Below, in pieces: positions 1 to 64,000 of a stretch of DNA of 64,000 nucleotides. The notes beneath the pieces are model-generated. The model searched no databases and had not been told where the DNA came from. It was given only the letters and a program-made list of their open reading frames with translations. The position numbers and the translations under genes were made by a program. This DNA is from Chrysoperla carnea (lineage: Eukaryota > Arthropoda > Insecta > Neuroptera > Chrysopidae): the NCBI RefSeq assembly GCF_905475395.1, contig NC_058337.1, positions 83,198,368 through 83,262,367 on the forward strand. The letters are read 5' to 3'. Numbering within the stretch: position 1 is the stretch's first letter; each line of letters begins with the position of its first letter.

Positions 1-435
1 AAAAAAATATTTTTTTTCTTTTCAATTTTAAGATAAATTAATCTTCAATTTTAAAGTAAACTATTTATTGTGTTATTTTACCATATACATACAAAATATT
101 CTATAAATATAAATATAATCTTTAAATCCGTCAAAAATGGAAGACATACATGGAAGAAAATTTGCATATTTGGCCTTTTATTCTATATTATGGAAGTATC
201 AAGTACTTAATATTACTTTTTATCAATTTGATATTCATGCAATATTAAATTTATAAATTCTCAGAAACGATACCCGTATAATTCTAGTTTAATGCATGTA
301 AATGTAAAACATATGACTCAATTTATCTATTCGATTGATAATTGAACACGCTATATACCACGATGAAGTTAATAATTTATCGACATTTGAGCAATGTTAT
401 TATTTTTATTCACAGTTTTATTCAGGAAAATGACA

Positions 436-1048
436 TTAAAGGAGGTTGGTGCATTTGAAGTATTTAAACATTCATGAACGACACTAGACATTAGACAGAA
501 GAGGTAACAGCCAAGACGTTTTTTTTAGAGCCTGTTTATAGGGTCTCAATAAAGTCATAAAGTATCGGAGCTCCCCCTGAAGATAAAAAAAAAGGATAAG
601 ATTGTGCTATATTGAAAAAAAAATATCGAAAACAAACCAGATTTCATAAAAATTAAAGATAAGCTGCTTTGCATTTGAATTTTTTCCGAATTTAAACAAG
701 AGTTGATTTGTAAATGACCTCGAATGACAAAGACAAATTCAAGGATAGAATCATTTTTACCTCTTCTCTAAAGTCCTTAGTTTCTGAGATCAGACGGGGT
801 TCTCGTACCTTTTGAAATCATCGATGCATAAATAAAGATCTATAAAACAGCTGAATCGAATAAAAATTTAAAGATCTGTAGAAAACTAACTGATTATATA
901 ATCTTAAAAATTATCTTTATTAAAATAAAAATAAATCTAATGCAAATTAGGTAGCATTTTTATTTAAAAGTTCGCTCTTAATTATGTTGATTTTAATAAA
1001 GATTAATGTGAATGTGAATAGACTTAATCTTTACGCCAACCTCCTTAA
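436..1048. mobile_element. TTAA-flanked inverted-repeat element, about 0.6 kb
   Basis: TTAA stands at both ends (436-439 and 1045-1048). Just inside, the left end reads AGGAGGTTGGTGCA and the right end, on the other strand, GGAGGTTGGCGTA, with weaker matching further in. A TTAA target is typical of piggyBac-like and Kolobok-like DNA transposons. I see no transposase inside, so this would be a non-autonomous copy. The inverted repeat is short and imperfect. It lies in the inferred first intron of the beta-tubulin gene. Confidence 0.45.
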
Positions 1049-1669
1049 ATAAGTAAGTATGATATTATTTATTTTGTGAGATGTCTATAAAATTAATATC
1101 CTCTTCAAAACAAATTAATAAAAATGCAAATTATGATTGTATTATTGTCATATTGTACTCAATTGAGTCCAATAAATAAATCTAATCAAATATTTAAGAA
1201 CATAATTATTGTATTCATTTTATAATATGCAGCAGTCATCGTATATTTACTTGATTAGTTTTGAGATGTTTTTATTCACTTAGAAGTAATTATTGTCCAA
1301 CTCATGGATTACTTTGCTCGAATGTTTTAGAAGTTCGATTACCTCAAGTAATTGCAGAAGGATAATTATCAATCTGCTTAAATGGCTTAACGATTATTTA
1401 GACTTTTGAATCGAGGAAAATGCATTCTTGAAAACAATTCTCTTTTTGAATCATCCAAGAAAATTAAAAAAGAATATCTACTGGTGTTAAGCCAAAAAAA
1501 TTATTCGTTACCAAAAAAAGGATTTTACTCCCAGCTAAAGGATAGAAAGAATATGGCACTTTTGAATCAAAGATATTTATTTATTGTGTTAAGTAAAATT
1601 TTCTCTAGCTTTTTGAATAGATATTTTTTCAAAAAGTTGAGCTTTCATATTACCTATGTATTACTCATT

Positions 1670-2088
1670 TCAAAGATACAAAGATACCTACACCAATTAT
1701 ATAAAGAGCGATATACTCAAAAACTACTGGACTGATTTTAATAAATTATTTCACCAATATAAAGCTGCATTATCAGCGAGTTACATGAGTTATATTTTAT
1801 TTTCAATTTCAAATAATTAGAGATCCCTGCGAAAATTGCACAAATATAAACCAAGCTGTCAGAAATTTGCCTAAATTTTCACCTATATAGAAAGCTACAT
1901 TATCATTAACATAGGCTGTATTTTATTTTCACAAAAATTAAGGTTCCGTACCAAACAATTAAAATCCATGAAATTGTAAACAAAGAGGGGTGGGGGTAAA
2001 TGAGAGCAAGGGAAGTGAAGGCTATAACGGGAAGGTCTGTGTTTTTGAAGTTGTAATTGTCCAGCGAAACGGGTGGGGAAACTGCTAG
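1670..2088 (+). mobile_element. Non-autonomous Helitron, 5' end uncertain
   Basis: The 3' end has the usual insect Helitron layout: a GC-rich stretch (CCAGCGAAACGGGTGGGG) followed by CTGCTAG and a host T. The body shares text with the copies at 3388-3837 and 42258-42565, such as the run around ACTACTGGACTGATTTT and the segment beginning CACCAATATAAAGCTGC. That segment occurs twice here (about 1750 and 1878), so the body is partly duplicated. The exact 5' end is not clear. No Rep/helicase coding is present. Confidence 0.6.
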
Positions 2089-2384
2089 TTATTAGTACCA
2101 TTGATTCGAAATCGAGACATTTGAAATCAAAAGATTTTTTCTCTTCTACCATCAAAAAAAAGAAGAAATTTTACTATTTTGTGTAAAAGTGTAAAAGTTA
2201 ACGAATAATCCTATGATTAAAGTAATTGCATTTTTGTATAATAAGATAATAATTATTAGTTTTAGCATCCAAAATAACACAAAAATGACAATAAATTTTT
2301 GAAAGTCGGACAAAAAATAGATATAGGTACCTATATCAATAATAGGCGTAAAAGTGCCCTTTTTAGATGCAAATGCTCGTAAAT

Positions 2385-2481
2385 CGCTTTTAATGTGTAC
2401 TAGTTTTGAGCTTCCCATACATATGGATTAGGAATAGACAGACGGAAGCGATAGCTTTGTTTTATACTATGTATTGATTGA
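2385..2481 (-). mobile_element. Helitron 5'-end fragment, reverse orientation
   Basis: Read on the minus strand from about 2477 the sequence is TCAATACATAGTATAAAAC followed by AAAG. This matches the first bases of the complete Helitron at 11772-12258. The homology fades towards 2385 and no matching 3' end was found, so it is a truncated or diverged copy. Confidence 0.45.
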
Positions 2482-3387
2482 TACTCCTTTTCTTGTTTTG
2501 ATTATGTGTTTTACACGTCATTTAAAAAAATATGTTTTTCCTAGCACTTTATATAGTTTATCAACGCATTTATGAATACAGTATTTTTAATACGAATTGT
2601 AAATTCACAATTGTTGAATGAATCATATGATTATGAATAATACTATTGTTTTAACAGTTTAACACATTTGATAAGAAATCAATAATAAATAAATAGTAGT
2701 ATCAATTGCAAAGAATAATTATTCAATATTATAATAATTTTTCATATGTCAATGGATATTATTATTAATTGATAATTTTAAAATATGTATTATCTTATCA
2801 ATTAAAAAAGCCGCAAAAGCAAAAAAAAAAACATGTGGGTGTGAATCTATTATTAATACAGAAATATCATAAGTCCGGATAAGTTTTAATGGTAAAACTT
2901 CCTATAATGTGTACCTTCCAAAATTACAAAATATTACAAAACAAACTTTTTTACCGAAAATGAATGATTAAATACCTAAATATTTACAATTAGGCTAATA
3001 ATATTTTAAATCTATTTTAAATTATTTTAATTATAAAATGAAAATAATTAAGTAAATAAATAAATAGTGAATCATCATAGACGAATCATTTTCCCAAAAA
3101 CCCTTAAAAAATGTGAATTTTATTACTAGACTGGAACAATTGAACAAAAAATGAATCATAATGTTTAATACCAGTGCAATTAAAATCGAATCAATTTATT
3201 TGCAGATTTTGTTAATCTATATCTAAATATTATTTTTAAAAAAAAATCAAAGGACAAAGTTTTTTATATGGACTGTTTAAAAATACGCAGTTAGTATTCA
3301 CAGGCTAACGTATATAGTAGTTCAAACATTATTTTCACGTTAATACTACATATTATACACCGGTTTTGTATTTGTTTTATATATGTA

Positions 3388-3837
3388 TCTATTTATATAC
3401 ATATAAAATACTTTTTTCTGAATGACTGACTGATTGATTGACTGACTGGCGGATCAGCACATAGCCTAAACTGCTGATCAAAGAGACCTGAAACTTAGAA
3501 AGTGTGTTCTTTGTATGACGTAGGCATTCGATAAGAAATGATTTTCCGAAATTCAATCCATAAGAGGGTGAAGGTTTGTATGAAAATCCGCCATTTTTGA
3601 GTTCACTACTGAATCGATTTTAACAAATCTTTCACCTTTAGAATGCTATATTGTCAGCAAGTACTTAACATGGGCGTATTTTTTTAATAAGGTCCCACAC
3701 CACCAAAAAATTAAAATCCATTAAACAAAAGTGGAATTAAGTAAGGTTTAAGAAAGAGAAGGCTATAATAAAACATGGTTGTCTTTCTTTGTTTTTTAAG
3801 TTAAAAAAAACCAGCGACGCGGGCGGGTAACAGCTAG
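3388..3837 (+). mobile_element. Non-autonomous Helitron with clear ends
   Basis: The element begins TCTATTTATATAC directly after a host A and ends GGGTAACAGCTAG directly before a host T, the canonical A/T insertion with 5'-TC and CTRR-3' ends. A GC-rich stretch (CCAGCGACGCGGGCGGG) lies just before the end. A TGAC/TGAT simple repeat occurs near the left end (3420-3450). At 450 bp it has no coding capacity and would depend on an autonomous Helitron for movement. Confidence 0.75.
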
Positions 3838-6800
3838 TATACGTAAATCAAAACTATACTTATTTTGTCATCTGATCATTTTCCCATTAAATACAGAGAT
3901 ATTTAGGCTTGACTATATAATCCGCCCATTTTAAATCATTACCCGTTTAAATTTTCACTAAAATTTTTCGAAACTGGTAATTTGTAAACGATAAAAATTT
4001 TGGTTAGTTGTGACTGACATAGGAATGAGCCTTGTTTAGTTGAAAATCAGGAAACTGACGCAATTTAAATGGTGGTACGATGTAGCCACAACTTTGACCT
4101 GCATTCTTTATTCTAAAATTGGTTTGTTTTTAATATAAGTAAAATTGATTAGTTTCCAGGAAATTAAATTTACTAAAATGTAACATCTAATAACGATTTC
4201 GACAATATATTTACTTAAATATTTAAGATATTAATGTTCTACTACCAGTAATTATTCAAAATATTGGGATTTTTATAATCTTGTTAGCTAACTAAAAAAA
4301 ATTTTTTGCGATAGGCATTAATCATTAGAGCCAAATAATTTTCAAAAGGTAAAATAGAAAAATATTTTTGTGTTTCCTTTACCCGAAAATAATTTATAAA
4401 ATTATTTACTTGTTAACATGCAAATATAGATACTTATTTCACTTTAAATAATATATTTCACACTTCGATAAAAAAAATTGTACGCATGAAGTTGATAGAT
4501 GATTCACCGGGAAAATAAAATGATTGTACCTGAAGAGTCAAAATTAAAATTAAAATGCAGTCATGTCGTCGTCAGTCTGTTCTGTAGACAAATTATTTCA
4601 AATGTCTTTCTTGTCTGTGTTGTGCTGGAAATAGAGTCGACATATGCACCACTGTAGTTCAAAAAACCAATTCGAAACATCTAGAAACATTATGGAATTT
4701 CTAAAAATAGGCACATTATTTTTATTTTACTTTTTTTTTTTTTTTAAAGTATGTTTCTTTTTTGTTCATTCTAATGGGATTTCAAAGGTGAAGAACCTTT
4801 ACGTCTTTTGCACGTGCCATAAATTTAACAGTGTAAGCAAATTTGCATATTGCCTGTTAAGGAGTTCAGGTTGGTTGACTTAAAATTCACGAAACATTTG
4901 GAGAAAATGTAGAGACAATTGTTGTATTAAGCATTGAATTTTTGCAAAAGAATGTAGCAAAAATTACTTTTAAAAAAAGCATTATTCTGCTTTCTACCTT
5001 AAAATTGAAAAAAATAGAGCCATGTAGTAATGGAACTCTTGGATAAATGTTTTTAATGCTTTTAGCTAAATAAATTACCTAGAAAATATTTAAAAAAAAA
5101 ATATCGTCTTGACTTCTTCTAGTGCTTAATACAAACCTCATATTTTTTTGAGGATAGGCCCGTGTTTATGTAAAAATGGGCATCAATTTATTAACATTTA
5201 ACAGTATGATTATATTAGTTATTGTAATTTCACCCCTGTCAAGGCAGAAATTTTTAAGGTGATTACTCGAACATTATTACTATAGTTTATTTTGTTCCTT
5301 TCTATAGTTACGCCAATTCCAAAAGTGTATGGAATTATTCTCCGGTCATTCTAAATATAGTCATAATTTATATAACAAGCCTATAAACGTTAATCGATTT
5401 CAAAAACGTTAAACTACATTACGGGGATAAGAAAAAAGAAAAGTAAAATTGGATTTTTTTCCTGGCTTTTTTGCACATTTTTCACAAAGAACATTTCATT
5501 ATTATTATGTATTAATGTTAAAGCTACCTCAGGACATACTTGAAGAATATGTTAAGTTCATAATAATATATGGCTTAAATCAAAACTATTTATTTTTATT
5601 ACCCCCGACAAGACTACCAAAATTTATCTGACTTCTTTTATATGCCGGGTTTCTCCCTATCTCGAACTATGAAATAAAAAGTACAAAAAAATACCGCCCT
5701 GAAACTTCACACAAAATTTATTATGCATTATTTGGGAATACCGAAAAAGTTCCAGCTTTTTTATTGTATTACTGCTAATTTTCAAACGCTAAAGCGCTGT
5801 TGAATTATAAATCCAGTTTCGAGCCTTCAATCAAGAATCAAGATAGAACAAGTCAGAGGTTAGCCTGCAAGATTTGAGACAGGCAGGCAGACAAGAAACG
5901 GACAATAAAGAGTTAATTTAAAGGTTTGATAAAGAATCGAAACTATATTAACTCGAAGTAACAATTAGTTTTTGATCTACAGTTAATATAAAATAAGTAA
6001 TTTCTTCCCTGTCTAAAAATACTCTTAAGACATTATTTTACTATAAATTAAAAATTTTAATTAACTCTAATATTAATTAACAACATCGTGTAAAATTAAC
6101 TAAAATCATAATTTGACAAACTTTTGGTACTGTTTAAAAAAATTTAGTTAATTAACTCGACAGTGGTGCATCGACCGAAATGAATTAAAAATTCCAAAAC
6201 AATGACAAATCATTTTATTAAAAGTAATGAAACGTTTACTCAATTCTTTAAATTTTCAATTTGTTTCTAGAGAGATATGTTTTAATTTGAATTTTATTTT
6301 TAATATAAAAATGTAAATTGGTTCAAAAATTAGTACGTCTGCATGAAATTTATTAATTCAAAAATATGTATTTGGATTTAGAAAAATTTTAATTGAAATT
6401 TGCCTGAACAAATGTCCATATTTTTTAAATGGCAAAAAAATTAATATTCGATGTGGAATAATAACTCAAAAATTTGGAAATTAGAATAATAACCCAAGAT
6501 TTTTGAAATCATTTGAATTTTGAATACTTTTTCTAGATGCAAAATTAACTAAATAATTTAAATACCAAAATTAACGCCCATATAATCACAATTCTTTGTA
6601 TGAAGGAAATTTTATCGTACATAAAAATAATTATTGGCTCAAATTTGTTTATGGGAGACCTTGGAAATTCTTATTTCAATTTGTAACAAAATGTTTATTA
6701 GATTTCTTCTCAAAAATTTAATAGCTTTTGAAAAAAAATTTCATCACAAAAAATTTATGGATTAAAGTATTGAATAACCATAATATGTGGTATTATCAAC

Positions 6801-6870
6801 AATGAAAAAGATAAGGAATTTTGGAAACAATAGAAATTCATCTAAAAAGCACAATTATTTTATTACTAAC
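3838..6870. other. Gene-free AT-rich stretch (inferred beta-tubulin intron 1)
   Basis: I found no coding region, RNA gene or bounded repeat here. The stretch lies directly downstream, on the minus strand, of the beta-tubulin first exon, whose donor site is at 6865-6870. No second tubulin exon is recognisable to its left, so all of 1-6870 is best read as intron. Open frames here, such as 4644-4883 and 5449-5631, are short, low in complexity and unlike any protein I know. Confidence 0.5.
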
Positions 6871-6927
6871 CTTAGCACCAATTTGGTTTCCACATTGACC
6901 GGCTTGCAAATGAACAATTTCACGCAT
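6871..6927 (-). CDS. Beta-tubulin, first coding exon
   Basis: On the minus strand 6927-6871 encodes MREIVHLQAGQCGNQIGAK, the N-terminus shared by nearly all beta-tubulins, ending at Lys19 and followed at once by a GTTAGT donor. Beta-tubulin pairs with alpha-tubulin as the building block of microtubules; this segment holds the first nucleotide-binding loop (GQCGNQIG). Many animal beta-tubulin genes have an intron at this place. The remaining 420 or so residues should lie to the left, but no tubulin frame occurs in 1-6870, so the intron must be longer than 6.8 kb and the gene continues outside the window. MREI is the tetrapeptide known to be read by the tubulin autoregulation machinery. Which beta-tubulin isotype this is cannot be told from one exon. 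An isolated processed fragment is unlikely because the exon ends in a good donor. Confidence 0.9.
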
Positions 6928-7014
6928 ATTGAATTGTTAAAACGTATACAAAATAAATAATACAAAAAAATTTCTACAACAATTGGAATATCTTCTGAAT
7001 TAACTGGAAGACCC

Positions 7015-7054
7015 ACAACTGAACAATAAGTAAGTAGTGTTCAGCGGTTTTATC
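7015..7054 (-). promoter_or_regulatory. Possible core promoter of the beta-tubulin gene
   Basis: On the minus strand a TATA-like GATAAAA (7048-7054) lies about 30 bases upstream of an initiator-like TTCAGTT (around 7017-7023), which is itself about 90 bases upstream of the tubulin ATG at 6927. The spacing suits an arthropod TATA-Inr promoter. This is inferred from motif and distance only. Confidence 0.35.
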
Positions 7055-7702
7055 AGTAACCGACAGTTGCGCGAGTGGAATAGATGTAAAACATACATAA
7101 ATACTAATACAAATATCTAGATTGAAACGGCACTACCGTTCGAAAACTATTCAAATCAAATCTGAAAGACGGAAAAATTATGTACCTAGCCGAAAATGTA
7201 AGAAATTTTTCTTTCAGTAAATTTTTCTCTGCAGTCTACTATTTAAATGAATTCCAACAACGAATGTTTATCACTTCAAACACGATTATCCCTTCCAAAA
7301 AGTAAGGAAAACAAATATTTTAGGTAATTAGTACATAAATACTTGAGATTTTTAAGAAAATTGTGAAAATTTTGTTGGTCTCTTATTTGGATATAAATGA
7401 TTTATAAAACAATTTTGAACAAATACAAAAATCGTAGTACAAAAAAATCTAAATATTTGGTGATGGACCATATCGACTGAAATCATGAAAAAATTTCCTC
7501 AGTTGACATCTCAGAAGCTTATCATTTAATCTCAAAACCTTTTGATGTCTATGGATTAAACTGAATAATTAGGACACTAAAAACAAAAAATTCAGCTTAT
7601 GTTAAAATTTTTGGATATATCTAGAACTGAACATTGCTCCGAAATAAAAGCTTTTAGTGCAGAATTTTAGAAGATTCGTTCGGATCTGCCCCGAATTTCA
7701 CT

Positions 7703-8190
7703 TATTATACCAGGTATTTATGAAATATATCAAGGAGACTATAGGACTAAGGGACTTAGTTCAGTCCCAAGTTCGTAATACGTAAAAATATTGATGCTTC
7801 GAACAAAATTTTGGTATAGGTGTTCATAAAATCACCCAATTGGTCTTTGTTTGGTTGTGTTTCTGTCTATCCGTCTGTCTTTCCGTCCGTAAACACACTA
7901 ACTCAAAAACGAAACGAAATATCAAGCTGAAATTTTAATAGCGTGCTTAAGACGTAAATAGTGAGGTCGAGTTTGTAAATGAGCAACATAAGTCAATTGG
8001 GTTTTGGATCCGTAGGACCAATCTTGTAAACCGTGAGAGATAGAACAGTTCAAACGCATAAAATGTTCCTTATAAAAAGAATAAACAACCTTTGTTTGAA
8101 ACATTTTTTTCATCATGTATGTGTTTGTTTGTCTATAGCATTCTATATCTCTTCAGGAAATGAGAATTTATTCTTCTGTTGTGTTTGCAA
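7703..8190 (+). repeat. Interspersed repeat family 1, copy 1
   Basis: This is one of four copies in the window (others at 10876, 22996 and 34907), all in the same orientation. Shared landmarks are an opening near ACCATGTATATGAAATA (diverged here), then TTTGGTATAGGTGTTCAT, a CTGTCTG-rich stretch, AACTCAAAAACGAAA and a run ending in GAAACATTTTTT. No protein is encoded. The 3' terminal block seen in copies 2-4 is missing or unrecognisable in this copy. Its class is unknown. Confidence 0.6.
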
Positions 8191-8416
8191 TTTTCAATAG
8201 GTACAGAGCTGTTTTATACTGTACTACTACCATATTATATATTTAGTACATTAATAATTTTTGTTTGATATGGGTAAAATCGTAAAATGGTTGTGTATTA
8301 AGTGATTCAAATGTATTATTTATTATAAATACATCTATATATAAAAAAAATTCTTTTTTAAATTAATAATTTTTAATATTTGTTCTAGACAATGATACAG
8401 ACATTACAGTTTTACA

Positions 8417-9492
8417 CAGTGGCGGATTTAGAGATTTGCCGCCCGTAGGCTATTCAATTTTTGCCGCCTCTAAATTTTGATATCTTAGTTCACAATCATA
8501 TCAATTATCTATCAATAAAATTGCAACTTTATGATTTGTGCTCCATTATCCTCAGTACATCAACTTTTCCCGTATGGTTAGTATCATCGAGAACTATGGT
8601 ACCGTGTTAGATCCTTGATTATTTTTACAGCAAAGAATTATCAAAAAACAATATTTTATGCAAAAAATATCTCAAACATGTACCAATTTTAAAGTAAGTT
8701 AAGGTATGTGTTAAAACTATACAATACTTATGTAATAGGAATAAAGCTTACACAAAAAATCTAGATTTGGCGAACGTTGATAAATATTTATTATTACACT
8801 TACAGTTACAAAACAACACAATAAATATATCCTTTCTTAATTATTTGTTAGTATTATAATTCAAGTCAAATTATAAAAGCATTACAATACTATTTTGCGA
8901 CACTTTGAATTCGCAAAATCATTTATTATATCGTCGTACGAAATCTTGTTTATTAGCTCTGACTCTATGCACAAGAGAGCTAAAGCGTTTAGCTTTTCTT
9001 GACTTAAAGTCGATCGGAGGTAGTTCTTTACTCTCTTCAAGCAAGAGAAGCTTCTTTCACCTGAACAATTTGTCGCTGGTGTACAAAGAGCCATACGAAG
9101 TACTCTATCCAAGTTTGGATAAATGCTTCCTAGATTCTGATCTCGCAGGAATAAAGACAGACTTTTTAATAATCCAGACTATAATATGGAATCGCTATTG
9201 CGATATTCTAAAAATTCATGATCATTACATTATAATCAAAAGCGTTTAGCAATTGTTTATGCAGAGATTTTGAGATATTTATTATTTAGCACTGTATATA
9301 GGACTATATTTCGGTTTTTGTTGAATATTTTAATTCCTCTATAATTTTTGAAATTCGTATTTTGTGTGTGTATTATAATTTTTTCTAAATTTTGTCAATC
9401 GAAATAAAAAATTTATGAACTAAATTTGCCGCCCCTTAAAATTTGCCGCTCTAGGCTCCAGCCTACTCAGCCTGCTGGTAAATCCGCCACTG
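8417..9492 (-). mobile_element. hAT-family DNA transposon, internally deleted
   Basis: Both ends begin CAGTGGCGGATTTA when read inward, and the element is flanked by a perfect 8-bp target duplication, GTTTTACA (8409-8416 and 9493-9500). Terminal CAGTG and 8-bp duplications are diagnostic of hAT elements. At 1,076 bp it is much shorter than an autonomous hAT (about 2.5-4 kb). It keeps only the last part of a transposase on the minus strand. The GCCGCC-containing subterminal sequence recurs near both ends. The perfect target duplication suggests a fairly recent insertion. Confidence 0.9.
8882..9112 (-). pseudogene. hAT transposase C-terminal fragment (dimerisation domain)
   Basis: The minus-strand frame of 76 residues contains ATNCSGERSFSCLKRVK, followed by NYLRST, QEKLNALALL and IE. 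This is the conserved C-terminal dimerisation region of hAT transposases. The frame has no ATG at its beginning, and the DNA-binding zinc finger and most of the RNase-H-like catalytic core are absent from the 1.1-kb element, so it cannot be an active transposase. The plus-strand open frame over the same bases (8905-9249) is its shadow. Confidence 0.8.
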
Positions 9493-9899
9493 GTTTTACA
9501 GTATAACTTTTTTTATATTATTACAAACAAGTAAATAGACAGATAGGGACTTTAATTCCGTTATGTGTAAAATAAGAAATATATAATTTACTTATATTTA
9601 AAAAAAAAACTAACAATTTTTATTTTGAATTATAACTTGTCAATTATTGTGCGAAATACATGCAAGCTTCATCTAGATTAATTTCTTTGAATGTAGTTTG
9701 TTTATATTTGGAACATTGAAGAGAAAAATTATCATCTTTAATCTATGTTGAAAGTGTCATTGAATTTTGAATCAGCAATATGATCCGCAGATAATAATAT
9801 ACTACACAGGACAAGTATATCTTTGCGTGAGGCGAATTTGCTTCTGAGACTACATTGAACAGTAATAATTAAAATTGTCTCCAATTAGAAAGTTTCTAT

Positions 9900-10230
9900 T
9901 CTCAAGCCACAATTGTAAAAACTAAGAGTCTAACGAGAGAGAAACTAACTCTTCATCAAAGTGGATATAGCACGTCATAGCCACAGGAGTCAATACAGGA
10001 AAATTATATCGAAAACTATGATAGGGAATGTACTGAGAAAGAAGACGCAATGCAAACGATATATCATTTTCTTCGTGAATGTTTAGCCCCGGCGACCCGA
10101 CGATTTTTTATTTTCCGGAAAGGGCATCAAACGGGCAAAATGGACATTCAAAGAGGGAGGAGAAATATTACTTTGGCTTAACACTGGCGATAAACTTCCT
10201 AAAATACTAAAGTTAAAGAAAGATTAATCA
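9900..10230 (+). pseudogene. Degenerate LINE 3' coding remnant
   Basis: The frame 10017-10181 contains a C-x11-H-x4-C pattern (ECTEKEDAMQTIYHFLREC) followed by LAPATRR. It resembles the zinc-knuckle-like C-terminus (C-x2-C-x8-H-x4-C, then PAL..R) found after RNase H in I, R1 and Jockey-type LINE polyproteins; the second cysteine is replaced by lysine. Just upstream another frame gives VIATGVNTGKLYRKL, in the place where such LINEs have a TGH-x-L segment, so at least one frameshift separates them. No reverse transcriptase is left in the window. The assignment rests on a short motif. Confidence 0.35.
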
Positions 10231-10756
10231 ATTATTAATAAAACAGTGTGGAAATCAGCTATACTTATTTATTCGTAATTCATTCATTTGGCGTTCCCTA
10301 GTTTCCCCTATACGCCCGTAAAAACAGCTTAGAGAAAAACAACTTTGGTAAACTGTAATGCCAGTCGGGGTCGATAGTTCTAACCGAAATGTTCAATCTA
10401 ACCTACCTATTTGATGAAATATAGATGAAAAAATGATATTTACTTTACTAATTAACCAATTACACAATTAAAAGTTAAAAAATAAATATGTAATTAAAAC
10501 CTGAGAAGCAATGATATGAATAATTTTAAATTATTAAAAAACATCTATTAAATTAAAATATACTGTATTAAGTAATTAAAAGCTGTACACCTTACATCCC
10601 AAAAAAGTTCACAACATAATATTTGTCTACCTCTCAAATATTACTGTACCTACCTCTTTTTTCTGCATCTAGTAAAAATACATAACTTGTTTAAATGCAT
10701 ACATGTACCCCTGCTCGCTTGAAGAATTGTTGTATGTTCGTTCTAATATTATATAA

Positions 10757-10812
10757 ACATTTGTATATAAATATTTGTATATAAATTTGTATATAAACAT
10801 TTGTATATAAAT
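10757..10812. repeat. Short tandem repeat of an ATTTGTATATAA unit
   Basis: Four imperfect head-to-tail copies of a 12-16 base unit, ATTTGTATATAA plus a variable spacer, lie here. This is an ordinary short tandem repeat and explains the weak open frame on the minus strand across it. Confidence 0.7.
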
Positions 10813-10875
10813 CATCACAAAAGCCATTCTAGCCAAAAACACTATCGTAATTATCACCTTCACCTCCGACTAGTT

Positions 10876-11138
10876 ATACCATGTATATGAAATATACCAA
10901 GGTATACTAAGTTTAGTCCCAAGTTTGTAACGCTTAAAAATATTGATACCATGAACAAAATCTTGGTATAGGTGTTCATAAAATCACCTAATTAATCCAT
11001 TTCCGGTTGTCTGTCTGCCTGTCTGTCGTCTGGCCGTCTGTCATCACGATAAATCAAAAACGAAAAAATAAGAGTAATCAACATTGTCTATACATGGTAT
11101 TTCAATAATTAACTCAATCAATTGTTTGTTTTCACTAG
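10876..11138 (+). repeat. Interspersed repeat family 1, copy 2 (internally deleted)
   Basis: It opens ATACCATGTATATGAAATA and closes with TACATGGTATTTCAA, then AATTAACTCAATCAATTG and TTTGTTTTCACTAG. The middle block found in copies 3 and 4, from the GAAATTTTTATAGCGTG part to the GTTTACCCGCGAGGG part, is missing, so this copy is about half the length. The closing block contains a small inverted repeat (ACAATT..AATTGT in copies 3 and 4). Confidence 0.7.
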
Positions 11139-11771
11139 CTTAAAAATTAAAAAAGGTTCATCTAAACCAAATTCAAGAAATAAACTTTAAAGCAACCGAC
11201 GTATATTTATGAAAATTTCAATAATTTTCATCCAATTTCCACCAATAAAAATGGATAGGCAATGGAAAGTATGGATTGAAAGCTTCTTAGTCAGAATTAA
11301 GAAACATATTCATCTTATTTTAGCACAGGTAGCTCGTTTCACCAAGGCCGTGAGCCTACTTGAAAGTGCCTACATGAAATTTTCGCATGGGTCATCTAGT
11401 TTTAGTTATTTTGCATTTGGATATTTTTCAAAAGATTGTATAAAACAATATACAAAAAATCAAATTCATATACCTAATGGAAAACTTTTTCATGCTGTAA
11501 TTGTACAATTACCTGACTAAATAATAATTAGATCATTTACTAAAAAATTATAAAATTTGCATTATTAGATTATATTATAATACAAATTTTTTTTTTTTGT
11601 AAAAATATAAAGAAGCACATAACAAATAAATAAAATCCGTTAACCATTTTTATAATGTCAATAACCATTACTTTTTAGTAATATTGCATTTGAAATAGGT
11701 AAGCATGAAAATGTCTCATTTTCTTCATGTAAGAGGTTACAAGTATTTTCTACCTTTTACCCTACAATATA

Positions 11772-12258
11772 TCAATACATAGTATAAAACAAAGTAGCTT
11801 TCTCTGTCCCTATGTCCCTATGTCCCTTTGTATGCTTAAATCTTTGAAACTACGCAACGGATTTTGATGCGGTTTTTTAATAGATAGAGTGATTCAAGAG
11901 GAAGGTTTTTATGTATAATACATCCATATTATAGTAGAGTAAGGGGTTGAAATAGGGGTTGAAAGGGATATGCTTCAAAAACTAAAAAAGTTGGGCATCG
12001 ATTAAGCTCAAATATTGACACGATATACAACCAGCTTCAAAGATCTATTGTTTTTATCTACTTTTAACCTTCGGAGGGTAGAAAGGTGTAGTGAGAAAGT
12101 GGGAAGGAATTATCGAATATTTACAAATATACCTAAGTGGGGTATCAAATAAAAGAGCATGACGTGTACATTACAAAACTGTTATCCCACGCAAGGAAAT
12201 GTGGAGGGAGGGGTGCAAGTGGGGATGTTGCCCAGCAAAGCGGGTAGTTCACAGCTAG
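11772..12258 (+). mobile_element. Non-autonomous Helitron with clear ends
   Basis: It starts TCAATACATAGTATAAAAC after a host A and ends AGTTCACAGCTAG before a host T, with the GC-rich AGCAAAGCGGG just before the end. Inside are a CTATGTCCCTATGTCCC repeat and ACTACGCAACGGATTTTG, text commonly seen near the 5' end of insect Helitrons. It is 487 bp long and codes for nothing. Confidence 0.75.
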
Positions 12259-13827
12259 TTTCTTATAAAAGACGATGGTAAAACCATAGTGATCCAAGTA
12301 TCCTTTTTCTCAAAATAAAGACTTTGGCATGTGGGCGCAAAAAGAAGTAATACCGATACCGATATTGATTTCTTGTGTTTCTTTTGAAAGGTAATTTAAT
12401 GAAGAGTGTTCTTAGCTATGTTTCAAGTGCGAGTTTAAGGTTCCGTACCCGGAACAACTAAAAAATAGGAAAGAATCCTCAAAATCGGTTCAATTTGGAG
12501 AAGACTCTAAGAAAAAAGGTAATTTAATGGAGAAATGTAGTTCACAATATATCTGAAAATTTTAAATTACGAAGTTATTCTTTATAATAAAAATGACCCA
12601 CTTTTTGAAACATTTTTTTGACATTCAACAAGATTCCACAAAAATTGAATGTCAAAACACTTGTAAATGGAAATTTTTGAATTCGATTTCTGCTGATTAT
12701 CTTTTAAAAATTTCTTAATTTTTAAACGGTCTAGAAAATCAAACTCAATTTCTAGGAGAAAATGATAACTTATAATTAATAATTATTTATTTTAATTTAA
12801 TGCAAGCATTTTTGTTTCTTTAATGAGAAATCTTTACCCTTCATTTGGGACTCCCAACTAATTTTGATACAGAGCCCCTCCAAGGCGAGCTACGCCACTG
12901 AACAACTACTTTCTTCCCGGTTGCTCTCAATTTTTTCTTTCAGTAGATCATGGTCCGGGATTTAAAGAGTTAAAATCTTAAAATTGAATTTGAGACGTTT
13001 CTAGGAATGTTATGTTTATTTTATATAAATCATTTCATGTAACAATGTTCAATAAAATGTTTATATACCTTGAAGTGACGACATTGAATTATTATAAATT
13101 TAAAAAATTTCAATAATTGTATAGAATATAGATGGATACCGTAAGCATACAAAATTTAGACAAATAAGCAATTGACTATACTTATAAACTAACTAGTACT
13201 TATTGAGTAAATAGTTCAATACCATGAAATACATATCAAAATCAGTTTGAAATTTTTAAATTTTTGATTTAGTTTTCTTACTAATCATGCAAAAAGTAAT
13301 TCGAGACAATTTTATTGACTTAATTTTCGTTTTAAATTGAATTGATGCTCTCTGGATAGTTAATCATAGTAAATAACGAGTCAGGACCATCACTAGTGAG
13401 TCTGGGCGTATTTATTATAACAGTTGCGAAACTATTGTATCATCAATAATATAAGAAGAGATACTCATAAAATAGGAAAAAGTTCATGTAAACTTATAAA
13501 ATCAAAGACTTTTCATTTTCAACACTTGCAATTAAGTTTCGAATCAAAATATTAAAATACTAAGAAAATGTTCCTTTCAAAATAATTTGAGAGTCCTTTC
13601 ACAGAAATAATAATTCATATAACTTGTTTATATGATCAAAGGCAGATTTCTATAAAGAAAAGTAGACACTTGCATACAGGCGTGAGGTTATTACAAAAGG
13701 CGCGCTCGTGGAAGTTTTTAAACAAACATAAAATTAATTGTGAACCCAAGTAAGTAAACAAATTATAGTCCATTGATATTGATAGGTATTTATACAGTTA
13801 GTCAAATATATGACAGTCTAATTCATA
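12259..13827. other. Gene-free stretch with an hAT-like terminus
   Basis: No gene is recognisable. At 12886-12900, on the minus strand, the sequence CAGTGGCGTAGCTCG begins an hAT-like end whose subterminal part reads leftward through GGGGCTCTGTATC. I could not find the matching left end or a target duplication, so it is probably a fragment. The rest is AT-rich with no bounded structure that I can see. Confidence 0.4.
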
Positions 13828-14398
13828 TTAGTCTAAGATCCCAATTAGGATCGACCTTCACCCATCTCTTTACCGAATGAAAGTTATTTTTTATGAAATA
13901 TAAAATGTTAACAAATATCCCTGCAATGGGTTGCCTAAAAAAATGTGGTCCAGACTACTTTTAGTGAAAATATCAAGAGTAAAATTTTTTGAAATTTTTC
14001 ACTGACTTACATATCTAACGAATATTGATCTACTCGAAAGTAAAAGCCATAAAGAATATGCAGCAGCTATGCTGTCTGCCTCTTTTCGTTCACTATTTTC
14101 GCATTTATACAAGTTGTGAATAGTAATTACGTTCATCTGTTAATTCATTGCCTCACATATATAAATAAAGATAATTTTATTGCAAATACGGTGATATGAT
14201 TTTCCACAAAATATCAGTCAAAAAATAAAGTTTACAAGCTTTCCAAGTTTTGATGTTTCTATTAAAAGTTGTCTGGACCATATTTTTTAGGGCAACCCAC
14301 AACAGGGATATTTGTAAATATTTTACATTTCATAAAAAATAACTTTCATTCGGTAAACAGATGGGTGAAGGTCGACCTTAATTCGGATCTTGTACTAT
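13828..14398. mobile_element. Inverted-repeat DNA element with about 150-bp arms
   Basis: The left arm (about 13828-13975) and the reverse complement of the right arm (about 14255-14398) match over roughly 145 bases with scattered differences. Shared runs include TCGACCTTCACCCATCT, TTTACCGAATGAAAGTTA and TTTTTTATGAAAT. About 280 bases of unrelated AT-rich sequence separate the arms. The ends grade into AT-rich flank and I could not define a target duplication. No coding is present; the family is unknown. Confidence 0.75.
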
Positions 14399-16063
14399 AT
14401 AGTTTTTGTAGAAAAGGAAAATTTTAATAAAATGAACAGCTTGTCTTAAGTAACTCTCAATAGCCAAAGAATATGAAAAGTAGGACAATGAGGACACCGA
14501 AGAGAAAGCTCTCAGAGTGACAGTATATCTGGTAATTATAGACAGACTTGGGGTTAAATTTCAAAGAGGTGAGAATTGTACAGCAATTTTTACAGTCGTT
14601 TCTAAGCAATTTGATCAATTTGAATACTGGAGAAATTTAAAATAGACCAAATTTGTTAGTAATTATGTATTCTGGTGATTTAGAAAAATGCTTTTTTGAT
14701 GAATGTATCCGTCTATGTTCTTATTTAATAACGATAGCTTGAGCCGGAGAACTGCCCCAACAAGTTACGCAATTTTACAAGTTCTGAGAAATAAAGAACT
14801 TGAAACTAATAAGAACTAAAAAAAGATCTTTATTTGATAGATTTTTATTAGGAAGGGCGCAAATTAAACTGCTTACGAGCGCAATATTTATTTTAGTTCC
14901 GAAATATTGGGCCTCCACCCCAATAAATTTTTAGGAGGGAGGGGGGAAAAGTACCTTAACCCCCATTGTTGCCGTTCCTGAATAAAACTCTAGATTGGGA
15001 AATGATGTCAGTTATGCACATTACTGTTCTCTGCAAGTCATCAAACAGCATAAGAGACTGCAACGATTAAATCGTCTAGAATTTCATATATTGTTGTAAA
15101 ATTAGAAACGCAATTTCGATGTAATGTGTATGTGATAGCTAAAATTTCCGGCAATAATACTAATTTTTATCATGATTAACTTATTATCAGATGCGTAGTC
15201 AAATGGCTATTTGCCTAAGTTTGTTTAGGTATGCATACGAGCGAGAAAACACAAATATAAATGATTACACCTGTAGTACACTACCTATGCCTGTTTTATT
15301 GTATAACTCATTCTATACTCATCATACAAAACAAAGTTATTGAATTGGGTTCAATTCCCTTTGCGCGCGTAGCACATGACGTTCTGCTTTGATTCACAAT
15401 TAGTTACGGACTAAATCTATTCTGGCTGCACAACATAGCACAGCTACAGTGTGAAATAAAAATAATGTAAATACAAATAAAATAACCAAATAATTGTATA
15501 TTATTTATATGTGAAATAATATCTAATTATCATTAGGAAGGCTCCATTTATTTTAGATCAAAGAAATATGAATTAATATTTTGACCTAAAACCTGACTAC
15601 GGCAAGACACACAAACATAGTACAGTAGGAATGCCTCAATGCCCTCAATTGCATTTCGTTGCAATTATTTCGGATGTGGTATTGTCAAAGATAAATATTA
15701 TCAAAGATAATAAATGAGAACTCTATGACATTTCGAACTAAATTTTGATTTCCTAGATCTATTTTGTATACGTAGATACGTATTTCGACTACCATTTAAT
15801 CATCATCAGTAAAAAAGTTAAAATAAATTATGAAAGTAATTAATTTTTCAATTTCAAAATCTATTATTAATTCTAAAAATTCAACTTTAACTTTGGAATT
15901 TTTATTAAATTCGAAATTTCGAGCGTTTTCGTGCAAACTATCAAAATAATTTTTTGATTGTTTGAGTTCCGAAATTTATATTTTAATTTTAGCTTTTTAA
16001 CCCAGTAATATACATCATTCGTAAATATCATTCCCATAATAGTAAAATCGGCAGAAGATAGAT
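14399..16063. other. Gene-free stretch
   Basis: No coding frame, RNA gene or repeat with clear ends was found. A slightly GC-richer patch at 14870-14990, with a G-run (GGAGGGAGGGGGGAAAAG), looks like repeat debris but has no second copy in the window. The TTCAATTCC at 15349 is not part of a foldable tRNA. Confidence 0.4.
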
Positions 16064-16209
16064 GTATGACGGAAGAGTTGGTTTTATTTTATGTTGGACC
16101 TCACAAACAAGGAAAATAAATAATAATACTAATATCTATATGTAATATATTTATTCTCTTTGTTTGTAAGGCCCAACATAAAATGAACCAACTCTATACA
16201 GACGCATAC
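16064..16209. mobile_element. Small foldback element (MITE-like), about 146 bp
   Basis: Two arms of about 55 bases face each other around a short AT spacer. The left arm holds AGAGTTGGTTTTATTTTATG and TTGGACCTCACAAACAA; the right arm, on the other strand, gives AGAGTTGGTTCATTTTATG and TTGGGCCTTACAAACAA. The arms pair almost throughout, so a transcript would form a long hairpin. There is no coding; it is probably a MITE of unknown family. Confidence 0.75.
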
Positions 16210-18807
16210 AAACCAGAAAATGTACAGTTTTCAATAATTACCGGGTGTACGATGTCAAATCAAACGTCGTATAGCCTCCACTACATAATTGAATTATATA
16301 TTATCATTTAAAATCTTGTTTACATGTCAACGAATTTGTGTTTCATTATTTTATGAACATTTGATTTTGAAAAGGATTCAATAGAATCATTCGGCCTCAA
16401 AGCTGTTGTATACTGACCCACTCTGCGGGTTAATGATGTCTCGCGAAAATTTATTTCTTAGTTTCAAGTCTAGTAGAGATTCACAGTTTAATTTATTTTG
16501 TAAAATAAATTTTGTTGAAACACAACAAATTATACGCCAAACACACCAGTTTCCAATTACCACTGCTCTGAAGGATCAAATTTTGCCGGGCTCGTCGCTG
16601 CATGATCACACAATGATAGTAAAAAATTATTTATTTATGTATTTTACGATAAAATATTGTAATAATTATTAATTAAGTATAGTAAAAAACCGGATACTTA
16701 TCCCGTTTTGATCTGATATTATCCGTTGAAAATGATTAAATTAGATGAGTCACAAAATCAAAACATTGATCATTATCATTTTTATTTTCATTATTATAAA
16801 ACTCCGCTTTATAAATTTTATTAATATATTTTAATTTATTAATAAAAATTATTAGGGCATTATTCTTAAGTCCCAAAATATGTTTTTGTATGGTATAATG
16901 TATAATTTCAAAGGATTTTGCCTTGTTCTTTTCTATTCTCTTCCTATAGAATAGCACAAACAACTAAATCGGAACATTCCCTAATATTGCATTTTAGCAG
17001 GCATGGATTGGCCAAGACAAAAAAATTTGCATTCTCGTATCCTTTCAAATTATCTGCATTCTCTTATTTTAATTGCGACTGAACTACTATTGGTTTTTCT
17101 AAATCAGATACAGGCGAAACTTGTTCAGCAAAGTCATATGATAGCTTAAAATTTTTAATATCACAATATAGTAAAATATCGGAACTCATTAAAAACCTGG
17201 GTTTGTCGGATTTCTGGATTTGTTCGAATTACTGGAATTGTATAAAATAATTCATGATCAATAAAATAAAGCATTTCATAATCTACTAATTTAACAAGGT
17301 TTATTTATTACACGCTTAAGGTTTACGCTTAAGGTGTCGGACTACTGAATGTTCGGATTTCAATTTATATCGGTCGCAATAGTCGATATGTCGTTATATC
17401 TGATGTTATAACCGATGCATTAATATATGTGTTTATATAGAAATTAGATCAGAACCTTTATATTTCGTCATTATAGGTTTGTCGTTATAAATGATGTCAT
17501 TAAAACCAGCTTTGACTACAGTAATTTTTACGATTGGCTACTAAAGTGCAATAGCCATAGCTGATTAAGCTGCCATTCCACTATTTGTATTACACTCATG
17601 TCTCGCTATGTAGCATTTTCGTTTCCATAACACTTGTAAAGTTACATCTTCGAAGACTTGCACAACATTCTAGGTCTAGGCTTTAGTTGACGAAAAGCTT
17701 TTAAGAATTATTTCTAAAATAAAAGTAAAGCTATTTTGTAAGAATATTCTTTATTTTAATGTTTTCTTTACAATACATTAAATTCTTATGTATATTGTTA
17801 TAATTCAGTCAAAAAATTATTTCATCAAATTAATATGAAGTCGTACAAAAAATGTGTTTACATTTTTCCAAACGATCAATTAATTCACTGAAAAATAATT
17901 AAATGCTAAAAAATATCACATAGTGAAAAACTAACTATTTTTTTAAAATTATTTATAAATTTTCTAATTTTTAAAGTGAACTAATTCATCGTATTCTTGG
18001 ATATAAAGTTTTTCAAAAGGAGTAAAATTTTATAAAGCAGTGTCATTATGTTGTATGAAACAATGGATCAGTGGTATTGTTTAGGATGTGAAATTGAAAA
18101 TTTCGTACCACAAACTCAAATGCAAATTGAAGTTTAACAACTAGGACACAGTAGAGGAATTTGAATTGATTAATCACATATTCCATGGGTTTTTCGTTTA
18201 TTCGACTAGTATTTGTTAGACACGTATTATATCAGTATTCGACTTTCATATTTAAACAAATTGAATTAAATTAAAATTCACATGATTTAAAAAAAATTTC
18301 CGGGGGCACAATGATAATTTCATATTCCGTTGTTTAAGTTTCCGAGTATGAAGTCGTTCAACATGAATTTAATTGTGCAAAGACTTGTCGACATTATGCA
18401 AATCCCCTACTGACCAATATATTAAAAATTTATAATGTAAAACAATCAAATCTGTAATTTTTGATCCCTAAGCAAATAACACAACCACTTCCTAAAAGAC
18501 TCATTTTGACAGCGACATTTTTTTTAATTGGCAATTTTTCTAAAAGGGGTAAGTTAGGCAAGTTTTTCAAGGGTAAGTAAGTTTTTCCTCTTAAAAAAAG
18601 TTGAGGTAGTAGGGCTTTATCAAAACATGCATCCCTTTAAATTTTCCAGCTTTGCTAGCCCATGCGAAGCAAGTTGAATGATATAATTTTATTCAGATGG
18701 ATACTGAGGCTTTATCGTATCCAAATAAATATCTACATAACTAAGTAGAATAACAAATTTTGAAAAACTTCATATTATTCACAAAAAAAAAAATTAAAAT
18801 CCTACTT
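16210..18807. other. Gene-free stretch downstream of ALG2
   Basis: No host gene is recognised. On the minus strand an AATAAA at 18688-18693, about 115 bases beyond the ALG2 stop, could be its polyadenylation signal. Open frames at 16406-16672 and 16736-16963 are short and do not look like known proteins. Confidence 0.4.
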
Positions 18808-20031
18808 TCAATTGTAAGTAATCGGATGAAGTTCAGAAACAATACCAATTAATTTACTCTGAAATGCACTAAAAGAGAATTTTTCATCAAAACGATGTCG
18901 ACCATTCGTTCCTATTCGATCAGCAATTTCTGTATTTAGTACAATTCTCGACATATTGTTCGCAAATTTACCACTATTTGCATCACTCAAAAACCCTGTA
19001 ATTTGATCAATAACAGTTTCTGTTGGACCACCTGAATTACACGCAATTACCGGTTTCCCCGCATACATAGCTTCTAATGGCACAATCCCAAAATGTTCGT
19101 TACTGGGCGTATACAACAGACAATTGCATTGCTTTAACAGTGAAACTTTTTGCATATCGGTTGGTGATTTTAAAAAACGTACTTTATTTAAAATATTCAT
19201 ATTTTCCGCTGCTTTTACTAATTCTTGAAAATATTCTACATTCTCAGAAACTCTTGAATCATATCCACCAGCTATTATTAAATAAATTGGTTCAAATTCT
19301 TGTGTGGATAACATATCTTTGAGTTCAACAAATGCTTCTATCGCTAATAAAATATTCTTTTTACGTTCATAACGATTTATCGATAGAAAAATAATCGCAT
19401 TTCTTGGTATATCATGGCAAATATCTTGAATGGGAACGACTTTAAATAAATCAAAATTCGATGTATTTATCGATGGATATAAAACTTCGATATTTAAATC
19501 CCACAGGCTACGGAACGTGTTTTTAAAAACTGATGATGTGAAATAACTATTTACCAAGGTTTTATGCGCCCAATATATGGAATATTCTTCCATTAAATTC
19601 AATGGCATTCGATATATTTGTTTCAAGGTACCACCCGGTTGACTTAGTAGCATATCAGGATAATGACAATAGTAAATAATTTTTGATTTTGTAAATAACC
19701 GTAAAATCGGTATAACTACCGAAATTGAATCCACAAATATTATATCAGCTGTTTTATCAAATAATATTATATGAAATGCAGCTAAAATAAATCGAAAATA
19801 TGCACAAAGTGCAACACACTTGCCAAATATTGAACGTGGAAACCAATCAGCGACCACTTTTATATCAAACGTTCCATCTTTAGTTTCACTAAAACAATGA
19901 CTGGGATCATGATGATTTGTGACAAATTTAACTTGGTAATTATTTTCGTGTAATGCTAATGCTGCATCTACTACAAGACGTTCAGCTCCACCAATTCCTA
20001 AATCTGGATGAATGAATATCACTTTGGCCAT
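18808..20031 (-). CDS. ALG2: Alpha-1,3/1,6-mannosyltransferase ALG2
   Basis: ALG2 adds the second and third mannoses to the lipid-linked oligosaccharide (Man1 to Man3-GlcNAc2-PP-dolichol) on the cytosolic face of the ER, an early step of N-glycosylation. The 407-residue product has the family length. The GT4 N-terminal motif FIHPDLGIGGAERLV lies near residue 5, hydrophobic segments that would meet the ER membrane lie around residues 75-115, and the GT4 EX7E motif is EHFGIVPLE at 312-320, followed by GKPVIACNSGGPTETV. The start is the ATG at 20029-20031 (MAKVIF); the open frame extends five codons upstream but has no ATG there. The coding region is a single exon. TTTTGTTGCAG lies just 7 bases upstream of the ATG, so a 5'-UTR intron probably ends there. 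It is head to head with the eIF2-alpha gene. Confidence 0.97.
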   Translation of the reverse strand: MAKVIFIHPDLGIGGAERLVVDAALALHENNYQVKFVTNHHDPSHCFSETKDGTFDIKVVADWFPRSIFGKCVALCAYFRFILAAFHIILFDKTADIIFVDSISVVIPILRLFTKSKIIYYCHYPDMLLSQPGGTLKQIYRMPLNLMEEYSIYWAHKTLVNSYFTSSVFKNTFRSLWDLNIEVLYPSINTSNFDLFKVVPIQDICHDIPRNAIIFLSINRYERKKNILLAIEAFVELKDMLSTQEFEPIYLIIAGGYDSRVSENVEYFQELVKAAENMNILNKVRFLKSPTDMQKVSLLKQCNCLLYTPSNEHFGIVPLEAMYAGKPVIACNSGGPTETVIDQITGFLSDANSGKFANNMSRIVLNTEIADRIGTNGRHRFDEKFSFSAFQSKLIGIVSELHPITYN

Positions 20032-21919
20032 AATTATCTGCAACAAAATACGGTTACGTTTAAAATAGCAAATAATTTTTTTTATTTATTTATGGAAAAG
20101 TAGTATTTACATGTTTGATTTGTGATTAATTTACATTTACAGGAGCATTCTTTTCTATTTAGCGGTTCATTTGCAATGCATAACTCATATTTGTTTATTT
20201 TATCTAATGCGTATTTGATGGAAATTAGGAAATTTTCAACTTAATAGCAAAGCATTACGTGTCAAAATCCAACAAGTGATAAAAAAATATTGTATCTAAA
20301 CACACATCCAAGAAATTAAAATTTTTTTTCAAGCACTTGAAATTGTTTACGATATATATAATTTATGGAGATGCCGGTTATATTATTAAATGAATGTACA
20401 GAAATTTTTATTTATTTGGATCTTTTTATTAATGAATTTTGTTAATTCCATTTTGTTGAAATATGTACCTAATGCGCATATTTTTTAATTTAATGTTTTT
20501 ATAAACATTGTTGTCCATAGTATGCTTCAAAACACTTCAAAACTATTTTACATATGGAAATTATTTGGACGTCAAAATATTTATGACGTTTATGATTAAA
20601 GGTCATAACATAATTTTTCGGTAATTATTCAAGATATTGATTGATTTCGTTTATAAAAACTTGTTAAATACCTAATTAAAGGCATGAGAAAACATTTAAA
20701 CTAGGATTTTATCAAAATGGAATCAAAGATGTTAATGTAATTTATGTTAAAACTAGAGTGCTAGGATATTATTTGAAATATAAACTTTTTGTATGGGTAT
20801 GGGGTGTTAACGCTAAGATCAACCTAAATCTTTTAACTATGGGCAAAGCTGATTTTTTCATTTTTACCCACTCTTGAACATGCTAGAAAGACCCGAGTTT
20901 TCTGCATTCGACAGCAAAAGACTTAAATTTTACGGAACAGTTTTTAAAACTTTAACTTTCCCATCGTAACTTCCCCCTATCTTATGAATGAATTGAGCTA
21001 CTTCTTACGACTTTACTATACTTATCAACTTGATTATATTTTCAACGTAAAATAACAAAAAAAGAGCTGTAATATCTAAGCTCTCTCGGTTATTTATATA
21101 TAACTACGTTGAGTATCGGTCTATATTTCATAAGTCTATAAAAATTAAATATTTAATAACTTTATTTTTAATCTTTGTAAAGCATCTACACTTTGAAAAC
21201 AGATCTGTGAAAAGAACCAAAATAGTAATCTTCCGTACATGTAAATGAAATAAAATTTAAATATTACCTATATTTAATTTATTCTTTATTTTAAATCATC
21301 TCGATATGTTTATTAAAAACTTATTCTCATAAAAAACAAACTTTTAATTAATGGGCCAGAGCATTTGTTGTCAAAATGTGGCTTTTGACTAAAGATAATT
21401 TTACTTGCAATTACTATTTTAAAATAATTTCTAATTTAAACGTCGAATTCGAATTTTTTTTGATTAATTAAGCGTTTGAATAAATAGCTGTAAAATACCA
21501 AAACCCGAATAATTTTTATTTAATGGTTTTAGTACGAATGAATTAAATTGACTTTTGAAAGTTTATACACTTTCGATTTGATTTTTCCTGGGCTCTAAGT
21601 GATGCTATACTTAAATATTTTTTCACTATGTCCTACACGAACCCAAAATCTAAAAAAAATATGAATTAATTAAATCCTTAAAGGCATTAATGAGTACCGT
21701 TAAAAACCACTTAACTATGTCTATGATTAAAATGATATAGCTTAAACAGTTTCGAAAAAGAATTTTTTTGAAATAAAAAAGATTAATTATATATTTATAA
21801 ACCCAATTATTTAAGTTTATTTTTAATTTTATTAGCATTATTTAAAAAATAAATTTTTTTCTGCTTAGTATTTAAATAAATATCGAAACGTCTTTTCCAT
21901 TCATATCATACTCGTACCT
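20032..21919. other. Intergenic region between ALG2 and eIF2-alpha
   Basis: This AT-rich 2-kb stretch separates two divergent housekeeping genes and should hold both promoters. An acceptor-like TTTTGTTGCAG on the minus strand at 20038-20048 implies that ALG2 has a noncoding first exon inside this stretch. I see no clear TATA box, repeat or other gene. Confidence 0.4.
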
Positions 21920-21996
21920 TTGCGGACTTCTCTATTGATTGAAAGCGTGACGAAATTTCGTCTGCAATTTGCTTCAATTTTAATATAAAATAAAAT
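21920..21996 (+). other. Probable noncoding first exon of the eIF2-alpha gene
   Basis: A donor (AAAAT then GTAAGT at 21997) and an acceptor (TTTTTTTTAG ending at 22162) bracket a 166-base intron immediately upstream of the eIF2-alpha ATG. The exon itself would be 5' UTR; its left end is not defined by the sequence and is given only approximately. Confidence 0.45.
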
Positions 21997-22166
21997 GTAA
22001 GTAAAATGAAAAATAAATATTGAATAATATTTACTTAATGATATATTACCGCGAAACTTAACAAATTTCAATAGTAATAAGTATTTCGTGAAGTATGATG
22101 AAATCTAACCTCAAAACTAGGTTACAGGATGTTTTAATAAGTATGGTTTTATTTTTTTTTAGCAAA

Positions 22167-24767
22167 ATGCCGCTTTCGTGTCGTTTTTACAAAGAAAAAT
22201 ATCCTGAAGTGGATGATGTAGTCATGGTAAACGTTCGATCCATTGCTGAAATGGGAGCATATGTTCATTTGTTGGAGTATAACAATATCGAAGGCATGAT
22301 ATTGTTAAGTGAGTTGTCTAGAAGGCGTATTAGATCCATAAATAAGTTAATTCGAGTGGGTAAAACGGAACCAGTTGTGGTTATTCGTGTGGATAAAGAA
22401 AAAGGGTATATTGATTTATCAAAACGGCGTGTTTCTGCCGAAGACGTTGATAAATGTACAGAACGTTTTTCAAAAGCAAAAGCAGTCAACTCAATATTAA
22501 GGCATGTAGCTGAGCTATTGCATTATGAAAATGATGCACAATTAGAAGAATTATACCAGAAAACTGCCTGGTTCTTAGAAGAAAAACATAATGCAAAACC
22601 TAGTGCATCGTACGATTTCTTTAAACAAGCTGTTCTGTAAGTATTAAAGTTTTAGGAGTTCTTAAGCGAATAAAGTAAATTTTTTAATTAAAATTGCTTT
22701 TATTTTGGTAAAAATACATAACAAAATGCTATATTTTTGTATTTAGAGATCCAACAATCTTAGCCGAGTGTGGATTAGATGAGAAAACTAAAGAAGTATT
22801 GTTAAATAATATTAAACGAAAATTAACATCGCAAGCAGTTAAAATTCGCGCCGATATCGAATGCGCGTGCTATGGCTATGAAGGAATTGATGCAGTTAAA
22901 GCGGCTTTGAAGTCCGGATTAGCTCTTTCAACTGAAGAATTACCTATTAAAATTAATTTAATTGCGCCACCTTTATATGGTTAGTATAATTTTTATATCA
23001 TGTGTATATGAAATATATAAAGGTATACTAAGTTTGTAACGCTTAAAAATATTGATGCTCTGAACAAAATTTTAGTATAGGTTTTCATAAAAACCATTGC
23101 CGGTTGTCCTTTCGTCTCTCCGTCTGTCGTCATGATAACTCAAAAACGAAAAGAGTTATCAAGTTGAAATTTTTATAGCGTGTTCAGGACATAAAAAGTC
23201 TTATTTAAGTTCGTAAATGATCAATAAAGGTAAATTAGGTCTCGTCCACCGTTAGAGATAGAACGAAAGTTTAAATATAAAAAATGTTCCTTATAAAAAA
23301 CTTATCTACTTTTGTTTGAAACATTTATTCGTTAACATCACTGTTTACCCGCGAGGGAGGAAATTAGGTTAGAGCATTAAACATGTATCAAGTATACATT
23401 TATTTTATGTATGTAGGTATTTGCTTATTAATATTTTCACTGAGGAAGTGAGAAGAAAGATACTCTTCTTACTTTGTGTTTAAGAGTGGCTATTTTTCTT
23501 TACTTACATGACGTAAAAAGCAAACGTTGCGTAATCGACTCTGTCTATGCATGGTATTTCAACAATTAATTCAGTCAATTGTTTGTCTTGTTATTATAGC
23601 AATCGGGCTATCAAAATATTTGTACTCAAGTAAAAATTCAGTAGGTGTTCAAAAAGTTGTACCCATGTTCAATTTTTTGCCGATAACTTTTAACTAGTAA
23701 CTCCAATAAAGCTTGAGCAGAGTAACTTATTATCAGTCAACAAATCTGCCAAATCATGTAATTATGTATTTTTTTAAATATAATAGAAAAGATAATAAAG
23801 AAAAATATAATATCTGAAAAAACCTACAAAATGACTGAAAGGCCCAAATTCGCTTATATATTAAATAAAATTTTTATGAAAAACGAAATTTTGAAGGAAT
23901 TCTTGATTTATCAGTTTTCTTCAACTTGAAGAGGTTAAATAATTACAGGAAAATTAATAATAATTAAATTTAATGAAATAAATTTTGCTTTTATGATTGA
24001 AAAAAAATTGTAATGCTCTAATGCTATACAATGAAATAAATAAGTTTTTCGTGGATAAAAACCATCACGGTGAAAAAAAAAGAAATATAACTGCCTTTTA
24101 AATCACAAAAAAAGGTGCACTCAGTTATAAGCTTTATTTTCTCTTTCACTTGCTACCATGATGGCAATTTATTAACCTCTTATTATTCTTTATTATATAA
24201 AGAGATCTAAAATTTAATTTAGAAGCGAATGTTGAAGAATGTGGATGTCAGCCCTTAATGAACAGTAATTTTAGTTGTCATTATATTAGACGATTGAGAT
24301 TTTTTGTGGAACGAAATATAGACGTGTTTTACTCATTCGACATGGTACAATTCTATAATCGATGATATTTTAGATTGATCATATATTCTTTTTCAGTAAT
24401 GACAACAAGTACACCAGAAAAACAAGACGGTTTAAAAGCACTTCAAGATGCTATCGATATAATTAAAGAAACAATCACGAAACTTGGTGGTGTATTCACT
24501 GTTAAAATGGCGGTAAGATTTGAACATCATCATAATTTGTATGTAATCATGTTTTTTTTTAAATATATTGTTTTATTGTTGTAGCCTAAAGTTGTAACTG
24601 CTACAGACGAAGCTGAGTTAGCCCGACAAATGGAACGATTAGAACAAGAAAATGCTGAAGTTGCAGGTGACGAAGACGAAGAAGAAGAAGAAGGACAAGT
24701 GTATAATGATGGTGAACATCAAAATGGTGATGCGCATGGGGATGAAAATGATGAAGACGAAGATTAA
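22167..24767 (+). CDS. eIF2alpha: Eukaryotic translation initiation factor 2 subunit alpha
   Basis: eIF2-alpha is the regulatory subunit of the eIF2-GTP-tRNAiMet complex; phosphorylation of one serine shuts down general translation under stress. Four coding exons join in frame: 22167-22636, 22747-22979, 24397-24512 and 24585-24767, giving 333 residues (animal orthologs about 315-340). The S1-type RNA-binding domain spans about residues 15-90 and holds the target serine as Ser51 in [15 protein letters not shown] helical domain follows, then the C-terminal alpha-beta domain with [20 protein letters not shown] and [19 protein letters not shown], and a very acidic tail. The start is the ATG at 22167, five bases after a 5'-UTR acceptor; the frame upstream of it is noncoding. 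The protein across every junction matches the known family without gaps. Intron 2 (1.4 kb) has taken in a copy of interspersed repeat family 1. Confidence 0.97.
22996..23590 (+). repeat. Interspersed repeat family 1, copy 3, inside eIF2-alpha intron 2
   Basis: This is the longest copy. It opens ATCATGTGTATATGAAATAT and ends CATGGTATTTCAACAATTAA then TTCAGTCAATTGTTTG. It holds the shared ATAACTCAAAAACGAAAAG and GTTTACCCGCGAGGG segments. It lies in the sense orientation of the host gene, between exons 2 and 3, and does not touch the splice sites. Confidence 0.7.
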
Positions 24768-24821
24768 ACGAAACTTTTAAGTTGTATTTTACATTTATAT
24801 TGAAATATTATTACTTACATG

Positions 24822-24827
24822 AATAAA
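24822..24827 (+). terminator. Polyadenylation signal of the eIF2-alpha gene
   Basis: AATAAA lies 55 bases downstream of the stop codon and is followed by a T-rich tract, the usual arrangement for cleavage and polyadenylation. Confidence 0.6.
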
Positions 24828-24834
24828 TTTTTTG

Positions 24835-25690
24835 ATAAAATTTTCATTTGGAAAAATTTCTCTATTTATTTATGAAATTATCCTGCACACAAAATTTTTT
24901 TATTTGATTTTATTAACTTTAATAATATCAAATCGACTAAGTCGATTTGCTTAATATACTAGAAACATTATAAAATAATACAAAAAGTCATGTGCCTGCT
25001 CAGTTAGCAATGGAACCAAGGTGTACACTTTATAGTCAAATACATGTCGAATAATTTTTGATTAATATAGAAAATATACAAAACCGAGGAATCGAACATG
25101 GATATCTTAGTTTTGTGTTAAGCGGTTTAACCTTTCGCCCCATTAAGTTATGGTCGGTTGTACAATTTCCAACAAATAAAATAAGAAAAGTTGATAAAAG
25201 TATTTTGATTTTTGTTCAATACTCAATTTTATAAAAAATTCATTTGCAAAAAACTCGATTTCGATATTTCGTGTAAGAATTTTAATATAGTTACATTGCT
25301 ATATTTTTTATTAAGTTATACTTGTTCTTAATCATAGCTGACATAAGTGTATTAAAATTCCCACACACGCTATCGATTATCTATTTCGATTTGCTATCGA
25401 TGAAATCAAAGAAGTCATATCTACAAACATATTTAAATATCCGCAAACAACTTTCCCCTATTATTTATTGTCCATATTGTTTAAAAAAAATTCACACAAA
25501 TAATTTGTTAATAATGAAAACTATGAAAAGCTGAGAGTTAACTTTTGAAGGCATGTGTAGGATTATTGATTATAGGGTGTAGACATATACAAACTACTCA
25601 AGGAAAGACTTCAAAAATAAAAAATAAGTGACTTGTTGCAATCTAATTAAAATTATTTATTAAATAAAAATAATAATAATATAAGCATAT
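24835..25690. other. Intergenic stretch between eIF2-alpha and a C2H2 gene
   Basis: No gene is supported. The minus strand at 25081-25159 has a faintly tRNA-like look (TGTTCGATTCC and complementary ends) but does not fold as a tRNA. The open frame 25322-25534 has no ATG at its start and no similarity that I recognise. The promoter of the following zinc-finger gene should lie in the last few hundred bases. Confidence 0.4.
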
Positions 25691-25696
25691 TTGAAA

Positions 25697-26395
25697 ATGG
25701 AAGAAGATATTTGTGGGTTAAAATTTTTCACATCGGAACAAATTTCCACAACAAACGATAGCTGTGATGCTTACCAAAATGTAACAACACCATCAAATTT
25801 TTACGACAATACAGTGAGTAGTACATTTAGCTTAACACTTTTTGTCAACAAAGATGATAAAATTAATGGAGAAATGCAAAATTACTTATGCGATTTTTCC
25901 CTACTGGAAAAATATCTTACTGGTAATCCAGAAAAAAGCGAAACAAACGTTCATCTTTACAATGCAATGAGTGAAAAATGTTCACAGGATAAAACAGAAA
26001 TAGTAACTGTAAATCCATTAAAAAAACGTTTCGAATGTGAATTTTGCCAGCGTGCATTTAAGAAAAAATGCAATTTAATTGCACATGAACGAACCCACAC
26101 TGGAGAACGCCCTTTTCAATGTACAATGTGCGATAAAAAATTTAGTGAATCGAGCAGCGTGTTTAAACATCAACGTGTTCACACCGGAGAACGACCCTAT
26201 AAATGTGATATTTGTGATCGAGTTTTTAAACAAATTTGTAATTTAAAACGGCATCGAAATGAACATTATCGCCGTGTTTTTAAATGTGAGAAATGTAGTA
26301 AATGTTTTGTGAGAAATAATCATTTGTTACAGCATCAATTAATACATAATAATTCTTTTGAAGAGAATTCAACGGACTCGAAAGAAGTAAATTAA
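25697..26395 (+). CDS. Four-finger C2H2 zinc-finger protein, intronless
   Basis: A 232-residue protein with an acidic, Ser/Thr-rich N-terminal half (about 1-110) without a known domain, then four C2H2 fingers between about 114 and 220: CEFCQRAFKKKCNLIAH, CTMCDKKFSESSSVFKH, CDICDRVFKQICNLKRH and CEKCSKCFVRNNHLLQH. The first two linkers are the canonical HTGERPF/Y; the third is changed to HYRRVF, which often marks weaker coupling between fingers. This suggests a sequence-specific DNA-binding regulator. The start is the ATG at 25697; the open frame runs two codons further up but without an ATG. The single-exon structure could mean an old retrocopy or a naturally intronless gene. It is not similar in finger sequence to the array at 51-64 kb. 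Orthology is not assigned. Confidence 0.85.
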   Translation: MEEDICGLKFFTSEQISTTNDSCDAYQNVTTPSNFYDNTVSSTFSLTLFVNKDDKINGEMQNYLCDFSLLEKYLTGNPEKSETNVHLYNAMSEKCSQDKTEIVTVNPLKKRFECEFCQRAFKKKCNLIAHERTHTGERPFQCTMCDKKFSESSSVFKHQRVHTGERPYKCDICDRVFKQICNLKRHRNEHYRRVFKCEKCSKCFVRNNHLLQHQLIHNNSFEENSTDSKEVN

Positions 26396-26713
26396 GGTTT
26401 AACTTTTTAGTTGGAACGTTTTATAAAAACAAAAAATGCAAGTTATAAGATTGTAGCTCTATTAATTCTCTCTCTGTGAAAAAATCGAAGAAATGCCTGC
26501 CAAATAATACGTATACGTTCGGGCTACGGGTTGTTTCACTTATAAAATATGTGGCACACCCGGCCACATATACACAGTTTCGGAAAAATATGTTCAAAAT
26601 GTTTTCCACATGATAATTTTTTATTTCTCAAACAAATCACGCGGTTTTTTTTTGTTTTTTTTTTTTTAATACGAACTCCGAGGTTATATTTTTAACATGA
26701 GCTTTTTTCTCTA

Positions 26714-26731
26714 AATAAAGTAAAGAATAAA
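26714..26731 (+). terminator. Possible polyadenylation signals of the C2H2 gene
   Basis: Two AATAAA hexamers (26714-26719 and 26726-26731) lie about 320 bases after the stop codon. Nothing else between stop and signal looks coding. Confidence 0.4.
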
Positions 26732-27025
26732 TCATAAGACTGGATGCTTAAGGCTACACCTTGTTGTATGGTGAGTTATTATATTAATTAATAGGAACAC
26801 ACTATATAAGTAATTCTTATAGAGTGTTCTCAGCCTGGTAGATGAAAAATGGAGATAGCAAAATGAAGTTGTTAAGTTACACTCTGTGTAGTATTTATTT
26901 TCTCGATTTATTTTATTCGAAGTAACAATTAATATTGGTTCAAACACTGGTATGGTGACCATTTCTTGGATGTCATTTCTAAAGACAATATTTTACCGTG
27001 ATTAAAACACCACCTTATACTGGTT

Positions 27026-27305
27026 GTTTAATTTACATCTTGGCATAATGCATTGAACACGAGTACGAGAGAGTACGTATGTATACATTAAGCAATGCGC
27101 TCAAGAAAGACGTGTTATAGACATGTTTTCTTAATATAAGTTGCATGCAGCTTCGATATGCGTTAAGTTGTACACAACACACACAGCAAAACTATCGTGC
27201 AGCTTAAAGGGAACCAAAGCCTATAGCACCTCTTTCTTACACGCATTGCTTAACGTATGCACTCTGTCATACTCGGAGATACCTATGCCAAGATGTAAAT
27301 TAAAC
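27026..27305. mobile_element. Foldback MITE-like element, 280 bp
   Basis: The left arm starts GTTTAATTTACATCTTGGCAT and the right arm, on the opposite strand, starts with the same 20 or so bases. Pairing resumes further in (AAGCAATGCG, AAGAAAGA), giving arms of about 85 bases with internal differences. No coding is present. The whole would fold into one hairpin if transcribed. The family is unknown. Confidence 0.7.
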
Positions 27306-28850
27306 GCATGGTATAAAATATATGACAGTTTTACTTCATAGACATATGCGATAATTTCAAGATTAACGCGAATAGTTTTTTTCTATAGCCAACTGTCACC
27401 TTACCAATGGAGGTTTCAGCTTTTTAATTTTACTATATAGTAATATTACTATACATATTTTAAAATAAGTGATAAAGAAAAAAGTAGTGACTGATTTACA
27501 GAGGATTTGAAAAATTGGGATGATTTAACAGGATGAATCGTAGATCACTAACTAACTAGGCTAGCTTTTAAATTTCTATTTACTTATGACTTAGAAAATA
27601 AGTAGTGAAATTCGAAATATGAATATAGCAAATAATTGAAAAAAGAACTTCTATGAAACCGTCCTTGGAAACTACTCTTTTAAAAAACTCATATACTCAA
27701 GAAAGAAAAAAATTTAGTGCCAAAAGACCATTTTGTCAATCTATTTAAACTGTTGCTAAAATGCGTGGTTTAATTTGATTTTCAAACTTTAATACGTTAT
27801 TTTTTTGATATATTTTATTAATTATTTTAAAGAAATTTCTCATCTTTGTGAGAAAGTTAGCAAAAATTTAGAAATAAAAAAAAATATTTTCTGTGTTATT
27901 CATTGAAATAAATATAAAAGATTATGTAGATGGAGACAAATAAATTATTTATAAATTATATTTAAAATAATAAATATACTTGTTAGAAGTTTTCAGGAAG
28001 ACCATATAAGCTTTCGAACTTAAGTAAATTTTAATTTTTTGGTAATTAAATATATGGTTATATTTTTTACGGTGTAGAGGTTTATTCATTTCGTGGTGAA
28101 AAAAAAAATTACTTTGGAAATAATTTCTCTTGAAATTCGCTTTTATAGATATCGAAAAATCAGTGGTGGATCCCCAGAAAGGGGCGTTGATTTTCGCGGG
28201 TTCATTTTTTATATAATTGATCATATCAAACTTTGAACCATATTTTAATCGATAGTTTCGTTAAATTGCATTTAATAATAGTTTTATAACTATTTTAAAA
28301 ACGAGGTTTCTTTTACAAATTTCAATACACTATACATATAGCCCTGGAGCCCGTGGCAGTAAAACTGCACTTACACGGCTCCGGCTCTAAAAGTTTATCT
28401 TTATACTTATGAAAAAATTAAAGTTGAATGAAACACAATTTGCATATTATTCCTGAAAACTTTTGTAAAATATGTATAATTGAAAAATATATTTAAGTGT
28501 AGTCTATAGCCAACAATAATTTAGGAGTATTGTTTTGCACCAGAAAAACAAACTATTGCCTAATAAATATGCACAATTTAAATTAATTAATGAAAATATT
28601 ATGATATATTACAGAAAAAGAAACTTATATGTGTTCTATATATATTATAAATATTAAAAAAAATGAATAATTATCTATTTAATATTTTTGTTAGAAATAT
28701 GATAAAAACAAAAATATACAAAATATTTTATATATTATTATAATTATTATTTTCTTATTTATTAAAAAAAAGAAAATCTAGTAAAATGTTGATACATTTT
28801 TAAAAGTTGATAAAAAGATTTAATAAAATTTTAAATATTGTGAATATAGT
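27306..28850. other. Gene-free stretch with one GC-rich hairpin
   Basis: No coding frame is convincing. At 28346-28382 a GC-rich hairpin (GGAGCCCGTG against CACGGCTCC, loop containing GCAGTAAAACTGC) stands out from very AT-rich surroundings. An hAT-like CAGTGGTGGATCC start occurs at about 28161 without a partner end. Confidence 0.35.
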
Positions 28851-29745
28851 ACAGCTAACTTAATTAGGCGTTCAATTGACAGCCTTCATACTAAACAGAG
28901 CCGTTCAACTAGTGGCCTAAATATTTCCAATATTCCCTCATCCAATCACAGAGATAGGCAAGTGATTTGTATGTTGGATCGATAACGTTTAACTACCTGC
29001 CTAGCCTAACAATTTAAATTAAGTTCCACTTTCTGTCACCTGGCGCTGAAACTCGCACACTGCCAATATGGCATCGGCAAGGAACAAAATTCTTGGGGTT
29101 TTTCACAGTTTGATTGCGTTTACGCAAAAAAGTACAATGGAAGAATATAGTTACAAAAAGTAGGAACCAAGTATGGTAGGTACTATTAAAAACTGGTTTT
29201 CACGGCAAGAGTTTCAGTACTCAAATACCTACAAACTGTGTCGATGAAATTTCAGAAAGTCCAATTTCTTTGAAAGAGACTTGTGCAAGTTAGCTACATT
29301 TTGGCGGCCAGTCATTCCAAAAATGTAGTTGTAAACCGGCTGTGAATCAATGTCGCAATAATAATTCAAGATGTGCTTATTTAAAAAAAAAAAAAGAAGT
29401 TAGCGAATCCAAATGCCATGGAAGTTGAACTTGCGTTAACAAATAATATTTTAATTACTAACATGTGTACTTTGTTAATGAATTACGCTATTTGATCTCA
29501 TATAACTTATATTTTACGTTATATTTTAAATTATATAAATAAACAATTTCTAATGTGATTTTTTTTCATCTTTTTTGTCAAATGGTTAACTTATTGTGTG
29601 AATGGTATAACCATCAGCCATCCAGTTCATTAAATGCTGTATTAGAATTAAACACTATGACTGAATATCATTCAGACCACTAGTTGTTCGGCGCCGTTAA
29701 AGGCTTATAGGGTGTACACTGGACGGCTAATTAAGCTAGTTGACT
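28851..29745. mobile_element. DNA element with diverged terminal inverted repeats, about 0.9 kb
   Basis: The left end (AGCTAACTTAATTAGGCG at 28853) matches the right end read on the other strand (ACTAGCTTAATTAGCCG). About 60 bases inside, GCCGTTCAACTAGTGGCC is matched by GCCGAACAACTAGTGGTC. The matches mark two arms of about 80 bases with many differences, so the element looks old. A short frame starting MASARNKILGVF (from about 29068) is open for about 30 codons only. No transposase was recognised. Confidence 0.5.
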
Positions 29746-31653
29746 GCGACATATACATCGATCGAATTACCAAGAGAAAAAAAGGTTTCTTTTAAAAATA
29801 CCTTCTTATTGAAAAAGGGACCATATACCAAGCTTTGATCATACTAGTAACAAAAAAAAAAAAAAAAAAAAAAAATTACCAAAAAAATTAAGTATTCTTT
29901 AAAATAATTAAATAATCTAATTTATAGTTGTGATGGTGTAAATGAATTAGGTGTACCTACTCACCCTCTCAAAATCTTTTCTTCTCTGACAAATATATTT
30001 GTAGGATTGATGAAATTTTTTGGATTATTTTAGTTTTTTTGTTAATTACTGAATAGGCTGCGGTTTGATCAAAATTTGGTATCTGGGGCAAAGAATGAAT
30101 TTGTCGTATAATTTTAAAAAATTGCCTTTTGTCTTCTTTATAGCTCGATCGGTAGATATACTGTGTACGTAAAGTTTATGGATACAATTCTAAGAGTTGT
30201 ACTTACTAAAATATGACTAAAAATTGAACGCAAGCTATTGCATTAGTAACAGAAATTACATCATATATTTTGTTTTCCTGAAAAAAGTTACGTCGCGCTT
30301 TTTTATGAAGGAGAATGCGGTGCGGTAGCATTCAGAAAAGCGTTTATATGAATTCCTTTATACGTACCTACAGAAGTCTAGCGTCCATAAGTGTAGAGGT
30401 GAAAACACCCAATGACAATGGTATCAACACCTAGTTAAGCTGAAGGGGAAAGGGGTAGTAATGCAAAGTTTATAAAAAGTTTTAATTGTAAAATCAAGAA
30501 TATAAAAATTAAAAATTTTAAAAATAATAAAATCTAATTCGAGGGAGGATATGTTTGGTTAGCTTAGCCCCTATCTTTGACGAAACTCTTGCGCCAGTGA
30601 ATAAGATAATTTCTTATTATATTTTTGAAAAATTTTGTAAAACAAGATTTTTTTTTTCTGCGACCTTAAATAAAATATAAAAAAATAATTTTTTTGAACA
30701 AATAATATCTTAAACATTACAATATATTCGATGTATATGAAATATTTAGTTAATAATATAATAGAGTGTCAATTATTAAATTATAAAAAAATATATATAA
30801 TAAAAATTATAAGATATTTTCAAAAAAAAGGAAATTTAATGATTAATCGAAAATACGCGACACATTTCTATCCTATTTAAAAATAAATTTTGTAGGATTA
30901 AGAAAAATTAATTTTTGTTTCATGGATAAAATAAATTAGAGGAAAAATTTCAATAATCGGCCTTTTGTGATATTAATATCTGTTTGATATTAAAATTGAT
31001 ATTTGCAACATTTATTGTGTGATATCTGTCGTACATTTTTAATTGATTTTAGAAAGATACAAATATCATGTCACAATGTCTATTTACAAAATAAGTTAAT
31101 TCATGAGTTTTGTTTATTAAAGGCAACTTTTAAGCATTAGACCTGGCATGAATTTTTTTTTCGTGTTTTATTATTAATACGACTTAATCAAATTTTCTGA
31201 TTACACTTGAAAGAAATCTAAAAAAACAATGTTTATAGAATACCAAACTTTTTTTTTACACTTATATTACAAAATATATAAATGCATCATTCTTAAACAT
31301 TGCCATCATACTGCTGGCACTATTTAAGGGTTAAATTTAAAATGTATTTTGACATATGACATTCTTTTGTTTTTAATTATATAAAATTCATAAAATTCAA
31401 TACATCAATACTTGATCGTGAAAATTAGTACACAATTTTGGACTTTTATAGATATGTTGTTTTTCTTTTCTTTTCTTTTTTTTTTTAAATATCTAATTTA
31501 ACTTGATAAAGAAAATTTCGTTAATTTTTTAAAGAGATCGTTTAATAATTTTATACATATAGGTACGTTTATTAGGGACGTTTCTCAAATCGGCATAATA
31601 CTTATTTATCTAACTTTAAATTCCCATTTCTTTATAAAGTCTAATTCGAATAT
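29746..31653. other. Gene-free AT-rich stretch
   Basis: I see no gene or bounded repeat. It contains a poly-A run of over 20 bases near 29852 and long AT-only tracts. The GC-richer patch at 30290-30440 has no second copy here. Confidence 0.4.
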
Positions 31654-31821
31654 CTAAACTGTTATACTAAATTTCAAACTAGTGTCGGGCAAAAGATATA
31701 CCGCTTTGTTGAATATCGGACCAAAGTCTACAGTGCCGGAGAGTTGACTATTTTCTATTAAATATCGTTCTTGCTCAGGGTTGTCGAAATACTTAATAAC
31801 TTCGCTTGAACAAATTTTTAG
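31654..31821 (-). CDS. Orphan exon-like frame, unrecognised
   Basis: On the minus strand a 55-codon frame follows directly on a good acceptor (TTATTTTTGCATATAG) in phase 0 and ends with TAG. The peptide is balanced and not AT-driven: it includes IKYFDNPEQERYLIENS and GTVDFGPIFNKAVYLLP. Its base composition is clearly richer in GC than the flanks. This is what a last coding exon would look like, but I found no convincing upstream exon between 31822 and 35500, and I do not recognise the family. It could equally be a relic of a gene or of a mobile element. No function is proposed. Confidence 0.35.
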   Translation of the reverse strand, partial: LKICSSEVIKYFDNPEQERYLIENSQLSGTVDFGPIFNKAVYLLPDTSLKFSITV

Positions 31822-34800
31822 CTATATGCAAAAATAATTTCCGAATATGTAGCATGGCGACTTTAGGATCTATGTAATAATTTAAATATAGCTAATGTTA
31901 CAAATATCTAACAACGATCGTTTTATTTTCGAATTATTCCCTCTATTATTTTACAAAGTTATATTTGATATAAAAACTGAAATTTTACAATGCAAAGTGA
32001 TCTTCTTTTATGAATTTAATTTAAAATGCATGCAGAAAAGTAGTAATCAGAAAGAAAATTTTATTAACTATAATCGTATTACAAAGTATTTTAAATACTG
32101 TAAAAAATATTTGTAATATGATGGGTTGCTCTTCTATCATCTGAATATGAAGTGTAATCAAATTTGTAATTTATGAATAAAATTTAAAAATTGTTTCAAT
32201 TGTATGTAAATTTTATGTATTTTAAATTTTATTTGAAGTTTCAAATAAAAGTCTATTTATTTTTTAGTTATTCTATTAATATATGTATAACATGTAGATA
32301 CCACATTATATCCCTCACACAGCAATTAAATATCAATCGAAAATGTGGATGTGCGAAAAATCGAAGTACTTCATACGCCATCAGGAAAAGGTTTGTGGCC
32401 ATGAAGAGATTTTAATCATTTTCGATACTGTTGAATCCGTAGAATCGATTTTTAGAGTTATAGACTCGACCGCCCGGGACCCCCTACGGGTCTAGGTATT
32501 ATAGGTAAATTAAATACATAGGTAAACTACGTTTTGCAAAATTGAAAATAGATTAAAGTTTTTTTGTAATTTCACATTTCCGGTGTTACTCATATATTGA
32601 TATTTTTTTTATTAATAATATCATTAAAAGATGAATATTAATGGTTAATATAGTATTGGGACAAGTCGACCTTGAAAATTAACTTAAAAAAACTTGTTTA
32701 TATGAACTAAGTATGTTTATAAACTTCAATATTGGTATTTTCATTCTAATTTTATTCCATTCCAACTCATGAATTTCGATCAATAAAATTTAAGTATAAT
32801 GTCACATCAAATTTTGAGAAATCATTGTTGAAAAGTAGCCCAAAATCTCTTGTTTTAGATATTCAAATCGGCAAATTTTCAACTTATTTGTGGAATTTCG
32901 GTAGATATATTTAGCGCAGTTTACATTAGGTAAGATACCTCTCAGACACATAAAATATAATATATAAGAGAAGCTATGCGTTACAGACACTGAAGGTCTA
33001 GGCAGAAATCAGCTAGAAATGATCTGGTAAAGTTGAAAAATTACAACAACCTACGACTTTCTAACCTTCCAGAAATAGTAGAAAGTTTAAAGTAAATGCA
33101 TCAGAAATTGTTGATTGTAATGTTGTAACTGTTCACGTGGGACACACATATAGAGGTGACAACAGGACCAATTGTGATACCTATTCTTCGGTAACTATTG
33201 CAGCTATTTAATCATTGTAAGAAACTTAATGCAGCTCTTTCATACATGGACTACACCAGCCCATAATACTTTTTTAAATAATTTTTGTTTGTGACTTGTG
33301 AAATTGAACTCGCGATCTAAGGTATGCCGCTTATTGAAATTTGTATCCTTTTACCAACAGGAGCAAAATTATTTTTGTGGCTTGAATTCTTTATTGTATA
33401 GTTTTTATCCTGGGATTTACTCTCTCAACCTGGAGAAGCCAATTTTTAAAGCAGTTAAAGAATAAATCCCTATATAGATACTATAAAAACAGGTACCTAA
33501 ATACAACAACGACCAACCTATCAAAAGAAAATGAAAAGTAGATGCTAATTTTTCTCTCTATAATTTTAACTTCGGATGCTACAACATCGAATTTCTATTA
33601 AAAAAGTAGTCAGTAAATACAGGAGTTCGTATATGTAATCTCTCTTAGTTATAAACCAAAAGTTTCTAGAAGGATTTTTCTTTAATTGAAGCGTTTTCGA
33701 AATATCGCTCTACGAAATTTGAAAAAACTAATTTTTTTATTTTATAATTTTATAACTTCTGTTGCTACAACATCAAATTTTTTATTAAAAAAGCATTCAC
33801 TAAAAATTTGATTCGATTAATATAATAAATAATGATCACCTGTATAAATTCATTATGTTAGATAAAACTATGTAGTTCTTTTACTTGTTATTAGTGTACA
33901 AATATTTGTTTTTTAATAAAATTATAGCATTTTATAGGTAAAATATGACCATGAGCCAGAATTGTTAAGTATATAACGTCAAAGGCCTTAATTACTGCTT
34001 TCATCAAGAGGTCAAAGCCATCCATTAATAAATTAATGGAAAATTTTAATCAATGAATTGTGTTGTGTTTATTAAACGAAAAAAAAGTTTGAAGCGCAGA
34101 ATTTCGCTTTTAAATCTTTTAGTTAAACTAATATTTAGATTGGAATATAATAGCTGTGAAGTTTTTATTTGAGAGTAAAGAATATTTTGTCTACTGATTC
34201 TGTCATTCTCCAAGGAAATTTCAAACAAAACTTGGTTTTCTGCAACAAAGAATAAAAAATTGAATATGAATTTGTTGAAAAAAATATGCAAACAAAATCC
34301 ATTTAAAAAAAAATGCAGTTAAGTCGATCTGTTTTAACTTGAGATACTACTGTATAAAAATTCAATGTATTTTCATTCTCCCTAAAAATGAGTGAATTCG
34401 ATTACGATTTTCCATTCCGTTGTCATCGAAATATTTGAGTGGAAACTTTTTGAAAAATCAACATGTACACTCACTGTCAGAAAAAGTGCCACAGTAAAAA
34501 CATTCTAAGCGTACGCATCATATGTTATGTTATAATAGTAACACTTAGAATGTATAGGATGATTCATTTTAATAGACCCACTCATTTTTCGTAAGAGATG
34601 CACTTTTTTAAAACCGTTTTATGGAGAAAAACGCCTAGATCGATTTAAATGGATCATTCTGTGTGATATGTACTGAAATAAGTTTGCCGATTCTATCCTA
34701 CTTTATTACTTATCCTACTGAGGGCGTAGTATAAATTACAAATTGCTTGTATTGTACAATAATACCCTTCCATCTTTAACGATATTTTGTAAATATAAAC

Positions 34801-34906
34801 TGCGACAGATGGACTTTAAAGTTTAAATTAAAATTTTTGAAACTTTATTTCGCGACTTACATAGTTTTTTAGCAAAGGTTTAGATCTTGCTTACCCCTTT
34901 CTGATA
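31822..34906. other. Gene-free stretch
   Basis: No gene could be supported. If the frame at 31654-31821 is a real terminal exon, its upstream exons should be on the minus strand here or farther right, but the open frames (for example 32802-32990 and 34046-34291) are short, rich in Ile, Phe and Asn, and look random. A small GC-rich patch with an inverted repeat lies near 32470-32490. Confidence 0.35.
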
Positions 34907-35340
34907 ATACCATGTGTATATGTAATAAATATCAAGGTATACTAAGTTTAGTCCCAAGTTTGTAACGCTTAAAAATATTGATACTACCAACATAATTTTG
35001 GTATAGGTGTTAATAAAATCACCTAATTAGTCCATTTTCGATTTCTGTCTGTCTGCCCGTCTGTCATCACGATAACTCAGAAACGAAAAGAGATGTCAAG
35101 TTGAAATAGCGTGCTTAGGGCGTAAAAAGTGAGGTCGAGTTCGTAAATGAGCAACATAGGTCAGTTGGATCTTGTAAATAACTTTTGTTTGAAACATTTT
35201 TTCGTAAATATCAGTGTTTACCCGCGAGGGCGCAAATCAGGCTCAAATTGTATAGTATGTATTATATGGGAATATCAGTTGTGTATGTGTAATGTACATG
35301 GTATTTCAACAATTAACTCAGTCAATTGTTTGTTTTCACT
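34907..35340 (+). repeat. Interspersed repeat family 1, copy 4
   Basis: It opens ATACCATGTGTATATG and closes TACATGGTATTTCAACAATT then AACTCAGTCAATTG and TTTGTTTTCACT. The first and last bases are near mirror images (TACCATGTG and TACATGGTA), and the closing block contains a hairpin. It holds the shared CTGTCTGTCTGCCCGTCTG and GTTTACCCGCGAGGG segments. An open frame at 35147-35368 is simply repeat sequence. Confidence 0.7.
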
Positions 35341-35500
35341 TGTTCTAAGAGTTATCAGTAGGTATTAATAATAATTACTATAATGATTATAATGATCACA
35401 ATAATTTTAATAATAAAAATATCTTTACAATAAAATATATTAATTAATTATTAAAATAATATATCTACAGTCAATTAATTTTAATTAGTAGGTATAATTA

Positions 35501-38500
35501 CTAATTAAGTTTATCTAATTTGTCGTCAATGCCTTTGATTTTCTTTGGTTGATCTACAAACGACGTACGAAACGGTTGATCATGACTACGTCCAGTATGA
35601 TCTCTGACACAATTACATATCAAACCTTCGCCAACAATTTGATGATTTTGAACCGGTACTGAACTTTCAGGATAATTAATATTCGTAAATAAATTACCAG
35701 GATAATGTTTTTCACTAGGTGGTTCTAACATACTACTAACATCATGAAAATGATGATTGGATGTGGGAGGTGACCGTGTTGGAATTACTGGATTGCTTAT
35801 TGGATAAAACCATGAATTTGTGTTTAACACAATTGTTGGAAGTTTTGGATTGGTATTTTCATAGATTCGTTTATTAAAACCATTATAAAACCCTTTTGGA
35901 TTTTGTGGGTTTGTATTAATATTACGTGATGTCCATACAGAATTTGGTGGTGGATTTTCTCCAAAATGACGGTTATTATATGTTGAATCTAAATATAAAA
36001 ATTTGTATTCATAACTAGTTGATTCAATGTCATTCATAGTTGTGCTTGAAGGATTTGGTGTGATTAGTTCCATGTTAATAGGCTCTGGCGTAGTTGAATC
36101 TGGAATGTCTGTTGTGCAATTTGGTATTATGTGCTTAGTATTTTAAGACAAGAAGATGCGTTTAGACACATATGAAAAGTTTACGAAATGATTTCTTGAT
36201 TTCTGAGAGTGTAAAGTTTATTGAATACCATGCAAAATAAAGCCACAATTTTATAATACCTAGCAATAATTTCTATAACATGCTTTCTAAACAATAGATC
36301 GTAAAGGTACCACTAAAGTATTAAACAGGAAGACATTGACAGAATCACGTTCTATAGGAAATAACCGAATGTATCAGCCAAACGAAAAATTAGAGTGCGG
36401 TTGAGAAGAGGTTATTCGTGGGATATTTTAAATTTAGAAAGCTTTGACTATATAAATAATTTAATACACCGACGGGAAGATAAAGTGAATTTATAAACAC
36501 TCCTTTGTGGAAGAAAGTCAGTAGATCTAATTCAAACCCTTTTTTCTAAATTGACCACAGGCTTCAAGTTAGAACTCCTGATCGAGCTCTTCAATTTTGT
36601 CTAACATTTGTAAGGAGTATTATATATCGATAAAGTAGTCAGCAAATAAGACTACATGGAGAAATAAAATAAGTCTTTTCAATTTAGAATACATTTTTAT
36701 TCACTAAAATAATCTTCATCGCCATGAAAACATGGAACGGAAAAATTTCTTGAGAGCATACGAAAATAATTCTGAAATAGTGCACAGCGATGAATCTGTT
36801 CTCCAAGTACAGGAGCTCAGCAATCCAAAGTTATTTAATTATTCAAGTGAGGCAATCGTAAGCAGTGTATATGTTACAGAAAAAGTTGATCTTCCAATAA
36901 CTATGGCACGCCATTTTACTATTTAATATCCGAAAAAAAATGATCGTAATAATAATACATTATTATTATGTTATCATCATAATAATAATCATTTTCATTA
37001 TGTACATAATTTTAATTCAATCATTTTTATTATGTACATAATTTTAATTCATATTAAATAGTAAAACGTCGTGTCATATATTTCCATTATGTACATAATT
37101 CTAATTCAATCATTTTTATTATGTACATAATTTTAATTCTCTATTTCCATTATGTACATAATTTTAATTCAATCATTTTTATTATGTACATAATTTTAAT
37201 TCTCTATTTCCGTTATGTACATAATTTTAATTCAATCATTTTTTTTAAATCTAATTCAAATAAAATTAACTGATTTATTATTATGTATCATCATAATAAT
37301 AATACATTATTATTATGATGATACATAATAATAACACATTTTTATTATGTTATCATCATAATTTTAATTCTCATCTCTCTTTTCTCATCTTATCTTATAT
37401 CAATCTCTCTTTTACTAAGATTTATTTTACAAAATATAAAATATAAAATATAAAATTTCTGATTGAAAAAAAATAATTAATTAATTTTTTTCTCGATAAA
37501 AATTAGCCTATTAAATAGTAAAATGGCGTGCCATAAATAACAGTAGACTCTTTTAGGTAAAGTCAACTGTTTTTTTCAGTGCTGTTTTTTTCAGTGGAAG
37601 TTTATTAAAACCGAAAAATATTGAAATTTGATCAGCATGCATATGTACTAATCAGAGTTAACTATATAGCTAGGTAAACTGGTAAAATATATATACTCTC
37701 AATGTCTTGAGATAGTAAACTGACTTTTTGCAAGGAAACGGTTTACCAGCTAATAATAAACAAATAAGAAAGGCAAAACCTTTGATAATTTCATGTTAAC
37801 ATAATTTGGAGTAGAGGATTACCGTGAACAGAATATTATCGAAGTTTTTTTTTTATCTTTTGTCAGATATTCTGAGGATCGTTTAACGAACGTAAACTCG
37901 TAGATCAGTGAATGAACACAATCACAGGGAAGCACTATTAATTTTTCATCCACAAAAACTTGAAAATAATGCTAATTTTCGACTAAATTATCTTAACGTG
38001 AGACTCACGCTAGAGACACAATCATGTCCGTATATCTTTACCGTAAATGAATAATAAATAAGCTAATAGAAATATGGAAAAATCATTTTAAACTAAATTA
38101 ATTTAGTTTAATCAACTTTTACTAAACCGGCAGGCATAGTTCACTCTTCCTAGGAAAAATGTATTTCTCATTTTCAATCAACTGTTACTGATGTTTTTAG
38201 TAAGAGTTTACCCTGCCTAGGAAGCGTCAACTCTTACTAACAATCGACTTTTTCTATAACATATACAAATTGAATGTATAGAACTGCCGATAATAATGAT
38301 ATAAATATTACTTTGATCATCAAACTTTTTTAAGCTTCAAAGCATAAAGCATGCAAACTATAAAAGCATATTGAACATTCAGAAAGACCAAAAATTAAAA
38401 TCTAAAAAGTTTTTAAGTGTTACCTACCTGTATTAAATAAATTTCCTTGGATAGGAATAACAGGTACAAATCCAGAATTTCTTGAACCACTTCCTTTAAC

Positions 38501-40604
38501 AATTGGTGTATTTGGAATATTTAATGGTATATTATGATTTGTATTTTGATTTAAACCGAAAGTTAGTCCTCCTTGGTTTTCTTGAAGAATTGGTACATCA
38601 GCTATTTCTTTAAAAACGTTGATCAAATTTGTAATAAAATCACACTATATGAGTTCGTGTTTAGTGCTTACCTGTAGAAGGCTTCAAATTTGAATTATTA
38701 TTTCCATTTTTGTTATTGATTTTGGTTAATACTTTTACATTAACATCGGTCAAAACAACATCATCAGTGTCACCTTTTACTGAGACATTTTCACCATCCG
38801 GTTTACAAATTTCTCTTGTTGGATCACATTTAACTTCTATTTTATCTTTTTGATTATTTTCATTGAAAAAATCTTCGATCTCAAATCCACCCGGTTTGGA
38901 AATTTTTACACCACCATATTGTGGTTTGTGGGATAATGATATCGAAGCTTGGGTGCGCGATTGTTGTTGCTCATGTTTAACTTCAGAAACTGTTTCTGAA
39001 TCATCATCGAAGTCCAATTTTGAAGAAATACCTACAGCACTTCCTGGCAAAAATCGAAAAATCAAATACATTTTTTGTTGTTATCTACTCTTAAATTTTG
39101 TTCTCTTATCGGAATTTTAAGAAATTCTAGTTGTTTACTAAAATAATTAGATCCCCGTTAGGTATATACTAACTGTTTTTACTGAGAAAGTTCTAATAAT
39201 TTGAAAAAGGTTCTTTTTCACGGCAGCCACAAAATGTTCAATTTAGTGGCAGGTAATTGAATAAGAAGGAAAATAAATAATTTCCCAAACAAAATAGTTG
39301 GATTTAGCCAGTCATCCCGTTTTATCGGATGTTAGGAGATGTTAGACAAAATGATTTCTACACTTTGTCTGAATTTGTACAAAAAATCGTTATTGTTTAA
39401 TTTTAAGCTTACCACTAAATTGAATATTGAATATCTTCCCGGTGCCTTGTTTATTATTAAGCAAGACGATGCACAGTGGAGCTTTTGACGCGAAAAATAT
39501 AATTGCTTACCGTGCTATGTCGGACTATGACAGTTTTGCTACAATAACTTTAGCCTATATAGCCTCTAGCTCATTCCTTATGAAAAATATTCCATTCGCA
39601 GTTATCTTTTTCAAGGTGTGGTCAAAATGCATCTCTGATAAGTATATCAATTTCTATCACAATGTTAATATGCTATAATATTATAAACTACTATATTATA
39701 TGCTATAATATTATAAAATACTTTTTAAAGACAAGCTTTTATTTATTGAAACGATATTTAAACTTTGAGAATGGGATTTTTCTTGTAAAAATTGCAAAGT
39801 TTTTAAGGTCGCCTTTAGCATAAATAGTTAAATATCTAAACACTATAAAGCCTTCAAACAAAAGTTGCTTAAAATGATTTACATACTGTGTAACTTTAAT
39901 TGTAATAATTGGAAAATTCTTCACCGATTTCTCAGAAAACGGGAAAATATCCATAAAATTTTCATGAACATTTTCAATCTTTCAACAATTTTCCAATTCT
40001 AGATTTATTGGAAAATTATTTCCAATTAGGTTTTAACGTTGAGATATTTAGTAAGCTATTTATGCTAAAGAGAGATTTTTAGAAGATGCTGCGTGATTTT
40101 CTATAGGACTACCTACATATTTTTCCCAAACTTAACAATTTTTATAATCGCTATTTTTTTAAATCCTTTATTTTAAATACTTAATTATTACATTTTCTCA
40201 ACAAGTGACTTTCTTTTTAATTATTTTTTATGGGGAATTCTCTAAGTTTACACAGCTTCTGTGGGAACGCATTTTTTAAATTTACTATTTTTGTGTTAAA
40301 AAAATAAAAAGTACAAAGTACTGTCTATTAAAATTATATTTATGCAGGTACTTATAATTTTTTTTCGTGGAAAAATTTTGTATAAGTTATGAAATAATAA
40401 AAATTGTTTTTTATCAACTGCACAAATTATCACTTAAAAACGATTTTCACTTGAAATGTATCAAAATATTTCGTTCACTAGCGTAATTTATAACAGTTAT
40501 TATAAATTATTTTTATTGTTATAAGTATCAGTATATTTACCTGTAGGAATCACAACAATATTTACAAGTGTATAAACAAATAAAAATTGATAAATTACAC
40601 GCAT
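35501..40604 (-). CDS. Unrecognised secreted Asn/Pro-rich protein, four exons
   Basis: Exons 40541-40604, 38672-39043, 38428-38607 and 35501-36108 join on the minus strand into a 407-residue protein. Every junction has GT..AG ends and every intron is in phase 1, which is common in extracellular proteins. Exon 1 encodes a hydrophobic signal peptide (MRVIYQFLFVYTLVNIV). The mature part is hydrophilic and probably largely disordered: an acidic stretch (FDDDSETVSEV), an Asn-rich stretch (NNKNGNNNSN), then a long Pro/Asn-rich region with NPSSTT and NTNPQNPKGF. Only four cysteines are visible, as CDPTREIC and CNC. There is no membrane segment after the signal and no domain that I know. Cuticle-associated, salivary or eggshell-type proteins can look like this, but nothing proves any of them. 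A further exon could be missing. Intron 3 holds a MITE. Confidence 0.65.
36902..37535. mobile_element. MITE with perfect 27-bp inverted ends and 6-bp target duplication
   Basis: The ends are perfect 27-base inverted repeats starting TATGGCACGCCATTTTACTA (36902-36928 and 37509-37535), flanked by a 6-bp direct repeat AATAAC (36896-36901 and 37536-37541). The inside is a set of repeats built on ATGTACATAATTTTAATTC plus ATCATAATAATAATAC palindromes, and a partial copy of the end sequence (around 37052-37070). There is no coding. Identical ends and target duplication point to a recent insertion. It sits in intron 3 of the secreted-protein gene. The 6-bp duplication does not by itself name a superfamily. 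Confidence 0.85.
36990..37245. repeat. Minisatellite inside the MITE
   Basis: The phrase ATTATGTACATAATTTTAATTC recurs about seven times, in pairs separated by AATCATTTTT and TCTATTTCC, giving a higher-order unit of about 66 bases repeated roughly 3.5 times. ATGTACAT is itself palindromic. Confidence 0.75.
37536..38427. other. Remainder of secreted-protein intron 3
   Basis: No coding or bounded repeat was seen between the MITE and exon 3. It is AT-rich. Runs such as AACTCTTACTAA and TCAACTTTTACTAAACC recur on both strands around 38110-38250 without forming a clear element. Confidence 0.35.
39044..40540. other. Intron 1 of the secreted-protein gene
   Basis: This 1.5-kb intron separates the signal-peptide exon from exon 2. 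I found no exon or bounded repeat. The plus-strand open frame 39427-39678 begins without an ATG of its own and resembles nothing that I know. Confidence 0.45.
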
Positions 40605-40637
40605 TATGAACTTAATGTAACATAAACAAGATAAAAA

Positions 40638-40648
40638 CTATATATACA
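40638..40648 (-). promoter_or_regulatory. TATA-like box upstream of the secreted-protein gene
   Basis: TGTATATATAG on the minus strand lies about 35 bases upstream of the ATG at 40604. Used as a TATA box it would give a very short 5' leader. Alternatively CCCAAG/GTAAAT near 40733 could be the donor of a noncoding first exon, in which case this motif is intronic. Confidence 0.3.
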
Positions 40649-40749
40649 ACAAATCAATTGAATAAATTTACTAAGATCTGCAGGATTATAAATAAAAATT
40701 AAGATTCAATCAAATCGAATTTATTTACCTTGGGTAGCAAACAATTTTT

Positions 40750-42257
40750 TGTATAGACCAGTCACTCGATTGTTTTAAATCAACTTTTACTTTTTAGAAT
40801 TTTCTTATATTTCTTTTATTTATTTTTGCTGTATCTGAAATGATTTTTAATACAAAAATTCATTTACTTTTACAAAAAAAAAAAAAAAAAAAATTCACAT
40901 TAAACACACATAACTTAGTTCAGAGGCTTAAGAAAATTCAAGCGAAGTCAAAGTGGAGTGTTTAAATGTTTTTTGTTAACTTAATTTTTCAAAAATCTAT
41001 AAAAACATATCGCAAAATGAGCTTAATCCCTCGAAATAGATTAACGAAGACTTAAAAAAGGGGAAAAAAAGACGGGGGGAAGAGAAGTTTATGAAAAATT
41101 CAGTAACGAAGGGTCAAATAAAACATCTCTATTCATACATTTTGTCCACTGGACCCTTTTATCTTAAATCCACCACTGCACAAAATTCATTAGGATTTTT
41201 CTATATTTTCTAGAACTCACTTAAACAAAGTCAAAAGATTATACTTACATTATGTTCCAAATTAATGGGAACGCATAAATTTTCACGATTTAAAACTAAC
41301 TGCTACTTATACACATACACATCCCTGTACAGTTTCTCTTTTATTTTCTTTAGTCTTTTAGTTTAGTTTACTATTTTCTATCCAACTACTTTTCCCAATG
41401 AATCCTTGGAGGAGATTTTAGAAACTTTGGAGGACATTTGAACTTCAGCATTAGGAACTTCGATACAGAATTTAAGCCTGATCCCTTCATTTAGCCCCCA
41501 AGGATGCATTTACAACAGAAAGCTTAACTCCAATGTCATTCCCACTTTCTTGACAACCTAACAAGAACTTGACCTGCCTGCGTTCTGAATTTTTCAATTT
41601 AATTATGCAGGACTATACAATCCACAGTATGATACATACCAACCAATTTCATAGAAAATTGAATATGTATACTTTATGGAAGGGTGTCCCATCTGATTCA
41701 TAGAATTTAATTTTAAAATAAACCCTATAGTAATAATTATAAAATAATGACTTTTTTTTTAAATTTATAAATTAGAAGTGTGGAAGAAATCGAAATGATT
41801 TAGTTTTATCGAGGAGTATTCTAACTCTTTTGTTAAAATTATCGAAAATATTTTACCATAATTTCCTAACTGAAAATGTTATTGCTGAAACTGGCTTAGA
41901 AAACACCTTATAAAAGTTGCGAGCTGGTATAATTTGAATAGACATTCTACTTCATAAATCAATAAAAATTTTAATCTCTTGGTTATATTGCGCGGCTATA
42001 TCATTAATTAAATACGCCAGTTTAAAAACAATTACCAAATTTTTGATCGGATACCCCTTAAATGTGTACGTATTCTTAAATGTGTACGAATTTTGTTTCC
42101 TGATAGAAAACCACCTAAAAAATGTTCTTTTAATGTAAGATTAATGATGGGATCGGGAAAACTTTTGTTCCTATGTCTATCTCATCTAATACTAGAATCC
42201 TATCTGCGCGCCATCCATCGAATTCTCAGGACGATTTGAAGCTGCCGTTATTGAAAA
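40750..42257. other. Gene-free stretch
   Basis: No gene is recognised. A poly-A run lies at about 40874-40892. CAGTGGTGGATTTAAG on the minus strand ending at 41178 looks like a single hAT-type terminus without a partner. The patch 41395-41570 is slightly GC-richer but its open frames are short. Confidence 0.35.
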
Positions 42258-42565
42258 CCAGAAGTTGTCCGGCCGCTTCTCTGGACAATTTCAACTTTAA
42301 AAAGAAGACTGCCTACTGCGTTATATAGTCTTCACTTCCCTTGTCCTCCCTCACTTTTGCTCCCGTTTGTTCTCAATTTCATCAGGTTTTAATTTTTGGT
42401 GCGGAACCCTAATTCTTTTAAAATAAAATACAGCTCATATTATTCGCTGGTATTTCTCGCAGCTTTATATTGGTGAAATAATGTTTAAAATCGGTCTAAT
42501 AGTTTTTGAGTTTATTCATTACAAACCAAAAATCAAATCTTTCCTCTTTATAATATTAGAGTAGA
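42258..42565 (-). mobile_element. Non-autonomous Helitron, reverse orientation
   Basis: Read on the minus strand it begins TCTACTCTAATATTATAAAG after an A and ends AACTTCTGG before a T, with the GC-rich AGAGAAGCGGCCGG just before. The body (AAAACTATTAGACCGATTTT, CACCAATATAAAGCTGC, AGGGTTCCGCACC) is the same family as 1670-2088 and 3388-3837. It is 308 bp long and non-coding. Confidence 0.65.
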
Positions 42566-43127
42566 TAAGGCAGAAAATATTTATGGGTTACAATTTTATT
42601 TTATCCGCAGCGAATTTCAATGACACCCAGTACATATATTCATTATTATTATATTGTAAAAAAACACAATTCGTGTAAAGTAGGAATTAAATCACCTAAG
42701 AAGCGACAATAATTAGTTAAATTTTAAATAGTAATGATTAATATGACGTAACAAATCTAGGATATTTTAAGAGACACATTTCATACCAAGGTTAAAATAA
42801 ATTACCTTTGCAAGACAAAATTGACCAATTTTAAATAATAGAATTAACTAATAATAACAAATTAGACGGATATGAGTTTACTAGGAAAGTTGTTTTCTTT
42901 GTTTCAAATACTTTTGAAGAATAATTTGAAATTCTGTTAGAAAAAAAGTTTCTTGTTTAAAATTTACAAAAAAAAAATTCGAATTGAACCTTTCTTTGAA
43001 TTCGTTTAATTAATAATTATGATTAATGTAGAGTACAATTTTATTTGTATACAAATTGTAATTAAGTTTTTTTAATAAAATAGAATAGAACATTTTTTTA
43101 ATACATTAAAAAAAAATCTTTGACGTA
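42566..43127. other. Gene-free AT-rich stretch
   Basis: Only AT-rich sequence with no gene or bounded repeat that I can see. Confidence 0.4.
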
Positions 43128-44133
43128 CGGGGTGTTCCAAACCACCCGTCCAGGCTGATTATTCTGAATAGTTTTAAAAAAAAATTGAAACGAAAAAACA
43201 CGTATCAAATATTTTTTGAAACTCTATCTAACCATACCAAAAACATCCTCCACCCTCAACCCCTGTTAGGGGTAGGGGGTGTAACTTGAAAAATCAAATG
43301 GAAACCCCTATTTTTTTCTGCAGATTTGGATTCTTCAGAAGAAAAGACAAACATTTTGTCTAAGAAATTTTTCCCGATTTTCGGTAGATCGAGCTACAAT
43401 CGACAAAAATCGTTCTTTTAGATTTGGCATAAGAATTGCGCCGTTCAATTACAAAAATCAAAACGAAAAAGTAAAAAAAAATAAAAACACAAACACACAG
43501 AACCAAAACAAAAACAAAACAAAAGCAACACAAAAGTTAGAAATTCAACGAAAATAAAAGAGAAGCGAAAATGTCGAATTGCGGTAATTGAGGTAAACCA
43601 CTAGACAATTGGGAGGATACTAAATAAAGCTCTTAGAAAGAATTAGATATGAATCATTTTAGATTTATTTTTTTTTCAGACTTTCCAAAATAAAAAAAAA
43701 CATTTTTACAAAAATAATTTTTCTAAATCATAATAAAATATGAAAAACAAAACAGAATAGTCTTTTCTCCAAAAAAACAAAAACAAAATTGAAAATAACT
43801 ATTCTCGACTCAAAAAACTTTTCTCGCCTTCACTTGAACTGCAATTCTAATGCCAAATCTAAAAGAACGATTTTTGTCGATTGTAGCGTAATCTACCGAA
43901 AATCGGGAAAAATTTCTTAGACAAAATGTTTGTCTTTTCTTCTGAAGAATTCAAATCTGCAGAAAAAAATAGGGGTTACCATTTGATTTTTTCAAGTTAC
44001 ACCCCCTACCCCTAACAGGGGTTGAGGGTGGAGGGGGTTTTTGGTATGGTTAGATAGAGTTTCAAAAAATATTTGATACGTGTTTTTTCGTTTCAATTTT
44101 TTGGAACCTGGACGGGTGGTTTGGAACACCCAG
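43128..44133. mobile_element. TA-flanked element with about 300-bp inverted arms
   Basis: The left arm (43128-43447) and the reverse complement of the right arm (about 43835-44133) are nearly identical for about 300 bases. The ends read CGGGGTGTTCCAAACCACC and CTGGGTGTTCCAAACCACC, and TA stands directly outside both. TA targets with a GGGTGTTCC-type end are usual among Tc1/mariner-like elements and their MITEs. The middle (43450-43835) is A-rich, with an ACAAAAACAAAAC-type repeat and no transposase. Near-identity of the arms means the element is young or the arms are kept alike by conversion. Confidence 0.85.
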
Positions 44134-45330
44134 TATAGGACCCCCTACAAAGCGTAAGGAAATAGGTTCTTTAAATTCGAATTCTCTGAATTTGAGGTAT
44201 GATGTCTGGACACTGTTTAGGTATAAATGAACGCAAAAATAAAAATTTGTAACGCAGGAGCTGCGTTACCTAATCGAATTCCCTCAGAGATAGAAAAAAG
44301 AACACATTTTTCTAAAAATCGAATATTGCATTTTCATTCCGAAAACTAAGTGTTCAGAGAAAAAAATCACAAGAGTATTTTTTACTATAAAAAAATAGAA
44401 AAATAATTTTATTTTGATAAAATTTAAAATTTTGTATTTTGCGGATCCCCCACCCCTTGTTTATGGGTCAATTTTTCTCATTAACAAACTTGCCGTTTCA
44501 AATACCAAAATCCTTCTTGATACCAAATTTTATTCAAATCAGACTTAAATTGCGACCACTAGAGACTTTACAGACACATAATAAACGTATAGATACATAT
44601 GTAAATGTATGGTCATCTATGAGGTAGGATCGACGAACATTTGAAGAAATTTTTTCGAAATTCCACCATCAGTACAAAAGCAATAGCTCCATTTCCTTCG
44701 ACAATTCGCTAATAAATTTATCAAACTTATTCAAAGGGCATTTCTTAAGGGAGGGGCTGTTTAAGAAATTGAAATAAGAATATTAAAAATTGTTAAAATG
44801 TCGATGTAAGTTAACATTACCTATTAAGAATTGTCTCTAATATATAAAATGAGCCCGTTTAAAAAAACGCGAAAACTGGAAACCAAAATGTGAGGTACAT
44901 CTTTCCAATCAATTAGAGTATTCTAAGTAGATAGTGGCTTTAGAAGTTAATTGTCACTAATATTATAACTGTTCGTGTACCTTCTACCAACAAAATATTG
45001 TTTTAATAAAAACTTTTCGTTCATTTCTTCATTGGTTTAAAAAGTATAACAGCTCTTCTAGTGACGGAAAAAGCTACGGAGTCAATTTTTTTTTTGTGGG
45101 TTTTTTAGAAAGACAAAAAAATTTTTCACTGAGTAAGTTGTTATAAAACCTCAAAAATTAACTTCTTAATGATATTTATTCAAAGTTTCTTATTCTAGAT
45201 ATTATATAATGATTCCAAAATAAAAAAGCATGAAATTTATCAAAAAATAATTTTATTTTAAAATTTTGTATACAAAATAAATTTATGAACCGACGTTCAT
45301 TTTCTGTGATAAATGCCGATGACAATGAAT
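44134..45330. other. Gene-free stretch downstream of the ZAD-C2H2 gene
   Basis: No gene or bounded repeat was recognised. The open frame 44439-44627 does not resemble a known protein. Confidence 0.4.
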
Positions 45331-45340
45331 TTTATTTATT
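45331..45340 (-). terminator. Polyadenylation signals of the ZAD-C2H2 gene
   Basis: Two overlapping AATAAA hexamers on the minus strand (AATAAATAAA) lie about 200 bases after the stop codon at 45540. Confidence 0.5.
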
Positions 45341-45539
45341 CTAAAATAAGCTAGCCATCATCTAAACTCATCGAAGTTTTTAAAGCCAATTATTGGCCTG
45401 CTCCACTTGATACTTTCATGTTCTCCATGCTTGAAATCTGTGAAGTGATTAACATCTCTTCTTTATCTTTTTTTGTTCGTATAGTTTGACGAAAAGCACA
45501 GAGAGAGCTTGAGATCATATACATTTTATAATGGAAGAA

Positions 45540-48500
45540 TTACTGATTCTCAATATTTTCTAACTTTTCTTTTTCATTTTTAGTTTGTTTATGTAATTTC
45601 AGGTGTCTAGTTAAATGACTACGTTGTATATATTTCTTCTGGCAATATGTACATTCATGTGGTCGATCTCCAGTATGGATTAGTAGGTGATCGCGTAAAT
45701 GCTCTTTTCGTATAAACGCTTTATTACATACAGTACATACATGATTTTTCTCTCCTCTATGACATTTGTAATGAACGCTTAAATGACTACGTGTAACAAA
45801 TCGTTGAGAACAGATTGTACATTCGTGTGGCCGTTCGCCTAGAATAATAAATACGATTGTTATATGATTTACTCGAATAGGAATAGAATATGGATAGAGG
45901 AAATTAAAAAGTAAATATTGTTGGTGAATGGCAAACTAAGAACGCAGTTAAACTTGAAACAAACAAAAACTGCATGGAATGGAAACTTGGGGAAAGTTAT
46001 GCAGTGACGATTCCAGAGTACGTATTTAAAGGGAGGGGGGCTTCATAAATGGTGGCAATTTCTAACAGATCTCTCAAAACTACTCTCCTAATCGTCAAAT
46101 AGAAATCCGTGTTTCATAACTTACGGAAAATTAAAAAACTCATATAAACGTACTGTTATTATTGATAAATTATCTACGTAACATGCCAAATAAGATTTCG
46201 AGCATCCGCAGAAAAAAGTTCGATACCTTTGCGAGGTACCACAATTTGTGACCAAGAAACCGCTTATTCTTACATTTCCCTTTGTTTCTAGTGCGTTTTT
46301 TAATACATTTCAGAGGTTTTTTAATTTTGAATACATTTTCTACAAAATAATACCATGCCTGTAACGATAAGTAAATTCATTTTTTGAAATTATATTGATT
46401 ACTAGAAAATAATAATAACTAATCAAGTGAAGTTTTGTAAAATAAGTGCAAATAATTAACGTATAGAAATTTTGATCACGCATTTCTAAAGAACCAAACC
46501 TTTATTGGCTTTATTTTCTTAGATGGTTTAAAGACTATACAAAATTTGAAGAAAATGATATAGCATCGGCCCCCCAATTCAATAAACTGCATATTCATAG
46601 GTATTATTGTTTGTGATAAGGATTTTTGAAAATTAGAACGTTAACTATAAGCAAACTATACACTTTGTTATACTGGGATGGTTTTATTTTGTGGAAAATT
46701 TATTCAAAATTGACAGACCTCTGACGTGTTTATATCAAAGAAGAGTCTAGAAAGGACTTACACAGAAAATGTGTATGAATTACTAGCCTCTTTTCCATAC
46801 TTTATTTCCTATAGTCTGTCAAAATTAGTAACTTGACTCCTTGAGAGAAGTTTTTCTAAACTACAACAATATCCGCTAGTTGTAACGGACAAATTAAATA
46901 TTTCCCTAGCCTTAACATCCAAAGGAGTGAGGTTGGTTTCACTTTTATATAAAACAGACGTTTATTTATGAAGAGGCTTCTAAGCTACAGGAAATGTTCC
47001 AGCAGTATTTTCAGCAAGCATTCTAACGAAGTTTGTAAATTAGACTAGGTTGAAATTGATGGAAAGTAAGCTTTAAATTAATACAAACTAATCTTTTACT
47101 CAATTGCGAAATTCTACAACAAAAATATAAATCTGTGAGCAATAATTTGTTCTTATGTAAAGCAATCCTGTATTTTTACTGAAAATATTTCGTCATTAAT
47201 TTGCAAAATAATATAATATTTACCTAAATAACTTACCACTATGAAATCTCATATGTATATTTAAATTTCCAGAATGAATAAATCCCTTTTTACAAATTTC
47301 ACATTTAAATGGAGTTTCACCAGTATGTGTACGCATATGATATTTTAATGTTATACTCTGTGTAAATGATTTTCCACAAACATTACATGTATGCGGCCTT
47401 TCACCTATAAAACGCAATTCTTTTTATTATAAATAACTGAATCGTACACACAGGCGAAATATCTGCCAAAACTTAAACAACACATAAACCTCCGTCAGTG
47501 AAAAATAATCTGAGAGATCCTTAGTAACCACTAAGTTAATTAATCTATCAGTATATTTTAGTTGACTTTGAAGTTTGTGAATCCTTTATAAAATATTACA
47601 ACTCTAATTAATTTACAATTAAATTTCATTAAACACCCTAATATTTTGGTCAATATGGATACTAATTATTTTGTGCTCTCGCTTCTAAAACCATAAACAT
47701 AAGTTAAAACTTCTCGGGAGTCCGAGTTTCGGAATAATAAATAGTATCGACTTTTATTAGCAGCATAAACAGCGTTTAAATTAGCCAAAAACTTTGATAA
47801 TAGCCTTTTTTGACAATGGTCGCTATTTTTCCTATTCCTTTTTTTTTTTCTCAATATTTTTTGTTGGAAAATGATTCATATTTACGTGATCACTCTCTTT
47901 TTCCTCAGCATACATTCGCTTTTTAAGTAACAAAGGACGGCAAAGTCAAACTGAAAAAACATTATCCTTGTTGACCGCGGATCTTTTTAATGAATTACCA
48001 GTGAATTTAAAGTTTGAATTAGTTTTTATCAATATTTCGCCTATGCTTTTCTCATATTGTATTCTAATTTTAAAGTACCTGTATGTGTTCGTAAATGTGT
48101 CATTAAAGTACCATGTTGTATAAAATCTTTTGAACAAATTGTACATTTAAAAGGTCTTTCTCCTGTATGTGTACGCTTATGTATTGTAACATGTTCAACA
48201 CGTGCAAAACATTTCCCACAAACGTCACAAGGAAATGGTTTTTCACCAGTATGTTTACGCATATGTAGAATCTGCAAAATTACTTCAATTAATAATATAA
48301 AAAGATGAAACACCAACTTCTGATCAATTCAAATTTACTATACATATTTTTTGTAGGCTGGGTTAAATTTTCTAAAGGTATCTCTGTGTCACAAAAAATA
48401 GTACTATATGTAATCCGTGCATTTTTTGTGACACGGAGGTACATTTATCTCATTTAATCCATTTTTTTGAAAATTTCTACTGAAATAAAGCAGAATTTAT

Positions 48501-50405
48501 ATTAAATTAGACGCCAATTAGAGCCTGGCCAAATTGGAAACTCATAACAAAGAATTTTCATTAATTCGAAAGCCTCAAATATATCGAAATAATTCTCATT
48601 TATTGAAATGATTATTACATTTATCTATACCACGGATCTAGTAATTATAGTAGGGATGTAGTGTAAAGTCGTACTTTAGACGAGGGTGGTGTATCACTCA
48701 GGGGGAAGCAATGTGCCAACTTTTGATTGGCTGCGGCTCTCATTTGCGGGAAATTCAAATAGAACGATAATATTTCGTGTGTTTTAGATTTTAATATTTC
48801 TACATCCATGGTTTTAAATTGCCTCAAGCAATATGCCTGCTTTTGGCTGCGGCTGTTCGCACTCTCAATTGCGGGAAAATTTAAATGGGTAGTGAATTCT
48901 GCGTGTGTTGTAGATTGGTCCGAGCAAAAAAATTTCATATTTTAAAAATTCTATAATACGTTGAAATTTAGTATTGAAAATTAATCGACGTATTTTACAG
49001 ACATCCGTAAGCCTTCTTTTGAATTTCATTAGTTAACTTATAATAGTTGTAACACTAGGATTGAAGAATGAATATTCACTAAATTGAATAGAACATTGTT
49101 GCGTTTAGGTTACTTATATCGTTGAAAAAATTGTTTTAAAACAAGCATAAATACTTCACGTATTTATTTTTCTTTACAAATTTTAATTTTTTTTTTTGAA
49201 TATAAGATTATTTATTTATGTTGTCCACAAACGTCAACCATATGTAAAACATGTTTCCATGCTTACAAACGAATCAAAAACACTTAAAGAAAGCTTTAAG
49301 CATACTTTTAGCATGCGCCTAGTTAAGAGCCAATAGAAAGTTGGTACAATGATATACTGCCTCTTCCCTGATATCCTGCCTGAGTGAGACTCACCCCACT
49401 CGGTTATACTCCATCCCTTTTAAAATATTCCTATATCCATGATCTATACCGTCATGTGTTGTTTAGAATTTAAAAAAAAAAAACATATTTTTGAGATATT
49501 CACACTAAATATTTTCGTCCTGTAAATATGTACTAAATGCGTATAGAAAATTTGAAGTCAGAGTGAATCCATTTTAAAAACTTCAAATAAAAGAAACTGA
49601 CCAAATTAGTTCGACAACTCAATCTTTTACCACAAGTATCACATTGTTTGTTTTTTAATTGTTTCTTGGCTTCAATAGTTGTATTACCCAACGATTCATT
49701 TTCTACTCTTCTAACACGTACTTTCTTTCGTAATTTAGTTTTTCTTAAAATTCTTTTCGATAATTTACGTTCTAACAAAGATTGTTTTTCAAGCGTAGCA
49801 AATGTATCCTAAAAATTTATTTAAATGCATAAAGCGCTACAATCTTATAAGTTTTTATAAAACAATTACAATATCATTTTCCATATCCGAACATCTTGGG
49901 GAAAATTCTGGAGCTTCATTCTTAATGTCATTCTTAATGTATTTTTCATCAGTCTCGTTAAAATTTTTAACATTATCAGTCGTTCTAAGTTCAAATATAC
50001 TCTCATTACTGGAATGTTTAGGTGAAAAGTCGATCTTAAAGCAATCCTCTTCAAAGTTTACAAGTTTCTTGTGTTCTTCATTCAATTCGCTTTTCAATTT
50101 TTCTTGAAGTTTTAAATCTGTGTCTTTGGCAAGTTGACGAAATTTATAGAATTTATTCACTTCATAAACACATTTTTGGCAAATTTTTTGTGGGAAACTG
50201 TCGTTTTCGGCAACCTAAATGTTTTAAATCTTTAATTTTTATTTACATAATTTACTAAAATTTATCTTACATGAATTGATGTGCACTCCATTACCATATC
50301 CGATAACGTCATAATTTTTTTCTTATTATATCCAAAGAGTGATCGTAAATCTTTAGAATTTAAACAAATTCGACAGCAATTTTCCACATTTATTTGGCTA
50401 TACAT
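45540..50405 (-). CDS. ZAD-C2H2 zinc-finger transcription factor, six exons
   Basis: Exons 50271-50405, 49870-50214, 49602-49808, 48079-48271, 47237-47404 and 45540-45838 join on the minus strand into 448 residues, each junction GT..AG with matching phase (0,0,0,1,1). Residues 1-75 form a ZAD domain, the arthropod zinc-coordinating dimerisation module: CRIC at 11-14 and CQKC at 57-60, with intron 1 between them. An acidic linker and a basic stretch ([10 protein letters not shown]) follow. Eight C2H2 fingers follow from about residue 213 to near residue 425; the first is split by intron 3 ([14 protein letters not shown] / ILHMRKH) and still has the correct C-x2-C-x12-H-x3-H spacing. Linkers of the TGEKP type join most fingers. 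The protein should bind DNA as a dimer; its target and ortholog are not known to me. Intron 3 carries the module also found upstream of the array genes at 54-64 kb. Confidence 0.92.
45839..47236. other. Intron 5 of the ZAD-C2H2 gene
   Basis: This 1.4-kb intron has a CAGTGACGATTCCAG start at about 46004 that resembles an hAT terminus, with a G-run (GGGAGGGGGG) just inside it. I found no convincing partner end. No exon is recognised inside. Confidence 0.4.
48631..48932 (-). repeat. 302-bp module shared with the upstream regions of the array genes
   Basis: On the minus strand this begins TTTTTTGCTCGGACCAATC and ends TAATTACTAGATCCGTG. It matches 54162-54398, 59960-60264 and 63793-64000 on the plus strand, so it has the same sense relative to transcription as the array genes. 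It contains two related blocks of about 50 bases, CCCGCAATTGAGAG..CCGCAGCC and CCCGCAAATGAGAGCCGCAGCC, the second followed by AATCAAAAG, giving a CCAAT box. In this copy alone a 97-codon frame runs through nearly the whole module (48645-48938). It lies in intron 3 of the ZAD-C2H2 gene. It could be an internal promoter, a duplicated promoter or a mobile element; no terminal repeats are visible. Confidence 0.75.
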
Positions 50406-51714
50406 TTTGGACAATAGTTAATTTTTTTAAATTAAATTTTTTTTTTTAAATTTTTAGGTTAATAATTATTATTTATGAAATTTTATACACAGACATCTTG
50501 AATTTAAAAATTAGATCCCTACCGTACCATCAACCGACAATCATGTCCTTTCTTTGACCTCTTATCACAGTGAAAGATAATGGATGTGTTGCGAAATATA
50601 TATTTTGAACTAACTAGATACGACAAATTATAAACATTATCAAATTATTATTAAATCCGGACAAATAATTATTAATAATTCCAGACAGTTTCGGTAGTGT
50701 CAAATTAAAGGATAATCATCACCGACTGACATCTTCAAAAAGGTTCGTTTCCATAATACTACTAACACTTGCTTAAAACTAAAAACACTAAAAGCCACTG
50801 TGCGTGCACTTGTGAAAAGTGAACTAGTGGCTTTTTAAAAGTTGGTTTTATGCTTGTCGGTAGTACACATTTAAAATAGTGTAGCGCCACTTATTCATAA
50901 ATTGATTGTGATCCATTCTGGTTTCCGTAATTATGATTAGGTGACATTTATTTTGTAATTTATCCAAGTATTTTGTAAGCTATCTGCTTTAAGTATTCTA
51001 TTAGCAAAATTGCAGCATAATCTAAATCTCTAAAATATTCATAGAAGTTCATACATATTCATAGGACAAGGTTACTATATTAATACGGCATACCATAATT
51101 TACTACAATTTGGCGTCGGATAAATACGTCATTGCCACTGGCCAGTATAGTATACTGATATATATTTCGAAATATGTATATATCCATTATTGAAAAACAG
51201 GATGTCCCAGTTAAGTACATACAGAAATAATATTTAACATTACTTATTGTTAGATATTATTCCTCACTAACAGTGTGTGTGTGATTTGGTGAACTTACCC
51301 TAGAATGTTGACAAGTGTGGTAATATATACTTCAGTTACAAGTTACACAATATACAAGTAATACATATGACTTTTATAGTAACTGTTCAAGAGTGATGTT
51401 TCATTTTGTTAATTTTATAATATATGTATTTTTCTAATTTATGTTTAATGTTTGATTGAATAAATAATTACAACAAATCGATTTACATCAAAACTTATTT
51501 AAATTAAAATTAAAAAAACCAATTATAGGAAACAAACAGTTAGTTCTCTAAGCATTTTTTCTCTAGCTTAATATTTAAGTATGGAAAGATTTACGTTCCA
51601 AGTTCTAAAGTACAAAATTACTACAATTAAATTGTTCATGGAATTCCTACCAAAAATTTGCCATGAACTACTATATTGATGCCATCTATTGATGCATAAG
51701 TTAGCGAAGTAGGT
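50406..51714. other. Region between the ZAD-C2H2 gene and the zinc-finger array
   Basis: This must contain the promoter of the minus-strand ZAD-C2H2 gene. A short inverted repeat (AAAAGCCACT against AGTGGCTTTT) lies at about 50790-50837. Homology to the array genes begins abruptly at 51745, so copy A has no counterpart of the array promoter here. Confidence 0.4.
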
Positions 51715-52890
51715 ATGTATGAGTATCCTCTTACATGTAGAGTTTTAAATGAAAAGTTATCTTCGAAAAAATATAAAACAATAAAATTTGAACATGAATT
51801 AAATACAGAAATTATTATAAAAGATGAATTATTTGATGGAAATGTTTTAGAACATGAATCAATTCAAAATGAAATCAAGAATATTTCATGTGACTTTTGT
51901 GATAAAAAGTTTGCTAATCAAAGCAGTTTAATTGTCCATAAACGAACTCATACTGGAGAAAAACCTTTTTCCTGTGAAATTTGTGGTAAATCATTTACTC
52001 TTCGAGCTAATTTAGAAAGACATAATCGGGCTCATACTGGAGAAAAACCTTTTTTCTGTGAAATTTGTAACAAATCATTTACTCAACAAAACGGTTTAGA
52101 CTATCACATACGGACACATACTGGGGAAAAACCTTTTTCCTGTGAAATTTGTAATAAATCTTTTACTCTTCGAGGTAATTTAGAAATACATAAACGAACT
52201 CATACTGGGGAAAAACCTTTTTCCTGTGAAATTTGTGATAAATCATTTACTCTTCGATTTGATTTAGAAAGACATAAACGGGCTCATACTGGAGAAAAAC
52301 CGTTTTCCTGTGTAATTTGTGGTAAATCATTTACTCTTCGAGCTAATTTAGAAAGACATAATCGGGCTCATACTGGAGAAAAACCTTTTTCATGGGAAAT
52401 TTGTAATAAATCATTTACTAATCAAAACGGTTTAGACTATCACAAACGGACACATACTGGAGAAAAACCTTTTTCCTGTGAAATTTGTGATAAATCCTTT
52501 AATCTTCGATCTAATTTAGTTCAACATAAACGGACACATACTGGGGAAAAACCTTTTTCCTGTGAAATTTGTAATAAATCTTTTACTCTTCGAGGTAATT
52601 TAGAAAGACATAATCGGACTCATACTGGGGAAAAACCTTTTTCCTGAGAATTTTGTGACAAATCATTTAATCATAAAAGCGGCTTAGACTATCACAAACG
52701 GACACATACTGGAGAAAAACCTTTTTCCTGTGTAATTTGTGACAAATCATTCCCTCATCAAAGGGGTTTAGACTATCACAAACGGACTCATACTGGAGAA
52801 AAACCTTTTTCCTGTGAAATTTGTGATAAATCATTTAATCTTCGATCTAATTTAGTTCGACATAAACGGACTCATACCAGAAAAATTTAA
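51715..52890 (+). pseudogene. Array copy A: 5'-truncated C2H2 gene with an internal stop
   Basis: Homology to copies B and C starts at about 51745 (LNEKLSS); the preceding 80 residues and the promoter module are absent. The open frame from the ATG at 51715 gives 310 residues with nine complete fingers, then a TGA replaces the first cysteine codon of finger 10 (52646-52648; copy B has TGT). Beyond it the frame stays open for the rest of finger 10 and two more fingers to the same HTRKI ending as B and C. Finger 7 reads PFSWEIC, where a zinc-binding cysteine has become tryptophan. With no upstream promoter, a stop and a lost ligand, this is most likely a decaying copy, though a nine-finger product cannot be excluded. 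Confidence 0.8.
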
Positions 52891-53627
52891 TTTCAAACAT
52901 TTATTTTTGTTTTTTTCAAATTGCTTCACTTTAAAATGAAAATGTTGGGATATGGTGTAGAAATTTGAATTAAAACAAATTAATTAAGTTCCCTTAAAAA
53001 TGAATTATCTAATTTTAATTTAAGTCAACATAAGAGATCAACGCTTACAAAGTTTCCTCAAAAGAATTTATTTATAATCTAATATTAAGGATTATGACAC
53101 ATTCGTAAAAAAAACGGTTTAAGTGATAAGCGGCATTATTTTTACAATTTTAATCCTGTATATTTTAAAACTGTTAGAAATAATAAACTCAACCCTCATT
53201 CGCTCACTTGCTCGCTCTTCTCAGTGTGCGCAGTGTATTTGTGTGCACTGTTGTGTAAACTTTGGAAAGCACCCTTATACAATAAGTGTGTGTGGAATGA
53301 CAACCTAAGATGGAGGATAAAGAGTGTTGTTAGTTTCTTAGCATAGAATATATAACCTTACAGATTGTTGTTGGTTTCTTAGTCATAAGATGACTTATTT
53401 TCTTATACAATTTATTATTAATTAATCAAATGTTCTTTTCAACTTGAGAAAACAAAGTTATGTTATAATTTATGTAATTACATGTGTTCATTAAATACAA
53501 TATTAAATAAAAAACTTGCGTCTTTATTTCACTAAAATTCAAATTACCATATTAAAAACTTTAAGCCTGCGCTTGCTAATGGATAAATATAATTCATGAT
53601 TGTACAAGATATAAAGGTCTTTTCATG
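52891..53627 (+). repeat. Shared 3' flank of the array genes, copy A
   Basis: From the stop codon onwards the sequence is nearly identical to 55961-56228 plus 57807-58229 (copy B) and to 61832-62519 (copy C). It includes a conserved stretch, AATAATAAACTCAACCCTCATT and on, that is open in one frame in all copies; the similarity is explained by recent duplication. A probable polyadenylation signal, ATTAAATAAAAAAC, lies near 53500. Copy A lacks both transposon insertions seen in B. Confidence 0.8.
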
Positions 53628-53634
53628 ATGACAT

Positions 53635-53850
53635 GACGCTTGAAGCTGAGTTTTAGAGTCAAATTAGGTCACGCGGGAAGTTTAGGCCGCGCTGTCATCT
53701 GGATGAAAGAAAAAACTTCAGCAACTTCAAGTCGTAAAAAGCTAAATAATATTTGGCTTTTTACGATTTGACACTGCTAAAGAATTTATTTTTTTCATCC
53801 AGATGACAGAACGATTTAAACTAACTTTTTATCATAGAAAAGTATATCCT
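53635..53850. repeat. Foldback sequence between array units (A/B junction)
   Basis: The left part (CTGTCATCTGGATGAAAG .. AAGTCGTAAAAAGC) pairs with the right part (GCTTTTTACGATTTGAC .. TTTCATCCAGATGACAG), with arms of about 55 bases or more around an AT loop. Further copies lie at 59040-59660 (interrupted by an insertion) and 63262-63500. It is probably an old MITE carried along in the duplicated unit. Confidence 0.7.
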
Positions 53851-54039
53851 ATTTTTATTATCAGGATTAATTTTGAGAGTATTTAATAAATAAATTTAAA
53901 TTATATATTTTTTAATGTTTTAATAAAACGAGAATAAAGATTTAATTTAAAAAAATAAAAAATGTATTTTCATTTGATTGCCATTTCCAAAGTATTTTTT
54001 TTGAACAATTGATAATAATATTCACCACCTATTGGGATC

Positions 54040-54400
54040 TGACATATGGGCGGGGCTAAAAAAACATGGCTGACATAAAGTGACAAATTTTAAAAATAAC
54101 ATAGCAATACATACTCTTTGTGCAATTTTTCAAGAAGAGAATGATTAATATTAATGAAAGATTTTTTGCTCGGACCAACCTACAACACACGCAGAATTCG
54201 CAGCCAATCAAAAGCAACCATGGATATAGAAATATTAAAATCTAAAACACACGAAATATTATCGTTCTATTTCAATTTCCCGCAAATGAGAGCCGCAGCC
54301 AATCAAAAGTAGGCACATTGCTTCCCCCTGAGTGATACACCTCCCTCGTCTAAAGTAGGACTTTATACTACATCCCTACTATAATTACTAGATCCGTGAT
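54040..54400 (+). promoter_or_regulatory. Putative promoter region of array gene B
   Basis: A GC box (GGGCGGGGC, 54048-54056) lies about 110 bases before the shared module at 54162-54398. The module holds two CAGCCAATCA CCAAT boxes (54201-54210 and 54296-54305), one base context fitting the NF-Y consensus. Compared with C and D, about 65 bases are missing between TTCG and CAGCC, taking away most of the first block. The coding ATG is at 54494. No TATA box is obvious. Promoter function is inferred from position, conservation in three units and motif content. Confidence 0.5.
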
Positions 54401-54493
54401 ATGAATCGAGCTATTTAGTATTATATGTCTATGATTCAAATGTTATCTTGAACATTGATAGACTGTCATAATTTGAGTGCATCGAATAATAAA

Positions 54494-55960
54494 ATGGAAA
54501 ATAATTTATTCAATGATATAAATAATCGTCTTTTAATCGATGAAGAAAACATTCAATTAAAAAAAGAATTGCATACTGAACTTATTATTAAAAACGAAAT
54601 ATTTGATGAAAGTGATTCAATGGAACATGATTCAATTAAAGAAGAATATGATTCAATGGAGGACCATGAAGCAATTAAGAAGAGGGAAATATTAGAAGAA
54701 AATGTTACAACAAAACACGAACGGATTGATTTAAATGAAAAGTTATCTTCGGAAAAATATAAAACAATAAAACTTGAACATGAATTAAATACAGAAATTA
54801 TTATAAAAGATGAATTATTTGATGGAAATGTTTTAGAACATGAATCAATTCAAAATGAAATCAAGAATATTTCATGTGACGTTTGTGATAAAAAGTTTAC
54901 TAATCAAAGCAGTTTAATTGTACATAAACGGACTCATACTGGAGAAAAATCTTTTTCCTGTGAAATTTGTGATAAATCCTTTAATCTTCGATCTAATTTA
55001 GTTCAACATAAACGGACTCATACTGGAGAAAAACCTTTTTTCTGTAAACTTTGTGATAAATCATTTGCTCGGAAAAACGGTTTAGACTATCACATACGGA
55101 CACATACTGGAGAAAAACCTTTTTCCTGTGAAATTTGTGATAAATCATTTATTCTTCGATTTGATTTAGAAAGACATAAACGGACTCATACTGGAGAAAA
55201 ACCTTTTTTCTGTGAACTTTGTGATAAATCATTTACTCGGAAAAACGGTTTAGACTATCACATACGGACACATACTGGAGAAAAACCTGTTTCCTGTGAA
55301 ATTTGTGATAAATCATTTACTCTTCGATTTGTTTTAGAAAGACATAAACGGACTCATACTGGAGAAAAACCTTTTTCCTGTGAAATTTGTGATAAATCCT
55401 TTAATCTTCGATCTAATTTAGTTCAACATAAACGGACTCATACTGGAGAGAAACCTTTTTTCTGTGAACTTTGTGATAAATCATTTGCTCGGAAAAACGG
55501 TTTAGACTATCACATTCGGACACATACTGGACAAAAACCTTTTTCCTGTGAAATTTGTGATAAATCTTTTAATCTTCGATCTAATTTAGTTCAACATAAA
55601 CGGACACATACTGGAGAAAAACCTTTTTCCTGTGAAATTTGTGATAAATCCTTTAATCTTCGAACTAATTTAGTTCAACATAAACGGACACATACTGGGG
55701 AAAAACCTTTTTCCTGTGAATTTTGTGACAAATCATTTAATCATAAAAGCGGCTTAGACTATCACAAACGGACACATACTGGAGAAAAACCTTTTTCCTG
55801 TGTAATTTGTGACAAATCATTCCCTCATCAAAGGGGTTTAGACTATCACAAACGGACTCATACTGGAGAAAAACCTTTTTCCTGTGAAATTTGTGATAAA
55901 TCATTTAATCTTCGATCTAATTTAGTTCGACATAAACGGACTCATACCAGAAAAATTTAA
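54494..55960 (+). CDS. Array copy B: 13-finger C2H2 protein
   Basis: A 488-residue single-exon protein. Residues 1-127 are acidic and without a ZAD or other known domain, but contain four sumoylation-type sites (IKNE, IKEE, IKLE, IKDE at Lys33, 49, 93, 105); the region is itself an imperfect internal duplication. Thirteen C2H2 fingers follow from Cys128 to the end, with near-perfect HTGEKPF linkers and the ending HTRKI. The fingers fall into a few types by helix sequence: [34 protein letters not shown]. All zinc ligands are present. It should be a sequence-specific DNA-binding protein, perhaps repressive if sumoylated. The start is the ATG at 54494; the frame goes 13 codons higher but without an ATG. 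It is flanked by the promoter module and a shared 3' region. Confidence 0.92.
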   Translation: MENNLFNDINNRLLIDEENIQLKKELHTELIIKNEIFDESDSMEHDSIKEEYDSMEDHEAIKKREILEENVTTKHERIDLNEKLSSEKYKTIKLEHELNTEIIIKDELFDGNVLEHESIQNEIKNISCDVCDKKFTNQSSLIVHKRTHTGEKSFSCEICDKSFNLRSNLVQHKRTHTGEKPFFCKLCDKSFARKNGLDYHIRTHTGEKPFSCEICDKSFILRFDLERHKRTHTGEKPFFCELCDKSFTRKNGLDYHIRTHTGEKPVSCEICDKSFTLRFVLERHKRTHTGEKPFSCEICDKSFNLRSNLVQHKRTHTGEKPFFCELCDKSFARKNGLDYHIRTHTGQKPFSCEICDKSFNLRSNLVQHKRTHTGEKPFSCEICDKSFNLRTNLVQHKRTHTGEKPFSCEFCDKSFNHKSGLDYHKRTHTGEKPFSCVICDKSFPHQRGLDYHKRTHTGEKPFSCEICDKSFNLRSNLVRHKRTHTRKI

Positions 55961-56228
55961 TTTCAAACATTTATTTTTGTTTTTTTCAAATTGCTTCACT
56001 TTAAAATGAAAATGTTGGGATATGGTGTAGAAATTTGAATTAAAACAAATTAATTAAGTTCCCTTAAAAATGAATTATCTAATTTTAATTTAAGTCAACA
56101 TAAGAGATCAACGCTTACAAAGTTTCCTCAAAAGAATTTATTTATAATCTAATATTAAGGATTATGACACATTCGTAAAAAAAACGGTTTAAGTGATAAG
56201 CGGCATTATTTTTACAATTTTAATCCTG
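55961..56228 (+). repeat. Shared 3' flank of array gene B, part 1
   Basis: Almost identical to 52891-53148 and 61832-62100. It is split from its continuation (57807 onwards) by a transposon insertion. Confidence 0.8.
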
Positions 56229-57806
56229 TAGCGCGATTCACAAACATTCGTGATAATTACCACAAAAATGATACTTATCATTTTTTGACGTTTGCACTAA
56301 CGCCTTAGTGATTCACAAACACTCTATGTTAGTGAAAAAGACGTTAAATTTCTTATCGACTTTATTCACAGACTTCTATATGTATTAAAAAATTATTAAA
56401 TAAAAGTTAGTTACTTTTTGTTACAAACCAACAAAAATTACTATAACTAAATTCACATGTAAATAAACTATTATGTCAAATACATACCTAATATAAAAAT
56501 AATTTAATGGCAATTTTTTGAATATACTATTTTTATTTTTAATAATCATTTAATTTCGTGTTTTTGTGCGTGTGTGTGTTTTCTTTTATTAGTTTTAGTT
56601 AAGTTTTGAAATTAATTAGAAAAAAGAACATAATTTTCACCTACTCAACGAGGATGAAATAATTTAGAAAAGAATGTTGAATTAATATATATTGAAATGT
56701 ACATATTTTTATTAATAAAGTTTTGAAATAAAATGAGGAATTTTTTTAATTTAGTTGTAACCTAAATACCGGTATTGTCATCGTCCTTTCAAAAACCTAA
56801 TTTTACGAATCGATTATTTATATCTATCAATTAAAGTAAGAATATTTTGAAAATGAAATTTAATTTATAAACCACGAGTTAAACTTAAGACATCCGAAAA
56901 CTTTTAACATTTAGGGCAATTTGAGTTTTTAGCTCGATGTATCTGTAAGTATTATATAATCATCAAAACAGAGGTAATCTAATTGGTTGTGGGTTGATTT
57001 AAAAAAAAAAAAAAACAATAATTGGAAAAATATGAATATTTATTATATTAAAAAATATTTTAAATATAATGCATCCTACATCTCTCCCATAATCAAACGA
57101 TTTTGAACTGACACTGCCACATCATGAGGGTTGTTATACTATACCATCATCTTCGTCATTATCAATTAAAATGTACTCTGACTCTTATTATGGAAATCGA
57201 GGAGGTCCGCTGCAGCTTCTGTGTAAGCCATTGCTATAAAGATCAAAAAATTTATATCAAAGAAACTTTAAATATCAAAACTTTTTTAAATAAAACAATT
57301 AGTCTGCAAATATCATCTGCAAAAACCATCTTGCAAATATCAGTAACATTTTTTATAAACAATGCTTGAAATAACTTTAAGAAATTTTTTTGTTAATTTT
57401 GAGATAACAATATACATTGTTACTGAAATAACAATATCATTTTAAGAATACGAATAGAATATAACGAAAGAAAATTACTTACCTAAAATCTAACTATCAA
57501 ATAAGAACACCACACAGCACAGAAATAAAATATAAATAAATAAAATCAATTAGTATGATTATGACATTTATTTTGTAATCAAATTTGACATTTGTTTAAT
57601 TAAAATCTTGTCATTGCCCAAGCGACAGAGACGTTACATACTTACCACGAGAATAAAATTTGTTGTTAAGTTAACGCCTAGAGACGATAAGTATCACACC
57701 GCCACCGTCGGTAAAAAATGTTTGTGAATTGCATTTGACGATAAGTACCGCTTTTTGTGATAATTACCACGAAAACGATAGATATGAATGTTTGTGAATC
57801 GCCCTA
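56229..57806. mobile_element. 1.58-kb DNA transposon inserted in unit B
   Basis: The ends are TAGCGCGATTCACAAACATTC and, on the other strand, TAGGGCGATTCACAAACATTC, flanked by a 3-bp direct repeat CTG (56226-56228 and 57807-57809). Copies A and C show the uninterrupted site. Subterminal GATAATTACCAC motifs recur at both ends. A 3-bp duplication fits PIF/Harbinger or CACTA elements, but the end sequence is not CACTA. The longest open frame (57124-57369) does not look like a transposase, so the copy is probably non-autonomous. The insertion happened after unit B and unit C had separated. Confidence 0.85.
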
Positions 57807-58229
57807 CTGTATATTTTAAAACTGTTAGAAATAATAAACTCAACCCTCATTCGCTCACTTGCTCGCTCTTCTCAGTGTGCGCAGTGTATTCGTGTGCACT
57901 GTTGTGTAAACTTTGGAAAGCACCCTTATACAATAAGTGTGTGTGGAATGACAACCTAAGATGGAGGATAAAGAGTGTTGTTAGTTTCTTAGTCATGAGA
58001 TGACAGATTATTTTCTGATACAATTTATTATTAATTAATCAAATGTTCTGTTCAATTTGAGAATACAAAGTTATGTTATAATTTATGTAATTACATGTGT
58101 TCATTAAATACAATATTAAATACAAAACTTGCGTCTTTATTTCACTAAAATTATAATTACCATATTAAAAACTTTAAGCCTGCGCCTGCTCATGAATAAA
58201 TATAATTCATGATTGTACAAGAAATAAAG
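57807..58229 (+). repeat. Shared 3' flank of array gene B, part 2
   Basis: Continues the array 3' flank after the transposon and matches 53149-53610 and 62101-62519. The open frame at 57788-58003 arises by fusion of transposon end and flank and is not a gene. Confidence 0.8.
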
Positions 58230-59024
58230 CAGTGTTCCCAACTCTCAAAATTTTTTCTCCCTAGAGCTCCAACCAAAAACCCCTAAAATCCCTACCATTA
58301 CGGCGAAATTCCCCTAAAAAAAACATTATTGTAAAATACCTTTTTGGAACTTTATTGAAGAACAAATACGGCTGCAATTCTATGGTAAACGATTATAAAT
58401 GTTGAGTTTAATGTTTTAAATTTAATATTTTTTATCGTTATTTATTATAAACAGGACCAGGAGGTTAAAAATAACGTATTTTCTGTTTGAATTCAAAGTT
58501 AAACATTTAAGTGGTCATTCAACTAACTGCGAACATCCTAGCCCTTTCTATAAATTACAAAAATATAATAGAATAACTTTACCTTTCAAGTCTGAATCTG
58601 TTTCCCAAGCTTTAGAGTATTTTTGTATATATTTTTTCTTATCTGTAGTTTTAGACATTTTAATAAACAATAATGAATGACATTCCGCATAGATATGTTA
58701 ATGTTCGTGGTAAACACCGGTAAACGCCATAATGACATTTGTGTTTTAATCAACTATTATATTCAACTCTTAGTAACAAGTCTACTACTAGATGTCACTA
58801 AGCCGCTATATCAAAAATAAATGTGATTAGCTAGATATAGTTAGTCCCGGGCTTATAACATCTCATCTTTATTTGTTTGATTTTTTAATCTAAAAAAGTG
58901 ACTATTCGAAGTCGAAAAAAAAAATCCCTAAAAATACCCCTAAAAATATAACACCCCTAAAAAACCCCCTTCGACTTTTTTGACCCCTAAATTTAGGGGG
59001 ATACCCCCTAAGTTGGTAACCCTG
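58230..59024. mobile_element. Non-autonomous hAT element in unit B
   Basis: The ends read CAGTGTTCCCAACT and, on the other strand, CAGGGTTACCAACT, typical hAT termini. The 8-bp flanks are AAATAAAG and ATATAAAG, a target duplication with one change. Inside are C-rich runs (AAAAACCCCTAAAATCCC) near both ends and no transposase. The same element lies at the same place in unit C (62520-63252), but copy A has the empty site, so it inserted before B and C were duplicated. Confidence 0.85.
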
Positions 59025-59039
59025 ATATAAAGGTATCTT

Positions 59040-59157
59040 TTCATTATGACGCTTGAAAATGAGTTTTAGCGTCAAATTGGGTCACGCGGTCAGTTTAGGC
59101 CATGCTGCCATCTGGAAGAAAAAAAAAACTTTAGCAGCGTAAAGTCGTAAAAAGCTA
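59040..59157. repeat. Left arm of the foldback sequence, unit B/C junction
   Basis: Corresponds to the left half of the foldback at 53635-53850 and pairs with 59555-59625. The arms are separated here by a 387-base insertion. Confidence 0.6.
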
Positions 59158-59544
59158 TTCGTTGTGTGCGTAGTCATGGTAGGGATAATAAAATCGATGC
59201 CAGCGCTTTAAGTGAAAAATTTTGGAGATAAAGTGGGCTGTTATGACTAATTTGCAATTATTTACATGTTAATGATATAGAAACTGTCAAATTAAAATGA
59301 TTGAAAAACACTAATTAATTAAACTTAATGCATTAAAAATTGTGAAAATAAGAAATCAAATTGTACAAATATTATTTTTCAAATGTTAATTATCGTAATT
59401 ATTTATTTAAATTTGTGAAACAAGAATATTAAATTTTAAATGTAAGTTTTCAATGCAATCCACACAATTATATATGCATCCATTAATTCTATAATTAAAG
59501 TAGTGTATCGTTGTCATGGAAACGAAATTCACGCTCGGAGCGAA
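59158..59544. mobile_element. 387-bp insertion within the foldback, TA-flanked
   Basis: This segment is absent from the corresponding places at 53745 and 63380. It is flanked by TA on both sides; its ends are TTCGTTG and, on the other strand, TTCGCTCC, so the inverted repeat is only a few bases. The TA flank fits a Tc1/mariner-type MITE, but the short ends leave this open. No coding is seen; the minus-strand open frame at 59407-59598 is not recognisable. Confidence 0.45.
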
Positions 59545-59839
59545 TATAATGTTTGGCTTTTTACGATTTGACGCTGCTAAAGAATTTATTTTTTTCATCC
59601 AGATGACAGAACGATTTAAACTAACTTTTTATCATAGAAAAGTATATCCTATTTTTAATATCAGGATTAATTTTGAGAGTATTTAATAAATAAATTTAAA
59701 TTATATATTTTTTAATGTTTTAATAAAACGAGAATAAAGATTTAATTTTAAAAAAAATAATGTATTTTCATTTTATTGCCATTTCCAAAGTATTTTTTTT
59801 TGAACAATTGATAATAATATTCACCACCTATTGGGATCT

Positions 59840-60264
59840 GACATATGGGCGGGGCAAAAAAACATGGCTGACATAAAGTGACAAATTTTAAAAATAACAT
59901 AGCAATACATACTCTTTGTGCAATTTTTCAAGAAGAGAATGATTAATATTAATGAAAGATTTTTTGCTCGGACCAATCTACAACACACGCAGAATTCGCT
60001 ACCCATTTAAATTTGCCCGCAATTGAGAGTGCGAATAGCACTCCAATCAACAGCAGGCATATTGCTTGAGGCAATCTAAAACCATGGATATAGAAATATT
60101 AAAATCTAAAACACACGAAATATTATCGTTCTATTTCAATTTCCCGTAAATGAGAGCCGCAGCCAATCAAAAGTAGGCACATTGCTTTCCCCCCTGAGTG
60201 ATAGACCTCCCTCGTCTAAAGTAGGACTTTATACTACATCCTTACTATAATTACTAGATCCGTG
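59840..60264 (+). promoter_or_regulatory. Putative promoter region of array gene C
   Basis: A GC box (GGGCGGGGC) near 59847 and the full module at 59960-60264. The first block reads GCACTCCAATCAACAGCAGG and the second CGCAGCCAATCAAAAGTAGG, each with a CCAAT box. The ATG of gene C is at 60365. The module matches 48631-48932 in reverse. Confidence 0.5.
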
Positions 60265-60364
60265 CCGTGATATGAATCGAGCTATTTAGTATTATATGTC
60301 TATGATTCAAATGTTATCTTGAACATTGATAGACTGTCATAATTTGAGTGCATCGAATAATAAA

Positions 60365-61831
60365 ATGGAAAATAATTTATTTAATGATATAAATAATCGT
60401 CTTTTAATCGATGAAGAAAACATTCAATTAAAAAAAGAATTGCATACTGAATTTATTATTAAAAATGAAATATTTGATGAAAGTGATTCAATGGAACATG
60501 ATTCAATTAAAGAAGAATATGATTCAATGGAGGACCATGAAGCAATTAAGAAGAGGGAAATATTAGAAGAAAATGTTACAACAAAACACGAACGGATTGA
60601 TTTAAATGAAAAGTTATCTTCGGAAAAATATAAAACAATAAAACTTGAACATGAATTAAATACAGAAATTATTATAAAAGATGAATTATTTGATGGAAAT
60701 GTTTTAGAACATGAATCAATTCAAAATGAAATCAAGAATATTTCATGTGACGTTTGTGATAAAAAGTTTACTAATCAAAGCAGTTTAATTGTACATAAAC
60801 GGACTCATACTGGAGAAAAATCTTTTTCCTGTGAAATTTGTGATAAATCCTTTAATCTTCGATCTAATTTAGTTCAACATAAACGGACTCATACTGGAGA
60901 AAAACCTTTTTTCTGTGAACTTTGTGATAAAAAATTTACTAATCAAAGCAGTTTAATTGTCCATAAACGAACTCATACTGGAGAAAATCTTTTTCCCTGT
61001 GAAATTTGTGATAAATCATTTAATCTTCGATCGAATTTAGTTCGACATAAACGAACTCATACTGGAGAAAAACCATTTTCCTGTGAAGTTTGTAATAAAT
61101 CATTTACTCAGCGATCTATATTAGAAACACATAAACGGACACATACTGGAGAAAAACCATTTTCCTGTGAAATTTGTGATAAATCATTTACTCTTCGATC
61201 GAATTTCGAAATACATAAACGGACTCATACTGGAGAAAAACCTTTTTCCTGTGACATTTGTAACAAATCATTTACTCAAAAAAACGGTTTAGACTATCAC
61301 AAACGGACACATACTGGAGAAAAACCTTTTTTCTGTGAAATTTGTAACAAATCATTTAGACAAAAAAACGGTTTAGACTATCACATACGGACACATACTG
61401 GAGAAAAACCTTTTTCCTGTGAAATTTGTGATAAATCCTTTAATCTTCGATCTAATTTAGTTGAACATAAACGGACACATACTGGGGAAAAACCTTTTTC
61501 CTGTGAAATTTGTAATAAATCTTTTACTCTTCGAGGTAATTTAGAAACACATCATCGGACTCATACTGGGGAAAAACCTTTTTCCTGTGAAATTTGTGAC
61601 AAATCATTTAATCATAAAAGCGGCTTAGACTATCACAAACGGACACATACTGGAGAAAAACCTTTTTCCTGTGTAATTTGTGACAAGTCATTCCCTCATC
61701 AAAGCGGTTTAGACTATCACAAATGGACTCATACTAGAGAAAAACCTTTTTCCTGTGAAATTTGTGATAAATCATTTAATTTTCGATCTAATTTAGTTCG
61801 ACATAAACGGACTCATACCAGAAAAATTTAA
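60365..61831 (+). CDS. Array copy C: 13-finger C2H2 protein
   Basis: A 488-residue single-exon protein, exactly the length of copy B. Residues 1-127 differ from B by one residue (TEFIIK for TELIIK) and keep the four sumoylation-type sites. Fingers 1, 2 and 11-13 are nearly the same as in B. Fingers 3-10 are different: their helices include [45 protein letters not shown] and TLRGNLETH. Two linkers have changed (HTGENLFP after finger 3 and HTREKPF after finger 12) but all zinc ligands are present. The same start reasoning as in B gives the ATG at 60365. A DNA-binding protein with probably different specificity from B. Confidence 0.92.
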   Translation: MENNLFNDINNRLLIDEENIQLKKELHTEFIIKNEIFDESDSMEHDSIKEEYDSMEDHEAIKKREILEENVTTKHERIDLNEKLSSEKYKTIKLEHELNTEIIIKDELFDGNVLEHESIQNEIKNISCDVCDKKFTNQSSLIVHKRTHTGEKSFSCEICDKSFNLRSNLVQHKRTHTGEKPFFCELCDKKFTNQSSLIVHKRTHTGENLFPCEICDKSFNLRSNLVRHKRTHTGEKPFSCEVCNKSFTQRSILETHKRTHTGEKPFSCEICDKSFTLRSNFEIHKRTHTGEKPFSCDICNKSFTQKNGLDYHKRTHTGEKPFFCEICNKSFRQKNGLDYHIRTHTGEKPFSCEICDKSFNLRSNLVEHKRTHTGEKPFSCEICNKSFTLRGNLETHHRTHTGEKPFSCEICDKSFNHKSGLDYHKRTHTGEKPFSCVICDKSFPHQSGLDYHKWTHTREKPFSCEICDKSFNFRSNLVRHKRTHTRKI

Positions 61832-62519
61832 TTTCAAACATTTATTTTTGTTTTTTTCAAATTGCTTCACTTGAAAATGAAAATGTTGGGATATGGTGTA
61901 GAAATTTGAATTAAAACAAATTAATTAAGTTCCCTTAAAAATGAATTATCTAATTTTAATTTAAGTCAACATAAGAGATCAACGCTTACAAAGTTTCCTC
62001 AAAAGAATTAATTTATAATCTAATATTAAGGATTATGACACATTCGTAAAAAAAACGGTTTAAGTGATAAGCGGCATTATTTTTACAATTTTAATCCTGT
62101 ATATTTGAAAATTGTTAGAAATAATAAACTCAACCCTCATTCGCTCACTTGCTCGCTCTTCTCAGTGTGCGCAGTGTATTTGTGTGCACTGTTGTGTAAA
62201 CTTTGGAAAGCACCCTTATACAATAAGTGTGTGTGGAATGACAACCTAAGATGGAGGATAAAGAGTGTTGTTAGTTTCTTAGTCATGAGATGACAGATTA
62301 TTTTCTAATACAATTTATTATTAATTAATCAAATGTTCTGTTCAACTTGAGAATACAAAGTTATGTTATAATTTATGTAATTACATGTGTTCATTAAATA
62401 CAATATTAAATAAAGAACTTGCGTCTTTATTTCACTAAAATTCTAATTACCATATTAAAAACTTTAAGCCTGCGCCTGCTCATGAATAAATATAATTCAT
62501 GATTGTACAAGATATAAAG
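61832..62519 (+). repeat. Shared 3' flank of array gene C
   Basis: An uninterrupted version of the flank of A and B, with few differences from A and the empty site of the 1.58-kb transposon at about 62099. The open frame at 62105-62293 lies in the shared flank and has no independent support. Confidence 0.8.
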
Positions 62520-63252
62520 CAGTGTTCCCAACTCTCAAAATTTTTTCTCCCTAGAGCTCCAACCAAAAACCCCTAAAATCCCTACAATTACGGCGAAATT
62601 CCCCTAAAAAAAACATTATTGTAAAATACCTTTTTGGAACTTTATTGAAGAACAAATACGGCTGCAATTCTATGGTAAACGATTATAAATGTTGAGTTTA
62701 ATGTTTTAAATTTAATATTTTTTATCGTTATTTATTATAAACAGGACCAGGAGGTTAAAAATAACGTATTTTCTGTTTGAATTCAAAGTTAAACATTTAA
62801 GTGGTCATTCAACTAACTGCGAACATCCTAGTCCTTTCTATAAATTACAAAAATATAATAGAATAACTTTACCTTTCAAGTCTGAATCTGTTTCCCAAGC
62901 TTTAGAGTATTTTTGTTTATATTTTTTCTTATCTGTAGTTTTAGACATTTTAATAAACAATAATGAATGACATTCCGCATAGATATGTTAATGTTCGTGG
63001 TAAACACCGGTAAACGCCATAATGACATTTGTGTTTTATTTAACTCGCACTCGCTATATCAAAAATAAATGTGATTAGCTAGATATAGTTAGTCCCGGGC
63101 TTATAACATCTCATCTTTATTTGTTTGATTTTTTAATCTATAAAAGTGAATATTCGAAGTTGAAAAAAAAAATCCCTAAAAATACCCCTAAAAATATAAC
63201 ACCCCTAAAAAAACCCCCTTCGACTTTAAAACCCCCTAAGTTGGTAGCCCTG
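62520..63252. mobile_element. Non-autonomous hAT element in unit C
   Basis: The same insertion as 58230-59024: CAGTGTTCCCAACT at the left, and CAGGGCTACCAACT on the other strand at the right, with flanks ATATAAAG and ATAAAAAG. It is about 60 bases shorter than the copy in B because of small internal differences, for example around 63030-63060. Confidence 0.85.
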
Positions 63253-63261
63253 ATAAAAAGA

Positions 63262-63500
63262 TATCTTTTCATGATGACGCTTGAAAATGAGTTTTAGCGT
63301 CAAATTAGGTCATGCGGTCAGTTTAGGCCGTGCTGCCATCTGGGTGAAAAAGAAGCAGCGTCAAGTCGTAAAAAGCTAAATAATGTTTGGGTTTTTACGA
63401 TTTGACGCTGCTAAAGAATTTATTTTTTTCATCCAGATGACAGAACGACCTAAACTAACTTTTTATCATAGAAAAGTATATCCTATTTTTGTTATCAGGA
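63262..63500. repeat. Foldback sequence at the C/D junction
   Basis: A third copy of the foldback at 53635-53850; AGTCGTAAAAAGC and GTTTTTACGATTTGAC arms face each other around a short loop. Not interrupted by the 387-base insertion. Confidence 0.65.
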
Positions 63501-63659
63501 TTAATTTTGAGAGTATTTAATAAATAAATTTAAATTATATATTTTTTAATGTTTTAATAAAACGAGAATAAAGATTTAATTTAAAAAAAAATAATGTATT
63601 TTCATTTGATTGCCATTTCCAAAGTATTTTTTTTGAACAATTGATAATAATATTCACCA

Positions 63660-64000
63660 CCTATTGGGATCTGACATATGGGCGGAGCTAAAAAAACATG
63701 GCTGACATAAAGTGACAAATTTTAAAATTAACATAGCAATACATATTCTTTGTGCAATTTTTCAAGAAGATAATGATTAATATTAATGAAAGATTTTTTG
63801 CTCGGACCAATCTACAACACACGCAGAATTCGCTACCCATTTAAATTTGCCCGCAATTGAGAGTGCGAATAGCCGCAGCCAATCAACAGCAGGCACATTG
63901 CTTGAGGCAATCTAAAACCATGGATATAGAAATATTAAAATCTAAAACACACGAAATATTATCGTTCTATTTGAATTTCCCGCAAATGAGACCCGCAGCC
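63660..64000 (+). promoter_or_regulatory. Putative promoter region of a fourth array gene (D), cut by the window end
   Basis: Contains a changed GC box (GGGCGGAGC, about 63683) and the module from 63793 on, including CCGCAGCCAATCAACAGCAGG. The window ends within the second block. By analogy with B and C a coding region should start about 170 bases beyond 64000. Confidence 0.5.

Follow-up and report, generated by a model that had tools for sequence, protein, structure and literature searches.

The window analysed here (64,000 nucleotides of Chrysoperla carnea chromosome 1) contained the genes A, B and C of a C2H2 zinc-finger cluster, which together with D formed head-to-tail copies with homologous spacers; no tRNA was found in the window. 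Copy A (51744..52890, + strand) combined a 5'-truncated tag with 12 fingers and was pseudogene-like, the first Cys being replaced by Trp in finger 7 and by a stop codon in finger 10. Genes B (54494-55960, + strand) and C (60365-61831, + strand) each encoded 488 residues with 13 intact fingers in a TGEKP-linked tandem array. In these genes the fingers were preceded, within the same ORF, by a tag of 127 residues, for which at least 156 matches were recorded in the genome. Gene D started at window position 64195, just outside the window, which ended inside the C-D spacer.

The initial annotation had described B and C as genes of equal length built on an 84-bp near-repeat, and this was confirmed: all 13 fingers were complete in both, at a spacing of exactly 84 bp. 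It had also reported near-identity of residues 1-127, fingers 1-2, fingers 11-13 and the 3' flank, with divergent fingers in between. Our comparison gave identities of 95-100% in the tag, fingers 1-2, fingers 11-13 and flanks, versus 73-96% in fingers 3-10. The tags (54494..54874 in B and 60365..60745 in C, both + strand) matched at 378/381 nt, and fingers 1 and 2 (54875..55042 and 60746..60913, + strand) were the same in both genes (84/84 nt each). The flanks matched at 275/278 positions on the 5' side, plus 7 gap positions, and at 268/270 on the 3' side. Fingers 11-13 (55715..55960 in B including the stop codon, + strand) matched at 83/84, 80/84 and 62/63 nt, fingers 12 and 13 also displaying contact changes (HRGY/HSGY and LSNR/FSNR). 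These fingers of B differed from copy A by 1 nt over 231 nt.

Fingers 3-10 of gene B (55043..55714, + strand) displayed the helices RNGY LFDR RNGY LFVR LSNQ RNGY LSNQ LTNQ and included an internal duplication of two fingers (3-4 and 5-6). In gene C, fingers 3-6 (60914..61249, + strand) carried NSSV LSNR QSIT LSNI, followed by fingers 7-13 and the stop codon (61250..61831, + strand). Matches between same-numbered fingers 3 to 10 amounted to 61, 74, 65, 78, 63, 74, 81 and 72 nt out of 84, respectively. The middle differed as claimed, with the qualification that at finger 9 B and C were just 3 nt and one residue apart, so that speaking of eight swapped fingers gives the size of the block and not the number of changed fingers.

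In a tree of 113 fingers, same-numbered fingers 1, 2, 11, 12 and 13 of B and C paired on one side of a branch (5/5), versus 0/8 for the middle fingers 3-10. Each middle pair was recovered in 0% of 200 bootstrap trees, and a one-to-one correspondence of the 13 fingers, the outcome that had been set beforehand against exchange, was thus rejected. Recent duplicates in this cluster therefore carry fingers that are not orthologous, as in rapidly recombining poly-finger families.

Gene C was a block mosaic, with a head like B, fingers 4-6 like its neighbour D and fingers 8-13 like a gene at chr1:2.134 Mb, while finger 3 was closest to the first fingers of other copies. Fingers C4-6 were collinear with D2-4 (mean divergence 4.4%; the finger parser missed a decayed first finger of D) and also with fingers 3-5 of the chromosome 4 copy c4b. 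Fingers C8-13 followed the order of fingers 5-10 in the chr1:2.134 Mb gene (2.8%), and C9-13 that of A8-12. Likewise, D1-10 matched fingers 2-11 of c4b in order (1.2%), A10-12 matched B11-13 (0.4%), and fingers 10-13 of the chromosome 3 copy matched its own fingers 3-6 (1.5%). At chr1:2.127 Mb, a contracted array (NSSV RNGY QSIT QSIH) combined finger types that D and c4b carry at both ends. Tree mosaicism and collinear runs with different partner genes, together with the internal duplication, the contracted array and the homologous tandem spacers, support the exchange between finger units that the initial annotation had put forward. What moved between copies were multi-finger blocks, exchanged both within the cluster and with other loci, and not only single units between B and C. 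Unequal crossing-over or conversion would be the means of this exchange.

Other origins were considered for individual copies. Gene B could be read as a single-crossover hybrid with the head of C and the tail of A: B agreed with C at 7 sites to 0 in the head, and with A at 8 to 1 in the tail and 3' flank (Fisher p 0.0014). With outgroups, which were applied to the fingers and tag, derived sites comprised one shared by B and C in the head and two shared by A and B in the tail; two further sites were private to A, four private to C and one was unresolved. Spacer blocks favoured different pairs. This origin was not adopted and is kept as suggestive only. A retrocopy origin was rejected for c4a, which had about 600 bp of spacer in common with DNA upstream of D at 96.5%, and for the chr1:2.127 Mb copy, which had the 3' part of D in common at 95%, including about 1.2 kb beyond the last open frame of D. 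The case is weaker for c4b because the upstream DNA in common was mostly a dispersed repeat.

The A-B spacer (52891..54493) was piecewise collinear with the other two, B-C (55961..60364) being composed of blocks of the A-B spacer and insertions, and C-D (61832..64000) being collinear in pieces with A-B. All three were homologous, with identities down to 83%, and differed by large insertions. One of these, a repeat element at 56231..57806, occurred in B-C alone among the three spacers compared; at least 8 further copies covered bases 1-1299 of its 1576 at 89-94% identity (40 of 94 candidates scored). Upstream of gene B lay a dispersed repeat (54202..54398), for which further matches to approximately query 1-197 or 15-200 were recorded on chromosomes C1-C5 (92-97% identity, 40 of 179 candidates scored). 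The 292-bp stretch before B was also present ahead of C, D, the chr1:2.127 Mb copy and both chromosome 4 copies, and in part ahead of the chromosome 3 copy.

Near-identical repeats are the usual trap for assemblies, and the middle arrays might have been misjoined or collapsed. We consider such an artefact highly improbable, as contigs were built from long reads (contig N50 67.8 Mb in the assembly report, PMC10116181), no N occurred in 164 kb around the locus, spacers displayed copy-specific insertions, and the same finger orders recurred in genes at other loci. The assembly analysed is probably a later version than the published one, from which chromosome 3, X and the total differ slightly.

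An excess of change at helix positions, which the initial annotation had proposed to look for, does exist. After removal of broken-core fingers and repeats of the same finger, nonsynonymous change was 2.6-4.1 times higher in base-contacting than in scaffold codons, with a ratio of 2.7 (1.9-4.2) for the close family and of 4.1 (3.1-5.4) for more distant members, in pairs diverging by at most 15%; contact codons were the most variable ones. Within contact codons, pN/pS was only 0.95 (0.67-1.36) in the close family, probably because whole finger types were exchanged along with their synonymous differences, so that positive selection is not supported there. Among distant members it was 1.07 over all pairs but reached 2.0 (1.4-3.1) when pairs diverged by no more than 15%.

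These values bear on neutral birth and death, according to which an 84-bp ladder recombines by nature, copies arise and decay, and helix differences have no adaptive meaning. Such a process would account for a contact ratio near one in the close family and for the broken copies (A, D and c4b), and block exchange alone explains most differences between B and C. Yet almost no nonsynonymous change was seen in core C2H2 codons of the close family (pN/pS 0.01-0.06, broken-core fingers having been dropped beforehand), and five of the ten close genes (B, C, c4a, c1.2131 and c1.2134) kept an open frame and no broken finger over 10-15 fingers. The ratio of 2.0 among distant members also argues against neutrality, though it fell to 1.07 over all pairs. 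Altogether, we regard purely neutral turnover as rather unlikely.

The tag of gene B displayed five psi-K-x-E motifs and no Pfam match; when the tags of B and E were searched alone, no family appeared at E up to 5, and NCBIfam returned nothing useful for B or C. Motifs were read in 48 related tags, leaving out L018, L025 and L032 (second views of L015, L021 and L016). They totalled 262 versus 33.4 expected from composition shuffles (about 8-fold fewer), a count not made of independent events because the tags had been collected through their mutual similarity. Between 4 and 10 motifs were present in every one of the 45 tags with at least 100 residues. An excess of consensus sites over chance is a feature expected of a SUMO substrate. 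Controls behaved differently: nine stretches of the same window yielded 4 motifs versus 3.4 expected, and pre-finger stretches of seven other zinc-finger genes contained 0 or 1 each; an eighth gene taken for control, L006, was itself found to carry the tag and contained 4 motifs.

Conservation was followed in an alignment of 40 rows, from which L022, L038 and L030 (below 100 residues, L030 being empty) and L010, L015, L016, L021 and L072 (long or near-identical) were dropped. At 6/6 aligned motif sites, x was more variable than K and than E. It was restricted at two of them (L in 32/39 rows, H in 29/37), where psi varied more than x. A head motif occurred in 41/45 tags although the register differed between tags. 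In close B-type tags, an inserted Arg disrupted one motif (IKKR), and Thr occupied the psi position of another (TKHE). As a motif pattern read from the sequence, the conserved tag is a row of SUMO-consensus sites, which is new here; among titles and abstract openings searched, no SUMO-motif tag was described for an insect zinc-finger family.

The tags also contained internal repeats, and a single-sequence AlphaFold run folded the tag into a single long helix (mean pLDDT 85 and pTM 0.33 for the best of five models, which ranged from 85 to 39). This counts against the SUMO reading, for which an open strand would usually be expected. Helix and repeats would suit a more conventional role, in developmental transcription or as architectural proteins, with an acidic helical N-terminal tag that binds partners and psi-K-x-E arising as a side effect of an amphipathic repeat rich in K and E. 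We judge this unlikely in view of the roughly 8-fold shortage of motifs in composition shuffles, the lower variability of K and E than of x at all six sites, and the head motif maintained despite a shifting register.

The likeness to KRAB and PRDM9 genes suggested earlier holds for the way the system works and not for membership. KRAB zinc-finger clusters are likewise composed of tandem C2H2 genes, which in mouse grow by segmental duplication with repeats inside the cluster (PMC11952569). The lacewing genes differ by an insect host and by tag and fingers in one ORF; no KRAB domain was found in B or C among the best 25 of 30 and of 29 Pfam families (E up to 0.05). KRAB zinc-finger proteins keep a constant N-terminal effector while their fingers change, and they repress through TRIM28 and SETDB1. 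The solved chains closest to the fingers of B belonged to ZNF568, a KRAB protein. PRDM9, whose array is a ladder of near-identical fingers changing by unit exchange, was also among the best solved-structure matches; the lacewing family differs from it by its many gene copies, and no PR/SET domain appeared in B or C among the same best Pfam families. ZAD genes of insects form an expanded family with an N-terminal domain too. No ZAD was found in B or C (same best Pfam families), whereas the same library detected it (PF07776) in 4/4 other zinc-finger genes of this genome, which displayed one or two psi-K-x-E before the fingers instead of 4-10 in lacewing tags of at least 100 residues.

The FiNZ consensus of fish also holds IKEE/IKIE-like motifs. 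FiNZ genes of cyprinids form a large family of recent origin, whose short, Glu-rich tag at the N terminus lacks a known domain; in some clades dN/dS exceeds 1 at residues that contact bases, and the effector mechanism is described as unknown (PMC10547256). Their tag, as described there, covers 28 residues on its own exon, in contrast to about 110-130 residues inside the finger ORF in C. carnea; 5/5 tags of the latter were unmatched in Pfam, a library from which FiNZ may be absent.

Taken together, these observations probably reflect a young repressor family, retargeted through finger-block exchange and acting through SUMO, and suggest that this insect has an equivalent of the families by which vertebrates silence jumping genes. 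A unit of gene and spacer was duplicated in tandem, head-to-tail, into a young, active cluster of single-ORF poly-zinc-finger genes. Their arrays are mosaics of multi-finger blocks shared, in frame along the 84-bp ladder, with neighbours and with copies at other loci. The middle is replaced while the tag, the first two and last three fingers and the flanks stay alike, so that the predicted DNA target changes and the effector end does not. Fingers may bind lineage-specific DNA, most likely repeats such as transposons, and the tag, once SUMO-modified, would recruit SUMO-binding silencing factors of the SetDB1/NuRD type; swapped finger blocks would thereby retarget a constant silencing tag. SUMO attachment, repression and transposon targets are here predicted from sequence. 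In insects, SUMO on Bonus is needed for repression by this protein and influences its contact with SetDB1 (PMC10672805).

More tentatively, lacewings could have independently evolved an extensive set of repressors, with a repeated SUMO-acceptor array (4-10 sites) serving as the constant effector in place of a folded adaptor domain, and in which specificity is renewed by multi-finger blocks shuttled between copies on several chromosomes. If so, SUMO density would replace KRAB, and other tag-bearing zinc-finger families, e.g. FiNZ, may follow the same logic. The cluster, with its recent duplicates and nameable likely relatives of source blocks, offers a clean system to measure finger-block exchange. 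A tag consisting of hardly more than consecutive SUMO-consensus sites would also bear on the silencing mechanism of expanded zinc-finger families in animals other than tetrapods, lysine changes providing a direct and cheap test.

Genes B (54494-55960) and C (60365-61831) each coded for 488 residues with 13 intact fingers at an 84-bp period, as the initial annotation had stated. The near-identical ends claimed there were also seen in nucleotide counts: 378/381 positions were identical in the tag (the part ahead of the fingers, residues 1-127), 84/84 in each of fingers 1 and 2, 83/84, 80/84 and 62/63 in fingers 11, 12 and 13, 275/278 in the 5' flank, after setting aside 7 gap positions, and 268/270 in the 3' flank. 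Fingers 3-10 matched at 61 to 81 of 84 nucleotides. Helix residues -1, 2, 3 and 6 of fingers 1-13 read NSSV LSNQ RNGY LFDR RNGY LFVR LSNQ RNGY LSNQ LTNQ HSGY HRGY LSNR in B and NSSV LSNQ NSSV LSNR QSIT LSNI QNGY QNGY LSNE LGNT HSGY HSGY FSNR in C. The window (G000:C1:83198368-83262367) belongs to a genome of 559,487,470 bases in 337 contigs, C1 measuring 139,979,878 bases, and the 164 kb surrounding the locus contained no N bases. The published account of inChrCarn1.1 (Chrysoperla carnea) mentions PacBio long reads, HiFi libraries and a contig N50 of 67.8 Mb (PMC10116181).

The finger comparison took in every parsed finger from ten close genes, namely A, B, C, D, c4a and c4b (chromosome 4, 29.94 Mb), three at chr1:2.127-2.135 Mb and one on chromosome 3 (60.37 Mb). 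In the tree of 113 fingers, where many forks stayed open because only 84 columns were available, same-numbered fingers of B and C paired at the ends (1, 2, 11, 12 and 13; 5/5) but in none of eight cases for fingers 3-10, upholding the view that the middle fingers differ. Diagonal runs of three or more fingers, with no finger above 7% divergence, indicate the sources of shared blocks: C4-6 was collinear with D2-4 and c4b3-5, C8-13 with fingers 5-10 of the chr1:2.134 gene, C9-13 with A8-12, A10-12 with B11-13 and D1-10 with c4b2-11 (1.2% divergence), and the chromosome 3 gene displayed a four-finger repeat inside its own array. The pair RNGY-LFDR/LFVR occurred twice in B, whose fingers 2 and 7 had identical 63-nt cores, and the chr1:2.127 gene had four fingers only, of types that D and c4b carry at both their ends. 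Arrays therefore grow, shrink and share blocks.

Spacers A-B, B-C and C-D were piecewise collinear (83-100% identity), with insertions in B-C, including a repeat (56231-57806) whose first 1299 bases had eight further copies (89-94%). A was 5'-truncated with one Cys-to-Trp and one Cys-to-stop change, D displayed a frame shift and c4b stops within the tag. The 197 bp directly upstream of B's gene-specific 5' DNA (54202-54398) were a dispersed repeat that ends about 95 bp before B's start codon. Since the same stretch preceded C, D, c4a, c4b and the chr1:2.127 copy, the promoter of all these copies may lie within repeat DNA. Upstream, c4a and D had about 600 bp of spacer in common (96.5%), and the chr1:2.127 copy and D shared 3' DNA (95%), which rules out a processed-mRNA origin of c4a and the chr1:2.127 copy; they therefore moved as DNA segments.

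The check proposed in the initial annotation, on non-synonymous excess at helix positions -1, 2, 3 and 6 (contact codons), gave 2.6- to 4.1-fold over scaffold codons. In the close family the excess was 3.8-fold (3.2-4.6) when all pairs were used and 2.7-fold (1.9-4.2) when pair divergence was limited to 15%; the corresponding values in 16 more distant genes were 2.6-fold (2.4-2.8) and 4.1-fold (3.1-5.4). Intervals were bootstrapped over fingers, and the pairs are not independent. Taken in the same order, contact pN over contact pS came to 1.05 and 0.95 for the close family and to 1.07 and 2.0 for the distant set. Between D and c4b, over ten one-to-one fingers, two of three changed non-core codons were non-synonymous at contact positions. 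These rates fit relaxed-to-positive selection and, for B and C, fall short of proof of positive selection.

None of the five tags tried had a Pfam match, at an E limit of 5 for two of them and of 1 for the other three. The B tag had at least 156 genome matches, sometimes two per gene, a lower bound since 150 of 590 candidates were scored. Neighbouring gene E (L041-L042, G000:C1:83271006-83272845, minus strand) is a 613-residue frame with 17-18 fingers and a diverged tag; this tag gave 92 matches, including eleven other full-length copies (88-95%) on C1, C2, C5 and C6, the last being X by its size. Other features recorded were a short frame at 8882-9178 (minus strand) matching PF05699, the C-terminal dimerisation region of hAT transposases (E 2e-13), and a bacterial-type 16S rRNA gene (L049, G000:C1:139382497-139383821, 1191 bits) with repeated flanks near the chromosome 1 end, which is either an insertion from a bacterium or symbiont DNA included in the assembly.

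The 48 tags with DNA at hand contained 262 psi-K-x-E motifs (psi being V, I, L, M or F) versus 33.4 in same-composition shuffles, with 4 to 10 in each of the 45 tags of at least 100 residues. Nine control stretches of the window, including the B and C finger regions, had 4 versus 3.4 expected, and stretches ahead of the fingers in seven other zinc-finger genes had 0 or 1 each; the eighth gene of that set, L006, was itself a tag gene with 4. Tags of L021, L015, L016 and L072 were lengthened by internal duplication, bringing their count to 7-10. Across an alignment of 40 rows, the motif was matched at its strongest sites in 37/39, 35/39 and 34/39 rows and at weaker ones in 25/36, 17/37 and 15/33. 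Entropy at x exceeded that at K and E in all six sites and that at psi in four; at the two strongest it was 0.17 and 0.34 bits for K, 0.17 for E, and 1.84 and 1.70 for x, and at two others x was mostly one residue (L 32/39, H 29/37). Mean conservation over the six sites was 0.86 for K, 0.83 for E, 0.77 for psi and 0.62 for x, compared with 0.70 for K and 0.64 for E/D in other columns. An acidic residue followed within four positions in 212/262 motifs, a figure without control. Judged by its motifs, the tag is a predicted SUMO-consensus array, although the motifs are related by descent, one was lost in the B type through an inserted Arg, and a single-sequence structure model gave one long helix. 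Four ZAD zinc-finger genes (49855-50214 on the minus strand, L005, L007 and L008; PF07776 in 4/4) displayed one or two such motifs ahead of their fingers (IKEE, VKEE, IKNE, LKSE), and amplification of such a site may have given rise to the tag.

The earlier comparison with KRAB genes and PRDM9 held in part: the B/C-type family resembles KRAB families in architecture and dynamics, but domain tests identified it as neither KRAB nor PRDM9, nor as ZAD. The same resemblance extends to fish FiNZ genes, whose knockdown is reported to derepress transposable elements through a still unexplained mechanism; the same source describes zinc-finger number as tracking retroelement number across animals, flies and nematodes being among the exceptions (PMC10547256). 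For Drosophila Bonus, SUMO is described as influencing SetDB1 interaction and as needed for repression (PMC10672805). By analogy, we propose that a fixed putative SUMO-acceptor tag, joined to exchangeable finger blocks, would collect SUMO-binding silencers, and that each exchange of finger blocks would re-aim it.
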